Source of the DNA: Fibrobacter sp. UWB4
GTDB taxonomy: Bacteria; Fibrobacterota; Fibrobacteria; Fibrobacterales; Fibrobacteraceae
Direction: 5' to 3'
Length of the DNA stretch: 64,000 nt
Assembly: GCF_002210345.1 (NCBI RefSeq)
Contig: NZ_MWQI01000003.1
Span: forward strand, 186,001-250,000
The stretch's first letter is position 1. Each line of letters opens with the position of its first letter. The translations under genes were made by a program, and so were the position numbers. The notes under the pieces were generated by a model that was given only the letters and a program-made list of their open reading frames with translations, was not told the origin of the DNA and did not search any database. Below, piece after piece: positions 1 through 64,000 of this stretch.

Positions 1-159
1 GAGGTCGTCAACATTGTCAACAAAAGGTTCTGTAAAGACAACGGTAATTTTTGTTGGTTTTTCAGTCCAGGTCGGGTTTATAGATACGGTTGGATTATTT
101 TGTGCACAGCCTACAAAGAAAAACGCCAAAACGGCAAGCCCCCAAAGCTTGTTTTTCAT
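1..159 (-). CDS. Lipoprotein, C-terminus cut by window edge
   Basis: Reading leftward from ATG at 157-159, 53 codons are visible before the window ends. The product starts with a basic residue pair, a hydrophobic stretch and a lipobox ending V-G-C at about residue 19, followed by Gln-Asn-Asn, so it should be a lipidated envelope protein. After the Cys comes a segment rich in Thr, Val and Pro (NPTVSINPTW) that may open a beta-sandwich domain. A Shine-Dalgarno AAGGAGA lies 6-12 nt upstream of the ATG. Function cannot be assigned from the visible part. Confidence 0.75.
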   Translation of the reverse strand, partial: MKNKLWGLAVLAFFFVGCAQNNPTVSINPTWTEKPTKITVVFTEPFVDNVDDL

Positions 160-205
160 AAAATCTCCTTCTTGCTCCCCATAACACTTGTAAAGAAAAT
201 AATAT

Positions 206-234
206 AAAAGACAACGCATGTCACGTTGTCTTTT
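206..234. terminator. Bidirectional intrinsic terminator
   Basis: AAAAGACAACG, a 7-nt loop, then CGTTGTCTTTT: an 11-bp perfect stem with A and T runs on both sides. It ends the minus-strand cluster that finishes at 285. Confidence 0.8.
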
Positions 235-284
235 TTAGAAAGCGTTGTAAAAAACTAGTTACTGTCTACAGCGGCGTAGCCGCC

Positions 285-1289
285 TTAGTTCCCGCGTTCC
301 GACATGCTGGCGAACATGGCGGTGATTTCTTCGGTGAAGTTGCTTTTCGGGAACTTGTCGGCAATGGCGAGCGCTTGTTCCAAGTGTTCCTGGGCTTCGG
401 CTTTTGCCTTCGCAAAGCTCTTCTTTGCAAACAGGCGGTCCTGAATCTTTTCGGGAATGCCTTCTGCAGAAGCCTTTGCGATAAAGCTTTCCATTTCACG
501 GCGTTCTTCTACGGTGCAGTCCTCGAAGTAATAGAGGAGCGGCAATGTGATGAGGCCGTTAGAAAGGTCGGTGAACTTCGCCTTGTCCATGTTCACGGAA
601 CCGTAGCCATAGTCCAGCAGGTCGTCGATAATCTGGAAGGCGATGCCAAAGTGCGTTCCCATCTTGGCGCATTCATCAACCATCGGCTGATCGAAACCTG
701 CCAAAATGCCGCCGATGCGCGCTGCAGCGTCAATGAGCGCTGCTGTCTTTCCATCGATGATTTCGTTGTAAGACTTGCGGGAAAGTCCCATGTCGCCGCA
801 ATGGTCGAGTTCCATGATTTCACCGATGATGAGCTTGTCTGCGGCATCGGAGATAATGACGGGCACGTTACGGGCTTTTTCGTCAATGACGCAGCGCATA
901 GACTGCGAAAGCACATAGTCGCCAATCAACACGGCTACTTGAGTACCCCATTCACGGTGAGCCGTCTTTTGCCCACGGCGAACGTCCGTCCCATCGATGA
1001 TGTCGTCATGGACGAGACTGGCGAGGTGCAATAGTTCTACAGCGGCGCAGGCGTGTGCTACACGGTCGATGTCCGGCTTTTGCGTCCCGCAGTTCGCGAG
1101 CAGGCAAAGGAGTGTCGAACGGATGCGCTTGCCTTTGCGGCTAAAAAGTGTTACAAGTCGGTCACTAATCCCTGCGGGGGCGTTTTTGGCCACCTGCATG
1201 ATGACTTGTTCTGTCTTGTCTAGCTCCACTTTAACCAAGTCACGAGCTTGGGATAAAACGGCTTTGAAGTCTGCCTTTGTCGGACTCAT
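285..1289 (-). CDS. Long-chain polyprenyl diphosphate synthase (IspB/IdsA family)
   Basis: A 334-residue trans-isoprenyl diphosphate synthase that would condense isopentenyl diphosphate onto an allylic primer to make the side chain of a quinone or a related long prenyl chain in the cytosol. Both Asp-rich motifs are present: HDDIID near residue 90 and IDDLLDY near residue 220. The GKRIRS stretch near residue 53 matches the family substrate-binding segment. Its ATG directly abuts the gyrB stop codon (TAA then ATG), so it should be translationally coupled to gyrB. A terminator follows at 206-234. Chain length (hepta-, octa- or other) cannot be read from sequence, so no symbol is given. Confidence 0.9.
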   Translation of the reverse strand: MSPTKADFKAVLSQARDLVKVELDKTEQVIMQVAKNAPAGISDRLVTLFSRKGKRIRSTLLCLLANCGTQKPDIDRVAHACAAVELLHLASLVHDDIIDGTDVRRGQKTAHREWGTQVAVLIGDYVLSQSMRCVIDEKARNVPVIISDAADKLIIGEIMELDHCGDMGLSRKSYNEIIDGKTAALIDAAARIGGILAGFDQPMVDECAKMGTHFGIAFQIIDDLLDYGYGSVNMDKAKFTDLSNGLITLPLLYYFEDCTVEERREMESFIAKASAEGIPEKIQDRLFAKKSFAKAKAEAQEHLEQALAIADKFPKSNFTEEITAMFASMSERGN

Positions 1290-3239
<1,950 letters not shown>

Positions 3240-3250
3240 TTAAACCCCTC

Positions 3251-3574
3251 TTAGATGAATCGTATTCCTTGAATAAAAGGCTTCCCTAAGAGGGCATTAC
3301 ACTTACCAATAATAGCTTTTTTTTGGAGGTTCATTTCGAACTTTAACGCCGAATTGGCGACCTTGAGCACCAATATATTTTTGTCGATTTTTTCGGGCTT
3401 TACATGGCCTACCAGGAGGGAACCAACCACTTCCGAAAACCGCTCCGAGATGGTCTTGAAGTTGATATCTTCGGTGATATGGTTCTTCTGGAGAACACGC
3501 TCTAAAAGGACCTGGATGTCCTGAACTTTGTTCCCCGTATAGCTCTTGTTGCTCGTGCGTTTTGTTTCGAACAT
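3251..3574 (-). CDS. dciA: DciA/DUF721 family replicative helicase loader
   Basis: A 107-residue protein of the DUF721 (DciA) family. DciA is the ancestral loader or partner of the replicative helicase DnaB in bacteria that lack DnaC or DnaI. The sequence shows the usual signature of an amphipathic N-terminal half, the VGSLLVGHVKPEKI turn and the ILVLKVANSALKFEMNLQKK strand-helix region. Its place directly upstream of gyrB keeps the widespread recF-DUF721-gyrB order, although dnaN and recF are absent here. There is no Shine-Dalgarno. A TAAATT hexamer sits 7 nt before the ATG, which suggests its own leaderless promoter inside the mlaE-dciA gap. Confidence 0.85.
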   Translation of the reverse strand: MFETKRTSNKSYTGNKVQDIQVLLERVLQKNHITEDINFKTISERFSEVVGSLLVGHVKPEKIDKNILVLKVANSALKFEMNLQKKAIIGKCNALLGKPFIQGIRFI

Positions 3575-3581
3575 TTGTACA

Positions 3582-3587
3582 AATTTA
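3582..3587 (-). promoter_or_regulatory. Putative leaderless -10 element of dciA
   Basis: On the minus strand TAAATT is followed by 7 nt (TGTACAA) and the dciA ATG, with no Shine-Dalgarno between. This spacing places +1 at or next to the start codon. Confidence 0.5.
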
Positions 3588-3592
3588 TCGCG

Positions 3593-4366
3593 TTAAACAA
3601 GCAGCAATTTGGAGAGGGTGAACCCGCCAATAAGGATGCTTGTCATGCCTGCAACCACGGTTGCCTTGGTGCTCTTGCCCACACCTTCTGCACCGCTATG
3701 GGTGAAAAATCCGAAGAAGCAAGCGTAACTCGAAATGAAGAATCCGTAAAGCGTTGCTTTGATAAGGCCAACGACCAGGTCCCAGTTCTGGTAGAACATG
3801 CGTACGCCGTAGAAGAACACCGACCACGAAACTTCCTTGTAGAGGTGGGCGACTTCGTAACCGCCGACAATGCCGATAAAGATGCTCAAAATTGTAAGCA
3901 CCGGAAGCATGATGACGGTTGCAATGAGTCTTGGCGCAAGCAAGTATTTGTAAGGATTGAGTCCTAATACTTTGTATGCATCAAGCTGCTCTGTAACCGC
4001 CATTGTACCAAGTTCCGAACACATCGAAGCGCCGATACGCCCTGCAAGCACCATCGCCGTAAGGATTGGGCAGAGTTCCACCATCACGGACTTTCCGACG
4101 GCCATACCCACAAACATCATGGGGATCATGTCGCCAAACTGGTAGGCTAGCTGCCAAGACATGATGGCGCCTGTTGCAAGCGAGGCGGCGAACACCACGG
4201 GAATACTCGTGATGCCCACGTGGTGCATCTGTTCCACAGTCGTGTGCAAGTTGGTGAAAGCCCCGGGAATGTTCTTGAACAGTTCCCAGATGAACAGCAC
4301 GTAACCTACAACCTTATTGAGGAAGCGTCTTACTGCTCGTCCGAGGCCCTCGGCCATTTTGTTCAT
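3593..4366 (-). CDS. mlaE: MlaE-family lipid ABC transporter permease
   Basis: An inner-membrane permease of the MlaE/YrbE family (DUF140), part of ABC systems that move phospholipids between inner and outer membranes in Gram-negative bacteria. The product (257 residues from ATG at 4364-4366) has the conserved core PILTAMVLAGRIGASMCSELGTMAVTEQLDA and 5-6 hydrophobic segments. TTG at 4378 and ATG at 4357 are alternative starts; no good Shine-Dalgarno decides between them. It lies 21 nt after the ctp stop codon and 18 nt before dciA. The usual partners MlaF (ATPase) and MlaD (MCE protein) are not adjacent, so they must be encoded elsewhere. Confidence 0.88.
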   Translation of the reverse strand: MNKMAEGLGRAVRRFLNKVVGYVLFIWELFKNIPGAFTNLHTTVEQMHHVGITSIPVVFAASLATGAIMSWQLAYQFGDMIPMMFVGMAVGKSVMVELCPILTAMVLAGRIGASMCSELGTMAVTEQLDAYKVLGLNPYKYLLAPRLIATVIMLPVLTILSIFIGIVGGYEVAHLYKEVSWSVFFYGVRMFYQNWDLVVGLIKATLYGFFISSYACFFGFFTHSGAEGVGKSTKATVVAGMTSILIGGFTLSKLLLV

Positions 4367-4387
4367 TAAAGAAATCAAATTGAACCG

Positions 4388-6172
4388 TTATTTCTTTGGC
4401 TTTGCAGCATTCTTCTTCTGTTTCGGCGGAGCGCTGATGGCCTTCTTGTAAAGCTGCGTGTCGCTCAGGTACTTGATGGCTTCGTTCAGCTGTTTGTCGC
4501 GCTTGAGCGAGAATGCCGTGCTGACGGAGTCGTTCACAAATGCCGTGAGGAGTTCGCGCTTGATGCCATCCTTGATGTAGTCCTTGTTTGCTTCGAACTG
4601 GGCGTCGCGGTTGTCTTCAAGAGCCTTGCGCATTTCGCTGATACGCTTCACGAGCGTAGAATCCGAGATGGTCTTTGCGCTGTCGCCCATGTAGTTCTGT
4701 TCGCGGATGATGCTCTTTTCAAGCTGGTCCACGCCGACGAGCGCGTTGCTCTTCACCTTCATGAAGTTCGTGTCTTTCTTGCAGAATGCCTTGAATTGCG
4801 TAAAGAGAGAATCCGGCACGGTCCATTCGGAGTTTACCTTGACGCCTGCCTTTTCGAGGCTCGGGCGGATCTTGACGGCGAACTTGAAGTACATGGCCAT
4901 ACGTTCCTGCACCTGGACGACCCACGGCATCGGATCGAGTTCCACATCGACGTCCGGCGTAATGCCGCCACCGCCGAACATCATGCGGCCGTTGTTCGTG
5001 TAGAACGTGTCGCGCTTTGCTGTATCGGCCTTCACGGAATCGACTTTAGTTTCATCTTTTTCTTCGGATTCAATTTCTTCGTCTTGCAAGGTCAGGCCCT
5101 TGATGCCATTTTCAGGCTTGTTGATGCAACGACCGAAGGGGAGGTAGTAGAATGCAGTTGTGAGTTTGAGGGCGTTCCCTTGATTGTCGAGCGGAAAGAT
5201 TGTCTGCACGGAACCCTTGCCGAATGAGGTCTTACCGACGATCAAGGCTCGGTCCCAGTCTTGCAGTGCGCCGGAAACAATTTCTGCAGCGCTTGCGGAA
5301 CCCTGGTTTACGAGGACGACCATCGGAACTTCGGGCTTCACGAGCGGAGTCCTGCGGGCGGCGCTTTCGGTCTTCTGGGTTCGGCCGCGAGTGCTCACGA
5401 TCACGTTACCCGGCTTGAGGAAAAGTTCGCTGATTTCGATAGCCTGGTTCAGAAGTCCACCCGGATTGTAGCGCATGTCGAGGATGAGCTTCTTCATGCC
5501 CTGCTTCTGGAGACCACGGATGGCGTTTTCGACATCGCTTGTGGTCTTGTCGCTAAAGGTCGCAAGCTTGATATAGCCGATTTCCGGAGTGACCATGCCG
5601 TAGTAAGGAACTGCATGTACAATAATTTCGGCTCTTGTAATGGTGTAGTCCATGAGGTCGGGAACGCCTTCGCGTTCAATGGCGACGGTCACGTCTGTGC
5701 CGATCTTGCCACGGAGCTTGTTGACGGCGTCATCAAGCGACATGCCTTTCGTTTCCTTGCCGTCGATTTTGCGGATGCGGTCGCCCGCACGGATGCCGAG
5801 CTTGAATGCCGGTGTGCCAGAGAGCGGCGAAATGACGGTGAGGATGTTGTCGCGGAGGCTGATGGTAATACCCACGCCACCGAACTTGCCTTCCATGGAA
5901 ACGCGGAGGCTTTCGTAGTCCTTGGGGGAGAATACAGTCGTGTGTGGGTCGAGAATGTTTCTGATGCCATTGATGGCTGCGTCCGTGAGTTCCGTCGGGT
6001 TGACGTTTTCAACGTACTTGCGGTTGACTTCGGAAAGGACCTTGTTCAATCGTGAAACTTCGTCGTAGAAATCTCCGGGAGGAGTTTTCTTGTCGGTTGC
6101 TGCGTTCGCGATGCAAAGCGCGGACAGCGTTGCCATAAATACAGAGCGGAAACAAAAAGATTTAAACATCAT
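4388..6172 (-). CDS. Carboxyl-terminal processing protease (S41 family, PDZ)
   Basis: A 594-residue periplasmic S41 serine protease (CtpA/Prc type) that clips C-terminal tails of envelope proteins. An N-terminal signal peptide (MMFKSFCFRSVFMATLSALCIANA) is followed by a PDZ domain near 85-170 (GKFGGVGITISL, GIRAGDRI) and the protease core near 185-380, with nucleophile Ser in NQGSASAAEIVSG and general base Lys in KTSFGKGSVQ. The residues after about 390 form a family-variable, charged extension ending in Lys-rich KNAAKPKK. Upstream, TATTTT lies 6 nt before the ATG without a Shine-Dalgarno, pointing to leaderless transcription. It heads the cluster ctp-mlaE-dciA-gyrB-prenyl synthase. Confidence 0.92.
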   Translation of the reverse strand: MMFKSFCFRSVFMATLSALCIANAATDKKTPPGDFYDEVSRLNKVLSEVNRKYVENVNPTELTDAAINGIRNILDPHTTVFSPKDYESLRVSMEGKFGGVGITISLRDNILTVISPLSGTPAFKLGIRAGDRIRKIDGKETKGMSLDDAVNKLRGKIGTDVTVAIEREGVPDLMDYTITRAEIIVHAVPYYGMVTPEIGYIKLATFSDKTTSDVENAIRGLQKQGMKKLILDMRYNPGGLLNQAIEISELFLKPGNVIVSTRGRTQKTESAARRTPLVKPEVPMVVLVNQGSASAAEIVSGALQDWDRALIVGKTSFGKGSVQTIFPLDNQGNALKLTTAFYYLPFGRCINKPENGIKGLTLQDEEIESEEKDETKVDSVKADTAKRDTFYTNNGRMMFGGGGITPDVDVELDPMPWVVQVQERMAMYFKFAVKIRPSLEKAGVKVNSEWTVPDSLFTQFKAFCKKDTNFMKVKSNALVGVDQLEKSIIREQNYMGDSAKTISDSTLVKRISEMRKALEDNRDAQFEANKDYIKDGIKRELLTAFVNDSVSTAFSLKRDKQLNEAIKYLSDTQLYKKAISAPPKQKKNAAKPKK

Positions 6173-6178
6173 ACGTTA

Positions 6179-6184
6179 AAAATA
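6179..6184 (-). promoter_or_regulatory. Putative leaderless -10 element of the ctp gene
   Basis: On the minus strand TATTTT, 6 nt (TAACGT), then ATG-ATG of the S41 protease. No Shine-Dalgarno is present. Confidence 0.45.
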
Positions 6185-6217
6185 CAATTTCCTAAAAAAA
6201 AACACCACCTTGTAAGG

Positions 6218-6245
6218 AAAAACCGGCTATGAATAGCCGGTTTTT
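6218..6245 (-). terminator. Intrinsic terminator after the sigma factor gene
   Basis: AAAAACCGGCTA, loop TGAA, TAGCCGGTTTTT: a 12-bp perfect stem flanked by A and T runs, 45 nt past the sigma-factor stop codon. It is symmetric and could work in both directions. Confidence 0.85.
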
Positions 6246-6289
6246 TATGAAAGGAGAGAGTATGAAACTTGTTTGGAGCAATAAGGGCG

Positions 6290-7141
6290 TTATGCAGCTT
6301 CGCAGAGGAGGCGTTCGACGTCGGCTTCGCGGAGCTTGTTCAAGGCGTTTTCCTTGAGCTGGCGTACGCGTTCCTTGGAAAGGCCCACCATCGGTGCGAT
6401 TTCCTTCAAGTTCAGGTCGGAATCCATCTTGAAACCGTAATAGAGCTTGATGATTTCTTTTTCCTGGCTGGAGAGGTTCTTGTCCATCACCTTGTCGAAC
6501 ACTTCTGCACGGTTGTTGTTGTCGGCAAGCTCGTCGGTGCGGTTCTGCGTATCCGAAATGGTATCGCCAAGCGTTGCATCGCCATCTTCATTGACCGGAG
6601 CGTCGAGCGAAGAAGCGGAGCTGCCCATCATCAGGATCTTTTCGATTTCATCGGCTTTGTACTTGGAGAGCCCTTCGAGATTCTGGGTGTTGACGGTGAA
6701 TGTTCCGCCGATCACTTGGTGCATGTCCTTTGCATGGCGGTTGAAGCGACGAAGCATCAGTTCCTTTTCGGCGCTGATACGGATCATGCGGCCTTTTTCA
6801 GAAAGGGCGCGAGTGATGTTCTGGCGAATCCACCACACGGCGTAGCTGATAAACTTGATTTTCTGGGAGCGGTCAAATCGACGTGCTGCTTCGATGAGTC
6901 CCATGTTCCCTTCGTTGATAAGTTCCATGATGTCGAGACCACGGCCCTTATAGAGATTTGCGATGTTCACGACAAAGCGGAGATTGGAGTTGACCAACAT
7001 ATCCAAAGCGGTCTTGTTGCCTTCGGCGGACTTCTGGAGCAATACGGCTTCCTGTTCTCTAGTGAGCAAAGGATAGCGTGAAATGTCATTCAGGTATTGC
7101 ATGTAGATGTCTTTCTGATCTCGATTGTTAAGGGTTTTCAT
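6290..7141 (-). CDS. rpoD: Primary-type sigma-70 factor, short form
   Basis: A 283-residue sigma-70 with regions 1.2, 2, 3 and 4 but no region 1.1 and no large non-conserved insert. Region 1.2-2 runs from about residue 10 to 125 (YLNDISRYPLLTREQE, NLRFVVNIA, DLIMELINEGN-like DIMELINEGNMGL, FISYAVWWIRQ), and region 4 from about 220 to 275 with the helix-turn-helix NLKEIAPMVGLSKERVRQL. The size and layout resemble the roughly 287-residue primary sigma of Bacteroidota rather than the 600-residue E. coli RpoD, so a housekeeping role is likely, although a group-2 sigma cannot be excluded. A very strong Shine-Dalgarno GAGGAGGT precedes the ATG. It is transcribed divergently from the histidine kinase gene. 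Confidence 0.88.
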   Translation of the reverse strand: MKTLNNRDQKDIYMQYLNDISRYPLLTREQEAVLLQKSAEGNKTALDMLVNSNLRFVVNIANLYKGRGLDIMELINEGNMGLIEAARRFDRSQKIKFISYAVWWIRQNITRALSEKGRMIRISAEKELMLRRFNRHAKDMHQVIGGTFTVNTQNLEGLSKYKADEIEKILMMGSSASSLDAPVNEDGDATLGDTISDTQNRTDELADNNNRAEVFDKVMDKNLSSQEKEIIKLYYGFKMDSDLNLKEIAPMVGLSKERVRQLKENALNKLREADVERLLCEAA

Positions 7142-7249
7142 GGTGACCTCCTCATTTTTACATCATCAAATTTACCTCTAGTTTGAAATCCTTGTGTCAT
7201 TACTTAGAGTGCTGCGTGCAAAAGTTAAATTGAGTTTTTGTTAAAAAAG

Positions 7250-7269
7250 TTCGTGATTTTTGTCACGAA
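7250..7269. promoter_or_regulatory. CRP-like palindrome upstream of the histidine kinase
   Basis: TTCGTGA-N6-TCACGAA is a perfect 7-bp inverted repeat with the half-site geometry of Crp/Fnr-family operators (TGTGA-N6-TCACA). Its centre is about 58 nt upstream of the ATG at 7318, a usual position for an activator if the transcript is leaderless. Confidence 0.45.
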
Positions 7270-7304
7270 ATTGTCATGACCGTCAAAAATAGTGGTCAAA
7301 TGAC

Positions 7305-7310
7305 TAAATT
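7305..7310 (+). promoter_or_regulatory. Putative leaderless -10 element of the histidine kinase gene
   Basis: TAAATT, 7 nt (TTTTGCT), then ATG at 7318. This spacing favours the ATG at 7318 over the in-frame ATG at 7276, which has no Shine-Dalgarno. Confidence 0.45.
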
Positions 7311-7317
7311 TTTTGCT

Positions 7318-8541
7318 ATGAAAGACAATTGCACTACAAATTGCACAGAAAAATGTGCTGGATTTTTCCAAAAGACACGCGATAAGCTTGCTGTATTACA
7401 AGAAAGTGACTTTGAACGTAATGAAAAGAAGTTGCGCGAACTCTTGAAAGACGAACGAGAATTGATCCAGTTCCCGATTCCTTTGTTCATGCCGGTCCTC
7501 TTTGTCTGGCTTTTTATGATTTTGTTCCCGCTGGTGTTGATTCTTGATACGTCGAACTCGACGCACTTTGCTATTCGCTTAGAAGGTATAATCCGCTTTT
7601 ACTTTCCGCTATTGAGTTCTCTGTTTATTTTCGCATTGAACCAAAAATTCCTTGTTCCATCGTATGTGTTTAAAAAACGCTATGCTAGTTATTTTGCTCT
7701 AAACTCATTACTCGTGGTCGTTGCGCTGTTTATTCGTGAGGTGACGTACTTTTTAATGGAGCGAATGCCTGGCGAAGGTGTAAGCGAATTTTTTAAAACA
7801 TATTGTTTTTCGTTTGTTAAAGGGCACTTTAGTTTAAGTGCCGTTGTATCTTTTGTAATATTGGTTTGCTTTGTCTGTGTGCTATGTGTTTTGTACCATT
7901 TGATGTTTCGCCAGATTGTGCGCGCGTTTGTGCTGCGTGAACGGAAACGGATGGAATTGCAGTATGAACTTGATTTCTTGAAGAACCAGCTGAGTCCGCA
8001 TTTTCTCTTTAATACCTTGAATAATATTTCTGCGCTTATCCAGATCGATTCGAAGCGCGCTGAAAGTTCTATGAATAAGCTTTCGCAGCTTTTGAGAGTC
8101 ATGCTTTATCAGGTGAAGGATAAATATATCACGTTGCAGGAGGATGTGGATATTTTGCAAAAGTATGCAGATCTGGAAAAGTTGCGCCTGGATGACAGTT
8201 TTGATTTTTCATTTAATGTGCATCTCGAAAATCCAAACTTGATGATTGAACCTTTATTGATAATGCCTTTGATGGAAAATGCGATGAAGCATTGCGTTAA
8301 TCCCAAAGGCAAAAGCTTTGCGCATGTGACAATTGTGCAAAAGGGAAATGAGCTTCGGTTCCATTCCGAGAATTCTAATTTCCCGAGGAAGTCCAGTCGC
8401 AAGGATAGCGGGCTTGGCCTTTCGACTTTTGAAAAGCGTTTGGATTTAATTTATTCTGGCTCCTATGAGTATTCTGTGAATATTGTCGATGATGTTTATA
8501 TTAGCGATTTGATTATTCATCTAAAAGAAGAAAATTCGTAA
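7318..8541 (+). CDS. LytS/YehU-type membrane histidine kinase, orphan
   Basis: A 407-residue sensor kinase of the His_kinase (PF06580) class. Four hydrophobic segments lie between about residues 45 and 205. They are followed by the phospho-acceptor box FLKNQLSPHFLFNTLNNISAL and a HATPase with N box PLMENAMKHCVNP and G box DSGLGLSTFEKRL. Kinases of this class usually pair with LytTR response regulators, but none is adjacent, so the partner is elsewhere. The first 13 residues carry Cys at positions 5, 9 and 13 (CTTNCTEKC). An alternative start at 7276 would add 14 residues. It is divergent from the sigma gene and followed by a terminator at 8591. Confidence 0.85.
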   Translation: MKDNCTTNCTEKCAGFFQKTRDKLAVLQESDFERNEKKLRELLKDERELIQFPIPLFMPVLFVWLFMILFPLVLILDTSNSTHFAIRLEGIIRFYFPLLSSLFIFALNQKFLVPSYVFKKRYASYFALNSLLVVVALFIREVTYFLMERMPGEGVSEFFKTYCFSFVKGHFSLSAVVSFVILVCFVCVLCVLYHLMFRQIVRAFVLRERKRMELQYELDFLKNQLSPHFLFNTLNNISALIQIDSKRAESSMNKLSQLLRVMLYQVKDKYITLQEDVDILQKYADLEKLRLDDSFDFSFNVHLENPNLMIEPLLIMPLMENAMKHCVNPKGKSFAHVTIVQKGNELRFHSENSNFPRKSSRKDSGLGLSTFEKRLDLIYSGSYEYSVNIVDDVYISDLIIHLKEENS

Positions 8542-8590
8542 ATTATTAAAAATCCCCTTTACACTTTAAAAAAATTATTGTAGTTTAATT

Positions 8591-8617
8591 ACCGCTCCAT
8601 TTTTGCCGGGGCGGTTT
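8591..8617 (+). terminator. Terminator-like hairpin
   Basis: ACCGCTCC and GGGGCGGT form an 8-bp stem with one G-T pair, followed by a weak T tract, 50 nt past the kinase stop codon. Confidence 0.5.
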
Positions 8618-8714
8618 ATTATATTCTTGCTTACATTCCTTCCTTACATCAATTGATAAATCCTTACGGCTGAATAAGCCTTTTTATTCTCAAAATCAAT
8701 AGAAGGAAAATCCT

Positions 8715-9995
8715 ATGCTTTGTAGGATGTTTAAGGGTATGGCCTTAGCGGGAGCCTTGTGCTTTCTTAATAGCCATGCCGAAGAATGTAAGGGCGTTGC
8801 GCTGTATTCGAACGGCAGCAACAGAGGTCAAATGCTTGAAACGGGGAGGACATTCCCCGAGCCGCCGGAATGGAGGGCGAACTGGGGAAATTTCGGTGCA
8901 ATGAATGCCCCGTATATCCGATTGTCGGGCATAAAGAACGTGCAGGATGACTGGAAAGGCCTGCTTTGGTTTCCAGCTTTGCCATTGCGCGTTGATGCAG
9001 GAGAACTGCTTTTAAAAGTACGTTCTACACAAAATGCAACTTTTGGAGTTTGGCTTAAAGGCAAGGCTTCGGAGAGCCGCGTTTACTACACGAATTTGAT
9101 TGCGGAAAAAACGGAAATACTTGAAATTCCGCTTGCAAGTCTTGGCGTGGCGGGGACGTTTGAAGTTGCAAATATTGGTGTGGGATTGTTTAATGTTCCG
9201 CAGTACCAATATACAACGCTCTTTATCGACGATGTTGAATTCAGCTGTGTCAAGAACGGCGTTAGTGCAGGAAGTTCTTCGTCTTCAGTCACGGCGACAG
9301 ATTCACCGGGCGATTTGGAATATGAATATTCAAATGTAGATGCATGGTCTAGTCAACGTAATGCGCGACTTTTACCGACCGTGGAAACGGAATTTAGCGC
9401 AGCGTATTCTCCACAATTGAGAAACGCGCTTATTTCAAGTACGAATGGTGATTTCCTGGTAAGTGAACTAGAGCATATGAAAATTGTGAATACTGTTCAC
9501 GCAGCTGAAATGTCTCCCCAAAAATCAAGGACAACATGGTATGATAATTTGTACTCAGTCGTACGTAACCGGTTGCGCGAAAATGTAATTGCGAACCCAA
9601 AGCAGCTTTATTTTGAGGCAGAGGCTATTGCCGCGAGATCTGATTATACGGTAATCCCATTGCTTGTTGCTGATTTGGATTATGTATATAGGGCGTGTGC
9701 CGATGCGGACTGCTCGACGTCTAAAAACGTGAATGTGCATTTACTTACGGCGGGATTGCCGACTTCTTTTGTGCGGGGGTCGAAAATGATTCTTGTGCTG
9801 GACCCGTATTTTTTTGTGACGAAACAGAGGGATCTGCCTTCTATTTCTGTTTGCGTTTCTGGAAAGTGCAATGTCCTTTCGGTTAATGGAAAGCTTGAAT
9901 TGGAATTTCCTTCGACGGGAACGCAAAAGATTGTTGTTAAGATGAAGCGCGGTGAAAGAACTGTTGAACAGAATCTTTTTGTGGAGGTAAAATAA
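8715..9995 (+). CDS. Exported protein, galactose-binding-like N-terminal domain
   Basis: Unrecognised 426-residue secreted protein. The N-terminus is a signal peptide (hydrophobic ALAGALCFLNSHA). Residues of about 25-180 look like a galactose-binding or CIA30-type beta-sandwich: the strand pattern around GQMLETGRTFPEPPEW, PLRVDAGELLLKVRS, GVWLKG and TTLFIDDVEFSC resembles jelly-roll modules of other Fibrobacter proteins. A Ser-rich linker near 190 (AGSSSSSVTATD) leads to a second region of unknown fold. A Shine-Dalgarno AAGGAAAA lies before the ATG. The stop codon overlaps the next start by one base (TAATG), so the two products are probably made together and may act on the same polysaccharide or ester substrate; that link is inference. 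Confidence 0.7.
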   Translation: MLCRMFKGMALAGALCFLNSHAEECKGVALYSNGSNRGQMLETGRTFPEPPEWRANWGNFGAMNAPYIRLSGIKNVQDDWKGLLWFPALPLRVDAGELLLKVRSTQNATFGVWLKGKASESRVYYTNLIAEKTEILEIPLASLGVAGTFEVANIGVGLFNVPQYQYTTLFIDDVEFSCVKNGVSAGSSSSSVTATDSPGDLEYEYSNVDAWSSQRNARLLPTVETEFSAAYSPQLRNALISSTNGDFLVSELEHMKIVNTVHAAEMSPQKSRTTWYDNLYSVVRNRLRENVIANPKQLYFEAEAIAARSDYTVIPLLVADLDYVYRACADADCSTSKNVNVHLLTAGLPTSFVRGSKMILVLDPYFFVTKQRDLPSISVCVSGKCNVLSVNGKLELEFPSTGTQKIVVKMKRGERTVEQNLFVEVK

Positions 9996-12493
9996 TGATG
10001 CGCTATATATGGCTTGCCGTTGTTGCCATGCTTTCGACAAATGCTATGGCAGAAAATAGAGATTATTCGTTCTTTGTTGATAGTCAAGACCGGCTATGCA
10101 TGGAAAAGAGTAAATTTTTTATAAATGTATTTGGCGTTGATGCTGTCGGAGAAGTTTGCCATGGTATAACGGAATCGGTTCGGATCCGAATTGTTGATGC
10201 TCCTGTTGATGAAAGTTCTTCAGAAGGCGTGTACTTGGAACGTCCGTTTATGATTATTGATGGTATCAATTTGGATCCGGTCGAAAAGAAAACTTTGACG
10301 GATTTAGAAGGTGAAGTCCAGCAGGTCGGTCTTCCAAAGATTCTCAAGAGTCTTGGCTATACGCCGGTCCTTGTCCAATTTACGGAAACGGTGCGTCGTT
10401 CATTACAGGAAAATTCGAAGGTGCTGAGTCTGCTGTTTTCTTTCTTGAATAACAATAAGCAAATTCCGTTTCCGGGTGCAAAAGAAGACGGCTTTGTTGT
10501 GATGGGCATAAGCCAAGGTGGCGTTATTGGACGTTATGGTGCATATCTGTACGATACTCATCGCAGTAAAAAGGATGCTCCGATTCGGCTGTTCTCATCG
10601 CTGGATTCTCCTCATCAGGGCGCCGTTATGCCGAAGGGCCTTTTTAATACAGTTGCTTTCTGGAGCGATGAGGGAGGTTCTTCTGCTGCGGAGATGTTTA
10701 AGGATGTCTTGCTTGCGAAAGGGGCCGCAGATCTTTTGCTGTATGAAAACAAGTGTGAAGGAAAATCCTGTAAGTCGGAAGTGAATACGAAGGGACGGTT
10801 CCTTTTTGAGGATTATCGTAAAGCGGCGGAATACAAAGGATTTCCGACAGTGCTGATTGCCCAGGGACAGTTGAAAGGTTTTAGCCCTGAACATAAGGAT
10901 GAGTATTTCCGTTTGGAACGTCATGTGGAAAAAGGTCCTTTTACGCTTGGATCTGCTATTAGTCGTATGTTTTATTCGGACGCGGAAAACGGTCAGATAG
11001 CCTATAATCGCAAGAAGGAAAAAACGGAAGATGAGAGCAAGTCTGATTTTCGCGGAAGGACGGAGTATGATTTTATTCAAGGTTCTACGTATCCTTTTGC
11101 AGCGACGCTTTACAATTCGTTCCGTCAGGGATTTCTCGATGCGATGCCGGAAGACATGAAATTGAATTTGCTTGGGATAAGCATAAAATTGAATGCTTCC
11201 TGGACTAAGGATATTCTGACTCAAGATCGCAGCACGTTTATCCCGACCGTAAGTGCGATGGACTTGAAATGCAATGGCGATTTGGCGGTCAAGTCGGATT
11301 GTGGCTTTACGCAGTCTTCTGTAGGGTTCCCGTTTGAAAATCCGGGCAACAGAAGTACGGCGAATGCTGCTTTTGCTGTGGATCCGACGCATCCGCGTTA
11401 TAATGAAGCGATTAGCGGACGTCATGTGGAAATGCCTTTTGAAAATGGAAGTGTCAATGCTTCTGTGCTGAATGGCATGCAGGTCGATTTGTGGAGAATC
11501 CTATGCGAGGTTGCCAAGTATGATTTTGATTCGCAATTGGGGCAATTCAGAAATCCTAAGCTGGTTGGGTTCTTTTCTCCAGATACAAAGTGCCTGGATG
11601 CGAACAAGATGCCAGATGTCATCCGAAATGCGGGCGCTGTCCAAGAATATCCTTTTGCCTATGCGCGTTATGACTACAATGCAGATGCTTCGGAAAAGAA
11701 TGCTGCTGTGAGGTTTAAGCTTCCGGCAGGCTGGAAAAAGGTGTCTCTTTGGGACCATGGTGTAAACATTCAGGCAAATTCTTCATTTGAAGTGGATGTT
11801 AAAGTGAATAACCTGAACGGTAACTGGATGAAGGCGGAACTTTTGGTTTGCAGACTGAAAAGTTGTTCGGGCTATTTGCAGTTGACGGAAGTGCCTGTCC
11901 CTGTTGATGGAAAAACGCATACACTTCGTTGGCAGATGCCCGCAAATGATGGGGCGCTAAATGGAATGCGTTGGTTTCGCTTAGTGCTTAATTCTGATGG
12001 TGGCGATGTGACCATTGCAAGTCCGCACATGGTCCTGAATACACGCGGAGATGTCCCTGTTCCGCCAAAGATCAGTTCGGCAAGTATATATCCGGGTAAT
12101 TATGAATTTGTTCCGTGGAGTTCTGAAGTCCATGTGAATCCGTATGTGGATGGGAGTGGTTCTGGAGTTGAGATCCTTTATGACAGGGCTCGACAAGGTG
12201 CGCATTTGGACTTTGGAAAGCAGGTCTCGATGGATGACTATAGAAATCTTGTTGTTGATTATTGGCCTGGAACTTGCCAGCGGACGTATGCTTATTTTGA
12301 TTCGAAAAAATTGACTGAGGCTAATCTTGCAAACGGTAGTTTGCAAAATGGCTTTGTACGCAAAATTTTACCTTTGGCCGAAATCATGGATTTGAATGTT
12401 ACGCCACATGGCTCCAAATCCGCTCACCGCTTGAATTTGCAATCGTCTTTTGCAAATGAACGATGTGTTGTAAAGTCAATAAGGCTGGAGTAA
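9995..12493 (+). CDS. Secreted alpha/beta-hydrolase (lipase/esterase-like)
   Basis: An 832-residue exported serine hydrolase. A signal peptide (IWLAVVAMLSTNAMA) precedes an alpha/beta-hydrolase of the lipase or PGAP1-like type: the first strand PFMIIDGINLDP, the nucleophile elbow G-I-S-Q-G-G with Ser at residue 173, and SSLDSPHQGAVMP after it, which is the usual strand behind a lipase nucleophile. The hydrolase part reaches about residue 530. The C-terminal 270 residues look like beta-rich accessory domains, possibly carbohydrate-binding. GGAGG overlaps the end of the upstream gene and gives the start at ATGATG. The substrate is unknown; a polysaccharide-linked ester such as acetyl or feruloyl is plausible for Fibrobacter but not shown. 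Confidence 0.75.
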   Translation: MMRYIWLAVVAMLSTNAMAENRDYSFFVDSQDRLCMEKSKFFINVFGVDAVGEVCHGITESVRIRIVDAPVDESSSEGVYLERPFMIIDGINLDPVEKKTLTDLEGEVQQVGLPKILKSLGYTPVLVQFTETVRRSLQENSKVLSLLFSFLNNNKQIPFPGAKEDGFVVMGISQGGVIGRYGAYLYDTHRSKKDAPIRLFSSLDSPHQGAVMPKGLFNTVAFWSDEGGSSAAEMFKDVLLAKGAADLLLYENKCEGKSCKSEVNTKGRFLFEDYRKAAEYKGFPTVLIAQGQLKGFSPEHKDEYFRLERHVEKGPFTLGSAISRMFYSDAENGQIAYNRKKEKTEDESKSDFRGRTEYDFIQGSTYPFAATLYNSFRQGFLDAMPEDMKLNLLGISIKLNASWTKDILTQDRSTFIPTVSAMDLKCNGDLAVKSDCGFTQSSVGFPFENPGNRSTANAAFAVDPTHPRYNEAISGRHVEMPFENGSVNASVLNGMQVDLWRILCEVAKYDFDSQLGQFRNPKLVGFFSPDTKCLDANKMPDVIRNAGAVQEYPFAYARYDYNADASEKNAAVRFKLPAGWKKVSLWDHGVNIQANSSFEVDVKVNNLNGNWMKAELLVCRLKSCSGYLQLTEVPVPVDGKTHTLRWQMPANDGALNGMRWFRLVLNSDGGDVTIASPHMVLNTRGDVPVPPKISSASIYPGNYEFVPWSSEVHVNPYVDGSGSGVEILYDRARQGAHLDFGKQVSMDDYRNLVVDYWPGTCQRTYAYFDSKKLTEANLANGSLQNGFVRKILPLAEIMDLNVTPHGSKSAHRLNLQSSFANERCVVKSIRLE

Positions 12494-12500
12494 CGTTGTC

Positions 12501-12529
12501 TTGATATGCTAAACAAATTATGGTATATT
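12501..12529 (+). promoter_or_regulatory. Promoter, -35/-10 pair
   Basis: TTGATA at 12501-12506, 17 nt, TATATT at 12524-12529. It overlaps the end of the hydrolase gene region and gives a leader of about 30 nt with a Shine-Dalgarno (AGGAGA) for the lipoprotein at 12565. Confidence 0.55.
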
Positions 12530-12564
12530 ATTTCTGCAAAACAAATAAGTAGGAGAATTAAAAA

Positions 12565-13329
12565 ATGAAAAAAACGATTCTTTTAGGAATGCTGTCTGCA
12601 GTTGCGATGTCGTTGTGCGGCTGCCTGAACCCGCATTTGGGTTCGATGGGGGCTTCGACGATGATTGTCGCTCATCAGCCACGACTTGCTGTTAACGGGG
12701 ATTCCTCTGCGATGACGTTGTCTGTTGATGCTTTTGGCGGAGCCAAGATGCAAGGGCGAAATGTTAAGGACGGATTTTCCGCTGGGGCAACGGCTGCGCT
12801 GAATTACAGACCGTTCGGATATTCTTCACCGTTATATGTCGAGGCCGCTTTTGGGGGCAAGGGTGGCAATGTATCGCTCGATTGCTCAGAGGCGGGCAAG
12901 TGCAATGACGGCTATATGGCCTGGCTTGAAACTCCGGACGGCAGGAAAAAGTATTCGTTCTGGAACGTGCAAGAACGTATCGCCATCGGCGCTGACTTTG
13001 ACGTAGGCCCTGTAATCTTAGGCGTGGGTGCTGGAATCCAGACATTTGAAGGCGGTGGCGATTATGACGATATTCGCGACTATCTCGGGAATAGTCTTGC
13101 TGAAAATGACGACGAAGGGTATGGTGCAAAACTTTATTCTACGGCTCGCATTGGAGCAAGACTTGGGCAATATGGCGTGATTGCTTTTGATGCCGACTTC
13201 ATGTGGCTCAAGACGCTGAATGTCGGATTTATGCTCAATTACTTCCATCCGTCTGGATTCCATGGCGGTATCTTTGCGGCGCAAAAGGTTGGCTATGGCG
13301 TGAATGTCGGCAAGACATTTAGCTTTTGA
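12565..13329 (+). CDS. Surface lipoprotein, predicted beta-rich
   Basis: A 254-residue lipoprotein of unknown function. Signal II ends with the lipobox L-C-G-C at residue 20. The rest alternates hydrophobic and polar residues with many Gly and aromatic residues (VEAAFGGKGG, GPVILGVGAGI, YSTARIGARLGQYG, VGFMLNYFHPSGF) and ends with Phe (GKTFSF). This looks like an 8- to 10-stranded outer-membrane barrel, but the combination with a lipid anchor is unusual; the Cys may instead be incidental in a barrel signal peptide. AGGAGA precedes the ATG, and a strong shared terminator follows at 13389. Confidence 0.7.
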   Translation: MKKTILLGMLSAVAMSLCGCLNPHLGSMGASTMIVAHQPRLAVNGDSSAMTLSVDAFGGAKMQGRNVKDGFSAGATAALNYRPFGYSSPLYVEAAFGGKGGNVSLDCSEAGKCNDGYMAWLETPDGRKKYSFWNVQERIAIGADFDVGPVILGVGAGIQTFEGGGDYDDIRDYLGNSLAENDDEGYGAKLYSTARIGARLGQYGVIAFDADFMWLKTLNVGFMLNYFHPSGFHGGIFAAQKVGYGVNVGKTFSF

Positions 13330-13388
13330 TAGGTCGTAAAGTAAGGCACCGTTCGACAGGCTAAACGTCCTTGCTGGATTGACGCAAA

Positions 13389-13418
13389 AAAGGCTTCGAG
13401 CGTTTGCTCGAAGCCTTT
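13389..13418. terminator. Bidirectional intrinsic terminator
   Basis: AAAGGCTTCGAGC, loop GTTT, GCTCGAAGCCTTT: a 13-bp perfect stem with flanking A and T tracts, between the convergent lipoprotein and carboxyltransferase genes. Confidence 0.9.
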
Positions 13419-13460
13419 TCAATGCTTGGGGCGAAGTCTTTAGACTTTCGCGAAAGCCTC

Positions 13461-15038
13461 TTACTTGCTGAGGGTCTGAACCTGAACGTCCCAGCTCTGG
13501 TTGCCGAGGGCGATACGGTAGGTGCTTGCTGCCCCTGCCTTCATGTTCTTGGTGTCGACAGCAGGTGCTGCATTCGGGTCCTTCTTCGGCACACCAATGT
13601 GGCGGTTGCCCTTGAGGAATTCGATACCCTTGTTGCCAGCCTTCGTCTGGAGGCAGCCCGTGATGAAGATGGTTTCGTCGTTGACCGGGAGACCATTTTC
13701 TTCGAGGAGCTTCTTTGCCTTCGGAATACCCGGTTCGAGAATTTCTTCTGCGCACTGGATGCCCGGATAGGCTTCCTTGAACGGCTTCATGCCGAACTGG
13801 TCGGCTGCAATCTTCACGAGTTCCGGATCCGGTTCGCAAGGAGTCTTGCCCTGGTAGCCAAGGAGCATCTTGCCGTAGCCTTCCGTCATCTTGAACCACG
13901 TGCCGCGGCCTGCAGCCTGGTTCAATGTGTTCATGTAAGCCTGCTGGAAGTAGAACTGAGAAACCGGCGTCACGGAGGAAGCAAAGCCACCGCGGCGTAC
14001 GCATTCACTCATGTTTTCGATAACCTTCGGGAAGAGGTGGAAGGTCTTGGTTTCGCGCATCATGAGCGTGTTAGCCGTGAGTGCGCCACCCGGCATCGGG
14101 CTGAAGATAACGTCGGTAGTGATCTGACGAGCTTCAGGCGGGAAGTTGTAGTCTTTGAGGCATTCAACAGCGACGTTGTTGGCTTCCATGAGTTCCGGAA
14201 TGTGATCGTCAACGATGCTGTCTTCACCGAGGGCGAGCTTGTAGTCCGTACCCTTGAGGGCGTGGAACATGGAGAAGAGGTCCGGCTGAGCCGTACCGCC
14301 AGAAAGCGGCTTGCGGCCGAGGTCGACGCCATCAGCGCCACCTTCGATAGCAGCCTTGTACTGAGCCACACCGGTACCGCAGGTGTCATGGCTGTGGATG
14401 CGGAGTTCAACGTTGTCGCCGAGGAGCTTACGTGCGCGCTTGAATGTTTCGTAAACCTTGGTCGGGTTCGTCGTACCGGAAGCGTCCTTGAAGCAGACGG
14501 AAGCGAACGGAACACCGGCGTCCAAGATGTTGCGGAGGATGCGTTCGTAGAATTCCGGATTGTGGGCGGCGTTGAGGTCGCATCCCGGAGGAAGTTCCAT
14601 CATGGTGACGACGACTTCGTGTTCAAGTCCTGCGTCCGTGATGCACTTACCGGAGTAAATGAGGTTGTTGACGTCGTTAAGAGCGTCGAAGTTACGAATA
14701 CGGGTCATGCCGTGCTTCTTGAACATGTCGGCATGGAGCTTGATCATATCGCGCGGCTGCGGAGCGAGAGCGACCACGTTGATACCGCGAGCGAGAGTCT
14801 GGAGGCGAATCTTCGGACCGACAACGCGACGGAATTCATCCATCATGTCGAATGCGTCTTCGCCGCAGTTCTGGTACAGAGCCTGGAAACGGGCGCCGCC
14901 ACCTGCTTCGAAGTGGGTGATGCCAGCCTTCACAGCTGCTTCAACGGCAGGCATGAAGTCCTTCATGAACACGCGAGCGCCGAAGATGGACTGGAAGCCA
15001 TCACGGAACGAGGTGTCTTGGAACTTGATCTTTTTCAT
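13461..15038 (-). CDS. Pyruvate/oxaloacetate carboxyltransferase subunit, no biotin domain
   Basis: A 525-residue protein of the pyruvate carboxylase subunit B / oxaloacetate decarboxylase alpha family. It would move CO2 between biotin and pyruvate/oxaloacetate, a step relevant to succinate fermentation. The TIM barrel shows the metal/substrate motif DTSFRDGFQS (residues 8-17), the carbamylated-Lys region CFKDASGTTNP, and the metal ligands HSHDTCGTG. The conserved PYC/OADA region follows. The chain ends where family members continue into a biotinyl domain; no M-K-M motif is present, so biotin must sit on a separate carrier protein. Codon use is strongly C-ending, as expected for a highly expressed enzyme. 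Decarboxylase versus carboxylase direction cannot be decided here. Confidence 0.88.
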   Translation of the reverse strand: MKKIKFQDTSFRDGFQSIFGARVFMKDFMPAVEAAVKAGITHFEAGGGARFQALYQNCGEDAFDMMDEFRRVVGPKIRLQTLARGINVVALAPQPRDMIKLHADMFKKHGMTRIRNFDALNDVNNLIYSGKCITDAGLEHEVVVTMMELPPGCDLNAAHNPEFYERILRNILDAGVPFASVCFKDASGTTNPTKVYETFKRARKLLGDNVELRIHSHDTCGTGVAQYKAAIEGGADGVDLGRKPLSGGTAQPDLFSMFHALKGTDYKLALGEDSIVDDHIPELMEANNVAVECLKDYNFPPEARQITTDVIFSPMPGGALTANTLMMRETKTFHLFPKVIENMSECVRRGGFASSVTPVSQFYFQQAYMNTLNQAAGRGTWFKMTEGYGKMLLGYQGKTPCEPDPELVKIAADQFGMKPFKEAYPGIQCAEEILEPGIPKAKKLLEENGLPVNDETIFITGCLQTKAGNKGIEFLKGNRHIGVPKKDPNAAPAVDTKNMKAGAASTYRIALGNQSWDVQVQTLSK

Positions 15039-15096
15039 AATGTTTTCCTGTGGGATTTAATCCCTTGTTTTTACTGTACAATAAAATACGGGAGCA

Positions 15097-15102
15097 AAGA
15101 TA
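15097..15102 (-). promoter_or_regulatory. -10 element of the carboxyltransferase gene
   Basis: Minus strand TATCTTTGCTCCC fits the TAnnTTTG pattern. It leaves a leader of about 50 nt with a Shine-Dalgarno AGGAAAA before the ATG at 15038. Confidence 0.5.
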
Positions 15103-15107
15103 GAAAA

Positions 15108-15135
15108 AGTAGGAAGTAGGAGGTAGGAAGTAGGA
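15108..15135. repeat. 7-bp tandem repeat, four units
   Basis: Units AGTAGGA, AGTAGGA, GGTAGGA, AGTAGGA in the region between divergent promoters. A short purine-rich microsatellite; copy number may vary between strains. Confidence 0.8.
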
Positions 15136-15313
15136 AGAGAAATGAAGAGGAAATGTACACGTTATGTTTTGTAAATAAAACTTTTCTTTTTGCGGAGAAC
15201 TATAGAAACTCTTTATTTAATTGTATCATCTAAAAAATACGCATTGTGAAAAATGTATTTTTGTCCTAATCATATATAATACACACCAAATTGTGTTGGA
15301 ATACGGAGTCTTT

Positions 15314-17272
15314 ATGAATAAAAAGTACGCTCTTGCGATAGCGACTTCTTTTTTAGCCGCGGAATCGGTTTTTGCCGCTCCGTCAGGCGATAGAACAGTG
15401 ATTGCCTGTAGCTTTGACGACATGTTCGGCAATTCTTGCTACTGGCGTTGCCCGGATATGGACGATACGTTTAGAACGGAAAAGAAGGACAATCGTTGCG
15501 CCAATGTGCTTTTCAGATGCGTCAATTATCCGCGTTCTTTTATGCGTTCGTCTGTGGGGAGTAGCGAGATTTGGATTACTCCGGATAAGTACAACTATTA
15601 CTTTGGAAAGCTTCCGCAGGAATTTGATTGTAGTATTTCTGATGAAGAACGTGCGATGCAGGCTTCTCGACCGACTCAGCCTGCGGCCCAGCCGAATCAG
15701 TATGCTTCGAACAAGTACCAGAATACTTCGACCTATGATGAATCGAGGAATCTCCTGATCGATAACCGTGATGGCGAACGCTATTCTACGGTGAAGATTG
15801 GCGGCCGTGTATGGATGGCTGAAAACCTGAAGTTCCGCTTGCCGGAAAGTTACTGCTATGACAATGTAACCCAGAACTGTGATAGTTACGGACGACTTTA
15901 TACGTGGAGTGCCGCAAAGAGGGCTTGCCCTGATGGTTGGAGCCTGCCGATGGGTGATGACCTCAACTACCAGGATTTCAATCTGAATAATTTTAGAGTG
16001 GTCAATGGGGGGTACTACGTTGATGGTGACCGCTATATTGATTTAGGAAACCGTGCGTTCTTCTGGCTTGGCGACGAAAAGCCGGGTGATCGCGCCGATG
16101 CCATGAGCTTTAGAGGCCAGAACCTTGAAACTTTCGCGTTCCAGGGACGCAAGGCGAATGCTTATTCTGTGCGCTGCATCCAGAATTGGGAAGCCGCTTG
16201 CAAGGAACGTCTTGGTGGCGTGATGGATAATGCAGGAAAGACTTACAGGACCCTTAAGATTGGTGATCAGACTTGGATGGCTGAAGACGTGATTCTCGAC
16301 CGCCTGGATGAAATGGAAGCCCGCAATCTTGACCGTGCCTGTCCGCGTGGTTGGCATGTTCCGGAACAGAATGAATACGAACAGCTCTTCTCGAAGGCGA
16401 CTGAATTTGAAATTCATGCAAATGACAAGCGCGTGAGAAACAATCGCGATACGAAGGTGAACCCGTGCAGCATGAATTTTGACTTCAAGCGCGGCTATTG
16501 GACTTCTTCGAAGAACGGTAGCGAAATGACGTATGTGGACTGGAAGTACAATGCTATCCGTGAAAAGGGTACGCCGTACTTTAAGCATGGTGATGCTTAT
16601 ACAAACAAGCTCCGCTGCATCAAAAACACGCCTTCTTACGGTGCGCCGAAGCCACAGGTGACGACGTCTCAGCCTGCATCTCAGGCAAATGCCGCTAATA
16701 ATGCTGCGAATAAGACTGTCTTGGAAAAGTTCATTTTGCAGGGCGTGACGTTTGGCGTTGGTCAATCCAGATTTACCCGTGAATCTACGGATGGCTTGAA
16801 TAGGCTTGCTGACCATCTGAGAAATTACCACGGCAAGAAAATTGAAATTGTCTCTCATACGGACAACATTGATCGCCCGGAAAGAAGTCGTGTTCTCGCC
16901 CTGAAACGCGCCGAAGAAGTGAAAAGCTACTTGGTGATGTCGGGCATTCCTGGTCAGGATGTTATCGCGACGGGTAAGGGTGGCGATGAACCGCTCGTCC
17001 CGAATACGACTCCGGATAACCGAATGAAGAATAACCGTATTGAAGTGTTTGTGTATTCGTTTGATGCACCTTCTCAGGCTAAGCAACCGCAAAATTCTCA
17101 GCAGAAATCTCAATCTGTTGCAGAACCTGCTCCGAAAAAGTGCAAGGAACGCGATATGGCAAACAATAAGCTTGGTGAATGCTATTCTTACATGGAAGGC
17201 ACTAAGGACCACAGAAGGTGCATGGCTGCATACAAGAACTTGCTGGACCTTGCAAATTCGAAGTGCAGATAA
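15314..17272 (+). CDS. FISUMP double-domain surface protein with OmpA C-terminus
   Basis: A 652-residue envelope protein. After a signal peptide (ALAIATSFLAAESVFA) comes a Cys-containing segment, then two Fibrobacter major-paralogous (FISUMP, TIGR02145) domains at roughly 155-290 (IGGRVWMAENL, ACPDGWSLP) and 309-437 (IGDQTWMAEDV, ACPRGWHVP). A Gln/Ala-rich linker leads to an OmpA peptidoglycan-binding domain at about 470-585 (VSHTDNIDRPERSRVLALKRAEEV, NNRIEVFV), and a Cys-containing tail ends the protein. It is therefore probably an outer-membrane-associated protein tethered to peptidoglycan that displays FISUMP modules of unknown function. The start at 15314 has CGGAG upstream and gives a clean signal peptide; the longer frame from 15221 does not. 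Terminator at 17357. Confidence 0.88.
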   Translation: MNKKYALAIATSFLAAESVFAAPSGDRTVIACSFDDMFGNSCYWRCPDMDDTFRTEKKDNRCANVLFRCVNYPRSFMRSSVGSSEIWITPDKYNYYFGKLPQEFDCSISDEERAMQASRPTQPAAQPNQYASNKYQNTSTYDESRNLLIDNRDGERYSTVKIGGRVWMAENLKFRLPESYCYDNVTQNCDSYGRLYTWSAAKRACPDGWSLPMGDDLNYQDFNLNNFRVVNGGYYVDGDRYIDLGNRAFFWLGDEKPGDRADAMSFRGQNLETFAFQGRKANAYSVRCIQNWEAACKERLGGVMDNAGKTYRTLKIGDQTWMAEDVILDRLDEMEARNLDRACPRGWHVPEQNEYEQLFSKATEFEIHANDKRVRNNRDTKVNPCSMNFDFKRGYWTSSKNGSEMTYVDWKYNAIREKGTPYFKHGDAYTNKLRCIKNTPSYGAPKPQVTTSQPASQANAANNAANKTVLEKFILQGVTFGVGQSRFTRESTDGLNRLADHLRNYHGKKIEIVSHTDNIDRPERSRVLALKRAEEVKSYLVMSGIPGQDVIATGKGGDEPLVPNTTPDNRMKNNRIEVFVYSFDAPSQAKQPQNSQQKSQSVAEPAPKKCKERDMANNKLGECYSYMEGTKDHRRCMAAYKNLLDLANSKCR

Positions 17273-17296
17273 AAGAAACGCTAAATGCGAGAAATA

Positions 17297-17350
17297 ATGG
17301 ATCCCCTACGCTTCGCTCCGAGGATGACTGTTCGAGGATGACGGGGTCAA
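17297..17350. repeat. Interspersed palindromic repeat (REP-like)
   Basis: Contains GGATCCCC and two copies of GAGGATGAC, the core of the GTCATCC-type repeats found elsewhere in the window. It lies between a stop codon and a terminator. Confidence 0.55.
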
Positions 17351-17356
17351 CGAATT

Positions 17357-17387
17357 AAAAAACGCAGCTCAATGAGCTGCGTTTTTT
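17357..17387. terminator. Bidirectional intrinsic terminator
   Basis: AAAAAACGCAGCTC, loop AAT, GAGCTGCGTTTTTT: a near-perfect 14-bp stem with T runs both ways, between convergent genes. Confidence 0.9.
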
Positions 17388-17432
17388 GTCTCTCGTCTGT
17401 AGCGAACAACGTGAGCGTTCTTTCGTCTAATT

Positions 17433-18257
17433 TTAGATGAACATCATCGTGTTGAGCTTTGCGCGGTACTTCCAGGTGAGTTCGTGCTTTGGGCCGAGAA
17501 CGCCGAAGAGCGTGAGCATGGCTTTCTTGGCGGCGCCGTCATTCCATTCTGGAGCTTCGATATACAGGTTCAGGAATGCCTGGAGAGCACTTTCAAAATC
17601 TTCGGCGCAGGCTAGCTTGCAAGCTTCGTGATAGACGATAGCTTCTTTACCCTGGACATCCTTCTTGGCAACTTCAGCGTGGAAGTCGAGAAGTTCCAAA
17701 AGCGATTTGGCTTCGCGGTACTGGTCGTCGCTTTCGACAAACTTGGAGAGGATATCTTTTGCCTTTGCTGTATCGCCGAGACCAAGGCTTGCTTTTGCCC
17801 ACAGGAGCTGGAGTTTCTTGTCGTTTGGGTTCTTGGCGAGAGCTTCGTCGAGCATCGGGAGCGCCTGGTCGAAGTTCTTTTGTGCGATAGCGTCTTCGAG
17901 AGCGGTCTGGAAGCGGGCTTCTTCGGAGACGTAGAACTTTTCGAGACGCTTCTTGAGGTCTGTTTCGGGGAGCACTCCCTGGATGACGTCTGCAATTTGG
18001 CCTTTATCGACCACGTGAATCTCGGGAACGGACTGCACACGGAACATCTGGATAAGGCGCATGTTTTCGCGGTCGTCGCAGCTTACGACACCAAGCGTAA
18101 AGTCCATGCTTGTGGATAGCTGGCCTACCAACTGGGAGTACGGGGCGCAATCCGGGTATTCTGCGGAAGAGAAAAGAATCGCGACAGCGCGCGTTTCGGA
18201 GGCCTTGATGACCTCTTCTTCAAAATTTTCTGCTGTAATTTGAACTACTTTAGCCAT
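17433..18257 (-). CDS. CnoX/YbbN-like thioredoxin-fold and TPR co-chaperone
   Basis: A 274-residue cytosolic protein with a thioredoxin fold at about 1-110 and TPR repeats at about 115-270. In place of the thioredoxin WCGPC it has EYPDCAPYSQL, with one Cys, so it cannot do dithiol oxidoreduction. That matches the YbbN/CnoX group, which binds unfolding proteins and hands them to chaperonins (known for E. coli; inferred here). The cis-Pro loop is retained (VQSVPEIHVV). The start has no Shine-Dalgarno but TATATT lies exactly 7 nt upstream, so the mRNA is probably leaderless. It is divergent from the zinc-ribbon operon across a structured repeat. Confidence 0.82.
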   Translation of the reverse strand: MAKVVQITAENFEEEVIKASETRAVAILFSSAEYPDCAPYSQLVGQLSTSMDFTLGVVSCDDRENMRLIQMFRVQSVPEIHVVDKGQIADVIQGVLPETDLKKRLEKFYVSEEARFQTALEDAIAQKNFDQALPMLDEALAKNPNDKKLQLLWAKASLGLGDTAKAKDILSKFVESDDQYREAKSLLELLDFHAEVAKKDVQGKEAIVYHEACKLACAEDFESALQAFLNLYIEAPEWNDGAAKKAMLTLFGVLGPKHELTWKYRAKLNTMMFI

Positions 18258-18264
18258 GGGAGTA

Positions 18265-18270
18265 AATATA
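18265..18270 (-). promoter_or_regulatory. Putative leaderless -10 element of the cnoX-like gene
   Basis: Minus strand TATATT, 7 nt (TACTCCC), ATG. No Shine-Dalgarno. Confidence 0.6.
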
Positions 18271-18271
18271 G

Positions 18272-18375
18272 AAAGGTATGGGCTCGGGGCCTAGCCCCTT
18301 TGGGCTATGGGCACGGCACTACGTGCCTTTGAGCTGTTATAATCGCGCCAAAGGCGCCTCATAAAAACCCCATAC
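18272..18375. repeat. Mosaic palindromic element between divergent genes
   Basis: An outer inverted repeat (GGTATGGG near 18274, CCCATACC near 18368) encloses smaller palindromes: GGGGCCTAGCCCC, GGCAC-N4-GTGCC and GGCGCC. A related mosaic with a GGGGCTAAGCCCC palindrome and TTTGAG-TTGT end occurs inside gluQ (52996-53154), which marks it as a mobile or duplicated repeat family rather than a gene-specific operator. Confidence 0.6.
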
Positions 18376-18430
18376 CTCAAAGTGACCGAAGGGAACGACC
18401 TCATAGCTCAAAGCGAAATGTTCTATTTAC

Positions 18431-18436
18431 TATATT
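18431..18436 (+). promoter_or_regulatory. Putative leaderless -10 element of the zinc-ribbon operon
   Basis: TATATT, 7 nt (CCTAAAC), ATG at 18444. No Shine-Dalgarno. Confidence 0.6.
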
Positions 18437-18443
18437 CCTAAAC

Positions 18444-18947
18444 ATGAGTAAATGTTCTTTTTGCGGTTCAGAAGTCGAGTCCCTCAGAATTGTCAATCTT
18501 GATCTGAGAATTTGCCCGAAGTGTTATTCCATCTATTTCCCGTGCAACCAGACGTTTGCCTTTTACGGCGGACTCTCTGACAAGACGCGCGAACTGTGGC
18601 TCAACGACTTGAAAAAGAAAAACGTGCAGGATCCGCCCTGCGAAAATCCGGTGTGCATCGATCACGGTCAGCCGCTTGTGAAAGGCAAGCTTCCGCATTA
18701 CGGTTTCGACGGCTATGTGACGACTTGCTGCGAGACATTCCACATGCCTCCTTCGACGGTGAAACAGCTTTTGCAGTGGTCCTTGGATATCAAGGCCGCA
18801 CCGCAGGCAAAAGAAGGCAAACACCACTTCTTCTTTATCCATTGGATTGATTCGCTTGTGAACAAGATTTTTGGTGAAAAGCCTGTGGAAGAAGATCCGC
18901 TGGACTACATTCAGTACAATAGAACTTTAAGGAAATTTTTTGAGTAA
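18444..18947 (+). CDS. Zinc-ribbon protein of unknown function
   Basis: Unrecognised 167-residue cytosolic protein. The N-terminus is a four-Cys zinc ribbon of the TFIIB-like type (C4-x2-C7 and C24-x2-C27). A second Cys/His cluster follows at about 65-105 (PPCENPVCIDHG and TTCCETFHMP), possibly a second metal site. The C-terminal 60 residues are helical with a hydrophobic patch (FFFIHWIDSLVNKIFG). Its stop codon abuts the next ATG, so it is the first gene of a four-gene operon with two bitopic membrane proteins and an AI-2E-type permease. Role unknown; an adaptor or regulator of the membrane genes is only a guess. Confidence 0.75.
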   Translation: MSKCSFCGSEVESLRIVNLDLRICPKCYSIYFPCNQTFAFYGGLSDKTRELWLNDLKKKNVQDPPCENPVCIDHGQPLVKGKLPHYGFDGYVTTCCETFHMPPSTVKQLLQWSLDIKAAPQAKEGKHHFFFIHWIDSLVNKIFGEKPVEEDPLDYIQYNRTLRKFFE

Positions 18948-19679
18948 ATGAAAAAATCATATACGATTTTAGCAATCATTGCGATTATTGTTGTTGCCAT
19001 CTATGTCATGCTTCCGAAAGAGCGATTTGCTGAAACGGTGTTTCCACTAGGGGATGGTGCAAAAGTATCTGCTTATGACGATAATGCAGACGGGGGGATG
19101 TCTGCGGTCCAGTTTAAGTCAGCTGATTCACTGGTGTCGTTCCAGTGTGCGCTGGGCTTGGACGAAAAGAAGTCTGCCTGGTGTGGGCTTGTTTTCAACT
19201 TTGACCCGAATGGTGAAAAGAAGTATCACAACTGGAAAAATGTCGATACGCTTTATCTGGATATCGATATTGCTGGGACGAATGAAATCAACGTAAAGAC
19301 GTGGACTTTTGACCCTGACGTGACGGACTTGAAGCATCCCGAGACATTCCGGTTGTTGCTGAAGGAAGTGCCGGTAAAGCCGGGCCGTAACCAGATTGCA
19401 ATTCCGTTTGAACAACTTTATATTCCTGATTTCTGGTACAATGACCGTGGCGTAAAGCGTTCCCGTAATCGCCCGCATCATGAGAGCGTTGCGCGCGTAG
19501 AAATCTCGGCAGGCTGGAATCAGCCACGCGGTAAAAATTTTACTGTAAATGTCCGTGAAATTTCGGTGAGCGGGACGAGCAACAGGGCTTATGGTATATT
19601 CCTGTTTATTATTCTTGGACTTATGATCGTGGCGATTGGACGTAGCCACCCAGTGAAGGAGTACGATGAAAAAAAGTAG
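18948..19679 (+). CDS. Bitopic membrane protein with periplasmic jelly-roll domain (A)
   Basis: A 243-residue protein with one transmembrane helix at each end (about 5-22 and 213-232) and a roughly 180-residue periplasmic domain. That domain resembles galactose-binding/CIA30-type sandwiches: an opening D-D-N-A-D-G-G-M-S-type loop, alternating strands (SLVSFQCALG, WCGLVFNFD, DTLYLDIDI) and a final strand FTVNVREISVSG. It has the same architecture as the next gene, so they are paralogs. The layout looks like a sensor domain without an output domain. The last 14 bases overlap the next gene. No known function. Confidence 0.75.
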   Translation: MKKSYTILAIIAIIVVAIYVMLPKERFAETVFPLGDGAKVSAYDDNADGGMSAVQFKSADSLVSFQCALGLDEKKSAWCGLVFNFDPNGEKKYHNWKNVDTLYLDIDIAGTNEINVKTWTFDPDVTDLKHPETFRLLLKEVPVKPGRNQIAIPFEQLYIPDFWYNDRGVKRSRNRPHHESVARVEISAGWNQPRGKNFTVNVREISVSGTSNRAYGIFLFIILGLMIVAIGRSHPVKEYDEKK

Positions 19680-20451
19680 GTGGATTGGAATTTCGATTTT
19701 CCTGGTCCTGCTTATTGCTTGGGGCTTTTTCTATTCACGCTGTGGGGGAGTGGCTGTGGTGCTTTTCCCTGAGCGGACGTTTGAATTTTTCCCGTTGAAC
19801 GATAGCGTTGTCGGTGGATTTTCGACAAGTGAAGTGCAGGCGGTGGATACTCTCCTTACTTCTACTGTTGTGATTCATTCTGGCAAGGCTTTTACGTATG
19901 CGGGCGTCGGCTTTAATCTGAGGTCTATGGACAAACGCCCCGGTAGCGTTTTTGACCTGACAAAGTTTGATTCCATGGAAGTTCAAGTCGCTTCAAAACG
20001 TATGAATTCCATGAAACTCCGCATTTTGACGGATGACCCGGTCTATACGCGTAATGGCGATTATGCGACGCTTCGCGTTCTGGAAAAGGAAATCCCGTCG
20101 GCGCCATACATGTTGATGGGCGGCTCGAAGGAGCGCTTTGCGGTGAGCAAGTTCTCGCTTAGCGAATTTCGTGTGCCGGAATGGTGGCTCTCGCAGCAGG
20201 GGCTTGAAGAAGACGACGGCAAAACGTACTTGAACCGTGCCGCCTTCTTTGAAATAGTAAGTGGCGCCTCGACGCTTCGTGGCATTCCTGATGAAATGGA
20301 AATTCGCTATGTGCGTATTTGGGGCCATAACGCAGATGAAAAGAAAACTCTGCTTATTGTACTAGGAGCCATTTTGTTTGGATTTGTGCTATTTTTAGGA
20401 TGTTCTGCGAAATTGTGCAGGAGGGAAGATGCAAAGAAATTGGACGCTTGA
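19666..20451 (+). CDS. Bitopic membrane protein with periplasmic jelly-roll domain (B)
   Basis: A 261-residue paralog-like partner of the upstream gene: N-terminal helix at about 6-24, periplasmic beta-sandwich with a GGFS-containing loop (NDSVVGGFSTSEVQ) and strands such as AGVGFNL and FDSMEVQVAS, and a C-terminal helix at about 228-248. A Cys pair near the second helix (CSAKLC) could be lipidated or bind metal; this is not established. AAGGAG before the ATG sits inside the upstream gene, and the last 23 bases overlap the AI-2E-family gene. Overlap on both sides argues for stoichiometric co-production, perhaps as a heteromeric complex. Confidence 0.75.
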   Translation: MKKSRWIGISIFLVLLIAWGFFYSRCGGVAVVLFPERTFEFFPLNDSVVGGFSTSEVQAVDTLLTSTVVIHSGKAFTYAGVGFNLRSMDKRPGSVFDLTKFDSMEVQVASKRMNSMKLRILTDDPVYTRNGDYATLRVLEKEIPSAPYMLMGGSKERFAVSKFSLSEFRVPEWWLSQQGLEEDDGKTYLNRAAFFEIVSGASTLRGIPDEMEIRYVRIWGHNADEKKTLLIVLGAILFGFVLFLGCSAKLCRREDAKKLDA

Positions 20452-21556
20452 TAGGGTGATGCGCTATGTGCTGATTGCTGCGGCTGTAGCGGTTTCCCTT
20501 GTTGTACTTAATTATTTGAGTGGGGTCTTGTTCCCGTTTTTTGCGGCGTTCTTGATTGCCTATATTATGGACCCGCTTGTCTGTAGATTGCAGATAAAAT
20601 TTCGCTATCGCGTAATTGCCGTTGTGGTAGTGTTGCTGGGCGCAGCCGTAATTATTGGCGGTTGTATGTATTTCTTTGTTCCTAAAGTAGTGCATGAAGT
20701 TCAATATCTTGGAACACTTATTTCCAGGATTTTTACGGATTCGACCTGGAGCGACCGTATCATGACTTTCTTGCCTGCGGATACGTGGGCGTCTGTTAAG
20801 GCCATGATTTCCTGGAATAGCATTGCCGAGGCGATGGAATCGCTGGATGTGTGGAGCGTTGTCCAGACTGTTTCGGATAGAATTTTGCCAGGTGCTTGGG
20901 ATGTCCTTTCAAAAACATCGACAATCATTATGGGCGTTTCCAGTGCGGCCGTTGTGTTTATGTACCTTGTCTTCATTATGCTCGATATGCATAAAATAAG
21001 AAAGGGAATTCGCCGCTTGATTCCGAGACGTTACCGTCGTGAAGCTGGAGAATTTGCTAGCGCTACGGACAAGTTTATGGGAACGTACTTCCGTGCGCAA
21101 TCGATGGTTGCTTTTACGGTCGGCGTTCTTTATGCAATCGGTTTTAGCGTGATGGGACTCCCGATGGGAATGGCTTTTGGACTTTTCTCTGGGGCGTTGA
21201 ACATGATCCCTTATATGCAGCTGACGACCATTCCGCTCGCCTTACTACTGGCGGTGGTTTACGCTCTGGACAAGGGAATGCCGTTCTGGGAAGTGGCTCT
21301 TATCATTCTCACGATTTACCTTGTTGTGCAGATCATCCAGGACTTCTTCTTGGTGCCGCACATTGTCGGCAAGTCCATGAATCTACCTCCAGTTGGGATT
21401 CTTTTGTCCCTTTCGATCTGGGGAAAGCTTCTTGGTTTTTTGGGCCTTCTGGTGGCGATCCCGTTCACGTGCATCTGCCTTGTGTATGTAGAGAAATTAA
21501 GGACTAGGGCTGATCAATATGTGGAGGATGCGGGCAGACTGGCGCCAAAGGCTTGA
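20429..21556 (+). CDS. AI-2E family transporter (UPF0118)
   Basis: A 375-residue polytopic membrane protein of PF01594. The N-terminal helix pair (VAVSLVVLNYLSGVLFPFFAAFLIAYIMDP), the central amphipathic region and the C-terminal family core (FGLFSGALNMIPYMQL, QIIQDFFLVPHIVGKSMNLPPVGILLSLSIWGKLLGFLGLLVAIPFTC) are all present. Family members export diverse small molecules or act as Na+/H+ antiporters; autoinducer-2 transport is not implied. GGAGGG gives the start, within the end of the upstream gene. It is last in the zinc-ribbon operon, so the substrate may be linked to the two bitopic proteins. Confidence 0.9.
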   Translation: MQRNWTLDRVMRYVLIAAAVAVSLVVLNYLSGVLFPFFAAFLIAYIMDPLVCRLQIKFRYRVIAVVVVLLGAAVIIGGCMYFFVPKVVHEVQYLGTLISRIFTDSTWSDRIMTFLPADTWASVKAMISWNSIAEAMESLDVWSVVQTVSDRILPGAWDVLSKTSTIIMGVSSAAVVFMYLVFIMLDMHKIRKGIRRLIPRRYRREAGEFASATDKFMGTYFRAQSMVAFTVGVLYAIGFSVMGLPMGMAFGLFSGALNMIPYMQLTTIPLALLLAVVYALDKGMPFWEVALIILTIYLVVQIIQDFFLVPHIVGKSMNLPPVGILLSLSIWGKLLGFLGLLVAIPFTCICLVYVEKLRTRADQYVEDAGRLAPKA

Positions 21557-21616
21557 TTTTATAGGGTTTTAAAAACTTTTTTCAATAAAAAACCATCTTA
21601 TCTAAGAAAAAAAAAG

Positions 21617-21622
21617 TATAAT
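21617..21622 (+). promoter_or_regulatory. -10 element of the HU gene
   Basis: TATAAT preceded by an A-rich tract, giving a leader of about 40 nt with CAAGGAG before the ATG at 21664. No clear -35. Confidence 0.55.
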
Positions 21623-21663
21623 ATTACCAAACAATTCACAAATCTGACTCAAGGAGTTATAAA

Positions 21664-21966
21664 ATGAACAAACAAGATCTCATTGAAGCCGTGCTCGCTA
21701 ACAAGGAAGCTGGCATTGAATCTAAGGCTGCTGCAGCTCGCGCTATCGACGCAGTTCTCGATGGCATTGCCGCTGGCATCAAGAAGGATGGCAACGTCCA
21801 GCTCATCGGTTTCGGTACTTTCTCTGTGAAGTCCCGCGCTGCACGTACTGGCCGCAATCCGCAGACTGGTGCAACCATCAAGATCAAGGCTTCCAAGACT
21901 GTCGGCTTCAAGGCTGGTGCAGCTCTCAAGGAAACTGCTGCTAAGAACAAGCCGGCTAAGAAGTAA
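21664..21966 (+). CDS. HU family nucleoid DNA-binding protein
   Basis: A 100-residue HU/IHF-family protein. The dimer-forming helices (MNKQDLIEAVLANKEAGIESKAAAARAIDAVLDGIAAGIKK), the strand IGFGTFSV and the DNA-clasping arm ARTGRNPQTGATIKIKASKTVGFKAGAALK are canonical, and a short Lys/Ala-rich tail follows. It bends DNA and compacts the nucleoid. Codons are strongly biased toward preferred triplets, as expected for an abundant protein. Its own promoter, Shine-Dalgarno and terminator make it monocistronic. HU rather than IHF alpha or beta is favoured by the tail and lack of IHF-specific residues, but subtype is uncertain. Confidence 0.93.
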   Translation: MNKQDLIEAVLANKEAGIESKAAAARAIDAVLDGIAAGIKKDGNVQLIGFGTFSVKSRAARTGRNPQTGATIKIKASKTVGFKAGAALKETAAKNKPAKK

Positions 21967-21998
21967 TTTCTGAGCTAGATTTGCTTTTGGCAAAGAGT

Positions 21999-22025
21999 GG
22001 GTCGCTATACGGCGGCCCTTTTTTT
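21999..22025 (+). terminator. Intrinsic terminator of the HU gene
   Basis: GGGTCGC, 6-nt loop, GCGGCCC, then a run of seven T. Confidence 0.85.
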
Positions 22026-22103
22026 ATTGTTGCTTTTTTGTTATGTCCTGTAAATTACTTTAATTGTTTATTATATTGAGGGATAACAACTTAGAGGTTT
22101 ATT

Positions 22104-22292
22104 ATGAAACGAATTTTCTTGGGAATGATTCTCGCTGTGTCGCTTTGCGGATTTGTAGGTTGCGCTGAATATGAAGGTGACGACGAGGATATTCATGAAA
22201 AGTGCTTGAAGGATCCGAATCTTCCGGTGTGCCAAGAAAATCCAGGGGATGAAGAACCGGAATCAAATCCTTCGATGAATGAAGATTTATAA
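22104..22292 (+). CDS. Small acidic lipoprotein
   Basis: A 62-residue predicted lipoprotein. Signal II (GMILAVSLCGFVGC) ends at the lipobox Cys at residue 20; the mature part is only 42 residues, very acidic, with two more Cys (HEKC and PVCQ) that could pair, and no recognisable domain. GAGG lies 8-12 nt upstream of the ATG, and a TATATT at 22072-22077 may be its -10. No terminator is obvious before the carB promoter. Small lipoproteins of this kind are frequent in Fibrobacter, and the function is unknown. Confidence 0.65.
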   Translation: MKRIFLGMILAVSLCGFVGCAEYEGDDEDIHEKCLKDPNLPVCQENPGDEEPESNPSMNEDL

Positions 22293-22329
22293 TTAGTCTG
22301 GTTTATAAAAGACTTTTTATATCTTGTTA

Positions 22330-22358
22330 TTGAAAGGTTCGTTCACATATTCTATATT
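22330..22358 (+). promoter_or_regulatory. Promoter of the carB leader
   Basis: TTGAAA at 22330-22335, 17 nt, TATATT at 22353-22358 followed by TG, so it also fits TAnnTTTG. Predicted +1 is near 22366, giving a leader of about 187 nt before carB. Confidence 0.6.
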
Positions 22359-22393
22359 TGCACAAGTTTAAGTCTTTGCGAAGTAGGAAAGTG

Positions 22394-22525
22394 ATGAACG
22401 CGATTGCAAAAAATGTAATGTACACCTGTGACATGCACAATGTTGCGCCGTTTGCTGGTTTCTCTATTTCCATTTTTGATTTTAAAGATGCTGAGCCGTT
22501 TGGTTCAGCTTTTTTTGTTTTTTAA
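22394..22525 (+). CDS. Leader peptide ORF upstream of carB
   Basis: A 43-codon ORF starting with ATG at 22394 behind AGGAAA and ending TAA at 22523-22525. It reads straight through a hairpin-plus-T-run terminator and stops 27 nt before the carB ATG. It has no Arg codons, so arginine-codon attenuation is unlikely. The stretch 22459-22485 just before the hairpin is U-rich. Length and placement match the 44-residue leader of E. coli pyrBI, where UTP shortage stalls polymerase and lets the ribosome suppress termination. The peptide itself is not expected to have a function. Confidence 0.55.
   Translation: MNAIAKNVMYTCDMHNVAPFAGFSISIFDFKDAEPFGSAFFVF
22490..22516 (+). terminator. Candidate attenuator in front of carB
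   Basis: GCTGAGCC, loop GTTT, GGTTCAGC (one G-T pair), then seven T. It lies inside the leader ORF and 37 nt upstream of the carB start. Confidence 0.7.
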
Positions 22526-22552
22526 TAAATAATTAGTCAACGGAGATAAAAA

Positions 22553-25500
22553 ATGAAGATTGAAGGCATCGACAAAGTCCTTATCATCGGTTCTGGCCCG
22601 ATCGTGATCGGTCAGGCTTGCGAATTCGACTATTCCGGCACCCAGGCTTGCAAGGCCCTGCGCGAACAGGGTTACAAGATTGTGCTCGTGAACTCTAACC
22701 CGGCTACCATCATGACCGACCCGGTCATGGCCGATGCCACCTACATCGAACCGCTGAACGTCGCCCGCCTCACGCAGATTATCGAAAAGGAACGCCCGCA
22801 GGCTCTCCTCCCGAACTTGGGCGGCCAGACTGGTTTGAACCTCGCCTCTGCTTTGAGCAAGGCTGGCGTCTTGGACAAGTACGGCGTGAAGGTCATCGGT
22901 GTGAATCTCGACGCTATCGAACGCGGCGAAGACCGTGAAATCTTCAAGGAAACCATGCAGAAGCTCGGTATCGACACCCCGCGCTCCGGCATTTGCCACT
23001 CTGTGGAAGAAGCCGAAAAGATTGTGTCTGAAATCGGCTACCCGGTGGTGGTTCGCCCGGCATACACCATGGGCGGTGCAGGCGGCGGTTTCTGCTACAA
23101 CGTGGAAGAACTCCGCACCATTTGCAGTAACGGTCTTGAACTCTCGATGACGCACCAGTGCCTTATCGAAGAATCCATCCTCGGTTGGGAAGAACTCGAA
23201 GTTGAAGTGGTTCGCGATTCCAAGAACCAGATGATTGCCATCTGCTTCATCGAAAACATCGACCCGGTGGGCGTACATACCGGCGACTCCTTCTGCGCAG
23301 CCCCGTTCCTCACCATCGACAAGAAGCTCGAAGAAGAACTGAAGGAAAAGGCTTTCAAGATTGTGGAAAGCATCGGCGTGATTGGCGGTACCAACGTCCA
23401 GTTCGCTCACGACCCGAAGACCGGCCGCGTGGTGATTATCGAAATCAACCCGCGTACCAGCCGCTCTTCTGCACTCGCTTCCAAGGCTACCGGCTTCCCG
23501 ATTGCCCTCATTTCTGCAAAGCTCGCCGCAGGCCTCACCCTCGACCAGATTCCGTACTGGCGCGACGGAAGCCTCGAAAAGTACACCCCGAGCGGTGACT
23601 ATGTTGTGCTCAAGTTTGCTCGCTGGGCATTCGAAAAGTTCCGCGGCGTCGATGACTGCCTCGGCACCCAGATGAAGGCCGTGGGCGAAGTCATGGCTAT
23701 CGGCAAGACCTACAAGGAAACCCTCCAGAAGGCTATCCGCGGCCTCGAAAACGGTCGCTCCGGCCTCGGCTTTGCGAAGGACTTCAACAAGAAGAGCAAG
23801 GAAGAACTCCTCGAAATGATGAAGACCGCTTCTTCTGAACGTCACTTCCAGATGTACGAAGCCATCCGTAAGGGTGCTACCGACGAAGAAATCTTCGCCG
23901 CCACCTACGAAAAGGCTTACTTCGTGCAGCAGATGCGCGAACTCGTGGAACTCGAAGAAGAAATGCTCAAGACTCCGGGCCGCCTGCCTGCCGATGAACT
24001 CCTCATCAAGGCCAAGAAGGACGGCTTCAGCGACAAGTACATCGCGAAGATTCTCGGCATCCGCGAAAAGGACGTGCGCAAGAAGCGTACCGAACTCGGC
24101 GTGGTCGAAGGCTGGTGCGCAGTGCCGGTTAGCGGCGTGAAGGACCAGTACTACTACTACAGCACCTACAACTGCAAGGACGAATCTACCGCTTCTAACA
24201 ACCCGAAGAAGATCATGATTCTCGGCGGTGGCCCGAACAGAATCGGCCAGGGTATCGAATTCGACTACTGCTGCTGCCACGCTGCAATGGCTCTTCGCGA
24301 AATGGGTTACGAAACCATCATGGTGAACTGCAACCCGGAAACGGTTTCTACCGACTACGATACTTCCGACAAGCTGTACTTCGAACCGGTCAGCCTCGAA
24401 GACGTTCTCCAGATTTACCACAAGGAAAAGCCGGCTGGCGTGATCGTGCAGTTCGGTGGCCAGACCCCGCTGAACATCGCCCGCGCTTTGAGCGACGAAG
24501 GCGTCAAGATTCTTGGTACGAGCATCGACTCCATCGATATCGCCGAAGACCGCGACCTGTTCCGCAAGATGATGGACCAGCTCGGCATCCCGATGCCGGA
24601 AAGCGGCATGGCCACGAACATCGACGAAGCCCTCGCTTGCGTCAAGCAGATCGGCGGCTACCCGGTGATGATCCGTCCGAGCTTCGTGCTTGGCGGCCGC
24701 GGCATGGAAGTCATTTACGATGAAAACATGCTCCGCGAATACGTGGCGAAGGCCGTGGGCGTGACCCCGGATCGCCCGCTCCTCATCGACCGCTTCCTCC
24801 ACAACGCTTTGGAATGCGAAGCCGACGCCCTCTCTGACGGCGAACATGTTTACATCCCGTCTGTGATGGAACACGTCGAACTTGCCGGTGTCCATTCCGG
24901 TGACTCCGCTTGCATTATCCCGCCGGTGACCATCACTAAGGAAAACCTCGCAACCATCAAGGATTACACCAGGAAGATTGCCGAAGCCCTCCATGTTTGC
25001 GGCCTCATGAACATGCAGTACGCCATCGAAGACGGCAAGGTGTTCGTGCTCGAAGCAAACCCGCGCGCAAGCCGCACGGTGCCTCTGGTCTCCAAGGTTT
25101 GTAACACGCAGATGGCCCGCCTCGCAACCCGCCTGATGCTCGGCGCCAAGCTCGAAGACTTGAAGCTCAAGGACAAGAAGTTCAAGCATCACGGTGCCAA
25201 GGAAGCCGTGTTCCCGTTCGACAAGTTCCCGAAGGTGGACCCGGTTCTCGGCCCCGAAATGCGCTCCACCGGCGAAGTCCTCGGCCTCTCCGACGACTAC
25301 GCCCTCGCTTACTACAAGAGCCAGGAAGCCGCCGGTTCCTTCCTCCCGTCCGAAGGCGCTGTGCTCATCAGCCTTTCTGACAAGGTGAACCTCTCCGAAC
25401 AGGCAATTGAAATCGGTAAGGAATTCCAGAAGCTTGGCTTCAAGATTTACGCAACCGAAGGTACCGCCAAGTTCTACGAAGCTGCCGGTGTCAAGTGCGA

Positions 25501-25771
25501 AGTGGTGAACAAGATTGCTGAAGGTCGCCCGAACGTTCTCGATATCATCCTGAACAAGCAGGTGAACCTCATCATCAACACGCCGTGGGCAAAGCGCGAC
25601 GCCATCAAGGACGAAAGCGCTATCCGCAAGGCCGCCATCAAGTACAAGGTCCCGTACATCACGACCCTCGCCGGTGCCTACAACACCGTCAAGGGCATCG
25701 CCGCCGCTCGTAATGGTCATGGTGCTGTGAAGTCTCTCCAAGAGTATCACGCAAGCATCGAAGAGGTGTAA
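22553..25771 (+). CDS. carB: Carbamoyl-phosphate synthase large subunit
   Basis: A 1072-residue ammonia/bicarbonate-using synthase subunit. With CarA it makes carbamoyl phosphate for pyrimidines and arginine. Two homologous ATP-grasp halves are clear: the first opens with VLIIGSGPIVIGQACEFDYSG and has the GGAGGGF loop near 170, and the second opens near 560 with IMILGGGPNRIGQGIEFDYC. An MGS-like allosteric domain follows at about 930-1070 (GFKIYATEGTAKFY, INTPWAK), the site where UMP and ornithine act in E. coli. Codon use is extremely C-ending and differs sharply from its AT-rich neighbours, indicating high expression. CGGAG precedes the ATG. carA is not adjacent. Regulation by the leader at 22394-22525 is proposed. 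Confidence 0.97.
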   Translation: MKIEGIDKVLIIGSGPIVIGQACEFDYSGTQACKALREQGYKIVLVNSNPATIMTDPVMADATYIEPLNVARLTQIIEKERPQALLPNLGGQTGLNLASALSKAGVLDKYGVKVIGVNLDAIERGEDREIFKETMQKLGIDTPRSGICHSVEEAEKIVSEIGYPVVVRPAYTMGGAGGGFCYNVEELRTICSNGLELSMTHQCLIEESILGWEELEVEVVRDSKNQMIAICFIENIDPVGVHTGDSFCAAPFLTIDKKLEEELKEKAFKIVESIGVIGGTNVQFAHDPKTGRVVIIEINPRTSRSSALASKATGFPIALISAKLAAGLTLDQIPYWRDGSLEKYTPSGDYVVLKFARWAFEKFRGVDDCLGTQMKAVGEVMAIGKTYKETLQKAIRGLENGRSGLGFAKDFNKKSKEELLEMMKTASSERHFQMYEAIRKGATDEEIFAATYEKAYFVQQMRELVELEEEMLKTPGRLPADELLIKAKKDGFSDKYIAKILGIREKDVRKKRTELGVVEGWCAVPVSGVKDQYYYYSTYNCKDESTASNNPKKIMILGGGPNRIGQGIEFDYCCCHAAMALREMGYETIMVNCNPETVSTDYDTSDKLYFEPVSLEDVLQIYHKEKPAGVIVQFGGQTPLNIARALSDEGVKILGTSIDSIDIAEDRDLFRKMMDQLGIPMPESGMATNIDEALACVKQIGGYPVMIRPSFVLGGRGMEVIYDENMLREYVAKAVGVTPDRPLLIDRFLHNALECEADALSDGEHVYIPSVMEHVELAGVHSGDSACIIPPVTITKENLATIKDYTRKIAEALHVCGLMNMQYAIEDGKVFVLEANPRASRTVPLVSKVCNTQMARLATRLMLGAKLEDLKLKDKKFKHHGAKEAVFPFDKFPKVDPVLGPEMRSTGEVLGLSDDYALAYYKSQEAAGSFLPSEGAVLISLSDKVNLSEQAIEIGKEFQKLGFKIYATEGTAKFYEAAGVKCEVVNKIAEGRPNVLDIILNKQVNLIINTPWAKRDAIKDESAIRKAAIKYKVPYITTLAGAYNTVKGIAAARNGHGAVKSLQEYHASIEEV

Positions 25772-25784
25772 GGTCCCTAAGGTC

Positions 25785-25940
25785 GGTGAGCCTGTCGAAC
25801 CGCCGAAGGGCCGCTTCAGTGCGTCATTGCGAGGGGCGAATAGCCCCGAAGCAAAAGTGTGCAAGGCGAACGCCGCGACAGAGTGCTTGCACTCTGGCAT
25901 GGCTGAGCCGAAGCCACGGACGGCGTAGCCGTCAATCTCT
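25785..25940. repeat. Cluster of palindromic repeats
   Basis: This gene-free stretch holds several short inverted repeats, including GGGGC-N6-GCCCC, GAGTGC-N3-GCACTC and GACGGC-N4-GCCGTC, and GTCATTGCGAGGGGCGAA, a widespread interspersed-repeat core. I see no gene in it. Confidence 0.6.
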
Positions 25941-25962
25941 AACAAAGCGTATCAAAACATTC

Positions 25963-25990
25963 AAAGGACTGCATCTCTGCAGTCCTTTTT
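25963..25990 (+). terminator. Intrinsic terminator after carB
   Basis: AAAGGACTGCA, loop TCTC, TGCAGTCCTTT and further T: an 11-bp perfect stem. Confidence 0.9.
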
Positions 25991-26065
25991 TTGTACATCA
26001 TCTATCCTAATTTACCACTCATCTCTTTTATCTATATTTTGTGCGAATTAGCAATTGATATTTAG

Positions 26066-26071
26066 TATTTT
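26066..26071 (+). promoter_or_regulatory. Putative leaderless -10 element
   Basis: TATTTT, 6 nt (AATCCA), ATG at 26078. A second TATATTTTG at 26033 is an alternative that would give a 35-nt leader without a Shine-Dalgarno. Confidence 0.4.
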
Positions 26072-26077
26072 AATCCA

Positions 26078-27298
26078 ATGTCCTTGTTTTCTCGTATTTT
26101 TTCTTTGTTGGTGTTCCTTGCTGCATTTGCGGGAGCGGTTGAAGTGCAGGTCATTGAAGGCGATAGCCGTGGTCCACGAGACCTTTCGGCGAAAAAGCTG
26201 AAGGCTATGGCGACGGTCTATTTGGCGGAATTGGGCTATGTTCCTAGCCATCATATTGAAAAGGTTGGGGTTTCTTTTTCATCAACGAACCCTGTGATGC
26301 ATCATATACAGATGAAAAAGTTCTTGGCAGATGGTCAAATCGAAACGGATTCTTCTGTGGTCGCGGAAGTGGATGACGTTGACAACGCCGTGGAAACCAT
26401 GCTCAAGATGTCTTTTGGAAAGGCGTCAAAGATTTACAAAGGCGAAAAACCGGACGAAGTATATTTTATGGATCCCGTATTTGTAGATGTTGAAGACCGT
26501 AAGGCGAATCTTGCAACTCAAAGGGCGGAATCGGCTCTTGGGGTGCTTGGGTATAAGCTTTCCGAAAACAGCAACAAGGTCAATGTTCAGCTATTCCTGA
26601 TAAAATTGAAAGATTATTATTGGGCGGGGATGGTGCGCTTGCACGGTTCCAAGGTTGTCAAGGGCGTTCATAAAAAGTTCTCGCAAGACGAAAATCTGCA
26701 ATCTATCGTTTATTCGTTGACGAGTCTGGTCATGGATCAGGATGTGGAACTCGATAGCCCTGATACCGAAGTGGTAGATTACTCCAATACCCATGAGGCT
26801 CGGTGCCGCGCTACGCAATCTGCAAGTTCCGTCGATGGAGTCTTTGCTGGTCTTTTCGTTGATTTGTTGTGCTATCTTTCTGATTATGTTGGATTTGAAG
26901 TGGCCGCTGGTGGTAAGGATCTTTATGGTAAATGGTACCCGAATATGCGATTCGCTTTTGTGTGGGGCTTTTCGGATCATCACTCATGGCTTTGGGAACT
27001 GGATTATGCGGGCACCATGGGAAAGACTCAATCCAGATGGGCGTTTGAATCTGTCCACAGGTTCTCGCAGAGTAAGGGGCTTTTTGTCGATATTGTTTGG
27101 GGCGGCGCACATGATCGAGTGTATAAAGGCTGGTTCATGGGTGGCGATATAGGGTATAACTTTTTAGCGTCTAGTTCCAAGTCTCATTGGCTGTCCTTGA
27201 TGTTGCGCTACGATTGGACTTTGAGCCAGTCTTTTTCCGAATCTGGCCGAATTTCGGTCAACTTGGTTTACGACCTTCGCGGTTACTACAGCAAATGA
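26078..27298 (+). CDS. Exported protein of unknown function
   Basis: Unrecognised 406-residue protein with a signal peptide (SRIFSLLVFLAAFAGA). Residues of about 20-230 alternate helices and strands and contain two similar segments (LKAMATVYLAELGYVPS and TQRAESALGVLGYKLSEN) that may be an internal duplication. The last 150 residues are rich in Trp, Tyr and Gly with alternating hydrophobicity (FEVAAGGKDLYG, LWELDYAGTMG, WLSLMLRYDWTLS, VNLVYDLRGYYSK) and look like an outer-membrane barrel. A periplasmic domain followed by a barrel is therefore likely. No Shine-Dalgarno is present. Confidence 0.7.
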   Translation: MSLFSRIFSLLVFLAAFAGAVEVQVIEGDSRGPRDLSAKKLKAMATVYLAELGYVPSHHIEKVGVSFSSTNPVMHHIQMKKFLADGQIETDSSVVAEVDDVDNAVETMLKMSFGKASKIYKGEKPDEVYFMDPVFVDVEDRKANLATQRAESALGVLGYKLSENSNKVNVQLFLIKLKDYYWAGMVRLHGSKVVKGVHKKFSQDENLQSIVYSLTSLVMDQDVELDSPDTEVVDYSNTHEARCRATQSASSVDGVFAGLFVDLLCYLSDYVGFEVAAGGKDLYGKWYPNMRFAFVWGFSDHHSWLWELDYAGTMGKTQSRWAFESVHRFSQSKGLFVDIVWGGAHDRVYKGWFMGGDIGYNFLASSSKSHWLSLMLRYDWTLSQSFSESGRISVNLVYDLRGYYSK

Positions 27299-27345
27299 CA
27301 TAAAGGCGTTTGATCCTCTACATCTTTGCAGCGCCCTCTATTATC

Positions 27346-27351
27346 TATATT
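27346..27351 (+). promoter_or_regulatory. Putative leaderless -10 element of trmO
   Basis: TATATT, 6 nt (TCCGCT), GTG at 27358. No Shine-Dalgarno. Confidence 0.55.
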
Positions 27352-27357
27352 TCCGCT

Positions 27358-28140
27358 GTGCAGATTTGTCCGATAGGTAAATTTTACGGTGATGCCGTTT
27401 ACAAGTATGACGCTCCTCGACAGGGGCGCTTGTTTGCTGGGCATCCCGGCCGCATTGTGCTGAATCCGGGGATGAATTTCGAAACGGCCCTCCGCGACCT
27501 TGATGGCTTCGAGCGCCTTTGGGTGATTTTCCAGTTCCACGAAAACGCTGGTTGGCGCCCGACGACGCGTCCGCCGGTACCGCCCAAGGGCAAAGATCGC
27601 GTGGGCACTTTTGCAAGCCGCAGCCCGTACCGTCCGAATCCGATTGGACTTAGCTGTGTGCGACTCCTGAAAGTTGAAGGGCTTACGCTTTATGTCGATG
27701 AAGCGGACTTGTTGAACGGAACGCCTGTGCTTGATATCAAGCCGTACATCCCGATGGCCGATGCTTTCCCGGATGCAAAGGCGGGCTGGGTCGAAGACCA
27801 GGAACGCGACTTGTGGAATATCGAGACGACTCCCGATTTCGACGAGCGCATCCAATGGCTCTGCGAAAATTCACCGTTCGACATCTTGAGCTTTGTCGAA
27901 ATCCAGCTCACGCGTGGCCCGTTTGACGATACCCGCCGCCGTCTCGAAATCGATGAAACTGCAAAAACGGGCGTACTTGCCTACCGCACGTTCCGCGTCG
28001 ATTTCAGCTACGATGAATTGTCGCGAAAAATTGTCCTGACAAGCCTCCGCAGCGGTTACACTCCCGAAGAACTCTACTCGCCCGAAGATAAGTACGGCGA
28101 CAAGAAAATCCATAACGAATTTATTGAAAAATTTCGTTAA
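27358..28140 (+). CDS. trmO: tRNA (t6A37) N6-methyltransferase, TsaA/TrmO family
   Basis: A 260-residue TsaA/TrmO-family protein. TrmO methylates threonylcarbamoyl-adenosine 37 of some tRNAs using SAM. The family core is clear: IGKFYG at the N-terminus, GFERLWVIFQFHEN, RVGTFASRSPYRPNPIGLSCVRLL (SAM-binding region) and GTPVLDIKPYIP, then a longer C-terminal region (SGYTPEELYSPED). I chose GTG at 27358 rather than ATG at 27310 because the family starts just before ICPIGKFYG, the upstream codons are not family-like, and TATATT lies 6 nt before the GTG. Confidence 0.88.
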   Translation: MQICPIGKFYGDAVYKYDAPRQGRLFAGHPGRIVLNPGMNFETALRDLDGFERLWVIFQFHENAGWRPTTRPPVPPKGKDRVGTFASRSPYRPNPIGLSCVRLLKVEGLTLYVDEADLLNGTPVLDIKPYIPMADAFPDAKAGWVEDQERDLWNIETTPDFDERIQWLCENSPFDILSFVEIQLTRGPFDDTRRRLEIDETAKTGVLAYRTFRVDFSYDELSRKIVLTSLRSGYTPEELYSPEDKYGDKKIHNEFIEKFR

Positions 28141-28272
28141 AACGGCGGTCCTGCTCGAAAAACACCGTTTTAGGGCTTAAAAAAACGCCTTTTTGTGCGA
28201 TTTCTTTTTCACATGTGATTAGAAAAGATTATTTTCAAAAAGAGTTTCAGAAAATAATCGGACGGGGAGATT

Positions 28273-31254
28273 ATGGATAGAAGTACTGTTACCTTTATAG
28301 TTATATCCCTTGTATTTATTGCAGCAGCATTGTATCAGGCTGTAGTTTCGTTTCGGTCAAAGCGTGTAGAGCTGAATCGTCTTGCGACCGGGACCGTTTT
28401 TGGCGTATTTGCTGTCGTTTTTTACATGGGGCGACTTTTTATTGAAAGTAGCGGCGCCTTCATGGTGTGGACTAGCCTTTGCCTTATAAGCGTTGCCGTG
28501 GCGATGTTCTGTTTTGCCCAGTTCTCGGTGCATTTTACCTGCCTGTCCGAGAATAAGTGGGCTCGCTTGTTGTTGCGCTGTTTTTCGTTGGGTCTTGTTC
28601 TCGATGCTGTTATCTGGGTTGTCAACCCGTTTTACCCGTGGGCCATTAGGCTTGAATCGGTTTCAGAGCGTATGCTCCTGTCCGTTTCAGACAAAAATGC
28701 ATTTTACGTTTTTCATCTTGCGCTTGTGTTTACAATGTTTGCAACTTCCATTGGACTCATGCTCTTCCGTTATGCTCGCGAGCCCAAGGTCTACAGAAAA
28801 CGTTACATCGGGCCGAGCATCATTGTGGCCGTTTTGCTTTTGATTAATGTCCTGCTGGATGAGTTTACGGATCTTGAGCTGGATTATTCCATTGAATTTT
28901 ATTGCCTGCTCCCGGTTTGCGTGTATTGGTATTCTTGTCGGTTTGCAGTGATTGACCTGATCAATTACTTTAATGACAACATTTTTAAGAATATTGATCG
29001 AGGGGTAGTCCTTTTTGATTATAAGGGCAAATTGGTTGTTTTCAATAAAATGGCGGAACAGCTTTTGGCGGGGATTGACCTTAATGTATCGTTGACGCAA
29101 AAAGATTTTATGAAGTTTTGCAATATCTCGGATTTCTATTCGGAGTCGGTCGAGGTCTATTCTACTCAGGGCTTCGTGAACCGTGACGATAGAATCCAGC
29201 CAATACGTTGTGATTTCCGTAAAATCAAAGGGGATGGCGACTGTTTGGTAGGGAATTTATTTGTAATTTCTGATACTGTGGCTCGTACGGATTTATTGAC
29301 GGGGTTCCATAGCTGGGAACACTTCAAGAATTTTGTGGCCAAGGACGCTTCGCAGTTTACTTATCCGTTGACGGTTGTTGTCTGTGATCTGAATAACCTG
29401 TCCCGCTTAAATAATATGAAGGGCCATAACGTTGGCGACCGTTTGCTGATCGGTATGGCTGATGCCTTACGCGAGGCTTTCCCGCAGGGTTCCTGCTTTG
29501 TACGTGGTGAAGATGCAAAGCTCATCGTCATTTGCGATTATATGGAACTTGCCGAAGTCAACGAGCGAATGGAAATCGTAAAGAAAAAGGTGCAGTCGAG
29601 TTTCCAGTATGCTGTCGATGGCGCCACAACGTGGAATACAGACATTGTTGATGCGATTGATTCGGCAACGCACACGTTGATGCAAAAGAAGCTGCTTGAC
29701 AGGAGTTCTGCCCATTCGGAACTTTTGACTTCGTTAGTGCGTGCCTTGCAAGAATGTGATAGCGATACCGAGGCTCACGTGAAACGTACGCAGCGTATGG
29801 GGGCCGCGCTGGGTCGTAAAATTGGATTGTCCGATAAGCAGCAAAGTAATCTTTCGCTCCTGTGCTTGCTGCATGACATCGGTAAAATCGGTATCCCGCT
29901 GGATATCCTCAATAAGCCGGGCAAGCTTTCGGAAGAAGAATGGAATACCATCAAGACCCATGCGAAAAAGGGCTACGAGATTGCAAAGAGTTCCAAGGGG
30001 CTGGTCGAAATTGCAGATATGATTTTGCACCATCACGAACGCTGGGATGGTCTCGGTTATCCCGATGGACTCAAGGGCGAACAGATTCCGCTTTTGTCCA
30101 GAATTATTGCTGTTGTCGATTCGTTCGATGCTATGGTCAGTAATTGTTCTTATAGGGCGGCGCGCCCTATCGAAGAAGCGATAGTTGAACTTGAACGTTG
30201 TGCCGGTACGCAGTTCGATCCGTATCTTGTTTCTGAGTTTGTTGCAATCTGCCGTGACATAGCGAAGGATGTAAAACCTGACGAGGGCAGGTTCGATCCC
30301 ATTTTTGATGAAATTGTCAATCGGACGAAAAAGAACGGGGATGAAAATAATAGATCGTTGCATCGTGTCCACAATGTGATGTTTACCCGATACGTTCTAG
30401 ACATTCATAACTCCATTATCGAAGTGGATGAAAACTTCGAAAAAATGACGGGATTTACGATGGATGATGTCAGGGCGAAATCGTTGAGGCAGCTGGACTT
30501 GATTCCAGAAGAAGACCTGACGGAGTACCTCTGCCTTGTTTCCGAAGTCCTTGCCAAAAGTCCGATGCTGTATTGCGAACACCGCCTCAAGCGTAAGGAC
30601 GGAACCGTTATTTACGTGTTCTGTATTGGAAAGGTGTTCTATGATTCCGTTAGCCGTGAAACGCGTTCCGAGATTATCGTTACGAACAGCTCTAACACCT
30701 ATGCCATGATGATGATGAAGGGCGAAGCGAAGGAATCTGCTGCTGCCCGTATGAAACTTCTGGAAAATCCGTCCAGCAGGGATTCGCTTACGGGATTCCT
30801 GAATCCAGAAACATTCCGGAGAGATGCCGAAGAAAAAATAACATATGGCAAATACAGGGTGATGGCGCTGGCTGTCGATGTGGACGGCTATGAAAAGTTC
30901 TGCGAAAGCAAGGGACGCGAGACGGGCGAGAGCTTTTTGCTGCTTGTTTCCGAAGCGTTGAATGATTCCTTGCGCGAACATGATATGGCTTGTCGTTTGG
31001 GCAAAGATTTTTTTGTGGCAATGCTGTTCTTTGAAAAGAACTCTCCACCGGGTTATATGTACGACCGTGCGCAGCAGATTTATGATAAAGTTTCTGTGAC
31101 TGTTTCGTCGGAGGCGGATGCGCCGACGCTATCGATGGGTGCCGTTCTTGATTGCGACCAGGCGAAGAACTATGATGAACTCATCGAAGCCGCCGAGAAT
31201 CTTATGAGGACTTCGAAAAAGCGGGGTGGTGGCCGTTTGACCGTTTCAGAATAA
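28273..31254 (+). CDS. 7TM-PAS-GGDEF-HD-GYP-PAS-GGDEF c-di-GMP phosphodiesterase-like protein
   Basis: A 993-residue membrane signalling protein. Seven hydrophobic segments at about 5-230 resemble the histidine-kinase 7TM sensor. A PAS-like segment (about 240-330) is followed by GGDEF domain 1, degenerate (R411-G-E-D-A in place of GGDEF). The HD-GYP domain (about 490-660) is intact, with H534-D535-IGK, HHERWDG and G595-Y-P. A second PAS (about 700-805) precedes GGDEF domain 2, also degenerate (R908-L-G-K-D-F-F; the catalytic Glu is Phe). It should hydrolyse c-di-GMP and not make it, with the GGDEF relics possibly binding GTP or serving as scaffolds. GGGGAG gives the start. Convergent with the RmlD-like gene. 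Confidence 0.88.
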   Translation: MDRSTVTFIVISLVFIAAALYQAVVSFRSKRVELNRLATGTVFGVFAVVFYMGRLFIESSGAFMVWTSLCLISVAVAMFCFAQFSVHFTCLSENKWARLLLRCFSLGLVLDAVIWVVNPFYPWAIRLESVSERMLLSVSDKNAFYVFHLALVFTMFATSIGLMLFRYAREPKVYRKRYIGPSIIVAVLLLINVLLDEFTDLELDYSIEFYCLLPVCVYWYSCRFAVIDLINYFNDNIFKNIDRGVVLFDYKGKLVVFNKMAEQLLAGIDLNVSLTQKDFMKFCNISDFYSESVEVYSTQGFVNRDDRIQPIRCDFRKIKGDGDCLVGNLFVISDTVARTDLLTGFHSWEHFKNFVAKDASQFTYPLTVVVCDLNNLSRLNNMKGHNVGDRLLIGMADALREAFPQGSCFVRGEDAKLIVICDYMELAEVNERMEIVKKKVQSSFQYAVDGATTWNTDIVDAIDSATHTLMQKKLLDRSSAHSELLTSLVRALQECDSDTEAHVKRTQRMGAALGRKIGLSDKQQSNLSLLCLLHDIGKIGIPLDILNKPGKLSEEEWNTIKTHAKKGYEIAKSSKGLVEIADMILHHHERWDGLGYPDGLKGEQIPLLSRIIAVVDSFDAMVSNCSYRAARPIEEAIVELERCAGTQFDPYLVSEFVAICRDIAKDVKPDEGRFDPIFDEIVNRTKKNGDENNRSLHRVHNVMFTRYVLDIHNSIIEVDENFEKMTGFTMDDVRAKSLRQLDLIPEEDLTEYLCLVSEVLAKSPMLYCEHRLKRKDGTVIYVFCIGKVFYDSVSRETRSEIIVTNSSNTYAMMMMKGEAKESAAARMKLLENPSSRDSLTGFLNPETFRRDAEEKITYGKYRVMALAVDVDGYEKFCESKGRETGESFLLLVSEALNDSLREHDMACRLGKDFFVAMLFFEKNSPPGYMYDRAQQIYDKVSVTVSSEADAPTLSMGAVLDCDQAKNYDELIEAAENLMRTSKKRGGGRLTVSE

Positions 31255-31280
31255 TTTTCTGTGCTGTGCTAAGCTTGCTG

Positions 31281-32330
31281 TTATTGGACTTCGATCCCGT
31301 TGACAAGTAAGTTGGTGATTGCTTCGTCGCTGCCCATTTTACGTTTGTCTTTAATATTGCGTCCAAAAGTTTTATGCCAGTCGAAACTGTCGGGCACGAG
31401 CCAGTCGAAAGCGGGCCAAGGCTTAATGAATCCTGGCGGCAGCAATTTGTAGAGCTTTTCTGAATTGATGCTGATATCTCCCACGCGTGGAGGCATCGGA
31501 CCGCCTTCAATTCGCGGCACTCCGTGGAGGAGTTCGGCGGGGTAGCCGCCAACGGCATTTACGATTTGGCCGACATTGTAGAGTGAAACGCGACGTGGAC
31601 CGCCGCAGTTGTAAATGCCTGCGGGAAATTTATGTTCCAGGATGTATTGTACGGTGCGGCAAAGGTCCGGACCCGAAAGCGGATTGCGGTATTCGTCGGT
31701 GAACAAGGTCGCTGGGCGGCCGGGGCGGAACCGGTACGTGATCCAGTCAATGGCGCCGGCGCATCCGCCAGGTGCGTAGTCCATTGGAAGTGGCACTCGG
31801 AGAATCACGACGTCAGGCTTGATGGCGGTAATTGCATCTTCGGCTTCGGCCTGGTGCTTGCCGTAATTGTGGATGGGGTCTTTCGGGTCGGTCTCGACGT
31901 AAGGGCGGTTTGGCTTTGTCTTCTCGTCACCGCTAAAGACCATGTCGGCTGAAATGCGGATAAGTGTCGCGTTATAGCGGGCCGCAAACGTGGCTGCATC
32001 GACTCCTTGGCTGTAATTCAAAAGCCTGCTGCGGGCGGGGTCGCATTCGCAAGCTTTGAGCGCGCAGTTTCCGCTGGCGTCAATGACGGTCCCAAAGCGG
32101 AATTTCTCGAAAAGTTCACCTAAGCGTTCTGTTTCTTCGGCATCTACGCCAAAGACGTTTTCGCCAAAAACGCAGGGATGCTTGATTGGGCGGATTCCAA
32201 TAACGCCCGGCACGTTCTCGCGAACGGTCACGCTGCCGTACAGCTTGTTGAAATGCCTAAAAAGCGCAAAGCCGGGAACGCCATTCAGCCCGAGAATTAA
32301 GATCGGGAGGCGGATTGCGATAATTTCCAC
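31281..32330 (-). CDS. RmlD-like NAD(P)-dependent sugar-nucleotide reductase family protein
   Basis: A 349-residue extended short-chain dehydrogenase of the dTDP-4-dehydrorhamnose reductase (RmlD) family. The Rossmann loop GLNGVPG lies at about 14-20, VIDASGN near 85, and LIRISADMVFSGDE near 125. The usual Y-x-x-x-K active site reads YGKHQ, so Lys is replaced by Gln. The C-terminal substrate region is well formed (TDEYRNPLSG, GIYNCGGPRRVSLY). Its ATG lies 34 bases inside the end of the NUDIX gene, so it is the second gene of that operon. A true RmlD role is uncertain: no rml genes are nearby, and the catalytic Lys is missing. Confidence 0.78.
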   Translation of the reverse strand: MEIIAIRLPILILGLNGVPGFALFRHFNKLYGSVTVRENVPGVIGIRPIKHPCVFGENVFGVDAEETERLGELFEKFRFGTVIDASGNCALKACECDPARSRLLNYSQGVDAATFAARYNATLIRISADMVFSGDEKTKPNRPYVETDPKDPIHNYGKHQAEAEDAITAIKPDVVILRVPLPMDYAPGGCAGAIDWITYRFRPGRPATLFTDEYRNPLSGPDLCRTVQYILEHKFPAGIYNCGGPRRVSLYNVGQIVNAVGGYPAELLHGVPRIEGGPMPPRVGDISINSEKLYKLLPPGFIKPWPAFDWLVPDSFDWHKTFGRNIKDKRKMGSDEAITNLLVNGIEVQ

Positions 32331-32932
32331 TTGAAGTAGCCTGCGATTTGAAGCGGGTGATTGAACGTGCCGTCTGCAACTTTTGCTTGAAATTCCTCGT
32401 CCGTGTACAGGAACGTCTCGATATCTTCCGTGTCGTCGAAGCTTGTTTTGCCAAGGCGTTTCACACCGTCGATGAACACAACATGGAATTTTCCGCGATG
32501 CCTATCCGGATTCACCGGGAACGACCCGATGTATGTTACAGCGCTATTCGTCATCCTGAGCGAAGCGAAGGATCCAGTAAAGTCTCCGTTTGATTTGTCA
32601 TGCCCGCCACTGAGCGGGCATCTCCCTTCTTCGAGGCAATAACCGCATTCTTCTTGTAGTTCTCTTATGGCCGCTTCTTTCGGTGTTTCGCCTTTGTCTA
32701 TAATCCCTGCCGGGAACTCGAGCGCAATCTTGCCTGTTCCGTGGCGGTACTGTTCCGTCATGACCCACTTGCCTTCTGTCGTGCGGGCAAGAATCAAGAC
32801 CCAGTCGGGTTGCCACAACGTATAAAAATCGTCGATGACCTTGCCGCTTGGCAGCTCGCATGTTTCCTTTGCGACCTTTAACCACGGCGCATCCACCAAA
32901 AATTCTGAGTTCAACAATTTCCACGGTTTCAT
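32297..32932 (-). CDS. NUDIX hydrolase (ADP-ribose pyrophosphatase-like) with in-frame repeat insert
   Basis: A 211-residue NUDIX protein. The box GETPKEAAIRELQEECGY (about residues 78-95), preceded by EFPAGIIDK, is intact, and the flanking strands are of the ADP-sugar pyrophosphatase type. Directly after the box, residues of about 100-129 are encoded by a palindromic repeat and do not fit the family; the fold resumes at VTYIGSFPVNPDRHRGKFHVVF. The start is ATG at 32932: TTG at 32938 is possible, but TAAATT sits 6 nt before the ATG. It overlaps the RmlD-like gene by 34 bases. Its promoter and first 30-odd codons are duplicated at 35830-35952. Confidence 0.82.
   Translation of the reverse strand: MKPWKLLNSEFLVDAPWLKVAKETCELPSGKVIDDFYTLWQPDWVLILARTTEGKWVMTEQYRHGTGKIALEFPAGIIDKGETPKEAAIRELQEECGYCLEEGRCPLSGGHDKSNGDFTGSFASLRMTNSAVTYIGSFPVNPDRHRGKFHVVFIDGVKRLGKTSFDDTEDIETFLYTDEEFQAKVADGTFNHPLQIAGYFKWKLSQSASRS
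32548..32630. repeat. Palindromic repeat inserted in frame in the NUDIX gene
   Basis: Contains GTCATCCTGAGCGAAGCG and GGATCC, then the hairpin TGCCCGC-N6-GCGGGCA. The same cores occur in intergenic copies at 32956 and 56386. It is translated without a frameshift. Confidence 0.7.
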
Positions 32933-32961
32933 GTTCAAAATTTAGAAAATAGAACGTCATG
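32839..32961. repeat. 123-bp duplicated segment, copy A (NUDIX 5' end)
   Basis: Covers codons 1 to about 31 of the NUDIX gene plus its upstream promoter region. It matches 35830-35952 with only about four differences. Confidence 0.9.
32939..32944 (-). promoter_or_regulatory. Putative leaderless -10 element of the NUDIX gene
   Basis: Minus strand TAAATT, 6 nt (TTGAAC), ATG at 32932. No Shine-Dalgarno. Confidence 0.45.
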
Positions 32962-33082
32962 CCCGCCAGAGCCTGTGCTGAGCGCAGTCGAAGTAAGCGG
33001 GCACCACCCCCTCGTTATGCATCGTCATCTTGAGCGAACCCCGGCTTTGTCATTCCCCACTTGATGGGGAATCTCCTTTTCG
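32956..33082. repeat. Tandem palindromic repeats
   Basis: Two or three interspersed-repeat units: one with ATGCCCGCCAGAGCC and GAGCGCAGTCGAAG, one with CATTCCCC-N7-GGGGAATC. This stretch, between the NUDIX gene and the TIGR02147 promoter, holds no gene. Confidence 0.65.
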
Positions 33083-33193
33083 TCTCTGATTCATCTACAT
33101 TTACTACTGATTCATTAAATTTTAAAAATTTTTGAAATTTGCAAAATTTGCGTATTTCGGCGAAAAATCGAGATTTTTGTATCATTTTATCTA

Positions 33194-33222
33194 TTGTAAG
33201 GCGCATTTAAATGACGTATATT
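33194..33222 (+). promoter_or_regulatory. Promoter of the TIGR02147 gene
   Basis: TTGTAA at 33194-33199, 17 nt, TATATT at 33217-33222 followed by TG (TAnnTTTG fit). A leader of about 15 nt contains AAGGAGG. Confidence 0.6.
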
Positions 33223-33245
33223 TGAGTTTGTAAGGAGGTTAAAAC

Positions 33246-34061
33246 ATGAAACCGATAACCGAATATCAAGATTACCGAAAGTACATGCTTGATTATTTTG
33301 ACTGGCGAAAGAGAAGTTCTGCGTTTTCGTGGCGCGAATTTTCCAAGATCGCCGGGTTCTCGTCGCCATCATACTTAAAACTTGTATGTGATGGCAAGAG
33401 CTCGCTGAGTCGCGTGGGCGTCCCGCTTGTGGCTGCTGCGATGGGGCTGAATGAATTTGAATGCGAGTATTTCAAGCTCATGGTTGAATTCACGAATGCC
33501 AAAGACGATGACAAGAAAAAAGAGGCGTTCCTCAAGATGAAGGGGCTTGCAAGTGAACAGCATGCTCGAGTGTTGAATGCGGATGCATTTGATTATTATG
33601 AATCGGCGGTGAATTCTGTTGTCCGTGAACTTGCGCCGATGATGCCTGGCGCGCTCCCTGGTGAAATTGCCAAGAAAATCAAGCATACGTTTACGGCGCA
33701 GCAAGTCCGCGATTCGCTAAAGCTTTTGGTGAAATTCGATTTGCTCAAGGCGCTTGGTGAAAACGTTTACGAACAAACGGATAAAGTTATTACGGGTTCT
33801 GGAGAATCTCTTACGCTGGCTCTCCGTTCCATGAATGGTCAAATGATTGATCTTGCCCGCGAAGCTATTGAAAAAATCGCTCCGGGCGAACGCAACATCT
33901 CGGGTGTGACGATTGGCGTGGACGAAGCTACGGTAATACGCCTCTCCGAAGAGGTGGACCGTTTCCGCAAACAAGTTATTGCTATTGCTGGCGAATCAAA
34001 AAAAATCAACCAAGTTTATCGTTTAAATTTACAGCTTTTCCCGCTGTCGGAAAAAGTATAA
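33246..34061 (+). CDS. TIGR02147 family protein (DUF4423), predicted regulator
   Basis: A 271-residue member of TIGR02147, a paralogous family expanded in Fibrobacter. The N-terminal 60 residues hold a helix-turn-helix-like region (SWREFSKIAGFSSPSYLKLVCDGKSSLS); the middle contains the family motif YYESAVNSVVRELAP, and the C-terminus ISGVTIGVDEATVIRLSEEVDRFRKQVIAIA. It probably binds DNA. Two lipoprotein genes follow, the first 10 nt downstream, so the regulator probably controls its own lipoprotein operon; that is inferred from synteny only. AAGGAGG precedes the ATG. Confidence 0.85.
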   Translation: MKPITEYQDYRKYMLDYFDWRKRSSAFSWREFSKIAGFSSPSYLKLVCDGKSSLSRVGVPLVAAAMGLNEFECEYFKLMVEFTNAKDDDKKKEAFLKMKGLASEQHARVLNADAFDYYESAVNSVVRELAPMMPGALPGEIAKKIKHTFTAQQVRDSLKLLVKFDLLKALGENVYEQTDKVITGSGESLTLALRSMNGQMIDLAREAIEKIAPGERNISGVTIGVDEATVIRLSEEVDRFRKQVIAIAGESKKINQVYRLNLQLFPLSEKV

Positions 34062-34071
34062 GGAGGAAACC

Positions 34072-34893
34072 ATGAATATCAAAAAAATCATTCTGCTTTC
34101 GCTCGCAGCCATGAGCGTGATGGGCGCCTTTACCGCTTGTTCCGATAATAAAGTGGTGGGGGCTGATGAACAGTCTAATACTGTGGCTGAACGTTCTAGT
34201 TCGTCTGTAGGGCCGGGGTCATCGAATTCTTTGGATGAACATGGGGTTCAATGGTCTGCTAGGACCATTCTCAGAAGCGTGTCGCAAGGCACTGCGGCAA
34301 CTGTCTTTCATATGATGGGAAGCTCTATTGTTGAAGTCGATTCTGTGACGGCTCGTGAATCTTATGACAGGACGGTTCAATCAATACTTGATTACGATGT
34401 AACGTTAAGAGTTGCTGAATTTGATATTAAGTACGATACCATTGCTATGCCTGCTTTTGAACATCCTTTTAATTCCTCAACCTATGCGATAATGAAGGAC
34501 GAAAATGGCTTGACGTATGGAGAAATTGCCTTGCATGGAGATATAGCTCCATTGTCCTATAGTATATATTGCAATGGAGAGAAAGATATAAGGAGCATCT
34601 ATAGTGTAGATTGGGGGAACGAAAACAACTTCACTGAAGTTAATAAATACTTGCGTTCGGCCGATACTACTTTGTTGGAACTGTTCAAGCAAGATTGTGC
34701 CCTTGAAAATGGAATATTGGACTCTGCTGATTTTTATATTCCTGAAATATATTGTACGGTTGCGCCCCAAAAGGTAGATAGTGATCCGACTTACAAGGAT
34801 CCTAATTGGAAAAAGTTCGCAACGGGTATTGCTGAAGGTTGCGTGTCCACCACGGAAAATCTTGATTCATATTTTGATTGGATCGATCTTTAA
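34072..34893 (+). CDS. Lipoprotein paired with TIGR02147 regulator (1)
   Basis: A 273-residue lipoprotein: signal II (LLSLAAMSVMGAFTAC), lipid Cys at about 23, then a Ser-rich spacer (ERSSSSVGPGSSNS) typical of Fibrobacter. It resembles the next lipoprotein over SVTARESYDRTVQSILDYD (SVDAQESYNRLVQSFLENG there) and near the end (DPNWKKFATGIAEGC versus DPYWKKWVSKLIDHC), so the two are tandem paralogs. Conserved Cys residues near the C-terminus may form a disulfide. Function unknown. AAGGAGG precedes the ATG, 10 nt after the regulator's stop codon. Confidence 0.78.
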   Translation: MNIKKIILLSLAAMSVMGAFTACSDNKVVGADEQSNTVAERSSSSVGPGSSNSLDEHGVQWSARTILRSVSQGTAATVFHMMGSSIVEVDSVTARESYDRTVQSILDYDVTLRVAEFDIKYDTIAMPAFEHPFNSSTYAIMKDENGLTYGEIALHGDIAPLSYSIYCNGEKDIRSIYSVDWGNENNFTEVNKYLRSADTTLLELFKQDCALENGILDSADFYIPEIYCTVAPQKVDSDPTYKDPNWKKFATGIAEGCVSTTENLDSYFDWIDL

Positions 34894-34980
34894 AAATTAG
34901 TATCCCATATCTCCTGAAATAAAGCAGGCTTCCGCTCATGAGAGCGGGGGCTGTTCATTTAACCTTATCACCATAACAAG

Positions 34981-35010
34981 AAGCCCACTTCTATCGTAGT
35001 GGGCTTTCAT
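34981..35010 (+). terminator. Intrinsic terminator
   Basis: AAGCCCACT, 8-nt loop, AGTGGGCTT, T-rich tail; a smaller hairpin CCGCTC-N4-GAGCGG lies at 34932-34947. Confidence 0.75.
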
Positions 35011-35026
35011 TTGAATACAAATTTCT

Positions 35027-35737
35027 ATGAATCTTTCAAAAAACATTTTTCTTTCGATTGTAACATTGAGTGTCATGGCGACATTCTGTGCTTGTTCCAA
35101 TCTGGAAAATACAGCACCAGAAATGATGGTTGATATTTATAAAACTCAATCTGGTAAAGCGTATGCTATGGGAGGCGTAGGCAGTCAGAAATTTATTGAT
35201 TCTGTTGATGCTCAAGAATCCTATAATAGATTGGTTCAGTCGTTTTTGGAAAATGGTTTTGTTGATTCTTGTATGTCTTGCGAACCGAGTCCGGCTGATA
35301 ATCCTGATCTTGATCCGCTGTACTATTTTTCTTTTGTCTCGATGAAGGAAGAATCTGGTGTTGTGCATTTGCCTGTGGAAATGATAAGTTATGCTTCTTT
35401 AAAAGAATTTAGATGTAGTTTGAAGTTTAAACTTGAAAAAAAACGACCCGAATTGTATCAGCTTGGTGCGGTTGCTACTGCGGATGGAGTCGTTTTTTAC
35501 AAGTCCTTGTACACTTACGATTTTGACGATGAGATGGAATTTAAGGCGGATTGTATTATCGAAAACGGCTCTTATTCAGAATCTGCAGTAGGGTGGGTTG
35601 ATCTTGATGATGGAACCTTTAGAGCGAATGCTGTTTGCAAAGTTTTTGCGAAAACGGATGTCTATTATGATCCATATTGGAAAAAATGGGTTTCAAAGCT
35701 TATTGATCATTGTAAAACCGAAGAGGAAATCCTCTAA
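35027..35737 (+). CDS. Lipoprotein paired with TIGR02147 regulator (2)
   Basis: A 236-residue tandem paralog of the preceding lipoprotein, lacking the Ser-rich spacer. The lipobox is F-C-A-C at residues of about 20-23. An additional Cys pair CMSC lies near residue 80. The conserved segments AQESYNRLVQSFLENG and YYDPYWKKWVSKLIDHC match copy 1. It begins 17 nt after the terminator at 34981-35010, so it may be expressed separately or by readthrough. I see no Shine-Dalgarno before the ATG. A terminator follows at 35757. Confidence 0.75.
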   Translation: MNLSKNIFLSIVTLSVMATFCACSNLENTAPEMMVDIYKTQSGKAYAMGGVGSQKFIDSVDAQESYNRLVQSFLENGFVDSCMSCEPSPADNPDLDPLYYFSFVSMKEESGVVHLPVEMISYASLKEFRCSLKFKLEKKRPELYQLGAVATADGVVFYKSLYTYDFDDEMEFKADCIIENGSYSESAVGWVDLDDGTFRANAVCKVFAKTDVYYDPYWKKWVSKLIDHCKTEEEIL

Positions 35738-35756
35738 GAACTCCTTGAAAACGTAG

Positions 35757-35785
35757 AAGCCCGCTCCGATTGGAGCGGGCTTTCC
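35757..35785 (+). terminator. Intrinsic terminator
   Basis: AAGCCCGCTCC, loop GATT, GGAGCGGGCTT, short T tail. An 11-bp perfect stem, also suited to stop minus-strand transcription from 35923. Confidence 0.85.
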
Positions 35786-35806
35786 CTAAACCACAATTTT
35801 GTTGAA

Positions 35807-35923
35807 TTACTTGATATTCAAGGTCCAAGCCTTGCCGCTTGGCAGCTCGCATGTTTCTTTTGCGACCTTTAACCACGGCGCATCCACCAAAAATTCCGAA
35901 CTCAACAATTTCCACGGTTTCAT
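35807..35923 (-). pseudogene. Chimeric remnant: NUDIX 5' end fused to a secreted-protein 3' end
   Basis: A 38-codon minus-strand ORF. Codons 1-31 repeat the NUDIX N-terminus (MKPWKLLSSEFLVDAPWLKV...PSGK). At codon 32 the match ends, and the reading frame continues A-W-T-L-N-I-K-stop. That tail resembles the basic C-terminus of the adjacent deacetylase (RAWSLKIK), a type seen on secreted Fibrobacter proteins. I infer that a secreted-protein gene was deleted and a NUDIX fragment with its promoter landed at the junction. Probably non-functional, although the promoter copy (TAAATT, 6 nt, ATG) is unchanged. Confidence 0.65.
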
Positions 35924-35952
35924 GTTCAAAATTTAGAAAATAGAACGTCATG
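35830..35952. repeat. 123-bp duplicated segment, copy B
   Basis: Second copy of 32839-32961, direct orientation. The left end stops at GGCAAGG (minus-strand sense), and the right end stops at GTCATG, where copy A runs into a palindromic repeat. Confidence 0.9.
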
Positions 35953-35995
35953 TCTGTCGCTTGCAATGTCATAATCCTATAACTCCTTAAAACAA

Positions 35996-36027
35996 AAAAA
36001 CTCCCGCTCAACTGAGCGGGAGTTTTT
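35996..36027 (-). terminator. Intrinsic terminator of the deacetylase gene
   Basis: AAAAACTCCCGCTCA and TGAGCGGGAGTTTTT with a 2-nt centre: a very strong symmetric hairpin. Confidence 0.9.
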
Positions 36028-36044
36028 CCTTAATCAGCAATTTT

Positions 36045-37361
36045 TTACTTGATCTTTAAAGACCAGGCCCTGTTGCCGATTTTTACCACATATACACCCT
36101 TCGCGCCAGTGTAAACCTTCTGTTCGCAACCGATGCCTTTCGTTGTGCGAATGATGTTTCCGAGGCTGTTGAATACGGTGATATTTAATCCTTGTGCGTT
36201 CTGGACGGTGATGTAACCGCTAGCGTCTACGTATGCGGCGAGATGACGACCGTCAAATGCTTGTTCTATGAGTCCTGTTGTGCTGCTCGAAGACAGTTCT
36301 GCTTCGCTGGAGGAACTTTCTGGAGCGCTGCTAGAAGATTCCGGAGCGGCGGCGTCGGCGTTCTTCACGACAATCTTGCCTGCGTTCGGAACGGCGTCAA
36401 AGTAAACATAACCGCCATCGACTTTGGATTCGAGCTTGGCATCGCCCTGCGTGACTTCAACCTTGCTCCAGTCGGTCTTCACCTTGATGGAAAGCGGATA
36501 GTCGTACTTGGAAATGTTGTCTGCGATGCTGTGCTTGAGTTCGAACGTCATGGTGTTTGCGGCACCGCCGTCCTGCGGTTCAATCTTAGAAGCCTTGCGT
36601 TCCTTGATGTACATGGCGACAGAGCCCATCGGGGCAACCCAAATGTCCTTGTCGTTCTGCTGTGCCCACTTGAGGGCTCCATCGATAGCGTTGAGGTCGG
36701 TCGGGGAGTAGTTGGCGTTGCCGTTGGTCTTGCCCTGGAATCCGTGCGTGAGGAATGCGACCCAGCCGTTGCTCTTCACGACGTTCTGCATTTGACCGGT
36801 AAAGTCGTTTGTGCTCTTGAGCTGGCCTTCGGAACCTGTCATGATTGCCGGGGTCTTTGCCCAGTTGGAAGGACCGTCCTTGCCCATGGCATCGGACATG
36901 CCTTGCCAGCTACCGTTGCAGATACGGCCCACGATGTAGTTCTGGAGAACAGCGCTTTCGTTGGGTACGTTGCAGTTCGGGTAGGCGACCGTAACGATGC
37001 CGTACTTCTGCTTGATTTTGCCTTCGATATTTTTCTTGGAGGAGGCTTCTTCGCCGCTCATGTTGTTGCCGTGGCTATTGCTGTGGCTTGCGATTTCGTG
37101 ACCTTCGTCGGCCAAACCCTGGAATCCGCTCCAGTTGGGGTTCCAGTTTACAACGAGGTTGAAGGTGGCCTTGTAGCCATATTTTTTGAATGTCGGACCT
37201 GCATCGGTCACGTGGCTCGGTGCGCCATCGTCAAATGTAAAGGACGCTGCGCCCTTGCGGAAACCCGACCAGGTTGCAATTTCTGCATTCTGAGCGAAAG
37301 CAGCGCTTGCTGCGAACATTCCAACTGCGACAGAGGCAACAGAAATTTTTTTGTAGTTCAT
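36045..37361 (-). CDS. Secreted polysaccharide deacetylase (CE4-like)
   Basis: A 438-residue exported enzyme. Signal peptide (VASVAVGMFAASAAFA), then a NodB/CE4 domain at about 25-265 with metal and catalytic motifs FTFDDG and SHSNSH; substrates of this family include acetyl-xylan and chitin oligomers. A beta domain (about 270-345), Ser-rich linker (APESSSSAPESSSSEAELSSSS) and a C-terminal domain ending GVYVVKIGNRAWSLKIK follow. This basic tail occurs on secreted Fibrobacter glycan-degrading proteins and may be a sorting signal. AAGG 9 nt before the ATG supports 37361; GTG at 37367 is possible. An acetyl-xylan esterase role suits a plant-cell-wall degrader, but substrate is not proven. Confidence 0.85.
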   Translation of the reverse strand: MNYKKISVASVAVGMFAASAAFAQNAEIATWSGFRKGAASFTFDDGAPSHVTDAGPTFKKYGYKATFNLVVNWNPNWSGFQGLADEGHEIASHSNSHGNNMSGEEASSKKNIEGKIKQKYGIVTVAYPNCNVPNESAVLQNYIVGRICNGSWQGMSDAMGKDGPSNWAKTPAIMTGSEGQLKSTNDFTGQMQNVVKSNGWVAFLTHGFQGKTNGNANYSPTDLNAIDGALKWAQQNDKDIWVAPMGSVAMYIKERKASKIEPQDGGAANTMTFELKHSIADNISKYDYPLSIKVKTDWSKVEVTQGDAKLESKVDGGYVYFDAVPNAGKIVVKNADAAAPESSSSAPESSSSEAELSSSSTTGLIEQAFDGRHLAAYVDASGYITVQNAQGLNITVFNSLGNIIRTTKGIGCEQKVYTGAKGVYVVKIGNRAWSLKIK

Positions 37362-37470
37362 ATCCACACCTTGTTAATATGTATTATGCAAAGGTAATTT
37401 AGCTCCATATATAAGGAAGCGTCCTATGTTAAATTTATTTTTGTTGTATAGTAATGCAACGGTAGGCGTT

Positions 37471-37568
37471 GTCATTCCCGGCGCCTGTCCTCGCTTGACG
37501 GGGATGACCGGGAATCTCCTCTTGTAGCGTTTTTGCATTGTCATTCCCCACTTGATGGGGAATCTCCT
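37471..37568. repeat. Two palindromic repeat units
   Basis: Unit 1 (37471-37518): GTCATTCCCG ... CGGGAATCTCCT. Unit 2 (37540-37568): TCATTCCCCA-N5-TGGGGAATCTCC. The gap between the deacetylase and GIY-YIG genes holds nothing else that I recognise. Confidence 0.7.
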
Positions 37569-37650
37569 TCTTGTAACATTTATTTATCAATAAATCTTGA
37601 TCAATTTCTCTGAAAAAAGCGTGTTAAATAAGTAGACATTAGGAGAAACA

Positions 37651-37971
37651 ATGAATAATAACTATTACGTTTACATATTGACGAATAAATACAAGACCGT
37701 CTTTTATACAGGTGTAACTAATGATTTGTATAGAAGAACTCTTGAACATAAAATGAAAGTTAATGATGGCTTTTCTGAAAAGTATAATGCAGATTGTCTT
37801 GTTTACTATGAACTCTTTTTCAATATTACAGATGCTATAAAGCGAGAAGAAAGACTAAAGCGTTGGAAACGTAAATGGAAGATGGAATTGATTGAAAAGT
37901 TTAATCCGCAATGGAAAGACTTGTTTGAAGAAATAGGAGATGCCTGCTCAGTGGCAGGCATGACAGTTTAA
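37651..37971 (+). CDS. GIY-YIG domain nuclease family protein
   Basis: A 106-residue stand-alone GIY-YIG protein of the small UPF0213/YhbQ type. The signature YYVYILTNKYKTVFYTGVTNDLYRR is followed by a conserved Glu/Lys helix (DAIKREERLKRWKRKWKMELIEKFNP). The last 11 codons (GDACSVAGMTV) and the approach to the stop codon come from a palindromic repeat (37936-37966), so the tail is not native to the family. AGGAGA precedes the ATG. Cellular role of this class is unclear; DNA repair has been suggested. Confidence 0.88.
   Translation: MNNNYYVYILTNKYKTVFYTGVTNDLYRRTLEHKMKVNDGFSEKYNADCLVYYELFFNITDAIKREERLKRWKRKWKMELIEKFNPQWKDLFEEIGDACSVAGMTV
37936..37966. repeat. Palindromic repeat forming the 3' end of the GIY-YIG gene
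   Basis: TGCCTGC-N6-GCAGGCA followed by TGACAG. The hairpin could also act as a weak 3'-end structure. Confidence 0.65.
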
Positions 37972-37988
37972 AGAGTCGCTCTAAATTC

Positions 37989-37994
37989 TATATT
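37989..37994 (+). promoter_or_regulatory. Putative leaderless -10 element
   Basis: TATATT, 7 nt (TCCGCGC), ATG at 38002. No Shine-Dalgarno. Confidence 0.6.
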
Positions 37995-38001
37995 TCCGCG
38001 C

Positions 38002-39213
38002 ATGGACTTGCAATCGATTCTCTCCTCCGTTCTGGATGAAGTTTACGAAAAAAATGAATACCCTGCACTTGCGGCGCTCGAAAGCGAATGGACGCACACA
38101 CGCCCGTTTGATGGCTTCCGTGTGCTGGTGGCGACTCCGATTTACCGCAACACTATGACCGAATACCGTGCTCTCGTGGCGGGCGGTGCGGACCTTCTCG
38201 TGGGCTTTTCGGGAATGAACGACCCCGATGTCGTGGACTTTATGAGGGAATGGGGCGTGCCTGTGGTAACGCCTGCCGAAATGCTCGAAGCGGAATCTCG
38301 CGGCGAATTTGTGGACTTGGTGCTCGACTGTGCGGGGCCTTTTGCGGTGCTCCATCCGAAAATTGGCTTTGTGGAACTCACGCGTTCGGGTGTACACTAT
38401 TATAAAAATGCCGAAAAACCGGTTTACGTTGCCGATAGCGGTATCGTCAAGCGAATCGAAACCTCCTTGGGCACGGGCGATGGCTATTTCCGCGCTCTCG
38501 AAAAGCTGGGCTTTGGTGGCGATTTCGAAGGCAAGAAGTTATTGGTTTTTGGTAGTGGCAAAGTCGGTTCGGGAATTGCGCTCCAGGGTGTGCGCCGAGG
38601 CTGCAATGTGACTGTTGTGACGGACCTAAAACGCGGACAATCTCAAACCGCGAATTCCGAAAACGCTGAACATTCCGCGGCTCCTGAAACAATGCCCGCA
38701 GGCGATTTTTCTGCCGTCCTTGAGCAAAATGACGTGGCTGTCGTGGATTGCCACGATTATGCGATGGTCGCCGCCTTGATTGAAAATACGGATTTTGTTG
38801 TGACGGCGACGGGTGTCAAAAATGCCCTTGCTGCCCCGGAATTGACGGAAGCACTTCTCTCGACCCAGGCAAATCTCGCCAATATGGGCGTTGAAGATGA
38901 ATACGGCGAATCAGTTCCCGCCGAAAAAGTGCTCAATGATAAAGGTCCGCTGAACTTCATTCTTGAGGAGCCTACGCACTTGAAGTACATTGATACGTCA
39001 CTTGCGCTCCATGCTGCCCTTGCCGAACGCTTGGTTCAAGAAGCCGCGACTCTTGAAGACTCTTCCGATGCTGCTTCTGCTGAAAATTCCGCCGGACTTC
39101 GCTTTCCGCCGCAAGAAATTGAACAGCGCTTGCTCACCATCGCTATCCAAAATGGCGTCATCGGCCCTGAAATTTGCAGCATGCTCGGTGGCATTCCCAC
39201 CGAAATGGACTAG
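38002..39213 (+). CDS. S-adenosylhomocysteine hydrolase-like NAD-binding protein
   Basis: A 403-residue cytosolic protein resembling the AdoHcyase/Rossmann family. An N-terminal alpha/beta domain (RVLVATPIYRNTMTEYRALVAGGADLLVG) is followed by a Rossmann NAD site, KLLVFGSGKVGSGIALQG (about 175-205). VVDCHDYAMVAALIENTDFVVTATG resembles the AdoHcyase part around the second NAD-contact strand. The region about 215-235 is low-complexity (TANSENAEHSAAPETM) and the C-terminus carries a second Ala/Ser-rich stretch. The canonical AdoHcyase substrate motifs are not obvious, so I do not call it ahcY. It probably forms an operon with the NAT-like gene 8 nt downstream. Confidence 0.65.
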   Translation: MDLQSILSSVLDEVYEKNEYPALAALESEWTHTRPFDGFRVLVATPIYRNTMTEYRALVAGGADLLVGFSGMNDPDVVDFMREWGVPVVTPAEMLEAESRGEFVDLVLDCAGPFAVLHPKIGFVELTRSGVHYYKNAEKPVYVADSGIVKRIETSLGTGDGYFRALEKLGFGGDFEGKKLLVFGSGKVGSGIALQGVRRGCNVTVVTDLKRGQSQTANSENAEHSAAPETMPAGDFSAVLEQNDVAVVDCHDYAMVAALIENTDFVVTATGVKNALAAPELTEALLSTQANLANMGVEDEYGESVPAEKVLNDKGPLNFILEEPTHLKYIDTSLALHAALAERLVQEAATLEDSSDAASAENSAGLRFPPQEIEQRLLTIAIQNGVIGPEICSMLGGIPTEMD

Positions 39214-39221
39214 GTGCGACA

Positions 39222-40073
39222 ATGACTCCCGAGAATATGAAAAAGGTCGTCGATCTCTGCAACCAGATTTCGAACATCACCTACGAGAATTTGACGAAAA
39301 TCATCCGTCTGGAACAGACGGGGAGCGCCACCGGCGCTCGCAAGCTCGACGATAGCGACCAGAACGATATCGATTCCTGGATGGGCGGGGGCACTTGCTT
39401 CAGCATGACGTGGCACATGTATCAGGCACTCACGGACATGGGGTTCAAGCCGCGCCTTGTGATGGGCCACAAACGCAAGGAACGCAACATCCACTGCGCG
39501 CTTATCTTGCCCGATCCAGATCCTTCGACTCCAAGCCTGCGGCTTTCCGCTCAGGATGACACTGCGCTGCATGCGCCTCTCTCATCTCTAGTCTCTAGTC
39601 TCTCGTCTAATTCCTACCTCCTCGATCCCGGTTATTTGATTTTCGATCCGCTCCAGATGCCGCTCCCGCAGCCTTTTGGCACCGGCGAAGCGTTTTTCCC
39701 GCTTTCCCCGAACTGCGTGCGTCTCGTGCGCCCGACGCTTGAATCGATGGAACTCTGGACAGGTGGCGCAGGCGCGCCAATGAAGCTCCGCTTCGAGTAC
39801 CCCGTTGAAGGCGTCGCTGTCGAAGAATTCAAGCACCACTGGAACGAGAGTTTCTACCGCGAAATGATGACCTACCCGGTCTTGAACCGCCTTGACCGCG
39901 AAAAAGGCATCCAGTATTACTACCAGAAGGGAAACCTCGTCGTTCGCAGCAGCACAGGCTCGCAAATGAAGCGCATTGAGCCCGCCGATCGCGTGCAGAC
40001 CCTCAGCGATATCTTCAAGCTTTCGCCTTCCATCATCGAGCAGGCCCTCCAGATTCTTGAGAAAAAGCACTAG
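39222..40073 (+). CDS. Arylamine N-acetyltransferase-like protein with in-frame repeat insert
   Basis: A 283-residue protein with the NAT/transglutaminase-like triad: Cys59 in GGGTCFSMTWHMYQAL, His91 in RNIHCALIL and Asp135 in YLLDPGY. The N-terminal ITYENLTKI also fits NAT. Typical NATs acetylate arylamines or load acyl groups from CoA; the true substrate is unknown. Residues of about 98-130, between His91 and Asp135, are low-complexity (SLRLSAQDDTALHAPLSSLVSSLSS) and look like an inserted repeat. The start at 39222 was chosen because it begins just before the NAT-like helix; the upstream frame overlaps the AdoHcyase-like gene. The weak AGGTG is the only Shine-Dalgarno candidate. Confidence 0.65.
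   Translation: MTPENMKKVVDLCNQISNITYENLTKIIRLEQTGSATGARKLDDSDQNDIDSWMGGGTCFSMTWHMYQALTDMGFKPRLVMGHKRKERNIHCALILPDPDPSTPSLRLSAQDDTALHAPLSSLVSSLSSNSYLLDPGYLIFDPLQMPLPQPFGTGEAFFPLSPNCVRLVRPTLESMELWTGGAGAPMKLRFEYPVEGVAVEEFKHHWNESFYREMMTYPVLNRLDREKGIQYYYQKGNLVVRSSTGSQMKRIEPADRVQTLSDIFKLSPSIIEQALQILEKKH
39513..39611. repeat. In-frame repeat insert in the NAT-like gene
   Basis: Contains CGCTCAGGATGACA (a reverse copy of the GTCATCCTGAGCG core) followed by three CTCT(A/C)GTCT units. It stays in frame and splits two catalytic motifs. Confidence 0.55.
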
Positions 40074-40086
40074 GCTTTGCTGACCT

Positions 40087-40157
40087 TGTCATTCCCGGCT
40101 TGACCGGGAATCTCCTTTAGAGGAATGGAGGTGCCCGCTCATTGGCGGGCATGACAG
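40087..40157. repeat. Two palindromic repeat units
   Basis: GTCATTCCCGG-N4-CCGGGAATCTCC, then GTGCCCGC-N5-GCGGGCATGACA. Placed between convergently read-through genes. Confidence 0.7.
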
Positions 40158-40213
40158 CTAAGAGGTGTTTTTAATATTCAAATTAAAAGCTTGGCAATTG
40201 CCCCCAAATTTTC

Positions 40214-40219
40214 TATCTT
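40214..40219 (+). promoter_or_regulatory. -10 element of the MATE gene
   Basis: TATCTTTGCGCG fits TAnnTTTG. The predicted leader is about 110 nt. Confidence 0.45.
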
Positions 40220-40332
40220 TGCGCGCGAAAAAACGAGGATTTTGCAACGTTTTCCGCATTTTGCGGTTATCTTGAGCGGCTCTGCGCATCCAGCGCCACC
40301 CATTTGCGTCTTGCTGGCCTCACGGGTGTTTA

Positions 40333-41727
40333 ATGGAAGATGTCATAAACAACAAAAAGCTTAACGCGATGGGGACGGCTAGCATCCCGAAGATTGTCTT
40401 GCAGTTTTCGGTCCCGGCTATCATCAGTATGCTCGTCGAAGCGCTCTACAACATTGTGGACCGCTATTTCGTAGGCCAGGGCGTCGGTAGCCTCGGCATC
40501 GGCGGCATCACCATCTGCTTTCCGATTGCCCTTTTCATTATGGCCATGTCCATGATGATTGGCGTGGGCGGCAACACGCTTTTTGCCATCCGCCTCGGCG
40601 AACGCAAGTACCAGCAGGCGGCCATCATCCTCAACAACTCCTTTGTATTGCTCATCATGATGGCGGTGAGCTCCTTTACGCTCGGCCAAATTTTCATGGT
40701 GCCGCTCCTCAAGCTCTTTGGCGCAAGCGATCAGCTTTTGCCCGTGGCTTCGAGCTACATGCGCATTATCTTGTGCGGTGCGATTTTCCAGACGATTGTC
40801 CCTGGCATGAACCATTTTATTCGCAGTATGGGCCACCCGAAAACGGCCATGACCCGCGTGATGATTGGCGCTGGCAGTAACGTGATTCTAGACTGGCTTT
40901 TCATCATGAAGTTCAACTGGGGCATTGAGGGCGCTGCTTGGGCGACTGTCTTGAGCCAGTTCATCGGCGGCCTTGCCGTGATGCAGTTCTTCGTGAAAAA
41001 GACGACGCCTATCAAGGTCAACCGCCGTTACATGAAGCTTCGCCTCCCGTACGTGCGCAAAATCTTCATTCTTGGCCTTCCGCCGAGCATCATGCAGATT
41101 AGCAACAGCCTTGTGAACGCCATTTTGGCCCGCAGCCTCACATCGTATGGTACTCGTGACTTGCCGATAGTGAACGGTATGACGGGTGGAGACCAGGCAA
41201 TTGCCGCATTTGGAATCCTGATGAGCATCGTTTCCATGATTGTTTTGCCACTCATGGGCTTTGTGACGGGCTCTCAACCGATTATCGGGTACAATTACGG
41301 CGCAAAGTACAATAACCGTGTCCGCGACACGCTCAAGTTCACCATGCTCTATGCTACCGCTTTCATCGTGATTGCGTGGATTCTCGTGATGACGAATACG
41401 CTTGCGTTTGTGGCGCCTTTTGTGCCGAACGACCAGAACATGCAACAGCTCACGTGCAAGGCGCTCCGCACCTTCATTTGCATGATGCCGTTTGTACCGC
41501 TGGGTATGGTGTCGGGTAACTTTTTCCAGGGAACGGGCAAGGCTTGGCGTTCGATGTTCCTGAACGCTTGCCGTCAGCTCATTTTGCTGATTCCGTTCCT
41601 GTTTATTATGCCGCGTTTCTTCGGGCTTCGTGGCGTGTTCATGGCGCAGCCTATCGCTGACTTTGTGACGGCCTTCATCGCCATCATCATGCTCCGCGCC
41701 GAACTCAAGAACATCCCGCGCATCTAG
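40333..41727 (+). CDS. MATE family efflux transporter
   Basis: A 464-residue multidrug and toxic-compound extrusion transporter with about twelve hydrophobic segments in two halves. Family signatures include PAIISMLVEALYNIVDRYFVGQGVG in TM1-2 and, in the second half, GFVTGSQPIIGYNYGAKYNNRV. It resembles the MepA-like group of cation-coupled drug exporters. GGGTG is a weak Shine-Dalgarno before the ATG. The leader from the promoter at 40214 is about 110 nt and may hold control elements, but I see no known riboswitch. It is monocistronic and is followed by a palindromic repeat cluster. Confidence 0.9.
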   Translation: MEDVINNKKLNAMGTASIPKIVLQFSVPAIISMLVEALYNIVDRYFVGQGVGSLGIGGITICFPIALFIMAMSMMIGVGGNTLFAIRLGERKYQQAAIILNNSFVLLIMMAVSSFTLGQIFMVPLLKLFGASDQLLPVASSYMRIILCGAIFQTIVPGMNHFIRSMGHPKTAMTRVMIGAGSNVILDWLFIMKFNWGIEGAAWATVLSQFIGGLAVMQFFVKKTTPIKVNRRYMKLRLPYVRKIFILGLPPSIMQISNSLVNAILARSLTSYGTRDLPIVNGMTGGDQAIAAFGILMSIVSMIVLPLMGFVTGSQPIIGYNYGAKYNNRVRDTLKFTMLYATAFIVIAWILVMTNTLAFVAPFVPNDQNMQQLTCKALRTFICMMPFVPLGMVSGNFFQGTGKAWRSMFLNACRQLILLIPFLFIMPRFFGLRGVFMAQPIADFVTAFIAIIMLRAELKNIPRI

Positions 41728-41730
41728 CCC

Positions 41731-41845
41731 TGTCATTCCCCTAACGGGGCTTGACTTGTTCGCCTCGGATATAGAAACATGCAAGCATGTTTCTGCATCA
41801 CTCGGCTCCTTTGTCATTCCCGCCTCCGAGCGGGAATCTCCATCT
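41731..41845. repeat. Palindromic repeat cluster
   Basis: GTCATTCCCC unit; AGAAACATGC-AA-GCATGTTTCT (41773-41794, a perfect 10-bp inverted repeat); and CATTCCCGCC-N4-GCGGGAATC. It separates the convergent MATE and FHA genes and may serve as a terminator. Confidence 0.65.
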
Positions 41846-41853
41846 TGTCGCGT

Positions 41854-42669
41854 TTATCCCGCAGTGTTGAGCAATCCATCGCTTTCGGCGATGATCTCGT
41901 TCATCTGCGTGACTTCGGCGCTCTGGCGCGACACAAGCCCTACTGAAATCGTCACCGGGATTCTCGAATCCATCCACGAGAATATATGGCGCTCAATGGC
42001 AAGGCGCAACTTCTCGATGCGTTTCTTTGCGTCATCGGGAGAAATCCCGATCATGAGGAGCAAAAACTTTTCGCCGTCGTATCGTGCGAGCAGGTCGGAA
42101 TCGCGCTTCTCATCGTTCAAGAGCCTCGCGACTTCCTTTAAAATCAGGTTACCGCACATTTCACCGCAAGAATCCGTGAAACGTTTGAAGTCGTCCACGC
42201 GGATCAATGCCACATGGATAAATGCGCCCACACGGCGGGCGCAAACGAGTTCACCTGCCGAGCGGTCCATGAACGCCTGGTGGTTCAGAATTCCCGTCAG
42301 CGAGTCCATCGTTGCCGCTTCGTAAAGTTCGCGGCTAAAAGCCTCCTCGTTCGGATCCTTGTAGGCAATCTTCAGCACCATCTTGCCAATCTGGAGCCTG
42401 TTGTCCGAATCGAGAATCTGCTTGTGGATGTAGTTGCCGTCGACGAATGTTCCGTTCGTGCTGCCGAGGTCTTCGACGGTCACGCTCTGGCCGTCGAACG
42501 TGAGCGCGCAATGCCTGCGGCTTACCAGTTCGTCCTCAAAGCGGATGTCGGCGTCTTGCCCACGACCGAGCACCACGGTCCCTAATTCGAGCGGAAGCTC
42601 TGCGAACTCGCTTTGAGGGTACAGCACGATCAAGTGCGGATGAACGGTCATCGGTTTTAAAATTTCCAT
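41854..42669 (-). CDS. FHA domain protein with degenerate GGDEF domain
   Basis: A 271-residue soluble protein. The FHA domain at about 20-100 is canonical (VLGRGQDADI, VSRRHCAL, LGSTNGTFVDG), so it should bind a phospho-Thr peptide. The C-terminal half follows the GGDEF fold (DSLTGILNHQAF, ARYDGEKFLLLM) but has DGEKF in place of GGDEF, and the first metal-binding Asp of the L-x-D-x-D-x-F-K strand is Arg, so cyclase activity is unlikely. The start is ATG at 42669, with AAGGGA upstream and a TATATTTG promoter at 42695. The longer frame from 42759 has no Shine-Dalgarno and would start upstream of that promoter. Confidence 0.82.
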   Translation of the reverse strand: MEILKPMTVHPHLIVLYPQSEFAELPLELGTVVLGRGQDADIRFEDELVSRRHCALTFDGQSVTVEDLGSTNGTFVDGNYIHKQILDSDNRLQIGKMVLKIAYKDPNEEAFSRELYEAATMDSLTGILNHQAFMDRSAGELVCARRVGAFIHVALIRVDDFKRFTDSCGEMCGNLILKEVARLLNDEKRDSDLLARYDGEKFLLLMIGISPDDAKKRIEKLRLAIERHIFSWMDSRIPVTISVGLVSRQSAEVTQMNEIIAESDGLLNTAG

Positions 42670-42694
42670 AAAATCCCTTGTTAATCCCTGTCCA

Positions 42695-42700
42695 AATATA
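42695..42700 (-). promoter_or_regulatory. -10 element of the FHA gene
   Basis: Minus strand TATATTTGGAC (TAnnTTTG) with a leader of about 20 nt and AAGGGA. It supports the start at 42669. Confidence 0.5.
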
Positions 42701-42778
42701 GGACCTTTTGACAATGTCGTCCTCGCCTTCGGAGCTGTCGTTCCCCCTTCTAAAATCAAAAACAGCTAACTATATATA

Positions 42779-42800
42779 ATACGCTTATGATACGGCGTAT
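42779..42800. promoter_or_regulatory. Dyad upstream of the fibro-slime gene (1)
   Basis: ATACGC-N10-GCGTAT, directly after TATATAAT (42773-42780), a -10 candidate. Operator or RNA hairpin. Confidence 0.4.
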
Positions 42801-42836
42801 GCAACGTTGATTGTAAAGTTTCTGTTACTAAATTTT

Positions 42837-42862
42837 TGTTTGTAAAATATTTAATACAAACA
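42837..42862. promoter_or_regulatory. Dyad upstream of the fibro-slime gene (2)
   Basis: TGTTTGTA-N10-TACAAACA, an 8-bp perfect inverted repeat with the same N10 spacer as dyad 1. The rest of the AT-rich 360-nt gap (42670-43031) holds no ORF that I can support. Confidence 0.45.
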
Positions 42863-43031
42863 TTGTTGAAATAATGTGATTAAGTCTGTGGATTTCTTTA
42901 TATAAATTTTTTTTCACATTTCTTTAATAGAAAAAATTTCCTTTTTTCCTTAAAAAAAGTAGATTTCGCATGGTGTGGTCTATCAAGAAGGCTGGTCTTT
43001 TTGATATTCCGCGTGGTCGGAGAGAACCGAA

Positions 43032-46000
43032 ATGGATAGAAATACAATGAAGAACAGAATCAAATCCTTAAGATTGTGGGTGTTGAGCTGTGCAATGCTC
43101 ATTGCCGGTGTCCAAAGTGCATCGGCATCCTTGGCTGGGTGCGAGGGAACCGTTTATCTCAAGCTCCCTGAAGGTTGGACGACCGCTTATTCCGTTGCTG
43201 GAGGTCAGTTCATTGGGTTCAAAAAGAGTACGCAATACCCAAGTTGGTATGAAATTTCTTCTGCTTTAATTGGTGGCGCGAATCCGCAAAATGAATTCAA
43301 TATCTCGAAGGCTTTGAATGACTATGGTCAGACCGGTGGCATAACGAGGACTGTAATCGGTTCCAATGTTCAGTTTGGAACTGGAACGGGTTTTACCTGT
43401 AAGGATTTCGGGAAGAATACAAATGAACTTTGGATTCAGCCTGATTTTGACGATCCTACCAAGCCTTATGTCAAAGGAGAACCTCCTGACGTAAAGTATT
43501 TCTATGTGTTCTTGCCGAATAACGAAACTTGGAAGAGCGCCGTGCCGTTGCTTGTTGAAGATGGCAAGGATCACGAAATGAATATCGACCCGGACAACTG
43601 CGGTTGGTATTTCAGGCGCTATGTGGATGAAGCTCTCCCGTCCAGCATTTTTATTCGTCGTGATGATGATGAAGATAAAGCCGATATGATGGGCATGGAT
43701 GGTGATGCTCAAACTGGTGCGGCCGGGGCCCTGACTCCTATTGCGTTGGGTTCTATTTACAAGGCTTTCGAAAAGGATGCTAAGTTCCAAGGTGGTGTTT
43801 TCTTTGTTGCTGATGGTGCAAAAGCCCAAGACAATCCTAGTGATGTGCCCGGCTGGTATGTCGAACGCCCCCCTGTTACGGGAACTTGTAGCTATCCTTT
43901 GGCAGCTTTCATTTACGATACTGATGCTTCGCTCCACGGTGCATTTACCTGTAGCCATTATGAACAGCAGTGTGATGGCAATCCTGATGTTTGTAAGAAC
44001 AACTCCTGCTTCTATAGCACTGCTAAGTATAATGTTGTTCCGAATGCTTCGGAAGTCGTGCCTTGTATTGGCGTGAAAAAGGGCATGGTCGAAGATACGC
44101 TTTACCGTGATGGAAATGGCAAAAAATACATGAAGCTTACCGCTAAAGGTAAGACATGCTTCGGTTCTGATGCCGAAAACGCTTTCAAGGCCATGTTCAA
44201 CTATACGCCGGGCGTGAACGAAAAGTACTGCTTTAACATGACCTTTGAACAGACTCCTGATGGCAAGTACGAATTTGAATCAGATACTTATAGGAGCCCA
44301 GGTGCGACTGCTGTCGGTGGCTTCTACCCTGCGGAAGAACCTCCTCTCGAAATGGGCATGAAAGACCCTACCAAGCCGGTGATGCTCTCGGAACGCCTGC
44401 CTGCAGCCGAAAACAAACGTCGAGCTGAAGGCCCCGTATTCTTCTGCCCTGATTATAACAATTCAAAAACGACGACTCCAGAAGGTCTCCGTACGATTCA
44501 CCCGACTGAGGGTGTTGCTTTGAGCGACTTGATTTGCAGTGGCCCGGGTTGGGAAGGCGGTATTGACTGCGAAGGCCTCTTTGCTGCTGGTGGAGAATTT
44601 AAGGAAACGGAACAAGCTGGTGTTCTAATTCGTAAGAATCTTAAAGTGAGCTTTGAAGGTGACGGCTGGGGTTGGGGATGCCAGCAGATGGCTCCGATCG
44701 GTTGGACGTTCTATACTGAAAACTCTGAAGATTCTGTTGGTGTAATGGCTGTAAAGAATCAGCCGCCTGCTAAGGGGCAATACCGTTGGACTTCTGGTTC
44801 GGATGATTCCAAGGTCCTTACAACGGAAGGCCGTAACCAGCACTTCTGCTTTGAATCTCATGCGACATTCCGTTTCAAAAAGGGACTGAAGTTCAGCTTC
44901 CGTGGAGACGACGATATTTGGGTGTTCATCAACAACAAGCTTGCTGTGGACCTTGGTGGTACCCATCTTGCTGCTCCGGGCTATGTTGATTTGGACAAGT
45001 TTATGGGTAGCTATGCTGTAGTTGGTACTTCTTACCCGATCGATATCTTCTTCTGCGACCGCCGCACTACGATGAGTAACGTCCATATCAAGACGAACAT
45101 GTTCATTGAACAGAAGTCTGGTATTACTCCTAATGAAAGACATGACCGCAAGGACTGGAATACCACTGGTACGAACCACGTGTATCTTTGCTATAATGAA
45201 TCCAGCAATGGATCCTGCGCTGCTGAAGCCGATCCGGATGCTAAGGATATCGAAAAATGTGGTGATGAAATCAAGGATTTGAAAACGAGCTTTGTGCTTA
45301 CGACGGATAAGTCCAATACCGATCCGACGGCTGTGAAAATCACTGCTGAAGAATTTGCTCAGAAACCGGTGCAGTTTGATGGATACATCAATGTTACCAA
45401 TCCTGGCGAACCGACGTTTAACGCAGACTCGTTGCGCAACTACTTGAAGCCGGGTATTTACTACCTTATTGTTACTATTGAAAAGCAGAGCTATCCTCTC
45501 ACGATTACAATCAAGGGTTCTGTCAACGTGGCTAACCGCGATGCCGTCTTTGTTGATGGCAATAACAACAAGAGCCTGGTTTACAAGCATATTTCGAGCA
45601 AGATGGCTTCTACTTTGAAGGACGATGGTACTCCAGACCCGGACCAGATGATTCCGCTCTATATTGCATCTATTACGGATCCTTGTAACAATGTTCCTAC
45701 CTGCACGGATCCTCTTGAAATGTCTGAATCAGGTGATCAGTATTCTTTGAAATCCACAAATCAGAATGTTCTTTTCTATGAAATGAAGAATGGTGTCTTG
45801 AACAGCATTGATCCGGCCGCAAAGCGAACCCCGAGTGCTTCAGGTATCGATACGGTTTACGTTACGATTCCGTTTGACGGTATGACGAAAGCTGTCGAAA
45901 AGGCTGAAATCTCTGTTGTGGGCGGTAACCGCAAGGCTGAACTCTCGTTCTTCGTTCCGAGACTTAAGTTTGTCGCTTCTGCAACGTCGATGGATGAAGT

Positions 46001-47831
46001 CAAGGGCGATAAGGATACTGACAAGCGCTTGAAGGGCACTGCTTATGAATTCTATGTTGTCGCTGTTGATGATCGCGATAGCCTTTGCACCACCTGCTCG
46101 CACATTAAGCTCAAGCAGGGCCAAGGCTCTGATCCTGGCGTTGACATGATTTCCGATGCCGAATTGATTAACGGCCGTGTGACGATTACCATTAGATCTT
46201 CTAAGGTCTACGAAAGAAAGGCTGATGGTTCTGGTACTGCTACATTTGAAATTCGTGGCCCGAGCAAGAACCTCATGGTCGCTACTTACAACAACATGCA
46301 GTTCCAGGAACCGCCGGTTCCGACTCCGCAGTTTGCTGACATCTTCGACGTCTATGGTGCTCCGGTTGGCGAAATGAATATGCCTCTCGAGTACTTCGAC
46401 AAGAATAAGGACTATCTCGACGGTATCGGTGACTCCATTGTCGTCTACTACCATCGTGAATTCAATAAGGACTCTCTCCCGGAAAAGATCGAAATTTCCT
46501 GGAGCACGGATACGACGGTTGTCTTTGACGCTGCTGCAATTGCTGCCGGTTCTGCTTGCGGTGTTGCTAAGGGCGCCTCTGCTGATACCCTCTGCTTGCC
46601 CAGAATTACACTCGGCGGTAAGGATATCAAGCTCTCCAAGAAGGTAAAGACTTCTGGTATGGGCAAGCTCAAGTCCTGGGCTACATACTGCCCGAGACGT
46701 AAGGATGATGGTACTTGCGGTACGACTCCTGTAACTCAGGATTACGATGGCATCATCTACGACCGTATTGCTCCGGTTATTATCTCTGCTAGAGCAATGA
46801 CGGATACTGATGAGGATAAGGCTCAGTTGAAGATCACGTTCTCTGAAGAAGTTCAGAAGACGGCTCAGGGTGTTGGCGAAGGTGATAAGGTGTTCTCCTT
46901 CTATATCAACAACACCAAGACCCCGACATTCCATGAAAGCCTTCCGCTTCTCACGGGTATTGCTTTCCCGCAGATCCTTGGTGAAAACTTGATCTTGACT
47001 TATGACAAGAAGAACGTATTCCCGCAGTCTGGTGACTACATCCACTTTAGAAGCATTGGTGGTGTTGGCCTTGTGCAGGATAGGTCTATGTACGATTCTA
47101 TTCCGGGTGCTGATTCTATTCGTGCTGAAACAAATCACCTGTGGAATACCGCTCCTGGTTTCGATGCTACTGATCGCGTACCGTCTCCGTGGGCACTCGT
47201 CTCTGGTGACGTGAATGCATACATTGTAAGACTTGTCCCGGATGCAAAGGATGGTGTTCCGTCTGATCTCACAGATCCGACTGCACTCCCGATCACGGAA
47301 GTATTCACCTTTGATGCATTCAAGGATGAAAATGACTTCAAGAATGCCATCATCGATAAGAATACCGATTTTGATCCGGAATTCCGTAAGTATGGGTTCT
47401 TCCCGCATGGTTGGTTCGCTAAGGTTGATTTGGGCGCAATGGTTGAATCTAAGGAAGATTCTGTCATCTACCAGCTCGACAAGGTTTATTTCGACTATGA
47501 AATTCAGGTCTTTACGAACCTGGGTTCCCATGTCTTGACGAATCACAAGCGCATCTACTGCGAAGATAACAAGAACTTCAAGGAAAACGGAAAGTACTAC
47601 TATGGTGGTGCGAATGCAAACTGCGTTGAAAACCGTAAGAACTTCTTTATCGTGTGGAACATGAAGGGTGCCAAGAACCGCCTTGTGGGTACTGGTGCTT
47701 ATGTTTCCAAGATCAAGGCTTACGCAAATCTCGGTTCTCGCGGCAAGACATTCAAGTCCAATAAGACTGAAATGTGGGGCGTTCGCCACAACTCCCATAT
47801 CAAGGGTACTATTCCTGAACCGAAAAAGTAG
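43032..47831 (+). CDS. Fibro-slime domain surface adhesin
   Basis: A 1599-residue secreted protein, about 175 kDa. A signal peptide (LWVLSCAMLIAGVQSASA) is followed by a Cys-rich N-terminal half. The fibro-slime/PA14-like core lies at about 535-700 (GWTFYTENSEDSVG, RFKKGLKFSFRGDDDIWVFINNKLAVDLGGTH, VDLDKFMG, IDIFFCDRRTTMSNVHI). Long beta-rich repeats follow, and a FlgD-like segment near the end (IVWNMKGAKNRLVGTGAYVSKIKAY) suits an outer-surface sorting domain. Fibro-slime proteins of F. succinogenes are implicated in cellulose adhesion. Strong, biased codon use suggests abundance. GGAGAG precedes the ATG; a 360-nt AT-rich upstream region with two dyads implies complex control. A terminator follows. 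Confidence 0.9.
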   Translation: MDRNTMKNRIKSLRLWVLSCAMLIAGVQSASASLAGCEGTVYLKLPEGWTTAYSVAGGQFIGFKKSTQYPSWYEISSALIGGANPQNEFNISKALNDYGQTGGITRTVIGSNVQFGTGTGFTCKDFGKNTNELWIQPDFDDPTKPYVKGEPPDVKYFYVFLPNNETWKSAVPLLVEDGKDHEMNIDPDNCGWYFRRYVDEALPSSIFIRRDDDEDKADMMGMDGDAQTGAAGALTPIALGSIYKAFEKDAKFQGGVFFVADGAKAQDNPSDVPGWYVERPPVTGTCSYPLAAFIYDTDASLHGAFTCSHYEQQCDGNPDVCKNNSCFYSTAKYNVVPNASEVVPCIGVKKGMVEDTLYRDGNGKKYMKLTAKGKTCFGSDAENAFKAMFNYTPGVNEKYCFNMTFEQTPDGKYEFESDTYRSPGATAVGGFYPAEEPPLEMGMKDPTKPVMLSERLPAAENKRRAEGPVFFCPDYNNSKTTTPEGLRTIHPTEGVALSDLICSGPGWEGGIDCEGLFAAGGEFKETEQAGVLIRKNLKVSFEGDGWGWGCQQMAPIGWTFYTENSEDSVGVMAVKNQPPAKGQYRWTSGSDDSKVLTTEGRNQHFCFESHATFRFKKGLKFSFRGDDDIWVFINNKLAVDLGGTHLAAPGYVDLDKFMGSYAVVGTSYPIDIFFCDRRTTMSNVHIKTNMFIEQKSGITPNERHDRKDWNTTGTNHVYLCYNESSNGSCAAEADPDAKDIEKCGDEIKDLKTSFVLTTDKSNTDPTAVKITAEEFAQKPVQFDGYINVTNPGEPTFNADSLRNYLKPGIYYLIVTIEKQSYPLTITIKGSVNVANRDAVFVDGNNNKSLVYKHISSKMASTLKDDGTPDPDQMIPLYIASITDPCNNVPTCTDPLEMSESGDQYSLKSTNQNVLFYEMKNGVLNSIDPAAKRTPSASGIDTVYVTIPFDGMTKAVEKAEISVVGGNRKAELSFFVPRLKFVASATSMDEVKGDKDTDKRLKGTAYEFYVVAVDDRDSLCTTCSHIKLKQGQGSDPGVDMISDAELINGRVTITIRSSKVYERKADGSGTATFEIRGPSKNLMVATYNNMQFQEPPVPTPQFADIFDVYGAPVGEMNMPLEYFDKNKDYLDGIGDSIVVYYHREFNKDSLPEKIEISWSTDTTVVFDAAAIAAGSACGVAKGASADTLCLPRITLGGKDIKLSKKVKTSGMGKLKSWATYCPRRKDDGTCGTTPVTQDYDGIIYDRIAPVIISARAMTDTDEDKAQLKITFSEEVQKTAQGVGEGDKVFSFYINNTKTPTFHESLPLLTGIAFPQILGENLILTYDKKNVFPQSGDYIHFRSIGGVGLVQDRSMYDSIPGADSIRAETNHLWNTAPGFDATDRVPSPWALVSGDVNAYIVRLVPDAKDGVPSDLTDPTALPITEVFTFDAFKDENDFKNAIIDKNTDFDPEFRKYGFFPHGWFAKVDLGAMVESKEDSVIYQLDKVYFDYEIQVFTNLGSHVLTNHKRIYCEDNKNFKENGKYYYGGANANCVENRKNFFIVWNMKGAKNRLVGTGAYVSKIKAYANLGSRGKTFKSNKTEMWGVRHNSHIKGTIPEPKK

Positions 47832-47856
47832 TCTTAGACATTTGTAAAAACTTTAG

Positions 47857-47884
47857 AAAGCCTCCCTTTGGGGAGGCTTTTTTC
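47857..47884 (+). terminator. Intrinsic terminator of the fibro-slime gene
   Basis: AAAGCCTCCC, loop TTTG, GGGAGGCTTT and further T. Its T run touches the -10 of the next gene. Confidence 0.9.
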
Positions 47885-47890
47885 TATATT
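47885..47890 (+). promoter_or_regulatory. Putative leaderless -10 element of the SPOR gene
   Basis: TATATT, 7 nt (TCCTTGC), ATG at 47898. It immediately follows the T run of the upstream terminator; no Shine-Dalgarno. Confidence 0.6.
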
Positions 47891-47897
47891 TCCTTGC

Positions 47898-48299
47898 ATG
47901 CGAAAGATTATAATTGCAGCTTCCTTGTGCGCTATGGCCTGGGCCGGATCGCCGACTGATATGGATTCTCTTTTCCGTGGTAACGAGTACAAGCCAAAGC
48001 TTAGTGCTTCGCTTCGCGATACGACAAGCAACGCCGCTGTTCCTGCGAAGGTCTCGGGCAAGAATGAAAAATCCGATGGATTTTATATGCTCCAGTTCGA
48101 AGCTGTTGGCGATTTTGATGCAGCCCAGAGGCGCAAGGCGCAGCTTTCTGCTAGCACGGGCTATACCATTCAGGTTGTCTTTGACCCCCCGTTCTATAAG
48201 TTACGTGGTGGTGGCTGGACAAAGCGTAAGGTTGCAGAAGATAAAGCTCGCGAGCTTTCTGCATACAACATTAACGCATTTGTTGTAAAGCTTCGATAA
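47898..48299 (+). CDS. SPOR-like periplasmic protein
   Basis: A 133-residue exported protein. Signal peptide (IIIAASLCAMAWA) and a Lys/Ser-rich spacer lead to a C-terminal SPOR-like domain of about 70 residues (FYMLQFEAVGDFDAAQRRKAQLSASTGYTIQVVFDPPFYKLRGGGW, VKLR), which in family members binds denuded peptidoglycan at the division site. The domain pattern (beta-alpha-beta, YKLR-VG-type strand) is convincing but divergent. The ATG at 47898 rather than 47868 is chosen because it starts a normal signal peptide and lies 7 nt after TATATT. Confidence 0.78.
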   Translation: MRKIIIAASLCAMAWAGSPTDMDSLFRGNEYKPKLSASLRDTTSNAAVPAKVSGKNEKSDGFYMLQFEAVGDFDAAQRRKAQLSASTGYTIQVVFDPPFYKLRGGGWTKRKVAEDKARELSAYNINAFVVKLR

Positions 48300-48321
48300 A
48301 GTTTGTTAAAACTCTTAAGAC

Positions 48322-48352
48322 ACAAAGAGCAGGCATATCGCCTGCTCTTTGT
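48322..48352. terminator. Bidirectional intrinsic terminator
   Basis: ACAAAGAGCAGGC, 5-nt loop, GCCTGCTCTTTGT: 13-bp perfect stem between convergent genes. Confidence 0.8.
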
Positions 48353-48369
48353 CATTTTTCGAAATAAGA

Positions 48370-48398
48370 AGGAGATGCCCCATCAAGTGGGGCATGAC
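48370..48398. repeat. Palindromic repeat
   Basis: GGAGATGCCCCA-N5-TGGGGCATGACA, the reverse orientation of the GTCAT-type unit. Confidence 0.7.
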
Positions 48399-48427
48399 AT
48401 CATAATACACTGCCTACTTCCTACTAC

Positions 48428-51400
48428 TTACAGCACACCAAGCATCTGCTTGAGGCTGTGGTCATCGAGCTTGAGCAGGGCGCGTTCCTCGGGGGGCACG
48501 TAAGCCATCTTGCGTTCGCTGTCGGGCCTCTTGGAGCGGTCTCGGAGCACAACGCTCTTGTTTGTGAGAGAATAGAAGAATGGCCCGGTCTTGATGAACT
48601 GCTTCTGGTGTAGCGCCTGCTTGATGGCATCGCTTAATATTGCGTTGATCTTTGCGCTAGTGTGTTCGACATGATGCAGTTCCAGGAGCCTTTGCAGAAG
48701 GAGTTCTCCGTGAATTGGCGATTCGCTATCCACATAGAATTTGAGCTGCTTGATGAGCGTTTCTGTCGGAAGTTCCGCCATTGGTTTGTCGGTTGTGCTT
48801 GCGGGGTGCTTTACGCTGTATGGTTCGACTTTTGCCGTTGCGACATGCTCTGAATCGTCGAGCGGAATGTCTTCTTGCGGTGGTGGTGCGACACTTTGTT
48901 CAATGGCGATTGTTGCGATGAGATTTTCCTTTTCATCGGCATTTGAAATGTTCCAAAGCGGAAGCCACATGTTCAGGACTTTCCAGCCGCGACTTGAAAG
49001 CGCATTCGGTCGTATGTATTCTCGATCTTCAATGGATTCCTTGTAGGGCGAGGTGCTGCAATCGCTCTCGACGACCGCTAGGAACCGCTTGGAGTTGTTG
49101 GCGTCGATGACGACTGGCCCTATAGGAATGTTGCCCGTGGCGATGCTGTCCTTAAAGGCTATCGATTCCTTCGTGAAAATATCCTTAATTTGTGCGTCAA
49201 GAACGGATTCGGCGGCGTTGTTTTGAGGTACTGCAATCTCTGAATTTTTGAGCGAACCGATCCATTCCTGGAACAGGTTGGGCTTGGCGCTTGCAAGTTT
49301 CTCGGCGTCTTCGTTTGTCATGAACAGGCTGAGGCTTTGCTTTGCAAGTGTTGTACAAACTGAAATTTTGCGAATCCCGGAAATGCTTGTGGCGTGATCG
49401 ATATCGGCACATATGAAAATGACGTCACGGTACAAGTCAACGGCTCGCTCTGCGGTCTTGATGTAGAACTTGTTTGTAATGCTTTTTTGCGCAAAGAACT
49501 TTGCTGCGCCTGGATTTTTCACCAGGAGCTTTTGTATCGCATCTTCAATTTCGCTGATGAGTGCCTGGTTGAACACGACAATTCCTAGAGTCTGGCTGGG
49601 ATTTCTTGTCGCATGCTGGACGGCTTTTTCTGCAATTGACGAAATCTTGTCGCGAACGATCTTGAGCGTTTGCGGTTTGCTTGTTGCTAATGCCGGATTT
49701 GGAAATTGCGATATGGCGTTATTGTATATTTTGCTGTTTGCAAAACTGAATAAAGCTGGATCCGCATATTGTGTTGTATAGCCGATGATTCGGGTCGGGA
49801 TTCCCTTGCGGAGTGCCGCCGAAAGCACGTTGTCCTTGAAGAATATCGACTGCGTAGATATTTCCATGTTGCATGCGTCCATTGGGAGCATTTCGAGTGC
49901 GGGTGCGCATGGATTGCCAAATAAGATGGCTTTTTTGGAATTGAAAATTCCAGACATGGCTTCGGCAATCGACATGCAGTCGGCATCCAGAATCAATGCT
50001 GCATCAAACGAATCGAAATCCTGTTCGTAGGTGTTTGCCAATGTAACAACCTGGAGCAGGTCGGGGTTCTTTTCTATAGCCTCATGTGCGATGCGGAAAT
50101 TCGCATTGCTGAATTGATCCAATAGTGTTCGGTACTGCTTGCCTTGCTGCTTTCTGTTTTTTGCAGATGGACTGAAGAGGTCTGGGCAGTCTGCTGTTGC
50201 CGCTTGCATCTGTTGATTTGTCCAGGCGCGGGCGAATGCCATTGCGATATCTTTATTGGCGTTCTTTGTATCTTTTACAAACTGGGCGAGATTTTCACAT
50301 GGCGAATCGCTGATGTTTTCCATGTGTTCACAGAGTTGCAGGTAAATGTCCTGCTTGTTCCAGTGCTTGGACCAGCTTTCTATTTTCCCAATCCACGAGT
50401 CCACATTCTGTGTATCCATGGATTCGCTCAAGTTGAGCGCCTTGCTTATGCTCTGGAGCTTCTTTTGCAGTTTTTCGGCGCTTTCCTGGATGTTGTCGAA
50501 ATTCTCGGCGAACGGCTTGAACAAGTGCCATTTGGCGAGTAGCTGTAGCAGATAATCGTGCTGGTCGCTGTTTTTGATGCGGGCACGGAATACATAGTAA
50601 TGGCGGATTTTTTCGGCCAGATCCTTCCAGTCGGTCTTTTCGTATTTCCAGTCTTTACCGAACAAACGTGCGGCAAGCACGGAGGAATCTTTGTATTTGC
50701 GTCTGTAATCCTGGATTTCAATGAGCTTGTCGATTTGCTCTAGGAGCATGTCGTCCGAGGTGATGCTCTTGGGATCCTTGAAAACACTCAGTAGGAGTCG
50801 CTTGGGTCTGCGATAGTGGTCCGACAGGGCCTTGAGCGCTGAACTTAGGCTCTCGTCAAATTCATTGCGCGCGGCGAGGATGTTTTCGTCAATGGCGTCT
50901 TCTGTAAAGATGTCGGAGCCTTTGCGGCGATAGCTTGACCAGCGGGCGCCTGCATTCGGTAAATCGTTCAGGTCGTCTTGATAGGCGATCCATCCGTTTG
51001 AATGGAGATCCCATTCTTCAAAGCCGGGCATTTCGTTGTCGAAATTTTTCTTAAGGACGTTTGCCAGGGCTATGACGTCTGAAAGTTTTATTCCATCGAG
51101 ATAAAGTTTGGATTTGCCGATGCTTTCGATAAACGGCTTGATGGTTTCGAACAAGCTTGCCGCTTGTTCCAGGTCTTCGCCGATGGAGTTCTTGCGCTCT
51201 TGTGAAACGGCGGGCAGCGTGATTCCCTGGAAAGAATTGTAAATGTCGATGCCGTTTTCGTTGAAGAAAAGATGCGCCATCTGTTCCAGGCTATAGTGCA
51301 TGGACTTGAATTTTTTGTAGCGTACGTCTTCGATATTCTTGAAAAGGCTGCTTGGAAACTTTGTCTTGACGGGCTTTAACTTTGCTATTTCATCAAGTAA

Positions 51401-52501
51401 TTCCGTGAGCCTTGCGCCGCTTGGCTTAAGCGGATTGTTGACCGCATCGTAATACGAGACAAGCTTTGCTCGGGTATCGCAGAGAGTAGTCTTGAGTGTA
51501 TCGCGGTCAGGACCTTGGAATGAGCGGAATGGCGGGTTCCAGGCGTTCTCGAAATTGAATTTGGTGATGGCCCTACGGCATACTACACAGACCTTTTTCT
51601 TTTGCTGGATCAAGTCGGCGGCTATGTTTACAGCGGCTTTGGCCTTCTCCGATCCGGGGAGAGTCTGTATCGCATAGACCGAAGATTTCTCGTGAAGGGC
51701 GTCAATGACAGCCTTGTTTGTCTGTGAATCGGTTATGTAGGGGAAATAGTGGTCTGCTGGGTTGTAAACGTGGTCATAGGGGACATCGTCAAAAAGCGAA
51801 GACTGTGGCAGGAATCCTTCGTTACCAATTGTCGCGATGAAAAAATCGTTGTTTGCGGCTTTGGCTGTTGTCCAGCATTCACTTGTCAGCTTCTTTTTGA
51901 GAAGAATCCTGTTGGTGCTGTAAAACGTGATGCAAAAGCCGTTGCGTGTAAATTTCCAGTCCGCCTTCGATTCAATTTTTTTTTCGAGCGTGTCGAAAAA
52001 CTTTTGGATTCCAAAGGTGCCGTTCTTGACAAAGTCTAAAGCCTTTGGAAACTTGATGTTCTTGTCCAGCGCCGGGAGAGCAATATTTTCGATGGGGGCG
52101 CGAGCCGAAATGGTGACGGAGTCGCTTTCGTCATCGTAATCAAGCGGGATGAGGAGTGCAGGGGCAAGCGATTTTTCGCCCCACTTGATAAATCCTGTGA
52201 CCAGGTACAAGTCCTGATTGCAGAAATCTTCGGTCTTGGTATTGAGGACTTTGCGGAATTTTTCGAGGTCGGCCTTTTGTTTTTCTTCGTCGTATTTGGC
52301 AGTGACAGGGAAAAACTGCGCAAGAGCGCGAGGCTTTGGATCGTTTTGCCAGATATCAAAAAACTGGTCGCCGTTACCTAAAAGCAGCGGGGATTGAAAC
52401 TTGTTTTTTTGAGAAAAGCTAAGTAAGCGGTCTTTGCTATCAAAGGCTGCTGCTGCTTCGCGGATTTTTTCAATGGTTGCGGACATTGACGTTGATGCCA
52501 T
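48428..52501 (-). CDS. DUF4011/DUF3320-like SF1 helicase homolog with degenerate ATPase
   Basis: A 1357-residue intact frame. The N-terminus (FDSKDRLLSFSQKNKF) matches the start of DUF4011 helicases. The P-loop position reads PGSEKA (Gly283, Lys286, Ala287) instead of GTGKS, and the Walker B position reads LILDADC (Asp839-Ala-Asp) instead of DEAS; later helicase motifs are also lost (TTLAKQ for TRAK). Near 1125-1180, PVVID and VVESD (Glu1145, Asp1147) then RGWKVLNMW match the MTES_1575-type nuclease domain, possibly active. The C-terminus (PIHGELLLQRL, VVLRDRSKRP, YVPPEERALL) is DUF3320-like. ATPase activity is unlikely. No Shine-Dalgarno; TATATT is 6 nt before the ATG. Confidence 0.72.
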   Translation of the reverse strand: MASTSMSATIEKIREAAAAFDSKDRLLSFSQKNKFQSPLLLGNGDQFFDIWQNDPKPRALAQFFPVTAKYDEEKQKADLEKFRKVLNTKTEDFCNQDLYLVTGFIKWGEKSLAPALLIPLDYDDESDSVTISARAPIENIALPALDKNIKFPKALDFVKNGTFGIQKFFDTLEKKIESKADWKFTRNGFCITFYSTNRILLKKKLTSECWTTAKAANNDFFIATIGNEGFLPQSSLFDDVPYDHVYNPADHYFPYITDSQTNKAVIDALHEKSSVYAIQTLPGSEKAKAAVNIAADLIQQKKKVCVVCRRAITKFNFENAWNPPFRSFQGPDRDTLKTTLCDTRAKLVSYYDAVNNPLKPSGARLTELLDEIAKLKPVKTKFPSSLFKNIEDVRYKKFKSMHYSLEQMAHLFFNENGIDIYNSFQGITLPAVSQERKNSIGEDLEQAASLFETIKPFIESIGKSKLYLDGIKLSDVIALANVLKKNFDNEMPGFEEWDLHSNGWIAYQDDLNDLPNAGARWSSYRRKGSDIFTEDAIDENILAARNEFDESLSSALKALSDHYRRPKRLLLSVFKDPKSITSDDMLLEQIDKLIEIQDYRRKYKDSSVLAARLFGKDWKYEKTDWKDLAEKIRHYYVFRARIKNSDQHDYLLQLLAKWHLFKPFAENFDNIQESAEKLQKKLQSISKALNLSESMDTQNVDSWIGKIESWSKHWNKQDIYLQLCEHMENISDSPCENLAQFVKDTKNANKDIAMAFARAWTNQQMQAATADCPDLFSPSAKNRKQQGKQYRTLLDQFSNANFRIAHEAIEKNPDLLQVVTLANTYEQDFDSFDAALILDADCMSIAEAMSGIFNSKKAILFGNPCAPALEMLPMDACNMEISTQSIFFKDNVLSAALRKGIPTRIIGYTTQYADPALFSFANSKIYNNAISQFPNPALATSKPQTLKIVRDKISSIAEKAVQHATRNPSQTLGIVVFNQALISEIEDAIQKLLVKNPGAAKFFAQKSITNKFYIKTAERAVDLYRDVIFICADIDHATSISGIRKISVCTTLAKQSLSLFMTNEDAEKLASAKPNLFQEWIGSLKNSEIAVPQNNAAESVLDAQIKDIFTKESIAFKDSIATGNIPIGPVVIDANNSKRFLAVVESDCSTSPYKESIEDREYIRPNALSSRGWKVLNMWLPLWNISNADEKENLIATIAIEQSVAPPPQEDIPLDDSEHVATAKVEPYSVKHPASTTDKPMAELPTETLIKQLKFYVDSESPIHGELLLQRLLELHHVEHTSAKINAILSDAIKQALHQKQFIKTGPFFYSLTNKSVVLRDRSKRPDSERKMAYVPPEERALLKLDDHSLKQMLGVL

Positions 52502-52507
52502 GTCCCG

Positions 52508-52513
52508 AATATA
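52508..52513 (-). promoter_or_regulatory. Putative leaderless -10 element of the helicase-like gene
   Basis: Minus strand TATATT, 6 nt (CGGGAC), ATG at 52501. No Shine-Dalgarno. Confidence 0.55.
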
Positions 52514-52536
52514 AATTTTTTTTAACGAAATGGACG

Positions 52537-53526
52537 CTATAGATGTTCCATAATTATGGATATTGCGTCAATGATGGATCTTGGTGCGTCATTTTCGGTC
52601 AGGTGCGCCTTGTAGCAGACGCGTCCGAAGAGCGTTTCGGGGGAAATGCCGGCTTCTTTGTCCTGGCGCAAGCTGTGGGCGAGTTCGCGCTTGGAAAGCT
52701 TCTTGTTGTTTGCATCCACGATGAGCGGGTGGTGCAGGTAGACGGGGCGTTCTTTGCGGCCTAGTGCTTCCATGAGTGCAATCTGGCGGGCCGTGGAGTT
52801 GCGGATGTCCTCGCCACGGACGATATGCGTGATGCCCTCGTCAATGTCGTCAACGCAGACGGCGAACTGGTAGGTCCATTGGTTGTCGCGGTCGCGGATG
52901 GGAAAATCCCCGCACTGGAGTTTCGGGTTCTCGTGAAAGTCTCCGAGACGTAGGTCGTGCCAGTCGATGAACTTGTTTGGAACGATAAACCGCAAGTTGT
53001 GCGGTGCTGAGTTGCTACTCAAAACTTCACTGGATGGGGCTAAGCCCCAACTCTTTGGCTCGGTTATGCCCATGCGAGCATGGGCGCAACACTCGCCTTT
53101 TGAGTTGTCTTCACTTCGTTCAGGATGACGAATTGCTTCGCTCAGGATGACGAGATGTTTGCATTTTCCCTGATAAATGATTTCTCCGGTTTCGCTTTGC
53201 GGGTTTTCGGCGAGGAGCTGCTTGCGGCTGCAATAGCACGGATAAACGAGCGATTTTGCAACAAGTTTTTGGAGGGCGGCTTCGTAGATCGGTCCGCGGG
53301 CACTTTGTATGCTCTCGGAATCGTACTTGAACCCAAGCCAAGCTAAATCTTCTCGGATGCCTGCGATGTAAGCGGGGCGCGCACGGCTCTGGTCATGGTC
53401 TTCGATTCGCAGATGGACTTTTAAATTCCATTTTTTTGCGGCGGCCCACACATAAAGTGCCGAAAGCAGATGGCCTTCGTGAAGGTAACCCGTGGGGCTA
53501 GGTGCGAATCGAATTTTTCCAGACAT
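52537..53526 (-). CDS. gluQ: Glutamyl-Q tRNA(Asp) synthetase with in-frame repeat insert
   Basis: A 329-residue GluRS-like enzyme that adds Glu to queuosine in tRNA(Asp). It has FAPSPTGYLHEGH (HIGH motif), the zinc site Cys97/Cys99/Tyr118/Cys122, and KKLSKRE (KMSKS-like). The domain ends after about 329 residues without the anticodon-binding domain of GluRS, as expected. Residues of about 125-177, just after Cys122, are encoded by palindromic repeats and break the usual short loop before LRFIVPN, lengthening the protein by about 50 residues without a frameshift. TACATT lies 6 nt before the ATG and there is no Shine-Dalgarno, so it may be leaderless. Confidence 0.85.
   Translation of the reverse strand: MSGKIRFAPSPTGYLHEGHLLSALYVWAAAKKWNLKVHLRIEDHDQSRARPAYIAGIREDLAWLGFKYDSESIQSARGPIYEAALQKLVAKSLVYPCYCSRKQLLAENPQSETGEIIYQGKCKHLVILSEAIRHPERSEDNSKGECCAHARMGITEPKSWGLAPSSEVLSSNSAPHNLRFIVPNKFIDWHDLRLGDFHENPKLQCGDFPIRDRDNQWTYQFAVCVDDIDEGITHIVRGEDIRNSTARQIALMEALGRKERPVYLHHPLIVDANNKKLSKRELAHSLRQDKEAGISPETLFGRVCYKAHLTENDAPRSIIDAISIIMEHL
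52996..53154. repeat. Mosaic palindromic insert in gluQ
   Basis: Contains GGGGCTAAGCCCC, ATGCCCATGC-GA-GCATGGGC, and two GCTCAGGATGACGA-like units, 159 bp = 53 codons, in frame. The first part resembles the element at 18272-18375. Confidence 0.75.
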
Positions 53527-53532
53527 GGTGCA

Positions 53533-53538
53533 AATGTA
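53533..53538 (-). promoter_or_regulatory. Putative leaderless -10 element of gluQ
   Basis: Minus strand TACATT, 6 nt (TGCACC), ATG at 53526; a TATATTTAC further upstream is an alternative. Confidence 0.35.
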
Positions 53539-53681
53539 GTTACGGAGTAAATATAAGTTGTAAAATTATTACTAAAGTCACATAATTTCTATGAAAAAAC
53601 ATATTTATTTCACTTTTTGCTTCTAAAACGCATTTCTTATAATATATTATTGAGGTAATGGGATGTAACACTGGAGTAATT

Positions 53682-54266
53682 ATGGGTGGAATGAGACTTT
53701 CGAGGGCCTGCGTGGCTCTTTTCTTTGCGTTTGCAGCAAATGCTTTCGCTAATGATGTTGTCGCTACGGCTTCGAACGGCGCAACAGTAATATTACACGA
53801 CAATGGTCGCTGGGAGTACCATCAGAACAACAGCAAGATTCGCGATGTGCGTGAAAGTGCCATTCCCGAAGATGCCAGGTTCAATGTAATGGTCGAATAC
53901 GAAAGACCTGAGCAGGTGCGTAAGAATTTGCGCCTTGCGATGGAGGCTGCTTATGCGACTGAAGAAGAAATTCGCGACAGCCTGAGAACGGTCCCGAAGG
54001 GCGGCTATATCTATTTTCAGGTGAAAACATCTCAAATCAAGAAGGGAATGCCTCGCAAGTTGACGTACTCGTTGTACGATGGCAGCAAGAAACCTATATT
54101 TACGAAAACAGCTTACGATACCGAAGCGGTTCCGAGTGAACAGAGAGGCGTTTCTAACCTGCTCGTCGTCCCTGTTTACGGACACCCCAAGTCCAATGTG
54201 ATGCTTGCAAGAGTGCAAACACGAGACGGGATGGAAACGCTCGATATCGATATTCCCGTAAGGTAA
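53682..54266 (+). CDS. Exported protein of unknown function
   Basis: A 194-residue secreted protein with a signal peptide (RLSRACVALFFAFAANAFA). Residues of about 25-60 resemble the short DUF3157-like opening (VVATASNGATVILHDNGRWEYH), found in small periplasmic proteins; the rest is beta-rich (GYIYFQVKTSQIKKGMPRKLTYSLYDG). GGAG before ATG 53682 chooses this start over 53658. The stop codon is 6 nt before the start of the exonuclease gene, so the two are co-transcribed, though no functional link is obvious. Confidence 0.7.
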   Translation: MGGMRLSRACVALFFAFAANAFANDVVATASNGATVILHDNGRWEYHQNNSKIRDVRESAIPEDARFNVMVEYERPEQVRKNLRLAMEAAYATEEEIRDSLRTVPKGGYIYFQVKTSQIKKGMPRKLTYSLYDGSKKPIFTKTAYDTEAVPSEQRGVSNLLVVPVYGHPKSNVMLARVQTRDGMETLDIDIPVR

Positions 54267-54272
54267 TTTGCA

Positions 54273-54839
54273 TTGCTAAAATTTGCGGTAGTCGATCTCG
54301 AAACGACCGGCGGACATGGTGAAGATAATCGTATAATGGAAATCGGAATCGCCCTGATGGACGGTTCCGAAATTGTTGAAACGTACCACGCACTTGTGGA
54401 CCCAGGTAAGCCTATTACGCCATTTGTGCGCGAACTGACGGGCATCACTGACGAAATGGTGAATGGACAACCGCAATTTGGCATAGTTGCAGAGCATGTG
54501 GCTGCGCTTTTGCAAGACCGCATTTTTGTAGCGCATAATGTCCAGTTCGACTGCAAGTACATGACTGCGGAACTGAAGCGCTGCTGCATCAAGTTCAACC
54601 CTGCGAGACTTTGTACGGTAAAGCTCGCGCGGCGCGTGTTCCCGGGGCAGCCGAGCTACAGTTTGCACAAGCTTACGGAATCTCTTGGACTCCCGGATTT
54701 TAACCATCACCGCGCTTTGGACGATACGCTTGCGGCGGCCGCCATTTTGAAGTCGGCTCTGGAAAAAGTCGGCGAGACCGGCGTGATGAAAAACGTCGTG
54801 AATTTATCTGTTGCCAAGAAACAGGCGTTTTGCAAGTAG
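54273..54839 (+). CDS. DEDDh 3'-5' exonuclease (DnaQ/epsilon-like), TTG start
   Basis: A 188-residue exonuclease of the DnaQ family. The three motifs are intact: FAVVDLETTG (Asp, Glu), VAHNVQFDCKYM (Asp) and HHRALDDTLAAA (His, Asp). It could be the proofreading epsilon subunit or a stand-alone DNase of the PolC-type group; the short length favours the latter. The start must be TTG at 54273: the in-frame stop of the upstream gene lies immediately before it and no ATG fits ahead of motif I. AAGG is 10 nt upstream. It overlaps nothing downstream. Confidence 0.88.
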   Translation: MLKFAVVDLETTGGHGEDNRIMEIGIALMDGSEIVETYHALVDPGKPITPFVRELTGITDEMVNGQPQFGIVAEHVAALLQDRIFVAHNVQFDCKYMTAELKRCCIKFNPARLCTVKLARRVFPGQPSYSLHKLTESLGLPDFNHHRALDDTLAAAAILKSALEKVGETGVMKNVVNLSVAKKQAFCK

Positions 54840-54919
54840 TTGTTGGGTCTATAGTCTTAAGTCAATGGCTATTGGTTTATGGCTAATGCGAGAATCGCAA
54901 CTACGAGATGCGCGCGAGA

Positions 54920-56344
54920 TTAAAACTTCAACAATCCCATTTTATATTTGAGCTTCAAGATGCGGGCGGCGGATTCTTCGATTCGCCGCTTGTATTTTGA
55001 GTTTTTTTCGCAAAGGTCCATCATGATGTCGAGCATGTCCTTGGCTTTTGATGTGTAGGAGATCATGAGCATGTCGTTGCCGGCGTCAATGATGGCGGTG
55101 ACGAGGCGCTTGAAGTCTTTGTCCGGGTAGGTCTTGCGAGGCTGAATTTGCGTTTTGCCGCTTGCCCATGTGCGAAGGGATGTTCCCCAGAGGTCGTCGG
55201 TGAGCATGACCATGTCCGGGAATCCGCGACGGGCCATTTTTACAATGTTGGCGTCGAAGACGGCGGGGCGGCTTGAAATGCGCAGAAAATGGACGCTCGA
55301 CATCATTGTGACAGGAATGTCGTTTGCAAGAGTCTTGAAAAAGGAGATGTTCTGGTCAATTTTTTCTTTGGGTGAAGCGCTGATGGCAATTTGCAAGTCG
55401 CTGTTTGTCCAGGAATCGTAACCGGGGAAGTGCTTTGAAACGCAGATGATGCCGTTGTCGCGCATGCCGTTGACGAATGCTCTTACTTTGTAAGCGTTTG
55501 ATGTGTCGTTACCCCACGAGCGTCGGCTTTCTTCCATGAACGAATTGGTGCCGCGGTGGTCCTTGGACGGGTCCAGAACTGGTGCCAAATTCATGTTGAT
55601 TCTGATGTCTTTGAGTACGCTCCCGACTTTTTTTGCGAGCGAGTGAATTTGCGTGGTATCCATGCGACGCATTTCGCGGGCGCTCGGGAGGCCTTCCCAT
55701 TGCTTTGAATACGATACTAAACGGTTAACGAGGCCGCCTTCTTGGTCGAGTGCCGTGAAAAGAGGAATCTTCAAGTTCCTGTCGATTTCGTCCATTCGTT
55801 CTTTGTAATTGTCGAAACTGCGGAGGTGCTTGCCTGTGATGAGCACGCCGCCGAGCTCGTTTTCGATCACGAATTGCGGCGAGGTGAGGAACACCATGAT
55901 CATTTGGCCAGCTTTTTGGCGCATGGACATGGAATTCCACAACGGCATGAGTTCATCGGGCAAGTTGTACGGATTTTTGTCGGACTTTGCGACACTCGAC
56001 GAAGACTGCGGTGCTTTGGTGGAGCTGGAGGTCGCGAGAGTCGTCGAATCTTTTACGAGGTTCGCGGAACTTGATTCCGTGACATTTTCCGATGATGAGT
56101 AAGTGCAAATGGGTGCTACAGACGAAGACGAAAACACGCACATGGTCTCTTCGGACGATGAACTTGCGTAAAAAGGAGTTTTGTCTTGCGCAACTGGGGC
56201 TGTACTCTTTGCAGAAGCGCTTGTCGCGGGCATGATGATGCTATCGTCAATGGCCAACGGCGCTTTGGCTTTAGGAACGTTTCCCGAAGCCATGGCGGAA
56301 TAAGCCGCGAAAAGAGCAAGTGTATATAAAAGTCTTAAGGTCAT
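54920..56344 (-). CDS. GH3 N-terminal domain protein with altered catalytic loop
   Basis: A 474-residue secreted protein: signal peptide (LLYTLALFAAYSAMA), a Ser/Thr-rich 90-residue linker, then a family 3 glycoside hydrolase N-terminal domain of the NagZ type at about 130-474. It keeps PLFTALDQEGGLVNRL, LAPVLDPSKD, KHFPG and the nucleophile region MVMLTDDLWG. The NagZ catalytic loop, usually HGDTxxDSH, reads YDSWTNSDL here, so the acid/base His is missing. It may bind or hydrolyse another glycan, or be inactive. NagZ is normally cytosolic without such a linker, so a surface role is likely. Confidence 0.75.
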   Translation of the reverse strand: MTLRLLYTLALFAAYSAMASGNVPKAKAPLAIDDSIIMPATSASAKSTAPVAQDKTPFYASSSSEETMCVFSSSSVAPICTYSSSENVTESSSANLVKDSTTLATSSSTKAPQSSSSVAKSDKNPYNLPDELMPLWNSMSMRQKAGQMIMVFLTSPQFVIENELGGVLITGKHLRSFDNYKERMDEIDRNLKIPLFTALDQEGGLVNRLVSYSKQWEGLPSAREMRRMDTTQIHSLAKKVGSVLKDIRINMNLAPVLDPSKDHRGTNSFMEESRRSWGNDTSNAYKVRAFVNGMRDNGIICVSKHFPGYDSWTNSDLQIAISASPKEKIDQNISFFKTLANDIPVTMMSSVHFLRISSRPAVFDANIVKMARRGFPDMVMLTDDLWGTSLRTWASGKTQIQPRKTYPDKDFKRLVTAIIDAGNDMLMISYTSKAKDMLDIMMDLCEKNSKYKRRIEESAARILKLKYKMGLLKF

Positions 56345-56385
56345 GTATTAACATTCATTGTGTCTTCTTGACACAGAAATTCATT

Positions 56386-56462
56386 TGTCATCCTGACACT
56401 GAAAGTGGAAGGATCCAGTGAAATTTAACTGGATTCTTCGTCCTTGCGGACTCAGAATGACA
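56386..56462. repeat. Palindromic repeat
   Basis: GTCATCCTGACACTGAAAG ... GGATCCAGT then ACTGGATTC and CTCAGAATGAC: the same family as the NUDIX insert. A small hairpin GTGTC-N5-GACAC precedes it. Confidence 0.7.
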
Positions 56463-56469
56463 AGCTTTA

Positions 56470-58992
56470 TCACTCTTCACTCTTTTTCTTCGCACCGAAT
56501 CGGCGGGGCTTGAATTCACGCGGCGGGAAATCAAACTTGAGCTTGCCCTTCACGAGCGTGAGGTATGCGTCGAACAGGCGGCGAGTCTTGTTGCTGCGGA
56601 ATCCCTTGATAAGCGAAGTCTTTTCGCCGGCGAGCAGTTTCTTGATGTCGTCGAGCGGAATTTCCTTGCCGAGGAGAATCTTCGGGAGCGTGATGCCGCT
56701 TGGTTCTTTCTTCACGTAGCTTTCTGAGACGTAGCCTGTGAGCGTCTCGTAAACGTCTGAACCGTCAACAGGCGACTTGCCGATGACTTCGCCGAGTTCG
56801 ATTTCTTCGGGCTTTTCGTCAAAGACAAATTCGACTTTGTTCTCGTCGTTGATGATGAGAACGGCCGAGAATTCGGCGCCCTTCTTGCTGCGGAAACCGG
56901 TCAAAGGGCCAATCTTGCGCTTGGTCAAGAGTTCAACGATTTCACTTTCGGACAAGTGCTTGCCGCCCACAATCTTGCGGATGACGATGCCGTCTTCGGT
57001 GGTGTAGCGGCTGACCGTTTCGAAAACCTTCTTGCCGTTTACAGGGCTGAAGCTTGCTTCGTCGGTCGTGCTTTCTTCCTTGAATCCCTTGATGTTTTTC
57101 ACCATCGTCTTTGTCATTTCGACGATGCCGTTCATGAACGCTTCGCGAGATTCCTTGCCCTTCGAGATGAGGTCCATCTTGTATTCCCATTCACCGGTGA
57201 GTTCTGGGCTGGTGAGGGCTTCGCAGTTCATGGCGGAGAGGACCTTGATGAGGTCAAATGCCTTTGCGGTCGGGATCATTTCCTTGCCGTCGCGGACAAC
57301 GTACTTGTCGCTCACGAGTTTTTCAATGATGGCGGCGCGTGTGGCAGGCGTTCCGAGGCCGCGTTCCTTCATGGCGTCGCGGAGTTCGTCGTCTTCCACG
57401 AGCTTACCTGCACTTTCCATCATCGAGAGGAGCGTACTTTCGGTGTAGTGTGCAGGCGGCTTGGTAAAGTCTTCTTTAGCGTCAATTTCGAGCGTTTTGG
57501 CGGTGTTGCCGTTCAGCTTCGGAATATTCGATTCTTCGTCGGATTCCTTGCCGTAAATGGCCTTGAAGCCCGGATCCACAAGAATCTTGCCTTCGGTGAT
57601 GAAGGTCTCGTTTTCGACTGTCGTGATTCGTGTCGTGTTCAAGTACTGCGCTGGCGGGAAGAACACCGCAATAAAGCGCTGGCAAATCATCGTGTAGATT
57701 TTTTCTTCAGCTTCGGAGAGTCCCTTCGGCACAACGCCTGTCGGGATGATGGCGAAGTGGTCCGAGATTTTCGAGTTGTCAAAGACCTTCGGCGTACGCT
57801 TCACGTAGTTCTTGTCCAAAGCTTCTTGAGCGAATTTGGCGAGCGGACCTTCAATCTTGCCGAGTGTTGCCTTTACTGGGGCGACGTAATCTTCGGGCAA
57901 GCAACGGCTATCGGTACGCGGATACGTGGTCGCCTTGTAATGTTCATAGAGTGACTGGGCGATGGAAAGCGTTGTCTTTGCGCTGAATCCAAAGCGGTTG
58001 TTTGCTTCGCGCTGGAGCGTGGTGAGGTCATAGAGCTGACCGCACTTCTGCTGGCCCGGGGCGGTGGTCTCTTCGATGGAGCCGGTCTTGCCCTTGCACT
58101 TGGCGAGAATTTCCTGAGCGCGAGCTTCGTCAAAAATCTGCTTGACGCGGTCTTTGCCGTTTTCTTTATCGACGGTGAACCACTTGCCTTGGTAGCCTGC
58201 GCCTGCGTTATCGAACGAGGCTTCGATCGTCCAGAACTTTTGCGGTACAAAGCGGTTGCGTTCTTCTTCGCGCTTCACGATAATGGCAAGCGTCGGAGTC
58301 TGCACACGTCCGCACGGCGTAATCTGGAACCCGCCCATGGAGCTGTTGTAGGCGGTGAGTCCGCGGCTTCCGTTCATGCCTACGAGCCAGTCGGCTTCGC
58401 TACGGCAGAGGGCGGCGTTCCTCAAGTTCACCATGTCTTCTTCGGTACGGAGGTGCTCGAATGCGTCCTTGATGGCGGCAGGCGTCATGCTCTGCATCCA
58501 AAGTCTCTTGAATGTCTTGCCCTTGAAGTTTCCCTTGAGAATGTAGTCCACGATGTAATAGAAAATCAGTTCACCTTCGCGGCCCGCATCGCATGCGTTT
58601 ATAATCGTCGTCACGTCCTTGCGCTTGATGAGCTTGCCGAGGGCGGAGAGATGGGCTTTTGTGGTCGGTAGGGCAACGAGCGGGAACTTTTCCGGGAGCA
58701 TGGGGAGTGTTTTCATGTCCCATGCTTTGTAGCGTTCGTCGATATCTTTCGGGTCGGCGATACCAACGAGGTGACCAATCGCATGGCTTACGATGGTTGA
58801 ATCGCTTTCGTAATAGGCGGTTTCTTTCTTGAAGGATTTTGCACCGAGCACTTTGACGAGGTCGGCTGCCACGCTAGGTTTTTCTGCGATGATGAGCGTC
58901 TTGCCTTCGATAGCCGCTTTTGATGTTTTTGCGGCAGTTTTCTTTGTAGTGGTTTTAGTTGTCGCCTTAGTTGTAGTTTTAGTCGTTGCCAT
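56470..58992 (-). CDS. topB: DNA topoisomerase III (TopB type)
   Basis: An 840-residue type IA topoisomerase that relaxes and decatenates DNA. A low-complexity Thr/Lys head (ATTKTTTKATTKTTTKKTAAK, residues 1-30) precedes the TOPRIM domain (IAEKPSVAADLVKVLG, NACDAGREGELIFYYI), the gate with active Tyr in TYPRTDSRCLPED, and the FSAKTTLSIAQ region. The C-terminus has two Toprim_Crpt-type repeats (GPLTGFRSKKGAEFSAVL, TSLIKGFRSNKTRRLFDAYL) and a Lys/Arg-rich tail. ATG at 58992 follows the glycosyltransferase stop codon by 2 nt; GTG at 59004 is unlikely because it would overlap that gene. Confidence 0.92.
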   Translation of the reverse strand: MATTKTTTKATTKTTTKKTAAKTSKAAIEGKTLIIAEKPSVAADLVKVLGAKSFKKETAYYESDSTIVSHAIGHLVGIADPKDIDERYKAWDMKTLPMLPEKFPLVALPTTKAHLSALGKLIKRKDVTTIINACDAGREGELIFYYIVDYILKGNFKGKTFKRLWMQSMTPAAIKDAFEHLRTEEDMVNLRNAALCRSEADWLVGMNGSRGLTAYNSSMGGFQITPCGRVQTPTLAIIVKREEERNRFVPQKFWTIEASFDNAGAGYQGKWFTVDKENGKDRVKQIFDEARAQEILAKCKGKTGSIEETTAPGQQKCGQLYDLTTLQREANNRFGFSAKTTLSIAQSLYEHYKATTYPRTDSRCLPEDYVAPVKATLGKIEGPLAKFAQEALDKNYVKRTPKVFDNSKISDHFAIIPTGVVPKGLSEAEEKIYTMICQRFIAVFFPPAQYLNTTRITTVENETFITEGKILVDPGFKAIYGKESDEESNIPKLNGNTAKTLEIDAKEDFTKPPAHYTESTLLSMMESAGKLVEDDELRDAMKERGLGTPATRAAIIEKLVSDKYVVRDGKEMIPTAKAFDLIKVLSAMNCEALTSPELTGEWEYKMDLISKGKESREAFMNGIVEMTKTMVKNIKGFKEESTTDEASFSPVNGKKVFETVSRYTTEDGIVIRKIVGGKHLSESEIVELLTKRKIGPLTGFRSKKGAEFSAVLIINDENKVEFVFDEKPEEIELGEVIGKSPVDGSDVYETLTGYVSESYVKKEPSGITLPKILLGKEIPLDDIKKLLAGEKTSLIKGFRSNKTRRLFDAYLTLVKGKLKFDFPPREFKPRRFGAKKKSEE

Positions 58993-58994
58993 TT

Positions 58995-60125
58995 TTATTT
59001 CCACTTAAAACGTCCGAACAGGCCGAACAGTACGGCCAGTACGGTAAAGGGGGCGTGGATGAATTCAACCGGGATGCACCACTTGAGGAGGTGTTCCTGC
59101 TTGAATATTTTGAGCCCGCGAATAATGAGAACCATGTCGCCTACGCTCTTGCTCAAGAACGCTATCAATGTGGCGACGAAAATCTTGAAACTGAAAATCG
59201 AGAATGCTGCGGTGATGCAGAGCATGGTAAGGAACAGGAACACCATCGAGAGCACAAAGACGATTTTTGGGGTATAGTAGATGGTCTTTGATGCCCAGCG
59301 TTTGCGCTGTTCCCAGAGGGCCTTGAGTGTTTCCTTGCCGCTTGTGGTGACGAACGTGGAGGGCGTGATGCAGTAGCGCATGGCCCATGGACGGTCGGCT
59401 GCCAGTTTTTGCATCAGGAGGTCGTCGTCTCCGCTCTGGATTTTGATGACGCCTGTAAAGCCGTTCACGCTCTGGAAGAAGCTTTTGCGGTAGGCGAGGT
59501 TGTTGCCTGTGCTTGTGAGCGGGAGGTGCATGGCGAGGCCTGCTGTGCCTGCGACGCGGTAAATCAGCGTTTCGACCGCCTGCATGCATATGATGAACGG
59601 CGAACTCTTGTCGGTCGGGATGTACGAGTGTCCGGCGACAAGTTCAATCCCCGGTTCGAATTCCTTGACGATCCCTTTGATCCAGGACGGCTGCACGATG
59701 CAGTCGGCGTCCGTGAGGCAGAGGATTTCTCCGTTGCAGGCTTCGATCATCTTGCTGATGGCCTGCTTCTTGGGACTCACTCCTTCGGGGATGGAATCGA
59801 TCGTGAGTACGTGGAGGCGTTCAAATTTTGCTTCGTATTCCGCGAGAATCTTCGGGGTGTCGTCCGTGGAGCGGTCATCGGCTACCCAGACTTCCCAATC
59901 GCCCTCGTAATCTTGCGAGAGTACGGAGTTGAGCGTTTCGCGGATGCCTTCGGATTCATTTCGGGCCGCAATCAGGATGCTCACCTTCGGGAGTGGTTCC
60001 GGGTCGGCAAAGCCCTCGCGTACGCGCCCGAGCGCACGGTAGAACCGCACTTCTAACCCGAGATAGAAGATGGCGAGTATTGCCAAAAGCCCGATGGCCA
60101 CGTATGTCAAAACCGTAAGGAACAT
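58995..60125 (-). CDS. Family 2 glycosyltransferase, membrane-anchored
   Basis: A 376-residue processive-type GT2. An N-terminal helix (about 3-25) is followed by the GT-A domain: VSILIAARNESEG, VADDRSTDDT (nucleotide binding), LCLTDADC (DxD), GDDDLLMQKLA and the Q-x-x-R-W-like EQRKRW, then three or four C-terminal hydrophobic segments (about 285-375). It should use a nucleotide sugar at the inner membrane to build surface or capsular polysaccharide or glycolipid. No other polysaccharide genes surround it. Its only close neighbour is topB, which starts 2 nt after its stop. Confidence 0.88.
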   Translation of the reverse strand: MFLTVLTYVAIGLLAILAIFYLGLEVRFYRALGRVREGFADPEPLPKVSILIAARNESEGIRETLNSVLSQDYEGDWEVWVADDRSTDDTPKILAEYEAKFERLHVLTIDSIPEGVSPKKQAISKMIEACNGEILCLTDADCIVQPSWIKGIVKEFEPGIELVAGHSYIPTDKSSPFIICMQAVETLIYRVAGTAGLAMHLPLTSTGNNLAYRKSFFQSVNGFTGVIKIQSGDDDLLMQKLAADRPWAMRYCITPSTFVTTSGKETLKALWEQRKRWASKTIYYTPKIVFVLSMVFLFLTMLCITAAFSIFSFKIFVATLIAFLSKSVGDMVLIIRGLKIFKQEHLLKWCIPVEFIHAPFTVLAVLFGLFGRFKWK

Positions 60126-60296
60126 TGTTCTTCGGCAAAATGTAATAAGGTTTTTTTGAATGTTTAAAACTCACCATCAAAATCGCGGGGCATTTTTACG
60201 CATATAATATTATAGTAAGCGACTAGGTGCTGAACGTGTGGGCAGCAGGTGATTCGAAATTAGGATTTCGGAATTAGGAATTGGCGGAAAACGGTA

Positions 60297-62021
60297 TTAC
60301 TTTCTTGCGGAAAGTTTTGGCCAGGAAATTTCGGGCTTTTGATTGAGGTAGGTGAGGCGAGTCCAGGAATCGTCGCGGAAAGTGCTGCCGAGCGTGAACT
60401 CGTCGATTTTCCCGGTGAATCCGCCGATTTTCAAGTCTGCAAGTTCGCGGTTGCCGTCCCAGTCATTGCTGGTTTCTTCGGCCTTGATTGAGGTGCCATT
60501 GATAAAATAACTTGTTTGCGGAATGGAGTGCTTGCTGAATGCTATGAAAATCCATTTGCCCGCTTCAATTCCTTCTGTGCCAGATGCCCATGTTTGTTTG
60601 TAACTTGCGGTGTCCGTCGCGCCTTCGTCGCCTGCTCTTTCTGTGGCGACGTGATAAAATTCTACGACGAAGCCTTGAGCGGGATCGTAGCGTAGCGCGT
60701 ATTCGTCTGCTTTTTCAAAGATGGTCTGCTGCTCTAACGATTCAAGGTTGATCCACAGAGAAAAACAGAATTGACCGTTTCCAAAGGACAAATTAACCTT
60801 GCGGGTCGAATCTGCCTTGGCGGAATTTTTCGCGGTGATTGTAGTCGTTGCGTCTAGCGCTATGGATGATCTGAGAACGCCGTCAGAGTTGCGGTTCTCG
60901 GTGCTCGTCTTGGATCCAGTTTCGGTAGAATTTAACATTCCGTTGAAATAGCCCTTCTCGGCATCGTCCCTGAAGGTGGTTTCGCTGTCGAAATGGTACA
61001 CGAGCGAATAGCTGCGGTTGGTCGGGAATATGTCCAATGCGTAAAAAGGATACTGCAATCCGTCATAAACAATCTCTAGCGAATCATCAACATTTAATGA
61101 ATCCACGCGGACCCAGATGACCATTTCCTTTGATTCTCTGTCAAAACCTGCATAGCTAATCGGAAGATTGCTGCGGTGACGCCCATCTTTCGAAATACGC
61201 GCAGCATCCCAACGACCATAATTAACATACTGGAGCGAATCAAAATCGCAGATGTCTTCCGTCAATCGAAGCGCAATCGGAATGTCGGTCACAACAGAAT
61301 TCAGCGTGTCGATTCCTTTGGGGAGAGCTAGCGGCGCCACAAAGGTAAGGGTTACAGAATCACGAGGAGTTTCAATGTCGGGTTCGATCGGACTTGGCTC
61401 AAGAATCGTCTCGGTATGTCCCGCAACGATATCGACTTTTAGATACGCCCAAGGATTTGCACTAGAATATTCGTCAATGAACACCTGCAAATCGAACTTG
61501 CCTACAGGCAAGCTATCGATAAACAATGTATGCTCGTGAACAACGATGTTTCTATGAATAGTCGTTCCCAAAACGGTGGCGACACCTGCTGCGCCGTCCG
61601 AAAGATTTTCTATGCCTTCGAATTTTATGATTCCCGGATCGCGCAAAGTATCGCTAACAGCGACGGAATCGTCTTCGGTGACGCTTATGTTCTGCACGAG
61701 GAACCGCTTGCCGGATTCTTCGTGGAAAGCCTCGACGGCGTAAGTGCCCGGGGGAATGGAATCGAGGCTATAGTAGCCTTTTGAATCTGTTTCTGTGGAG
61801 TAGGCGGCGGGGAGTTCGCCAGAGGTGGCGTTAAAGTCGCTAGGAACGCAGTGTACGCGCGCGAATGCGGCGGGCTTGCCGTTATCCAAAAGGAAAATAC
61901 CGGCGAGTTCTGGAGAACCCGTCTCGGCGCTGTTGCCTGCAATATGGCTGTCGGAGGAACAACCTCCAAGAATTGCAGCAGACGCAATCGAAACAGCCAA
62001 TATGTTTTTGCAGAACTTCAT
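60297..62021 (-). CDS. Lipoprotein with DUF2341 and LamG-like domains
   Basis: A 574-residue surface lipoprotein. The lipobox L-G-G-C at about residues 18-21 is followed by a carboxypeptidase regulatory-like Ig domain (GIFLLDNGKPAAFARVHC, YSLDSIPPGTYAVEAF), a DUF2341 sugar-binding-type segment (WDAARISKDGRHRSNLPISY), and a LamG/concanavalin-like domain at about 345-560 (LVYHFDSETTFRDDAEKGYFNG, GQFCFSLWINLE, GKIDEFTLGS). It probably binds polysaccharide. The ATG at 62021 follows TATATT by 7 nt without a Shine-Dalgarno, so transcription may be leaderless; the in-frame TTG at 62030 overlaps that hexamer. Confidence 0.82.
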   Translation of the reverse strand: MKFCKNILAVSIASAAILGGCSSDSHIAGNSAETGSPELAGIFLLDNGKPAAFARVHCVPSDFNATSGELPAAYSTETDSKGYYSLDSIPPGTYAVEAFHEESGKRFLVQNISVTEDDSVAVSDTLRDPGIIKFEGIENLSDGAAGVATVLGTTIHRNIVVHEHTLFIDSLPVGKFDLQVFIDEYSSANPWAYLKVDIVAGHTETILEPSPIEPDIETPRDSVTLTFVAPLALPKGIDTLNSVVTDIPIALRLTEDICDFDSLQYVNYGRWDAARISKDGRHRSNLPISYAGFDRESKEMVIWVRVDSLNVDDSLEIVYDGLQYPFYALDIFPTNRSYSLVYHFDSETTFRDDAEKGYFNGMLNSTETGSKTSTENRNSDGVLRSSIALDATTTITAKNSAKADSTRKVNLSFGNGQFCFSLWINLESLEQQTIFEKADEYALRYDPAQGFVVEFYHVATERAGDEGATDTASYKQTWASGTEGIEAGKWIFIAFSKHSIPQTSYFINGTSIKAEETSNDWDGNRELADLKIGGFTGKIDEFTLGSTFRDDSWTRLTYLNQKPEISWPKLSARK

Positions 62022-62028
62022 TGATACC

Positions 62029-62034
62029 AATATA
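62029..62034 (-). promoter_or_regulatory. Putative leaderless -10 element of the LamG lipoprotein gene
   Basis: Minus strand TATATATATT, 7 nt (GGTATCA), ATG at 62021. No Shine-Dalgarno. Confidence 0.6.
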
Positions 62035-62082
62035 TATAAGATTTGCGAAAAGCGGGAGGGCTATTGATCGCGATTGCAATCG

Positions 62083-64000
62083 TTATTGGATATAGTGGCG
62101 TAAAGTCTTGCCTGTTTTGGAGTATTCGATCACGATGACGTGTGCGGCGGGCATTTGGGCGGGCTTGCAGTCGCCGGAGTATAGCGGGCGCCCTTGAATG
62201 TCGAAGATGCGGTAGAAACCTGCTTCGGCTTCGGTGGCGTGGTGCACGGGGGAGGCGATACCGATGGTGCCTTCGCTGGAGCTGCTTACGGGTGTCGCAC
62301 TGGAGCTAGATTCCGTGACGCTCGATGAAGAAACTTCGCTAGAACTGGATTCAGCGACTGTTGAACTGCTAGATTCTGCCGAGCCTTCGACGGTAAACGT
62401 CACGTATTCGGACATCCACGTGAGCCCGGAATTGTCCGTCACGACGGCGACTGCGGAATGCGTACCTGCGGCGAGATTCTTGACGGTGACTTGGTATGGT
62501 GTCGCTGTTGATGTTCCGACGAGCGTGTTGCCGACATAGAATGCAACGCTTTTCACGGAACCGTCGTTATCTTTAGCGTCGGCTTTTAAGGTCACGCCTG
62601 CGCTTGCGGCGATTTTTGCGCCAGCGGCAGGTGCGGTAAGCGTTACGCTTGCGGCCTTGTTGCTCTGGCCGAAGCCCTGGTTGTATTCGGGCATCTTGCC
62701 GTATCGTCCGCCGACGCCCGAGAGGTTTGGAATTTCTTTCGGGAGGTCTTCAACGTTTCGCTTTTCAAAGCTGTAGCTCGGGTTGAACGTTTCGGCTTGC
62801 GGGATTCCGCTTTTCACGGTGCCGTTGTAGCGGTGCTGTTGCTTGGTGCCTTTCCCGAACGAGACTCCGCTAAAGTAAACGTAGCCATTGTCGCCCCATT
62901 CGGCGAGGTAGCCCTGGCCGTTATCGATGTAGCTGTTTTCGTAGCGCACGTAAGCCTTCGCGTTTGCGCTGTGACCGTTTGCGCCTGCGACGAAGAATCG
63001 GTTGTAATCGACGTATTGGTTGTACAAATGAACTTGCGAGCCGTTGTTTTCTCCGGTGACTTTCGGAACGCGGCCGTAAGTGTTGTGCCAGTAGTTGTTC
63101 GCGTAAGTTAAATGCGCGTCTTCAACGAGTGCCATGTACGGGTCGGTGCCCCAGCAGTTGTAATCGTTGGCGCCGTCAAAATCGAGATAACTGATGGTGG
63201 CGTTGTCAACAAATTCCATATCCATGCCATCGGAAATCCATTTGTAGCTGATATGGTCGGCCCAGAACTTGTCTACATGCTTGCTTGCAGTGCCTACGGT
63301 TTCAAGGCCGTCGCCTCCTTCGATCAAGTGCGGGTTCACGTCGTAAATGGCGAGGTTGCGGTAAATGTGGTTGCTGGAGCCTTCGTTACTGCGCACGGCG
63401 ATAGATGCTCCGCGGAGATTTGCGCCACGGCCCATGCCTACGAGGCTCTTGTTCGGCTTCGTGGTAATCCAGTTTTCCCACTTCTGCAAGTTTTCGCTTT
63501 CTTGCACAATCTGCACTCCTGCTTCGGTGAGGTCGCTGCAATTGTTCGCTTTGAATGTAATGCGGTAGAAGGTATTGGTTTTCCCCGTCACGCGGTTCTT
63601 TTCGGTACAGGTCGTTTTGCACCAAGTGCGGTTTTTGCTTTTTGCCTCGGTAACGGCGTTGCGGAACTGCCTAAAGTCGTAAGTGCCTTCGGGCACGAGA
63701 ATCGTGACTGCATCGTTGCTCTGTAAGTACTTGCGGATGCTTGCGGAATCGCTTGCGATGACGACCTTGCCTGCGTCGCCGCCTGTCGTTGATGCGCCGA
63801 AGCCCTCGGCTTTCACATTGAACGTGAAAAGTAAAACTGCTGTTGGGTCGGATTCGTCACTCGTCCAGATCCATTTGGCTTGCGTATTCGGGGCGAAATT
63901 TTCGAGCGCACCGCCACTCGGGAGCTTGTTGCTTGCGTGAGAAAGCGTCGTCGCGCCACCCCATTGCGAGAGGTCACGCCCTTTGTTTTTCCAGGAGTTG
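62083..64000 (-). CDS. Secreted pectate lyase, 5' end beyond the window
   Basis: At least 639 residues, open at the right edge; the frame continues upstream of the internal GTG at 63816. The first visible 60 residues (WKNKGRDLSQWGGATTL, NTQAKWIWTSDESD) look like a lectin-type module. The catalytic part resembles polysaccharide lyase family 1: a parallel beta-helix with SLVGMGRGANLRGASIAVR, NLAIYDV, WADHISYKWISDGMDMEFV and YANNYWHNTYGRVPKVTGENNGSQVHLYN. A bacterial Ig-like domain, a Ser-rich linker (ESSSSEVSSSSV) and a C-terminal sorting-type tail (GRPLYSG, KTLRHYIQ) follow. It should cleave pectin by beta-elimination. Confidence 0.85.
   Translation of the reverse strand, partial: NSWKNKGRDLSQWGGATTLSHASNKLPSGGALENFAPNTQAKWIWTSDESDPTAVLLFTFNVKAEGFGASTTGGDAGKVVIASDSASIRKYLQSNDAVTILVPEGTYDFRQFRNAVTEAKSKNRTWCKTTCTEKNRVTGKTNTFYRITFKANNCSDLTEAGVQIVQESENLQKWENWITTKPNKSLVGMGRGANLRGASIAVRSNEGSSNHIYRNLAIYDVNPHLIEGGDGLETVGTASKHVDKFWADHISYKWISDGMDMEFVDNATISYLDFDGANDYNCWGTDPYMALVEDAHLTYANNYWHNTYGRVPKVTGENNGSQVHLYNQYVDYNRFFVAGANGHSANAKAYVRYENSYIDNGQGYLAEWGDNGYVYFSGVSFGKGTKQQHRYNGTVKSGIPQAETFNPSYSFEKRNVEDLPKEIPNLSGVGGRYGKMPEYNQGFGQSNKAASVTLTAPAAGAKIAASAGVTLKADAKDNDGSVKSVAFYVGNTLVGTSTATPYQVTVKNLAAGTHSAVAVVTDNSGLTWMSEYVTFTVEGSAESSSSTVAESSSSEVSSSSVTESSSSATPVSSSSEGTIGIASPVHHATEAEAGFYRIFDIQGRPLYSGDCKPAQMPAAHVIVIEYSKTGKTLRHYIQ

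What the first reader, a model, noticed from the sequence alone, without database searches (positions are those of the whole stretch)
48428..52501. Intact 1357-residue pseudo-helicase with possible live nuclease
DUF4011 N-terminus, SF1 helicase body, MTES_1575-type nuclease and DUF3320 C-terminus are all recognisable in order, yet Walker A (PGSEKA), Walker B (DADC) and the Arg finger region are degraded. The frame is open over 4 kb, so the protein is under selection for something other than ATP-driven unwinding. Relatives of this family often sit in defence loci; here it stands alone with its own leaderless-type promoter, next to gluQ. It could be a DNA- or RNA-end sensor, a nuclease, or a decoy.
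Basis: partly seen in the sequence, partly recalled or inferred. Interest (0 to 1): 0.65.

Follow-up and report, generated by a model that had tools for sequence, protein, structure and literature searches.

The report
Catalytically dead core helicase-nuclease relative
Fibrobacter and several sister genera all carry, at one fixed place in the chromosome, a large protein built like a known anti-phage DNA motor-and-cutter but with both its motor site and its cutting site lost, yet kept under as strong selection as housekeeping genes, so an immune enzyme seems to have become a permanent non-enzyme part of the cell.

Summary
Window 48428-52501 (minus strand) is an intact 1357-codon frame with DUF4011, SF1 helicase, Vsr-like MTES_1575 and DUF3320 parts in order. 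It is vertically inherited and constrained: orthologs occur in 78 of 80 Fibrobacter genomes and in six sister genera, single copy, beside gluQ wherever the flanks are held except in one genus, with dN/dS 0.03-0.23, like neighbouring housekeeping genes. In 75 distinct orthologs no canonical ATPase site remains: Walker B DE 0/75, motif VI Arg 0/75, motif V Gln 0/75. Eight intact relatives, including three accessory copies in other Fibrobacter genomes, keep all of these. The 'live nuclease' part is not supported: Glu1145 and Asp1147 are invariant, but the position of Vsr Asp51 is never Asp, and that of His69 is His in only one. The predicted fold keeps the SF1 (Upf1-like) core and a Vsr-like domain. 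Best reading: a double pseudoenzyme domesticated from the ProA/PDC-S37 type of anti-phage helicase-nuclease by the ancestor of about seven genera, acting without catalysis as a binding scaffold, in the manner of RecC. That it is a conserved pseudoenzyme is well supported; ligand and partner are unknown.

The parts
48428..52501 (-). ORF of the pseudo-helicase/pseudo-nuclease, 1357 aa, ATG start
   Evidence: orthologs; dN/dS
51752..52501 (-). DUF4011-containing N-terminal domain (residues 1-250)
   Evidence: Pfam DUF4011 at 66-129, weak in P0001, found in 28/35 orthologs; modelled with high confidence
51638..51661 (-). Degenerate Walker A, residues 281-288 LPGSEKAK (intact relatives: PPGTGKSQ)
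50102..51511 (-). Helical 1B-type insertion in domain 1A (residues 331-800), matches PDC-S37/ProA best
   Evidence: (best stretch about 332-815), secondary structure
49976..49987 (-). Degenerate Walker B, residues 839-842 DADC (intact relatives: DEAS, aligned at 838-841)
49217..49801 (-). SF1 domain 2A (residues 901-1095); motif VI Arg replaced by Leu1052
48872..49216 (-). Vsr-like nuclease-fold domain (residues 1096-1210); Gly1128 in place of the catalytic Asp, Glu1145 and Asp1147 kept
   Evidence: Pfam MTES_1575; Foldseek I-Bth0305I and NGO0050; columns
48431..48871 (-). Linker and DUF3320 winged-helix region plus conserved tail (residues 1211-1357)
   Evidence: Foldseek winged-helix matches, weak
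52502..52536 (-). 35-bp spacer to gluQ holding the conserved TATATT box of a leaderless-type promoter
52537..53526 (-). gluQ (glutamyl-Q tRNA(Asp) synthetase type), conserved upstream neighbour

Best explanation
The gene encodes a double pseudoenzyme. An anti-phage helicase-nuclease of the ProA/PDC-S37 kind (DUF4011 + SF1 Upf1-like helicase + Vsr-like nuclease + DUF3320 winged helix) became fixed beside gluQ in the ancestor of Fibrobacter and about six sister genera, lost the residues of ATP hydrolysis and of Vsr-type cleavage before those genera split, and has been kept since for a non-catalytic role. Shown here: intact conserved frame, purifying selection, fixed place, retained predicted folds, lost catalytic residues in every ortholog. 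Inferred: that it works as a binding scaffold that holds nucleic acid and/or a partner protein through its helical insertion, the Vsr-like fold and the winged helix, without ATP, much as RecC (inactive helicase plus inactive nuclease domains) does inside RecBCD. Partner and ligand are unknown.
For: Orthologs in 78/80 genus genomes (the two lacking are 65 and 71% complete) and 15 genomes of six other genera; carriers form one clade on the TopA tree and the gene tree keeps them as a single clade apart from the intact proteins. Synteny with gluQ. dN/dS 0.03-0.23 for close pairs, no higher than gluQ in most pairs. 75 distinct orthologs: Walker B DE 0/75, motif VI Arg 0/75, motif V Gln 0/75, P-loop Gly285 0/75, nuclease Asp 0/75 (1 Glu), nuclease His 1/75; eight intact relatives keep the ATPase residues and the Asp in 8/8. 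AF2 model pLDDT 87 with Foldseek hits to Senataxin, Aquarius, Dna2, Upf1; Vsr-like hits for the C-terminal part. Conservation is highest in the Vsr-like and C-terminal parts (14-16% of columns against 4-6% elsewhere). RecC precedent: PMC1185551; Vsr fold used for RNA binding without cleavage: FASTKD4, PMC11879112.
Against: No partner, ligand or phenotype is known; the scaffold role is by analogy. The Vsr-like domain is acidic in all orthologs examined (net -5 to -11), which speaks against simple nucleic-acid binding by that domain. Two orthologs of one genus keep a displaced GKT near the P-loop. RecB- and RecC-type genes are present in carriers and non-carriers alike, so it does not replace RecC.
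Confidence: 0.5

Rival explanations
1. The nuclease is still alive: a metal site rebuilt around Glu1145 and Asp1147 (with Asp1133 or Asp1159) cuts DNA or RNA, and the helicase body only positions the substrate.
For: Glu1145 and Asp1147 invariant in 75/75, Asp1133 in 74/75, Asp1159 in 73/75; two ATPase-intact ProA-type relatives also lack the Glu and the His, so the site tolerates variation.
Against: The Asp that is invariant in all eight intact relatives (Vsr Asp51 position) is replaced in 75/75 and the His is absent in 74/75. In the model Asp1133 lies at the hairpin turn, several residues of strand away from the Glu1145/Asp1147 end, so it is badly placed to stand in for the lost Asp (secondary structure).
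Confidence: 0.1
2. It is still a defence protein: an infection sensor or a decoy for phage anti-defence proteins, acting through binding without catalysis.
For: Descent from anti-phage proteins; faster protein divergence (41-46% identity between subclades) than the flanking gluQ and TopA genes.
Against: Fixed chromosomal place, vertical inheritance, no related viral contigs, one weak phage hit and no near-full-length copy on plasmids, no defence genes beside it, low dN/dS without sign of an arms race at gene level.
Confidence: 0.2
3. A cellular role in translation or tRNA modification linked to gluQ.
For: gluQ-pseudoenzyme order conserved in the genus and in five of six other genera.
Against: It has its own conserved promoter box; in L127 gluQ is not next to it, and in G156 gluQ remains while the gene is absent.
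Confidence: 0.08
4. It is a regulator or dominant-negative partner of the intact ProA/PDC-S37 defence protein.
For: Same family; three Fibrobacter genomes hold both.
Against: Intact homologs reach threshold in only 3 of 168 genomes of the phylum searched, while the pseudoenzyme is in nearly all genus genomes; its conservation does not need an intact partner.
Confidence: 0.07

Closest known systems
ProA (NCBIfam NF058533) and PADLOC PDC-S37
   Same: Same domain order and best match of all family models (204 and 356 bits); L042, in another Fibrobacter genome, passes the ProA cut-off at 2043 bits
   Different: Far below the ProA cut-off of 1500 bits, about 550 aa shorter than the ProA model, ATPase and nuclease residues lost, core gene and not accessory
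Hhe (NF042953), DUF4011 anti-phage protein
   Same: DUF4011-SF1-Vsr-DUF3320 relative
   Different: Much weaker match (37-58 bits); Hhe keeps all catalytic motifs
RecC of RecBCD
   Same: Inactivated SF1 helicase domains followed by an inactivated nuclease domain; works like it by inference (PMC1185551)
   Different: Not a family member; nuclease fold is Vsr-like here; no RecB-type partner next to it; Fibrobacter has its own RecB- and RecC-type genes
FASTKD4 / RAP domain proteins
   Same: Vsr-like fold without nuclease activity, used to bind RNA (PMC11879112); T. gondii mitoribosome proteins, probably RAP-type, among the Foldseek hits
   Different: Eukaryotic, no helicase part
DUF4011 core gene at the edge of Pseudomonas aeruginosa cDHS1
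   Same: Another DUF4011 gene fixed in a species (PMC10250203)
   Different: Its catalytic motifs were not examined here; it flanks a defence hotspot

Membership tests
ProA / PDC-S37 anti-phage helicase-nuclease | Score above the curated ProA cut-off (1500 bits) | tested here: not met
   204 bits; true member L042 2043 bits
ProA / PDC-S37 anti-phage helicase-nuclease | Domain order DUF4011-SF1-Vsr-like-DUF3320 | tested here: met
ProA / PDC-S37 anti-phage helicase-nuclease | Intact SF1 ATPase motifs (GPPGTGKS, DEAS, VQGDERD, motif VI Arg) | tested here: not met
   0/75 orthologs keep Walker B DE, motif VI Arg or motif V Gln
ProA / PDC-S37 anti-phage helicase-nuclease | Anti-phage activity | not testable with these tools
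   Needs phage assays
Vsr-like (MTES_1575) nuclease | Vsr-like fold | tested here: met
   Pfam MTES_1575 in 35/35 orthologs; Foldseek 3r3p and 3hrl, probability 0.94-1.00 though E 0.01-0.15
Vsr-like (MTES_1575) nuclease | Asp51- and His69-type active-site residues | tested here: not met
   Asp 0/75, His 1/75; roles of Asp51/His69 from PMC11879112 and PMC1185551
SF1 helicase fold (Upf1-like) | RecA-like 1A/2A core | tested here: met
   AF2 pLDDT 87; Foldseek E from 2e-10 to Aquarius, Senataxin, Dna2, Upf1
RecC | Pfam Exonuc_V_gamma match and RecBCD complex membership | tested here: not met
   P0001 has no Exonuc_V_gamma match; the genome's RecC-type match lies on another contig, C7. Complex membership itself not testable here

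The most novel reading that the evidence does not exclude
An anti-phage helicase-nuclease was stripped of both catalytic activities and recruited once, in the ancestor of about seven genera, into an unknown core cellular complex (a RecC-like non-enzymatic subunit), so that an immune protein became a permanent structural part of chromosome or RNA maintenance.
Probability: 0.3. Interest if true: 0.8.

Novelty: new variant of a known kind. Interest (0 to 1): 0.55.

Why it matters
It would be a clear case of a large bacterial defence enzyme losing both its motor and its nuclease yet being kept across a whole group of genera under housekeeping-like selection. Such a case shows what the non-catalytic parts of this poorly understood DUF4011/DUF3320 family can do, and gives a clean system (one gene, one place, no intact paralog in most strains) to find out. 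It also warns against annotating the protein as an active helicase or counting it as a defence system in automated scans.

Tried and rejected
Solved-structure sequence search: no hits. Literature for ProA, PDC-S37, Hhe, DUF4011: no paper describing these proteins as such was found in the library. RecC replacement: rejected, since RecB/RecC-type genes occur in carriers and non-carriers. Mobile or phage location of the present gene: no related viral contigs, one weak phage hit, no near-full-length plasmid copy. Pseudogene: rejected by dN/dS and open frames. Asp1133 as replacement catalytic Asp: rejected from hairpin geometry in the model's secondary structure. A first TopA tree was spoiled by wrong reading frames for four rows and was redone.

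Full report
Observation. The frame at 48428-52501 lies on the minus strand, starts with ATG and encodes 1357 residues without a stop. P0001 alone matches MTES_1575 (E 1e-5), DUF4011 and DUF3320 below Pfam's cut-offs, but the same domains appear in 35, 28 and 28 of 35 orthologs, and PADLOC PDC-S37 (356 bits) and NCBIfam ProA (204 bits) match along much of the chain. An AlphaFold2 model of residues 1-1200 (pLDDT 87) has Foldseek matches to SF1 helicases of the Upf1 type (Aquarius, Senataxin, Dna2, Upf1; E from 2e-10). TM-scores are low because the query is long and multi-domain. A model of residues 1085-1357 (pLDDT 76) resembles the Vsr-like nucleases I-Bth0305I and NGO0050 (Foldseek probability 0.94-1.00, E 0.01-0.15, so weak on E-value), T. 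gondii mitoribosome proteins that are probably RAP-type, and winged helices.

Conservation. A search with P0001 found an ortholog in each of 37 genus genomes, the one in G014 being cut by a contig end. A profile search over the order found it in 78 of 80 genus genomes and, as strong matches, in 15 genomes of six other genera of the family; the two genus genomes without it are 65 and 71% complete. Four genera (g29, g30, g31, g35) and the sister family f2 lack it; the one match in g31 (G125) is a fragment of an intact relative with GPPGTGKS. On a TopA tree the carriers form one clade (95/99) with one absence inside it, G156. The gene tree keeps all pseudo copies as one clade apart from eight intact proteins (100/100). 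gluQ lies directly upstream on the same strand in the genus and in five of the six other genera; a SPOR-type gene follows on the other strand in most of the loci in which that side is held.

Selection. Nei-Gojobori dN/dS for close pairs within subclades is 0.03-0.23. In pairs compared with their own gluQ, exonuclease and TopA genes the values are of the same size, and lower than gluQ in most. Among 78 genus copies one has an in-frame TAG (G027) and one is split as by a frameshift (G082). This is not decay. At protein level the gene diverges faster (41-46% identity between subclades) than gluQ (57-69%) or TopA (84-88%).

Lost catalysis, ATPase. In 75 distinct orthologs aligned with eight intact relatives (three accessory Fibrobacter copies, Haloferax, Thioclava, Picosynechococcus, Azospirillum and Klebsiella Hhe), the intact proteins keep GPPG[TS]GKS, DEAS, QGDERD and the motif VI Arg in 8/8; the orthologs keep Walker B DE in 0/75, motif VI Arg in 0/75 (Leu 66, His 9), motif V Gln in 0/75 and P-loop Gly285 in 0/75. 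Lys286 survives in 58/75, without the Gly before it, and Ser287 in 2/75. Two orthologs of one deep genus have a GKT displaced by one residue. The positions are not simply free: LDA[DE] is nearly invariant in place of DEAS, so the old ATP site has been remade into a conserved non-catalytic segment.

Lost catalysis, nuclease. In the Vsr-like domain most intact proteins read IDLAI...GIECDGAxYH. The Asp (Vsr Asp51 position) is invariant in all eight but Gly, Gln, Ser, Cys, Glu, Leu or Ala in 75/75 orthologs; the His (Vsr His69 position) is kept in five of eight intact proteins and in 1/75 orthologs. Glu1145 and Asp1147 are invariant. Two true ProA-type relatives themselves lack the Glu and the His, so the Asp is the telling loss. 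Vsr Asp51 and His69 as the active pair are taken from PMC11879112 and PMC1185551. Asp1133, also nearly invariant, sits at the hairpin turn by the model's secondary structure and is badly placed to stand in. MTES_1575 as a Vsr-fold REase and DUF3320 as a winged helix follow PMC3710099.

What it does. The parts most conserved across genera are the Vsr-like domain and the C-terminal winged-helix region (14-16% of columns against 4-6% elsewhere), with conserved tryptophans in the helical insertion. This suggests binding. The acidic net charge of the Vsr-like domain warns against assuming nucleic acid there; a protein partner is as likely. RecC shows that a subunit with inactive helicase and inactive nuclease domains can be kept as a DNA-handling scaffold (PMC1185551); FASTKD4 shows a Vsr fold used without cleavage (PMC11879112). 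RecB- and RecC-type matches exist in carriers and non-carriers, so this is analogy, not replacement. Intact ProA/PDC-S37 proteins reach threshold in only three of 168 phylum genomes searched, so the protein does not depend on an intact partner of its own family.

Expression.

Verdict. Observation confirmed; pseudo-helicase supported; live nuclease not supported; mechanism inferred. It is not a ProA member by cut-off or catalytic motifs, but it descends from that kind of protein and is best described as a double pseudoenzyme with a RecC-like manner of working as the leading hypothesis.

Noticed in passing
window 52996-53157 (minus strand, inside gluQ): An in-frame insertion of about 54 codons in gluQ that alignments to the relatives' GluQ skip; its DNA is a dispersed repeat of about 110 bp with about 40 matches in the own genome, so a repeat element has been accommodated inside a coding gene, as known for Rickettsia palindromic elements (from memory).
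   Followed up: partly
window, 9 of 40 genes: A TAnAwT box about 10-20 nt before the ATG precedes 9 of 40 longer ORFs against 2% of control ATGs: leaderless transcription may be common in this genome.
   Followed up: partly
L041, L042, L043: Three other Fibrobacter genomes carry intact accessory ProA/PDC-S37-type proteins; L042 passes the ProA cut-off (2043 bits).
   Followed up: yes
L032 (G027) and G082:C9:52434-56539: Two MAG copies look broken, one by an in-frame TAG, one by an apparent frameshift; assembly error not excluded.
   Followed up: no
window 43032-47831: A 1599-aa secreted protein that looks like a fibro-slime/PA14-type surface protein (from memory) and lies beyond the SPOR-type gene in most orthologous loci, fast-evolving.
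   Followed up: no
L199 (G156): A genome inside the carrier clade keeps gluQ in a different neighbourhood and lacks the pseudoenzyme: a natural loss, or a gap in the assembly.
   Followed up: partly
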